12,187 nt of DNA from the NCBI GenBank assembly GCA_014896635.1, contig JADBKA010000136.1, forward strand, positions 1-12,187, written 5' to 3'. Both the position numbers and the translations under genes were made by a program. How positions within the stretch are numbered: the stretch's first letter is position 1; each line of letters begins with the position of its first letter. The notes beneath the pieces were generated by a model that did no database searches, was not told the origin of the DNA, and saw nothing but the letters and a program-made list of their open reading frames with translations. Positions 1 to 12,187 of the stretch are shown in pieces. This stretch comes from Ktedonobacteraceae bacterium. Lineage in GTDB: Bacteria > Chloroflexota > Ktedonobacteria > Ktedonobacterales > Ktedonobacteraceae.

Positions 1-171
1 CGCCAGCGCCACAGCCGGGATACGCTGGCGGCGTTGTTGTGGCCGGAATACGACCAGACGCATGCACGTGCCACGCTACGCCGTACCCTGTCTGTGCTGA
101 ATAAAGCACTGGCAGGCCAGTGGCTTCAGATCGAGCGCGAAATGGTTGGCCTGAACTGGCAGGCCGCTTGA
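1..171 (+). pseudogene. N-terminal DNA-binding fragment of a SARP/BTAD-type activator (broken gene, 5' end outside window)
   Basis: Frame 1 is open from the window edge to a TGA at 169-171 and encodes about 56 residues. They include SRDTLAALLWPEY, then ARATLRRTLSVLNKAL, then EREMVGLNWQA. This is the winged-helix (Trans_reg_C-like) part of large bacterial activators that carry BTAD, NTPase and TPR domains. In that family the residues after NWQA lead into the BTAD domain. Here the frame stops two codons later, and about 35 bases downstream, in another frame, the middle of an NTPase domain begins. I read this as the 5' piece of one broken gene whose 3' piece is the ATPase-TPR reading frame that follows. 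The true start lies outside the window. The fragment could still fold as a lone DNA-binding domain, but nothing here shows that it is used. Confidence 0.7.
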
Positions 172-205
172 TAATCCCGGTGTACAGAGTCGCTTCTTTG
201 AAGGG

Positions 206-1960
206 TTGCTCCAGGTCTGGCTGGCTTTGAGTGCAGGCGCTCATTCTATTACGCCTGTGATTTTTTTCTTCGACGATATTCACCAGGCTGATGATGCCTC
301 GCTGGAGTTCTTAGGCTACCTGGTGCGGAGGATTCAGGGGCAGCCGCTTTGCCTGCTCCTTACCTGGCGTCCGATACAGCGCGGCGCCTTGCAGCGGTTC
401 CAACGTTTCCTGACAGAGACACAACACTACGGCCACGCTACATGCCTGACGCTTTCACGCCTGGACCAGGCAGCAGTCAAACACCTGGTACAGCAGGCGG
501 TACCCGCCAGCAATGAGTTTAACCAGCGCCTGGCAGTGCGGTTGTATCAGGAAACTGAGGGGGTTCCTCTCTTCCTGAGAGAATATCTCAGCGCGATTGC
601 CAGCGGTTTGTTAAAGCCGGGCGATGAGACCTGGGATCTGCCGCATGGCGTACGCGATGTGCTCATTTCGCGCCTGGCCATTGTAGAAGAGGCAAGCAGG
701 CAGTTGCTTGGCGCAGCAGCGACAATTGGGCGCTCCTTTGACTTTGACACGTTGCGCGCGGCCAGTGGCCGCAGCGAAGAGGAGACCATCGCCGGCCTGG
801 AGGCATTGATCAGTCTGGGATTGATTCAAGAGATACGCGGCAACGGCGGAGCAGGACAGGAGGAACTTCAGGCGCCTGGCCGCCAGGACCTTTCTGGAGA
901 ACGCTCGCCGGTGTATGACTTCTGCCACGAGAAATTGCGCAGCCTCGTCTATGACGAGATGCTGCTGGCCCGCCGCCGCCTGTTGCATCGGCGCGTCGCG
1001 GAAGCCCTGGTTGCCCATTTACGCGGACAACATGAAACAGGTACGCTGGCCGGGCAGATCGCTCGCCATTACCTGGCTGCCGGAAACACAGAGGCGGCGG
1101 CACAGTATTTCTTTCAGGCCGGCGAATATGCGCGCTCCCTTTATGCGCATACCGAGGCGCTTGCTCACTTTCGCCGTGCTCTTGCGCTTGGACATCCCGA
1201 AACCGCTTATTTGCAAGAGATCATCGGTGATCTGCATACCTTCCTGGGAGCATATGAGAGCGCGTTGAAAAGTTACCAGGTAGCCCTGGCATTGAGCGTT
1301 GATGCGCAGAACCGCGCCAGGCTGGAGCATAAACAGGGGAAAGTCTATGAGCGGCGAGGTCGCCGCGAACTGGCAGAGGACCACTACGCGACAGCTCTCC
1401 ACCTGCTGGATCAGCCTGGACGGTCTGGATTGCTTGAGGAACAGGCCAGAATCTACGCCGACTGGAGCCTGACTGCGCATCATTACGGGAAAAGCGAGCA
1501 GGCGCTGGCGCTGGCACAGCGCGCCCGCGAACTGGCTGAAGCGGCAGGCGATAGCCGAGCACTGGCTCAGGTACATAATCTGCTCGGCATTCTCGCTAGC
1601 AGTCAGGGGGCCTTAGAAGCAGCTTACGGTCATCTCGAACAGAGCCTGGCTCTGGCAGAGCGTTTGCAGGATGCTACAATGCGTGTTGCTGCCCTCAATA
1701 ACCTGGCCCTGGCCTGTAAAGCGCGTGGTGAGATTGAGCGCGCTATAGCCCTCACGGAGGCGGCGCTGGCTCTCTGTATCTCGCAGGGTGATCGCCACCG
1801 CGAGGCCGCGCTTCACAACAACCTGGCCGACCTTTTCCACGCATCGGGAAGAACCGTCGATGCCATGCGCCAGCTTGAGTTTGCCGCCCATATCTACAAC
1901 GAGATCGACGTCGAGACGGGTACAATGCAGCCTGAAATCTGGAAACTCGTCGAATGGTGA
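206..1960 (+). CDS. Truncated STAND/AAA-type ATPase-TPR regulator, Walker A missing (3' part of broken activator)
   Basis: The 584-residue frame starts at a TTG with no well-spaced Shine-Dalgarno, and coding similarity appears to extend upstream to about 176 (PGVQSRFFEG), so this start is probably artificial. Residues 18-24 (VIFFFDD) followed by IHQADDAS form the Walker B region of the large-activator NTPase, and LLTWRP (51-56) fits the next strand. Residues 146-210 (PHGVRDVLISRL, then GAAATIGRSFDFDTL) are the helical and winged-helix segment typical of LuxR/BTAD-linked ATPases. About 284-560 are tandem TPR helices (for example AAQYFFQAGEYARSLY, ALAHFRRALALG, LHNNLADLFHASGR). There is no P-loop in this frame or the upstream fragment, and no C-terminal LuxR helix-turn-helix. 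Compared with intact relatives, the BTAD domain and the first half of the NTPase are missing. It is probably a decaying gene; a TPR scaffold made from the remnant cannot be excluded. Confidence 0.75.
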   Translation: MLQVWLALSAGAHSITPVIFFFDDIHQADDASLEFLGYLVRRIQGQPLCLLLTWRPIQRGALQRFQRFLTETQHYGHATCLTLSRLDQAAVKHLVQQAVPASNEFNQRLAVRLYQETEGVPLFLREYLSAIASGLLKPGDETWDLPHGVRDVLISRLAIVEEASRQLLGAAATIGRSFDFDTLRAASGRSEEETIAGLEALISLGLIQEIRGNGGAGQEELQAPGRQDLSGERSPVYDFCHEKLRSLVYDEMLLARRRLLHRRVAEALVAHLRGQHETGTLAGQIARHYLAAGNTEAAAQYFFQAGEYARSLYAHTEALAHFRRALALGHPETAYLQEIIGDLHTFLGAYESALKSYQVALALSVDAQNRARLEHKQGKVYERRGRRELAEDHYATALHLLDQPGRSGLLEEQARIYADWSLTAHHYGKSEQALALAQRARELAEAAGDSRALAQVHNLLGILASSQGALEAAYGHLEQSLALAERLQDATMRVAALNNLALACKARGEIERAIALTEAALALCISQGDRHREAALHNNLADLFHASGRTVDAMRQLEFAAHIYNEIDVETGTMQPEIWKLVEW

Positions 1961-2038
1961 GATGTAAAAAGATCAGCTCGTTGTAGACGTAGGCACTTTT
2001 CACTCAGGTGATGGAGCATAGCGGATTGATCGACTCCC

Positions 2039-2070
2039 GGTTTATCGTCTATCTTTTTGACGGATAAGCC
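2039..2070 (+). terminator. Stem-loop downstream of the ATPase-TPR remnant, possible terminator
   Basis: GGTTTATCGTC (2039-2049) can pair with GACGGATAAGCC (2059-2070) through a nine-base T-rich loop, with one G-U pair and one bulged G. It lies about 80 bases after the TGA of the remnant and about 80 bases before the next promoter, where a terminator would be expected. No T-run follows the stem, so a classical intrinsic terminator is not demonstrated. Confidence 0.3.
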
Positions 2071-2149
2071 TGAGGAAAAGTCTCTCTCGCTGGCAGGTAT
2101 CTGCTAGAGGGTGGTCCATAACTGGCTGGTGTAAAAGCGGAAGATTGGG

Positions 2150-2155
2150 TATAAT
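2150..2155 (+). promoter_or_regulatory. Consensus -10 box (TATAAT) for the LURP-one-related gene
   Basis: A perfect TATAAT lies 67 bases upstream of the ATG at 2223. At 17-bp spacing the -35 position reads TGGTGT (2127-2132), a poor match to TTGACA, so the call rests on the -10 box and its place in an otherwise empty leader. A small inverted repeat, GCGGA/TCCGC (2171-2182), falls in the predicted 5' leader. Confidence 0.5.
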
Positions 2156-2209
2156 AGCCGTAAATTACGGGCGGATCTCCGCACAGAGAGAGATCTTCCT
2201 ACGGAGCAT

Positions 2210-2215
2210 GGAGGG
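2210..2215 (+). promoter_or_regulatory. Ribosome binding site fixing the LURP-one-related start at 2223
   Basis: GGAGGG ends seven bases before ATG 2223. The frame is also open upstream to a TTG at 2145, but that codon overlaps the promoter -10 region and has no Shine-Dalgarno. The start is therefore 2223. Confidence 0.8.
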
Positions 2216-2222
2216 AAAAACA

Positions 2223-2723
2223 ATGCGCTATCATTTGAAAGAACGCTTTCTCACCGTGAAGGATGATTTTGTAGTCTACGACGATAGAGAAAATGCAGTA
2301 TTCGAGGTGAGGGGGAGTTTTTTACGTATTGGTGACTATTTACGGATCTATGATATCGCTACCGACCAGGAAATTTTCAGTATTAAAGAGAAGGTCTTTA
2401 CCTATCAGAAGCAATATATGTTTTATCAAAACGGGGCTGAAGTGGCTACGATCCGAAAGAAGGAGCAACCGGATTTTGCTGATAACTTCTTTGAGGTTTC
2501 CTGTGCCAGTGGCATTGTGCTCCAACTACATGGAAATTTCAAGGAGTGGGACATAGAGATCGTTGATCAGTATGCTCGTGTCTACGTCCATATCAGCCGC
2601 GAGTTCTCCTTCCTGGGCGACAGGTACACGGTTGATGTACCTGAAGGCATCGATCCCGTGTTTGTGATTGCGATTGCTGTGACGCTGGACGAGATGCGAG
2701 AAGATGGCGTAAAGACGAGGTAG
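2223..2723 (+). CDS. LURP-one-related (LOR, DUF567-type) tubby-fold protein
   Basis: This 166-residue protein fits the LURP-one-related family, whose members form a 12-strand beta barrel around a central helix, as in the tubby C-terminal domain. Support: it opens with MRYHLKERFLTVKDDFVVYD, the family's usual beginning (a short basic strand, then a hairpin leading to a (D/N)xxG-like turn). Alternating hydrophobic strands cover almost the whole length, including RIYDIATDQEIFSIKEKV (41-58), FFEVSCASGIVLQLHGN (89-105) and ARVYVHISREFSFLGDRYTVDV (118-139). The final hydrophobic helix FVIAIAVTLDEM (147-158) is also typical. Length is normal and there is no signal peptide. Bacterial members are widespread and of unknown function; lipid or membrane tethering has been proposed for tubby-fold relatives. 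It stands alone behind its own promoter and converges on the kinase gene. Confidence 0.8.
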   Translation: MRYHLKERFLTVKDDFVVYDDRENAVFEVRGSFLRIGDYLRIYDIATDQEIFSIKEKVFTYQKQYMFYQNGAEVATIRKKEQPDFADNFFEVSCASGIVLQLHGNFKEWDIEIVDQYARVYVHISREFSFLGDRYTVDVPEGIDPVFVIAIAVTLDEMREDGVKTR

Positions 2724-2724
2724 T

Positions 2725-2758
2725 GCGAGGCTGCAACAAGTTTTCATCAATTGCTCGC
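2725..2758. terminator. Bulged inverted repeat between convergent genes, possible shared terminator
   Basis: GCGA and GCAA (2725-2728 and 2733-2736, separated by four bulged bases) pair with TTGC-TCGC (2751-2758) around a 14-base loop that contains TTTT. It fills almost all of the 42-bp gap between the stop codons of the convergent genes, a natural place for a two-way terminator. The stem is weak. Confidence 0.3.
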
Positions 2759-2765
2759 TGAATGC

Positions 2766-3332
2766 TCACATGCCGTGCGAAAACTCACGGATTGCCGCCA
2801 TCACCCGCTGATAGTCAACGTGGCTGAAGTCGGTGGTGTCCAGTTCGTAGAGTGCGCCGCCGATTGCCAGCGGAGGTTCCGGGCCGGCGAGCAGGCGCGG
2901 GGCGATCTCATCGTAGAGCAGCGGATCTTGATGTCCCACATGGCGCTCGCCCGCTTCCCAGCGCCGTTTGAGGCGCTGTAACAGCACATTCCCATCAGCA
3001 ACACAGTGGATCTGGAACGGAGCAAAATCGTAGCGCTGCTTGAGGTGCAGAAATTCGCGTGTTCCCTGGTCATGAGGAAAATTGCTCTCTGCGATCAGGG
3101 AGTAGCCGGCCTTGAGCAGCTCCTCGATGAAGTAGAAGAGGAGCGGGTAGGTAGCCAGGCTGAGTCTGTGCGACCAAGCGCGGTCCCCACTGCCCAGAGC
3201 GTCGAAAAGTCGCTCCTTGATACCATCTTTATAGATATAAGGCAGGCGTAGTGTGGCGGCAATGTGGCGTCCGAGTACAGTTTTTCCTGTAGCCGGGTGA
3301 CCGGTAATGATAATGAGCAGTGGCTGTGACAT
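2766..3332 (-). CDS. AAA_33-type P-loop kinase (predicted small-molecule or toxin-like phosphotransferase)
   Basis: This 188-residue protein is a compact P-loop kinase. Walker A is GHPATGKT (11-18) directly after a hydrophobic strand. KDGIKERLFDALG (35-47) matches the (S)KDxIKExLxDxLG element of the family, with D36 the likely catalytic base or substrate contact. AESNF (81-85) ends the second core strand, and ERHVGHQD (129-136) is the family's arginine-containing lid. Relatives include chloramphenicol phosphotransferase-like, zeta-toxin-like and gluconate-kinase-like enzymes, and the substrate cannot be read from sequence. The protein is cytosolic, with no membrane segment. Its ATG comes two bases after the stop of the upstream metalloprotease gene and has no strong Shine-Dalgarno of its own, which suggests one transcript and translational coupling. 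Length is normal and all key motifs are intact. Confidence 0.8.
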   Translation of the reverse strand: MSQPLLIIITGHPATGKTVLGRHIAATLRLPYIYKDGIKERLFDALGSGDRAWSHRLSLATYPLLFYFIEELLKAGYSLIAESNFPHDQGTREFLHLKQRYDFAPFQIHCVADGNVLLQRLKRRWEAGERHVGHQDPLLYDEIAPRLLAGPEPPLAIGGALYELDTTDFSHVDYQRVMAAIREFSHGM

Positions 3333-3334
3333 CT

Positions 3335-4159
3335 TTAGTGTCTGATACCTCGGACGATGATTTCTGCGATTGCCAGAAAGGCCAGGTCGAGCGCGAGCAG
3401 CACGAGCAGAGCGAAGTCAATACGCGAGGCTATAAAAGTTGCAATGGTGAGTACCTGAGAAAGTCGCTGGAAGTACCAGATCAGGAAAAGGGCAATGAGC
3501 AGCAGGAGTGTGAGGCCCAGAACGAACCAGCGCGCACCTCGCCAGTCCTGGCGGCTTGGCCAGAGTTCGGAGGTGACGGTCAGCAGGAGATAAGGCGCAA
3601 AAAGTAGCGTCCACCAGGGCCAGCCGGGCCGCAAGATTTGCAAGTAATTGCGCGCGGTGTCGATGGGGAAGTCCCACAGGTTGTAGCCCGTTGCCACCCA
3701 GTAGAGGAGCAGAACCATCGCAGTGCCACCAAAAAGCGGCGCAATCCCGCTGATCCCATCTCCTATGTAACTTATGAGACGTCCTTGCGGGCGCACATAT
3801 TGCACCTCACCCAGTTGCAGCGATTGTCGTCCACCACTGCGCATGATGCGTCCATTGGGTGCTCGCTGCACTACCGGTTTAATGCGAAAGAGAGTGATAC
3901 TGGTGATGCGAAAACCGAATGGGCGCAGGAGCAGTACCGCCAGTGCATGGCTTAGCTCATGTAAAATCACACCGGGCGCATTGAGCCAGAACCAGATGAG
4001 CAGTCCACGCTCGCGCATCAGGCGATAGCCAATTTCGTCAACGCGCTGGCGCAAACTCTTACGCGATAGGCGTAGCAGAAAGAAGAGGACGAAGACTCCG
4101 GCGATTACCAACCAGGGTTGGTATGGTGCGATCTGAGCGAGAAGTTGTGTATCAGACAT
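3335..4159 (-). CDS. M50-like integral-membrane zinc metalloprotease
   Basis: This 274-residue membrane protein has HELSH (67-71) inside a hydrophobic helix (LIWFWLNAPGVILHELSHAL), the active-site arrangement of site-2-protease-like (M50) peptidases: two zinc-binding histidines and the catalytic glutamate E68. Further conserved-looking elements are GIAPLFGG (138-145) and TSELWPSRQDW (196-206), whose acidic residue D205 could be the third zinc ligand. About six hydrophobic segments are visible, near 16-30, 52-78, 135-157, 180-198, 210-230 and 248-268. A soluble loop of about 45 residues (93-130) separates the active-site helix from GIAPLF. There is no PDZ domain, so this is not RseP/SpoIVFB-like in architecture, and the substrate is unknown. 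It starts from ATG 4159 behind a good promoter and is followed after two bases by the P-loop kinase gene. Confidence 0.75.
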   Translation of the reverse strand: MSDTQLLAQIAPYQPWLVIAGVFVLFFLLRLSRKSLRQRVDEIGYRLMRERGLLIWFWLNAPGVILHELSHALAVLLLRPFGFRITSITLFRIKPVVQRAPNGRIMRSGGRQSLQLGEVQYVRPQGRLISYIGDGISGIAPLFGGTAMVLLLYWVATGYNLWDFPIDTARNYLQILRPGWPWWTLLFAPYLLLTVTSELWPSRQDWRGARWFVLGLTLLLLIALFLIWYFQRLSQVLTIATFIASRIDFALLVLLALDLAFLAIAEIIVRGIRH

Positions 4160-4205
4160 ATGGCTATTGCTTTCACCAGGTGTGCGACTATATCCTGCTG
4201 TGTCT

Positions 4206-4234
4206 ATTGTAGTTTATGCGGGTGCTTCCGTCAA
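4206..4234 (-). promoter_or_regulatory. Sigma-70-type promoter of the metalloprotease-kinase pair
   Basis: On the minus strand TTGACG (4234-4229) and TACAAT (4211-4206) are separated by exactly 17 bp, which is 10 of 12 matches to the sigma-70 consensus. Transcription would start near 4199, leaving a leader of about 40 bases before ATG 4159. The -35 box overlaps the TGA stop of the MFS gene (4233-4231), so the downstream pair can be expressed separately from the exporter. Confidence 0.7.
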
Positions 4235-5670
4235 TGTGGTAATGGAGGTGGCGTCGTAATGATCTCCTTCTCTGGTTGAACTTGCGTTTGCTCTGTAGAG
4301 GATGCGGGTGGTGAAGAGTGTTTACGTTCAAAGTAGAAACCCCAGATACCGAATGCCAGTGAGCATACGGCTATAATATAGAGCACACGATCAATACCAA
4401 AAATGTCGGAAGCAGCCCCGATAAAGAGAATAACCGGGATAGACGCGGCGTTGTAAAAAACAAGCTGCAAGGCCAGCACGCGACCTTTGATCCAGTCAGG
4501 AGTCAGCTCCTGCATGGCAGTCTGAGATGGAATGTTGACGAAAGCCAGGCCCGTTCCTGCAATCAGCATGAGCAGCGCAACGATCAGCAGAAGCAAGGGA
4601 TCGCTATTCCAACTGGTTGGTCGCAGCAAATGTGCGATAAACGTCGTGATGGGCAACAGAAACGAAGCAATTGCCAGAACTATTGTGCCGATGAACACCG
4701 TGCGCATTTTCCCCAGCCGGTTAGCAATGCGAGGCATCAGCACTGATCCGCCGACAAGTCCTACACCGGCGGGCGCAAAGACAAACGCCATTGCATTCGC
4801 CGGCAGGAAGAGCAGGTGGCGTACAATCGGAGTTGCCATCTCCCCAATCACAAGAATCAGTACGCCGGCGAAGGAGAGTTGAACGACCGCCAGGAAGAGC
4901 GGCTTATTATAGCGCACAAAATTCCAGCCCTGGAACATTTCCTGCCATACCGTACGCATCGTACCGAGCGCCTGTGTACTGATTTCTCCCGTTGTATGTC
5001 TGCGCTGATGAGGGCCGTGGTGTACAAAAGGCTCCTTAGGCAGCCAGGCAACCAGGGCAGCACAGACCAGGTAGAGCAAAGTGACGATGAGATATAACTC
5101 GATTACCGAGTCGATGAGAAATCCATAGACGGTAAAAGCCGGTAAAAAGGCGAGAATGATGGGTGCGAGCAGCACGTACCCCACTGCCTGTGAGAGCATA
5201 AAGGTGACATTGAAAAGGGAAAGCGCCGGGGCCAGTTCCTTCTCATTGACCAGCAGTGGAATGGTGGACCCTTCCGCCGGCGTGAAAAACTGGCTGATCG
5301 TCGAGATGAGAAATGTCAAAAGATAGATAGGAAGCAATGCCCCGCGATTAAAAAGCAAAGAAACAACGAAAAGCAGAGTGGCGAGCGCGCGCAAACTATT
5401 GCTGGCGATCAGCACGCGCCGTTTGTTCAAGCGATCAACGACAGTGCCTGCCGGTGCACCAAAGAGGATCGCGGGAAGACTGAAGCAGATAATCGCAATG
5501 CCGATCTGTGTGGTAGAGCCTTTGTCCTTATCGCCACCGATCAATACAAGCAAAGCATAGTTTGAAGCATTAAAGATCGTCAGGGAGATAAGCTGAGCCA
5601 GCCAGAGACGAAGAAAGTTTCTCTTTTTTAAGAGGGTGAGATATCCCCCACTCTGGGAAACGAAGTCCAT
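4231..5670 (-). CDS. MFS transporter, MFS_3 / EntS-MefA-like exporter
   Basis: This 479-residue protein has the layout of a 12-helix major facilitator. It starts with a short amphipathic stretch (LLKKRNFLRLWLAQLISLTIFN), the usual N-terminus of the MFS_3 group that includes the enterobactin exporter EntS and macrolide exporters. The loop between helices 2 and 3 carries the motif-A-like GTVVDRLNKRR (75-85), with D79 and basic residues in place. A hydrophilic stretch of about 60 residues separates the two six-helix halves. The proline-rich, hydrophilic C-terminal tail (TTPPPLPH end) is presumably cytoplasmic. The family exports hydrophobic small molecules or siderophores by proton antiport; the substrate here is not predictable. 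ATG 5670 is preceded by AAGGAGAG at good spacing. No biosynthetic cluster adjoins it, so a general efflux role is as likely as a specific one. Confidence 0.85.
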   Translation of the reverse strand: MDFVSQSGGYLTLLKKRNFLRLWLAQLISLTIFNASNYALLVLIGGDKDKGSTTQIGIAIICFSLPAILFGAPAGTVVDRLNKRRVLIASNSLRALATLLFVVSLLFNRGALLPIYLLTFLISTISQFFTPAEGSTIPLLVNEKELAPALSLFNVTFMLSQAVGYVLLAPIILAFLPAFTVYGFLIDSVIELYLIVTLLYLVCAALVAWLPKEPFVHHGPHQRRHTTGEISTQALGTMRTVWQEMFQGWNFVRYNKPLFLAVVQLSFAGVLILVIGEMATPIVRHLLFLPANAMAFVFAPAGVGLVGGSVLMPRIANRLGKMRTVFIGTIVLAIASFLLPITTFIAHLLRPTSWNSDPLLLLIVALLMLIAGTGLAFVNIPSQTAMQELTPDWIKGRVLALQLVFYNAASIPVILFIGAASDIFGIDRVLYIIAVCSLAFGIWGFYFERKHSSPPASSTEQTQVQPEKEIITTPPPLPH

Positions 5671-5752
5671 TCAATGCTCTCCTTGACGTTTCGAGTAGTG
5701 ATATACCTGCATGCGTAAAATTCAAATAGACAGGCATTCTCTAGTACATAAA

Positions 5753-5780
5753 GCAATATGAGAAAAAATCTCTCCATTGC
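5753..5780. other. AT-rich interrupted inverted repeat upstream of the MFS gene
   Basis: GCAAT (5753-5757) pairs with ATTGC (5776-5780), and inside it GAGA (5760-5763) pairs with TCTC (5771-5774). Read on the plus strand it is followed by TATATTTTTT, so it looks like a weak plus-strand terminator, yet no plus-strand gene precedes it. It may instead be an operator for the MFS gene about 85 bp away. The remainder of 5671-5858 holds no convincing gene. Confidence 0.25.
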
Positions 5781-5858
5781 TATATTTTTTATACGCACAT
5801 GTTACGTGCAAGTTAGATTTAGACCTTATCGTATCATAGAATGGAAGGTGGGTGAATT

Positions 5859-5892
5859 GGGGAACGAAAACAGAGAACTGTCCTCATTCCCC
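5859..5892 (-). terminator. 15-bp stem-loop after the pseudokinase-receptor gene
   Basis: Twenty-one bases after the TAG stop, the minus-strand transcript can form a 15-bp uninterrupted stem with a four-base loop (UUCU). The outer part is GGGGAA/UUCCCC, the inner part ACAG/CUGU, with three G-U pairs. On the opposite strand the same positions would be A-C mismatches, so the stem is complete only in minus-strand RNA. No U-run follows, so it may be a Rho-assisted terminator or an mRNA 3'-end stabiliser. Confidence 0.6.
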
Positions 5893-5913
5893 ATACGGAA
5901 GTCAGACGCATCG

Positions 5914-8592
5914 CTAACGGAAAGTCCCGACGACCTGTTTTAGCCTGATGACATTTTTCCCATTCTCTCCTCGCTCGATGGCCAGGATCACAATTGCTTT
6001 ATCCACCGGGTTTCCTTGACTATCGAAAAGAATGCGACCACTAACACCCTGGAAAGGAGGGATATTGCCCTTTCCTAGAGAAGCCAGAGCATCGCGGACA
6101 CTCTGACCCGTGATGTTCTCAGGGGTGAGGGTGATGGCTTTCACCAGCACCTGAACAGCATCAGCCGTTAATAGCGCATCGTTGCCCGGTGGCGGTGCCT
6201 GGTTGGCTGCAATAGCTGAACTTTGATAAACAGCAGCCCAGGTGGCGAAGAAGGTCGGTTGCTGAGATTGTGGAATTTGTAAAAACGCCCACTCGTTGGG
6301 ATCGCCGAAGGATGTGCAGATCAGGCGGCGCATATCTTGCGGGTATGCTGCGGCAATCTGCGCGTCTGCTCCCTGGCCCTGGCCCAGTACAAGCGCGGTT
6401 GCCAGGCCATCACCGCCGAGAATGGAGAGGTTGGCGAGCGCGGTACTGGCGGGTTCAGCCCTGGCGGCATTACCCAGGGCATGCGCCAGGCGAACAGCAT
6501 CAACGTCAAAACCGGCGATGAAAATGAGATCTGCTTCGTTTGCCAGTGCATCCTGCACGACTTTGTGAAAGCCTTCCACCGTTGTCGTTGAGGTAGTAAA
6601 ATAATCGCTAGAGCTATTAATCACTCTGGCGCCCAGACGTCTGGCACTGGCAGTGAAGGAATCGGCCAGCGAGACACTGTAAGGTTCAGTAGGATCTCTG
6701 GTGACAAGAATAGTCTTTGCCTGCAACTGCTGTACTGCGACTTTACCCAGCGCCTTGCCCTGCTGGTCATCAGCCGGGTTAACGCGAAAGAAGTAGGGAC
6801 TGCTCCCGCTGAGTTTCACGCTTGAAGCTGTCTGGGAGACCAGCGGTAGATGAGCGGAGGCAATGATATCCCGCGCATTGATTGTTTGCGAACTGAAAGG
6901 CCAGCCGACTACTCCGATGATATGATCGGAATTACCTGCCTCGGTAACTCGCCGGGCGATAAGTTGCGCGACGGTTGCCACATCTGCGCGATCAGAGCCG
7001 GCGCTGGCAATGAGAAGGCGTAATTTGAGGCCATGAGGAAGCAGGTTATTTTTGTTGACTTCATGCTGGATGATGAAGGCTGCCTGCGTGTCTATCCGTG
7101 CCCGCAGGAGATCGACAGCATCTTTATCAAAGGCGAGGCCAAGCACGATAGTGATATAAGGCGCTTTACTTTGTAGCACATGTACATTTTCGTTATAGAT
7201 CTGAGCCTCTCCATCTGTCGGGTCCATATCAACTGCTTTCGTAAGGAGATTCACCGCATTCGCCAGATCCGCCTGCTGAATGGCGTGGGCTGCCTGCTGT
7301 TTCAAGACGACGTTGCTGCGTCCAGGGTAGGTGTCGAAGACGAAGCGCCCATCGCTGATACCGATGCCCTTCTGTGTAAAGAGTTGTTGCTCGTGCGCCA
7401 GTTCCTGTTGAAAAATAGCCTGTTGCCGTGCTCCTTGATTGAAAAACAGAAAAAATAGAAGCGGAATGAGGAGGAGACAGAGAGCGAGACTCGCAAAAAG
7501 TATGGTGATTGTTGATGCACGAGAACGAAAAAAGCCATATTTCTTTTTTGAAGAAGAGAGAGCCGCCAGTGGTGGTGCAGGAGTAGCGGGAGTGGCAGGG
7601 GAATGAGCGGAGGATTCCTGGTCAGGCGAGGAGTAGGTTGGGAGGAGGGCAACCAGATCCGCCTGCATGTCAGCGGCTCTATGATACCGTTCTGAAAGTG
7701 TCAGGCGCAACTCCTTAGCAAGAATGGCCTCCATGCGCGGCGAGACTGTGGGATTGAGACGGCGTGCTGGCGGATAAAAAAAGCTCATGCGCTCGTGTGG
7801 ATCATAGCCGGTGACAGCATGATGAAGGATGGCAGCAACGGTATAGAGATCAGAAGTGGGACCGGGTGGTCCTGATCTTTGTTCGGGCGCCCGGTAGCCG
7901 GCCAGCGCCCAGTTCGCTGATTGTGCGGGCTTCTCATGGGTGTGCAACGGGAGATGGATCAGCGATACGCGATTTGTGTCAGGATGTATAACGACCGTTT
8001 CAGGAGAAATCGAGCCATGTACGAAGGGAGGATGTTGGCGAGCAAAAAATGCCAGAATGCCGCAGAGTTGCTGCCCATATTCCGCAACAAGTGGTTCGGG
8101 CAGGGCGCCCCCTTGTTTTTTGAGCAACGCGGCAAGGCTCTCCCCTTGTATATATTCAAAAACAACGTAGGCTCTGGACCATTCGCTGAAAGTGTCCAAC
8201 ACATCCGGTATTGCCGGATGTGATCCTACCTGTTTCAGCCGTTTGATGAGCTGGCTCATGTAGTCCTGGTGCAGTGAACCTGTTTCCGGTGTGTACGGTA
8301 TCTCGCGGATGAGCACACGACGATTGTGCTGCGCGTGGTCGATTGCTATCCATGTCATCTCCTGTGTACCAGTGTTTGTGCTGATGGGTAGCGTTCCTAC
8401 AACTGAGTAGCGTCCCTGCTGGAAGGTCAGGCTTCCCTTTGGGGGACCGGCGTCGGTGGTCAGAACAACTTTTCGCTGAAGCGTGCCGCTTTTTTTGGCG
8501 GGGTGTGATGTGGCATCAGTGATTCTGTAGCCGCATCGTTTGCATCTTTGATCCTGCGAGCTGATCTCTGCGTGGCAACGAGGGCAGTGCAT
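5914..8592 (-). CDS. Zinc-ribbon pseudokinase with single TM helix and extracellular type-1 periplasmic-binding receptor domain
   Basis: This is an 892-residue multidomain protein. Residues 1-24 form a zinc ribbon with C3, C6, C17 and C20. Residues 60-318 form a Ser/Thr-kinase fold whose catalytic residues are replaced: the VAIK lysine is R96 (VLIREI), HRD is H192-G193-S194 (HGSISPETVVI), and DFG is H213-L214-P215. The structural motifs APE (235-237) and the following D248 are kept. A Pro/Ser/Ala linker leads to basic residues and one membrane helix at 361-384. Residues 386-475 look helical, with one TPR-like unit. From about 478 to the end is a type-1 periplasmic-binding domain of the branched-chain amino-acid receptor kind, with IVLGLAFDKD, IIGVVGWPFSSQT, PLVSQTASS and SPYFFRVNPADDQQG. 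Ligand sensing outside and pseudokinase signalling inside is inferred. ATG 8592 is chosen because GGGGAGG precedes it and the zinc ribbon starts there; the frame itself is open to 8697. Confidence 0.85.
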   Translation of the reverse strand: MHCPRCHAEISSQDQRCKRCGYRITDATSHPAKKSGTLQRKVVLTTDAGPPKGSLTFQQGRYSVVGTLPISTNTGTQEMTWIAIDHAQHNRRVLIREIPYTPETGSLHQDYMSQLIKRLKQVGSHPAIPDVLDTFSEWSRAYVVFEYIQGESLAALLKKQGGALPEPLVAEYGQQLCGILAFFARQHPPFVHGSISPETVVIHPDTNRVSLIHLPLHTHEKPAQSANWALAGYRAPEQRSGPPGPTSDLYTVAAILHHAVTGYDPHERMSFFYPPARRLNPTVSPRMEAILAKELRLTLSERYHRAADMQADLVALLPTYSSPDQESSAHSPATPATPAPPLAALSSSKKKYGFFRSRASTITILFASLALCLLLIPLLFFLFFNQGARQQAIFQQELAHEQQLFTQKGIGISDGRFVFDTYPGRSNVVLKQQAAHAIQQADLANAVNLLTKAVDMDPTDGEAQIYNENVHVLQSKAPYITIVLGLAFDKDAVDLLRARIDTQAAFIIQHEVNKNNLLPHGLKLRLLIASAGSDRADVATVAQLIARRVTEAGNSDHIIGVVGWPFSSQTINARDIIASAHLPLVSQTASSVKLSGSSPYFFRVNPADDQQGKALGKVAVQQLQAKTILVTRDPTEPYSVSLADSFTASARRLGARVINSSSDYFTTSTTTVEGFHKVVQDALANEADLIFIAGFDVDAVRLAHALGNAARAEPASTALANLSILGGDGLATALVLGQGQGADAQIAAAYPQDMRRLICTSFGDPNEWAFLQIPQSQQPTFFATWAAVYQSSAIAANQAPPPGNDALLTADAVQVLVKAITLTPENITGQSVRDALASLGKGNIPPFQGVSGRILFDSQGNPVDKAIVILAIERGENGKNVIRLKQVVGTFR

Positions 8593-8598
8593 ACATTT

Positions 8599-8605
8599 CC
8601 TCCCC
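8599..8605 (-). promoter_or_regulatory. Ribosome binding site fixing the pseudokinase-receptor start at 8592
   Basis: GGGGAGG on the minus strand ends six bases before ATG 8592. An in-frame start 35 codons upstream (8697) would place the two leader stem-loops inside the coding region and add residues with no domain similarity, so it is rejected. Confidence 0.75.
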
Positions 8606-8619
8606 TTGTCGGAGATAAG

Positions 8620-8654
8620 ACGTAGCTTTTCTATTGAATGCAATAGAACTACGT
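8620..8654 (-). promoter_or_regulatory. 14-bp bulged hairpin in the leader of the pseudokinase-receptor gene
   Basis: The arms ACGTAG-TTCTATTG and CAATAGAA-(AAG)-CTACGT pair over 14 bp around a four-base loop, with a single three-base bulge. It ends 27 bases before the ATG and leaves the Shine-Dalgarno free. It could be an operator, an RNA leader structure, or the terminator of the nadD-DUF951 transcript. No T-run follows it, which argues against a simple terminator. Confidence 0.5.
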
Positions 8655-8662
8655 TAATAATG

Positions 8663-8682
8663 CTCGTAAATTCCCTTACGAG
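8663..8682 (-). promoter_or_regulatory. Second leader palindrome (CTCGTAA/TTACGAG)
   Basis: A perfect 7-bp inverted repeat with a six-base loop lies eight bases beyond the 14-bp hairpin, in the 153-bp gap between the DUF951 stop and the receptor gene. Its size and symmetry suit a dimeric repressor site equally well. Confidence 0.4.
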
Positions 8683-8745
8683 AAAGCGGGATAGCAAATT
8701 CTGGCTAATCGCTTCTCTGTAGAGGTTTAAGCGGCTGAACCTGTT

Positions 8746-8955
8746 TTATTCCTCTTCTGTGATCATTTTGCGCGGCAAGCGTTGTTTGATCCGGCGTTCA
8801 ACTTCGGAACGTGGGAGCAGAACACGCCGTCCACATTTTTCGCAGCGCAGACCAAGATCGGCTCCTAGGCGAACGACTTCCCAGTCGTAGCTGCCACAGG
8901 GGTGTTGTTTACGCAGCCGTAGTCGGTCTCCCAATTCAAAATGCATCGGCTCCAT
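8746..8955 (-). CDS. DUF951 family small zinc-binding-like protein
   Basis: This 69-residue protein matches the DUF951 pattern: a start of the form [16 protein letters not shown] with HPCG at 18-21, W25-E26-V27, GADLGLRC with C38, then [16 protein letters not shown]20, C38 and C41 may bind metal. The family is common in Firmicutes and Chloroflexota, has no established function, and is often found near translation or cell-division genes. Its ATG lies 15 bases after the nadD stop on the same strand, so the two are probably co-transcribed. An internal ATG three codons in (8946) is an alternative start. Length is typical for the family and there are no membrane segments. Confidence 0.85.
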
Positions 8956-8970
8956 AGCTTCTTCTGTCTT

Positions 8971-9648
8971 CTAATGAGTATGTGGTTTTCGGGTACTGGT
9001 TTCTTCAACTTGGCGGTACAGTTCATGTTCGATAATATAGCGTTCGACAGCTTCGGGTAGTTGATACTTGATCGGCCTGCCACTGGCGACGCGGTGGCGC
9101 AGGTCGGTTGATGAGATTGCCAGTTGTGGGGTTGGAACGACGAGTAAGCGTCGCGTGATGCCGGGCAGGCGCGCCTCCAGTTGTGCCTGGTATGGCTGGT
9201 CCTCTGTGTATCCGGGGCGTCCGACCGCGACCAGGGCGGTGAGTTGAGAGAGAATGCCAGCGGGATCATGCCATTTGTGGAGTTCTTCCAGGCTATCCCA
9301 GCCGAGCACGAAGAAAAGATCTACTCCCCAGCCCCATTGCTCTCTCAGCAGGCGCAGCGTATGTGCAGTATATGAGGGACCTGGCTGATCCAGTTCGATA
9401 CGGGAAATGCTGAAGTGGGGATTGGTAGCCAGGGCGAGCTGGAGCATTGCCAGGCGCTGGTGTGCGGGCGTGTAGAGCTTCCCTTTTTTGTGTGGCGGCT
9501 GTCCCGCCGGAATGAAGATCATCTCATCAAGCTGAAGTGCTGCGTGTACTTCTTCCGCGACGACGAGATGACCATAGTGAATGGGATCGAAGGTACCGCC
9601 GATCAGTCCAATGCGTCTCCTATGCTGCGCCAGCTTCTGTATCTCCAA
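8971..9648 (-). CDS. nadD: Nicotinate-nucleotide adenylyltransferase
   Basis: NadD transfers AMP from ATP to nicotinate mononucleotide, giving deamido-NAD in the cytosolic NAD pathway. The 225-residue protein carries the family motifs in order: GGTFDPIHYGHL (17-28, the nucleotidyltransferase HxGH site), PPHKKG (51-56), GPSYTAHTL (90-98), FFVLGWDSLEELHKWHDP (112-129), and the C-terminal ISSTDLRHRVASG (178-190) of the ISST-R class. One oddity is that the usual SYTxDT reads SYTAHT, with His in place of Asp at residue 96. Translation appears to begin at TTG 9648, because no ATG or GTG is available between the Shine-Dalgarno and the GGTFD motif. The gene is followed after 15 bases by the DUF951 gene. 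In many bacteria nadD is followed by yqeK or rsfS; neither is seen here. Confidence 0.95.
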   Translation of the reverse strand: MEIQKLAQHRRRIGLIGGTFDPIHYGHLVVAEEVHAALQLDEMIFIPAGQPPHKKGKLYTPAHQRLAMLQLALATNPHFSISRIELDQPGPSYTAHTLRLLREQWGWGVDLFFVLGWDSLEELHKWHDPAGILSQLTALVAVGRPGYTEDQPYQAQLEARLPGITRRLLVVPTPQLAISSTDLRHRVASGRPIKYQLPEAVERYIIEHELYRQVEETSTRKPHTH

Positions 9649-9660
9649 TGCGCGTTCAAT

Positions 9661-9666
9661 TCCTCC
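9661..9666 (-). promoter_or_regulatory. Ribosome binding site of nadD (TTG start)
   Basis: GGAGGA on the minus strand lies 12 bases before TTG 9648. The spacing is a little long, but the only other in-frame candidate is an ATT immediately after the GGAGGA, which is too close. A nearer TTG (9659-9657) is out of frame. Confidence 0.6.
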
Positions 9667-9698
9667 AGAAAATAGTTTGATGTTGACTGCATTCCTAA

Positions 9699-9704
9699 AT
9701 TATA
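9699..9704 (-). promoter_or_regulatory. Consensus -10 box (TATAAT) upstream of nadD
   Basis: The minus strand reads TATAAT 33 bases before the nadD Shine-Dalgarno. At 17-bp spacing the -35 position (9727-9722) is TTCCTG, a poor match. The box sits between the MITE-like element and nadD, so nadD probably has its own transcription start. Confidence 0.45.
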
Positions 9705-9742
9705 CTCCTTTAAAACTTACTCAGGAACTGGGCAGAATCATT

Positions 9743-9869
9743 TTCGTTCTAAATAAAACGGCGAAAGTGCTGCGGAAAATGGGGGCCAGGGCGACAAGGA
9801 GACCGGGCGAGGGTCGCCCCTCCTATCACGGGTTTCCCGCAAGTATTTTGCCGGATCATCTAGAACGAA
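9743..9869. mobile_element. MITE-like 127-bp inverted-repeat element
   Basis: The ends are a perfect 9-bp inverted repeat, TTCGTTCTA (9743-9751) and TAGAACGAA (9861-9869). Ungapped comparison inward continues the similarity: counting the 9-bp ends, 27 of the first 37 positions match, including CGGC-AAA and TGCGG-AAA blocks. The centre is GC-rich and self-complementary (GGGCGA GGG TCGCCC at 9805-9819, plus another GGGCGAC at 9789-9795). Size, terminal repeats and lack of coding capacity fit a non-autonomous miniature transposon or a mobile palindromic repeat. I see no clear target-site duplication. The right end supplies the stop codon of the neighbouring zinc-ribbon gene. Confidence 0.6.
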
Positions 9870-10252
9870 GGCTCAGTTCTCGGATCAGTTCTGAATGGAG
9901 ATCTGAGTATATCAAAATGGGCCATCTCATCTGAATCGAGATGAACGCTCGCATGAATCACAGGAATATTTCCCCAGCGAATCTCAGAAAGTTGACGTAG
10001 ATATTGTAGCCGTTGTATCACCGGTTGTCCCAGATCTGGCGGCATGTTGGCCACCCGGAATTGCTGATACAGTTCTTGTTCCATTGTAGCAGGAACGCCT
10101 TGTTGTGCGAAGGTATAATCGAGTTTTGCTAACCAGTGCTGCTGTATCTGATGATAGTGTTGTTCGCATTGGGGACAGCGTTTTGTCTTTGCAGTTTGTA
10201 TCCTTTCAAAGAGTGAGAGGGAGCGCCCACAGATAGTGCAAACTGATGCCAT
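9860..10252 (-). CDS. Zinc-ribbon protein of unknown function, probably C-terminally truncated by the MITE-like element
   Basis: I do not recognise a named family. The 130-residue product begins with a Cys4 zinc ribbon: CTIC (5-8) and CPQC (26-29). A Gln-rich helical segment follows, then PPDLGQPVIQRLQYLRQLSEI, then HASVHLDSDEMAHFDI. The last part looks like the entry strand of a longer beta domain that is then cut off. The final 14 residues (RSPFRTDPRTEPSF) are unlike the rest and are encoded partly by a 12-bp tandem repeat (AGAACTGA twice) and partly by the terminal repeat of the MITE-like element, which also provides the TAG. The intact gene was probably longer; this is an inference from the abrupt change in composition. 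ATG 10252 is preceded by AAGGA and a TGTTATAAT extended -10. The protein is probably soluble. Confidence 0.6.
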   Translation of the reverse strand: MASVCTICGRSLSLFERIQTAKTKRCPQCEQHYHQIQQHWLAKLDYTFAQQGVPATMEQELYQQFRVANMPPDLGQPVIQRLQYLRQLSEIRWGNIPVIHASVHLDSDEMAHFDILRSPFRTDPRTEPSF

Positions 10253-10455
10253 TAATTCTCTGTCCTTTCGTTTTGTTGTACCTCGTATTATAACAGGATC
10301 TAAGAAAACGCTCCCTGCTTGATTACGAAGGCATATATATAAGGGAAGTCAATCGGCTCGTTTCAGTATGAGTAGCAAATATAGTTATATGCCGGCTTAT
10401 AGAGTAATTCATTAAATCTAATTTATTTATGTTTTAAAAGTATTTTCGTAACATG
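10253..10455. other. AT-rich intergenic region between MscS gene and zinc-ribbon gene
   Basis: This 203-bp gap has no credible reading frame. It contains the promoter of the zinc-ribbon gene and a near-palindrome, TATATGCCGGCTTATA (10386-10401, two mismatched positions around GCCGGC), about 55 bases after the MscS stop codon. That could be a weak terminator for the channel gene or a protein-binding site. AT-rich sequence (10401-10440) lies between it and the stop codon. Confidence 0.35.
10287..10295 (-). promoter_or_regulatory. Extended -10 promoter (TGTTATAAT) of the zinc-ribbon gene
   Basis: The minus strand carries TGTTATAAT, a perfect TGn-extended -10, 35 bases before ATG 10252. No good -35 box is present at 16-18 bp, which is usual for extended -10 promoters. 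Confidence 0.55.
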
Positions 10456-11514
10456 TCATACACTTTCTGGTGGCTCTTTGACAGCGAGATCTGCCTGTGG
10501 TAGCAGGGCATGTAGTTGATACATGATCTGTGATATATCAATATCGTGGCCGGCACCAATCCAGAAGCGCAGCATAAGCGTAATCTTCTGTTCTTTCAGG
10601 CTGCTGAAGAGTACCTGAGGGTCCGGTTTGGTCATCACTTCTGGAAAATCGCGCAGGGCCTGTCGGATCTGCTCAGGTGTTTGTTCAGGAGAGAACTCGT
10701 CTTGAGGCAGCGTGACGGCGATGACGGCGCGCCTTTCGCCGTAGCGGGTATTGTTGACCACCGCGTTGCTAAAAACGAGCATGTTAGGGATGGCGACTTC
10801 TTCGCCGGTCGTCAGGCGCAGTTTCGTGGTACGCAACTGAATGTCTTCGACGCGCCCGATATAGGTTATCATGCCGCTCACAATGTTAATCTGGTCGCCG
10901 ATGAAAAATGGTCGTTCTACCAGGATGTAGAAGCCGGCTAGCAGATTTTTCAGAATATCCTGGAAGGCGACGGTACTGGCGACGGTCAGGGCGCCGATGA
11001 CAGCGATTGGGATGTCGATGCTGATCTGCCAGATGGCAAGAGCGATGAAGGCCGCGAAGATCATCGCAGTAATATAGAAGATGCGCCCGATCAACGTGCG
11101 GATGTTGATATCAATGCGATTCTCACCCAGCCCCCGGATGGTCAGCGCCCGCACAGTACGCGCTGCGCCGATGCCCAGTGCAATGACGATGACGGTGCCG
11201 ATCACGCGCCATGCAATCACGATCAGCGGGTTATGAGAGGTGAAGACAAATTCCAGCGCCTGTCCGTAGTAGATGGCGAGTGCGCCGATGGTTCCCAGTA
11301 CAACAGGCAGGATCACCACCAGCACGCCGATGGTCTGGATGACCCAGTTATCCAGGACCGTCTTTTGCAGACGCCTGATAGCTATGCGGCGCAACACCAG
11401 TCCAATACCCAGTGTTGTCAGTATAGTGAGTGTACTTACAGCGATACTTATGATCTGGTCTACCGTTAAGCCCAGTAGCCCGATAGATGACTGGTTATGC
11501 AGTGAGAATGTCAT
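10456..11514 (-). CDS. MscS-family mechanosensitive ion channel
   Basis: This 352-residue protein is expected to form a homoheptameric membrane channel that opens under membrane tension and releases solutes on hypo-osmotic shock. Hydrophobic helices are visible near 17-42, 57-84, 97-118, 140-163 and 168-200. The last is the pore helix region and runs into FQDILKNLLAGFYILVERP, the strongest MscS signature. The beta domain follows: FFIGDQINI, then GRVEDIQLRTTKLRL and GEEVAIPNMLVFSNAVVNN (207-255). A C-terminal alpha/beta domain fills about 265-345. With five helices instead of three it is longer at the N-terminus than E. coli MscS (286 residues), like many YkuT/YnaI-type members. The start at ATG 11514 has only a weak Shine-Dalgarno. 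It follows gluQ on the same strand after 112 bp. Confidence 0.9.
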   Translation of the reverse strand: MTFSLHNQSSIGLLGLTVDQIISIAVSTLTILTTLGIGLVLRRIAIRRLQKTVLDNWVIQTIGVLVVILPVVLGTIGALAIYYGQALEFVFTSHNPLIVIAWRVIGTVIVIALGIGAARTVRALTIRGLGENRIDINIRTLIGRIFYITAMIFAAFIALAIWQISIDIPIAVIGALTVASTVAFQDILKNLLAGFYILVERPFFIGDQINIVSGMITYIGRVEDIQLRTTKLRLTTGEEVAIPNMLVFSNAVVNNTRYGERRAVIAVTLPQDEFSPEQTPEQIRQALRDFPEVMTKPDPQVLFSSLKEQKITLMLRFWIGAGHDIDISQIMYQLHALLPQADLAVKEPPESV

Positions 11515-11571
11515 ATGTGATACGGAAATCCAGTTCCAACTCTTTTGTCGTTTTATTGGGCATGCTCATCT

Positions 11572-11587
11572 AAACGCCGGGGCGTTT
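11572..11587 (-). terminator. Short GC-rich hairpin after gluQ
   Basis: AAACGCC-CC-GGCGTTT on the minus strand is a perfect 7-bp inverted repeat about 40 bases after the gluQ stop, with A/T ends on both sides. It could end the gluQ transcript before the MscS gene. The 3' arm ends in TTT but no longer T-run follows, so confidence is limited. Confidence 0.4.
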
Positions 11588-11626
11588 GATACAGTTCTCT
11601 GGAAAGGTAGTGAGGGTACACCATTG

Positions 11627-12187
11627 TTAGCCTCTGTTCAGCTTCACACGAATTATATCATACTCCAGAGGAGTGTATCTCTCCAACAGTTCTTTCGGGC
11701 TAAGAACGGTGTCAGGGGGGACAAGGCCACAGCTTGCGGCCAGCCTGCCCGTCACTTGCTCCGGTGTTGCTCCGACTGCACGGAGAGGGGCAAGGCCGGC
11801 ACTTTGCTCGCGTTTTGCCAGGCGTTTCCCCTGTTTGTCGAGTACGAGCGGGACGTGAGCAAAAGTAGGAACGGGGAAGTGCAGCGATTCAAAAAGCAAA
11901 ATTTGGCGTGCTGTGGAGGAAAGCAAGTCGGCTCCGCGCACAACCTGATTGATCTGCATGAGCGCATCATCGACGACGACTGCGAACTGGTAAGCGAAAA
12001 AGCCATCCGCGCGCCGTACAATAAAATCGCCCACTGCCTGCTGGACATGTTGCGTCACCGATCCAGCCAGCAAGTCGATAAAGGTGATGACTCGTTCATC
12101 GTCCACGCGAAAGCGCAGTGAGGGCCGGCGACCGGCTGCCTCAAAGCGGCGGCGCTGTGCTGCTGTCAGATAGCGGCAGGTGCCGGG
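11627..12187 (-). CDS. gluQ: Glutamyl-Q tRNA(Asp) synthetase, 3' part (5' end outside window)
   Basis: GluQRS (YadB) activates glutamate and attaches it to the queuosine at position 34 of tRNA-Asp. It resembles the catalytic half of GluRS and lacks the anticodon-binding domain. The 186 visible residues begin with PGTCRYLTAAQRRRFEA, containing the GTCR zinc-ligand region of this family (normally YxGTCR). They continue with VGDFIVRRADGFFAYQFAVVVDD and VVRGADLLSSTARQ, the GluQRS glutamate/ATP core, and then GKRLAKRE, the KMSKS loop in KxxAK(R) form. The protein ends soon after a short helical domain, as expected for GluQRS and far too early for GluRS. The N-terminal part with HIGH lies beyond the window edge, so the frame is complete only at the 3' end. 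Its presence implies queuosine-modified tRNA in the organism. Confidence 0.9.
   Translation of the reverse strand, partial: PGTCRYLTAAQRRRFEAAGRRPSLRFRVDDERVITFIDLLAGSVTQHVQQAVGDFIVRRADGFFAYQFAVVVDDALMQINQVVRGADLLSSTARQILLFESLHFPVPTFAHVPLVLDKQGKRLAKREQSAGLAPLRAVGATPEQVTGRLAASCGLVPPDTVLSPKELLERYTPLEYDIIRVKLNRG

Follow-up and report, generated by a model that had tools for sequence, protein, structure and literature searches.

The locus examined here raises the question of what a bacterial transmembrane receptor can do with a kinase fold that seems to have lost the means of phosphorylation. The window, that is, the whole stretch of 12,187 nucleotides analyzed from a Ktedonobacteraceae bacterium, carries on its reverse strand a gene (5914..8592, including the stop codon) that encodes a protein of 892 residues and starts at the ATG at 8592, preceded by a good ribosome-binding site (GGGGAGG at 8599-8605). 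The protein begins with a Cys4 zinc ribbon (residues 1-25; C3, C6, C17, and C20; 8518..8592), which scores below the Pfam cut-off for Zn_Ribbon_1 and whose four positions are Cys or gap among the 120 homologues listed. It continues with a kinase-fold domain (residues 57-320; 7633..8424) that has the bilobal fold of PknB-type Ser/Thr kinases and looks catalytically dead by sequence, and with a stretch (residues 324-360) modeled as a low-confidence linker. Next come a single transmembrane helix (residues 364-382; 7447..7503), located by a hydropathy script within a modeled helix spanning 361-408 and preceded by a basic stretch; an extracytoplasmic TPR-like hairpin (411-474; 7171..7362; modeled helices at 428-474), which an alignment of 15 receptors finds in the output types that it covers and which by profile weakly resembles consensus TPR chains; and an ectodomain (residues 479-888; 5929..7158) with the two-lobed LivK fold of LIV-type, type-1 periplasmic solute-binding proteins. 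These features all lie on the reverse strand. Given the basic stretch before the membrane helix, the lack of a hydrophobic segment at the N-terminus in the hydropathy script, and the domain types themselves, the kinase part is predicted to be cytosolic and the binding part external.

Loss of the catalytic residues is uniform among the homologues. R96 (8305..8307, reverse strand, as are all positions below) replaces the VAIK lysine, a residue found in 0 of the 120 homologues listed; HGS (192-194; 8011..8019) replaces HRD, with Asp at 194 again in none of the 120; and HLP (213-215; 7948..7956) replaces DFG, with D213 in 2 and P215 in 119 of the 120. Where active Hanks-type kinases have the VAIK Lys, HRD Asp, catalytic Asn, and DFG Asp, the protein therefore reads R96, S194, T199, and H213. 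The alpha-C glutamate has likewise given way to R118 (8239..8241), which is Arg in 82% of 119 pseudokinases, the same position being Glu in 98% of 112 active-type kinases, of which 111 are intact at each catalytic position. E237, D248, and R302 are invariant across the 120 pseudokinase homologues listed. The homologue lists used here hold the best 120 of 196, 380, and 1012 matches, with about 8000 candidates scored per search. Such a pattern marks the loss of the motifs as a family trait and not as decay, and the window protein is, as far as sequence can tell, a conserved and constrained pseudokinase that forms a new branch of a known receptor architecture. The preliminary description had reported both the three replaced motifs and the combination of Cys4 ribbon, kinase fold, one membrane helix, and external binding domain in a single protein, and both hold; features beyond it are the TPR-like hairpin, a stand-alone pseudokinase-membrane gene, and the occurrence of the ectodomain on HTH, HTH-NB-ARC, TIR, CHAT, and AAA-TPR proteins.

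As for the input, Foldseek, VIA, and profile comparison place the receptor model nearest to the structures of LivK and LivJ, with metabotropic glutamate receptor ectodomains close as well; because matches to the binding domain took up both lists for the full-length model, a separate model was made of the kinase part. Alignment to LivJ of E. coli MG1655 in three modes matches S567 and S590 (segment 6823..6894) to S79 and T102 and Y638 (6679..6681) to Y150 in all three, D728 (6409..6411) to E226 in two (A715 in the third), and F695 to Y202. E226 is presumably a ligand-contacting position; D698, tried as the ligand of the ammonium group, was dropped in view of the match between E226 and D728. A docking study reports LivJ S79, T102, Y150, and Y202 as isoleucine contacts (PMC6983066). 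Among 120 pseudokinase-family receptors, 120 active-family receptors listed, and 14 receptors with swapped outputs, the residue is conserved in 98, 100, and 100% at S567, in 98, 99, and 100% at S590, in 96, 100, and 100% at Y638, and in 93, 100, and 100% at D728. The ectodomain thus has the amino acid-ligating pocket of LIV-type binding proteins, with D728 assigned in two of the three modes, and the near-invariance of S567, S590, Y638, and D728 across pseudokinase, active, and swapped-output receptors makes an alpha-amino acid or a near analogue the likely ligand. The earlier designation of the external domain as an amino acid-type binding domain is supported by these pocket positions and by the similarity to LivK and LivJ. 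The F695 position varies: most pseudokinase receptors have F, L, or Y there, and 99% of active-family receptors have Y, so that side-chain preference perhaps differs between the two groups.

The ectodomain was found in 39 of 47 genomes (E-value threshold 1e-15) from the class of Ktedonobacter sp. SOSP1-85, which we take to be Ktedonobacteria. A phylum sample of 301 genomes gave 35 (threshold 1e-10), 33 of them also drawn in the class search and two beyond it (G095 and G206). From 38 of the 39 class genomes, 113 receptors or pieces were collected, with one duplicate row (L068) dropped and six matches left out (G011:C319, G037:C484, G043:C341, G034:C273, G035:C192, and G001:C1:505877). They comprise 22 pseudokinases (here defined by loss of the Lys and both Asp), 38 intact kinases, 10 partly degenerate forms, and 43 proteins without a recognizable kinase part, several of which are cut by contig ends. 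The pseudokinase receptor occurs in 22 of the 38 genomes, in exactly one copy each, and the intact active paralogues in 26. Among the matches taken, 16 of the 38 genomes have active receptors and no pseudokinase, so the latter is not indispensable. Tandem clusters (L072-L076 and L079) combine active with partly degenerate receptor kinases that read HGDIKPTN with NLL, NLI, or NLM for DFG, apparently a separate loss of catalysis.

Two quick trees, one of the kinase part rooted on a single outgroup kinase and one of the ectodomain rooted at its midpoint, describe how these forms are related, and the direction of change depends on those roots. In the kinase tree, all 29 pseudokinase rows (15 window-type, 3 stand-alone, and 11 from other class genomes) form one clade (support 100*), within which the 18 window-type rows form a narrower one (98*). 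The pseudokinase clade sits within the active receptors and adjoins the degenerate Thermogemmatispora tandem copies, a placement in which long branches may mislead. Homologues with intact motifs, which had been named in advance as evidence against a dead receptor, do exist as paralogues (38 proteins in 26 genomes) but fall outside the pseudokinase clade. The ectodomain tree, of 96 rows, has two sides. One (99*) contains every one of the 26 pseudokinase receptors and, besides them, 7 HTH, 7 HTH-NB-ARC, and 1 HTH-NB-ARC-TPR receptors, and the HTH and HTH-NB-ARC receptors are nested among the pseudokinase ectodomains (97* and 95*), as would be expected if the kinase part were an output module; one genome (G040) carries a pseudokinase-type ectodomain on HTH-NB-ARC. 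The other side (99*) holds the active kinases with TIR, zf-HC2-like, CHAT, AAA-TPR, and Zn-ribbon-only forms. With the sensor kept constant and the cytosolic part differing from form to form, the latter would seem to behave as an output module.

Several individual outputs deserve mention. TIR domains above the Pfam TIR_2 cut-off are fused to the same membrane helix and ectodomain in three proteins (L104:526-2892, L132:1427-3796, and L131:424-2673), whose domain composition marks them as membrane receptors with an immune-type effector inside. A CHAT protease-like domain stands on the same ectodomain type at L119:439-3261, and HTH plus NB-ARC (STAND NTPase) receptors of the pseudokinase ectodomain clade include L140:425-3556 and P0130-P0132, P0134, P0136, P0137, and P0139. 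Receptors at L112, L093, L096, L097, and L106 constitute one ectodomain group; in the three that were scanned (L112, L096, and L106), the N-terminal part weakly resembles zf-HC2, the anti-sigma zinc finger, below the Pfam cut-off.

The reading we favor, at a probability of roughly 0.6, is that this gene encodes a one-gene receptor for an alpha-amino acid or close analogue, in which closure of the binding domain is relayed to a dead kinase fold acting as a conformational adaptor. The external LivK-like Venus-flytrap would close on amino acid binding, the TPR-like hairpin and single membrane helix, probably in a dimer, would relay closure inward, and the non-phosphotransferring kinase fold would then dock onto or allosterically set a partner, for which an active Ser/Thr kinase or a regulator is the likeliest candidate. 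We infer the amino acid ligand, the dimer, the absence of phosphotransfer, and the partner; signaling most likely proceeds by conformation or docking and not by phosphorylation. The receptor of this soil-type bacterium appears to sense external amino acids and to signal to a kinase fold that seems to be without chemistry. More tentatively, at a little under even odds, it would belong to a Ktedonobacteria-wide modular receptor superfamily in which a conserved amino acid Venus-flytrap, TPR hairpin, and single membrane helix are retained and outputs are swapped among active Ser/Thr kinase, pseudokinase, HTH regulator, HTH-STAND NTPase, TIR, and CHAT, the pseudokinase form, one per genome, signaling purely by conformation as an independent bacterial parallel to the receptor pseudokinases of plants and of the HER3 type.

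In HER3, the ligand is bound outside, a dead kinase fold lies inside, and output is by allostery. By analogy, the window receptor might be a co-receptor that heterodimerizes with an active paralogue of the same architecture, switching it on or off, a possibility we consider somewhat unlikely. Ten of the 22 pseudokinase genomes do possess an active paralogue whose domains follow the same order; plant receptor pseudokinase domains pose the question of non-catalytic co-receptor activation (PMC11259431), and the M. tuberculosis MviN pseudokinase is described as dimerizing back-to-back, as some active bacterial kinases do (PMC12599244). However, in the other 12 genomes none of the matches taken is an active paralogue with all motifs intact (one genome, G042, has two partly degenerate ones), so that such pairing, possible only in the 10 genomes with both forms, cannot be general. 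Moreover, pseudokinase and active ectodomains lie in separate clades (99* each, midpoint root), and a shared ligand or hetero-interface is therefore not implied.

It is rather improbable that the fold is not dead and performs unusual nucleotide chemistry, in the manner of WNK, with its displaced Lys, or of SelO, which transfers AMP. The two basic residues R96 and R118 are frequent, and the relevant sections of a recent review describe pseudokinases with new chemistry, such as SidJ and SelO, and some K-to-R pseudokinases that bind ATP (PMC12599244). Against such chemistry, both metal-binding positions are lost in the alignment, the catalytic Asn position 199 being T in 111 of 119 pseudokinases and the DFG Asp position 213 being H, Y, L, or F in 106 of 119, and the activation loop, compared with that of the active relatives, is shorter by four residues. 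R96 and R118 could still help hold a nucleotide, which we count against the conformational adaptor, as we do the DFG Asp kept by 2 of the 120 homologues.

A receptor serving solely as a decoy or dominant negative, to titrate its ligand or partner, would fit the 10 genomes in which one copy occurs alongside active paralogues, yet this explanation carries little probability. The cytosolic domain has fixed positions of its own, found in pseudokinases only (W81 98%, G162 100%, C177 95%, P215 99%, F272 99%, and M287 99%), and it is kept where there is no ectodomain. Five Thermogemmatispora genomes encode a stand-alone protein of 373 residues (8001-9122 in L007-L010 and 4209-5330 in L006) consisting of zinc ribbon, pseudokinase, and membrane helix, which ends at the membrane, shows the same catalytic substitutions, and scores 28.8 bits against Pfam Pkinase, below the cut-off of 31.7. 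By the Nei-Gojobori method, applied separately to kinase part and ectodomain, the kinase-part dN/dS is 0.03-0.08 in ten pairs of these stand-alone genes and 0.06-0.14 in ten pairs of full-length Thermogemmatispora genes; the pseudokinase part is under purifying selection. Also counted against the favored adaptor reading are the lack of a sensor in the stand-alone form and, in a little-diverged Ktedonobacter pair (L001/L004), the weaker constraint on the kinase part (0.29) than on the ectodomain (0.10).

Very improbable is a membrane-tethered substrate-binding protein feeding an ABC importer, with the kinase part merely as anchor. The ectodomain is homologous to LivK/LivJ, and PF02653 permeases are present in the full lists of all 22 pseudokinase genomes. 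However, the linkage to LivH/M-type permeases that characterizes ABC substrate-binding proteins is absent: the window contains no ABC permease, as had been noted before, and in none of the 22 genomes does the contig with the receptor carry a PF02653 permease less than 60 kb from it, at least ten of these contigs being short, the nearest standing about 63-65 kb away (G041 and G006). Nor would an importer explain a stand-alone form without a binding domain or the same ectodomain fused to HTH, TIR, CHAT, and STAND domains. Permease linkage, proposed earlier as the sign of transport, is loosely present only for the stand-alone Thermogemmatispora form, where a PF02653 pair lies 8.6 kb away with other genes between in all three genomes examined (G005, G006, and G007), which may be plain genus synteny; ectodomain-only short receptors of this genus lie 17-18 kb from a permease. 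A role in ABC transport was rejected on the absence of linked permeases in the window and over the 60 kb on either side that the contigs, many of them short, allow. An operon partner was also ruled out, as the window and ten related loci (L001-L010) share no ORF of at least 60 aa outside the receptor locus; one distant neighbor, 29-33% identical, is common to the Ktedonobacter and Thermogemmatispora loci. Promoter-like sites number 3 against 2.6 expected in the scan, and terminator-like sites 1 against 3.6, figures that carry no information. Simple decay of the gene, suggested by the lost motifs and by the partly degenerate tandem copies in Thermogemmatispora, is hardly credible and was ruled out by dN/dS, given purifying selection and conservation across the class.

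Among known systems, the closest in architecture is the active form itself, which already bears the NCBI product name 'bifunctional serine/threonine-protein kinase/ABC transporter substrate-binding protein' (P0186 and P0260). It joins a kinase fold and a LivK-like domain in one chain in the same bacterial group, and the relatives checked also have the zinc ribbon and one membrane helix in the same order; unlike the window receptor, its kinase motifs are intact, and it stands apart from the pseudokinases in both trees. Of the 'undescribed signaling architecture' claimed in the preliminary description, the domain order, which a search recovered with an active kinase in 26 of 38 genomes, is therefore not new, but the pseudokinase branch is, in that neither it nor the swapped outputs of the receptor were found described in the open-licence literature. 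The window receptor has a known architecture, of which the pseudokinases are a new and constrained branch, and it belongs to a larger family of receptors with swapped domains.

A 2025 review recognizes seven bacterial pseudokinase families, experimentally largely unexplored (PMC12599244). A word search of its text gave no occurrence of Chloroflex, Ktedonobacter, periplasmic, substrate-binding, or extracellular, none of the seven families as described in the sections available combines these motifs with this ectodomain, and assignment to a published family was rejected against those descriptions. MviN/ActPs3 is likewise a bacterial transmembrane pseudokinase with three motifs lost, which recruits a partner instead of phosphorylating, but it is described there as mainly actinobacterial, with an activation-loop deletion as hallmark and, in M. 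tuberculosis, a carbohydrate-binding domain where the window receptor has an amino acid-type domain (PMC12599244). Compared by description with that hallmark, the window family has lost the motifs and shortened the loop by four residues; MviN is absent from the best 50 structure matches of the kinase-part model, which has no bearing on kinship. ActPs2 and DYD pseudokinases share the Lys-to-Arg change and are often membrane-associated, and DYD proteins also miss the alpha-C Glu, but both are reported from other phyla; ActPs2 has HRD Asp changed to Asn and a DFG deletion, where the window protein has HGS and HLP without deletion, and the DYD motif at the DFG site is absent here (HLP in P0001, with P third in 119 of 120 listed) (PMC12599244).

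Class C GPCR ectodomains such as that of mGluR share the Venus-flytrap fold and profile similarity with the window receptor and differ from it in membrane part and output. The nearest working analogue, by comparison of components, would be GlnH-GlnX-PknG, whose GlnH presumably belongs to another binding-protein class than the window's ectodomain. As in the proposed mechanism, an amino acid-sensing solute-binding protein is reported to control, from the other side of the membrane, a kinase-fold protein in the cytosol (PMC6069109; PMC8546545), but that system consists of three separate proteins with an active kinase, as against one chain with a dead-looking kinase (PMC6069109). The plant receptor pseudokinase EFR (PMC11259431) works like the proposal, with external ligand, dead kinase, and allosteric output. 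Common descent of the architecture with eukaryotic receptor pseudokinases is not implied, the window receptor having a bacterial type-1 binding domain.

The family combines a defined candidate input with a constrained dead-kinase output; 10 genomes supply internal controls in the form of active paralogues, and the output is naturally swapped on the same sensor. The standing question of how signals pass through a dead kinase fold therefore becomes testable in a free-living bacterium that is not a pathogen. The TIR, CHAT, and STAND versions suggest, in addition, membrane nutrient receptors wired to immune-type effectors. Elsewhere in the window, an AAA_16-TPR gene occupies 1-1960, its AAA part matching the end of the profile only; the first 168 bases, in another frame, presumably resemble the end of a SARP-type DNA-binding region and end in two stops; this is possibly a broken regulator. 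A 274-residue membrane protein without Pfam match (3335-4159) carries HELSH (HExxH) adjoining a hydrophobic segment and is perhaps an intramembrane metalloprotease. Finally, a DUF951 protein of 69 residues (8746-8955, above the Pfam cut-off) is encoded between the receptor and a gene for nicotinate-nucleotide adenylyltransferase.
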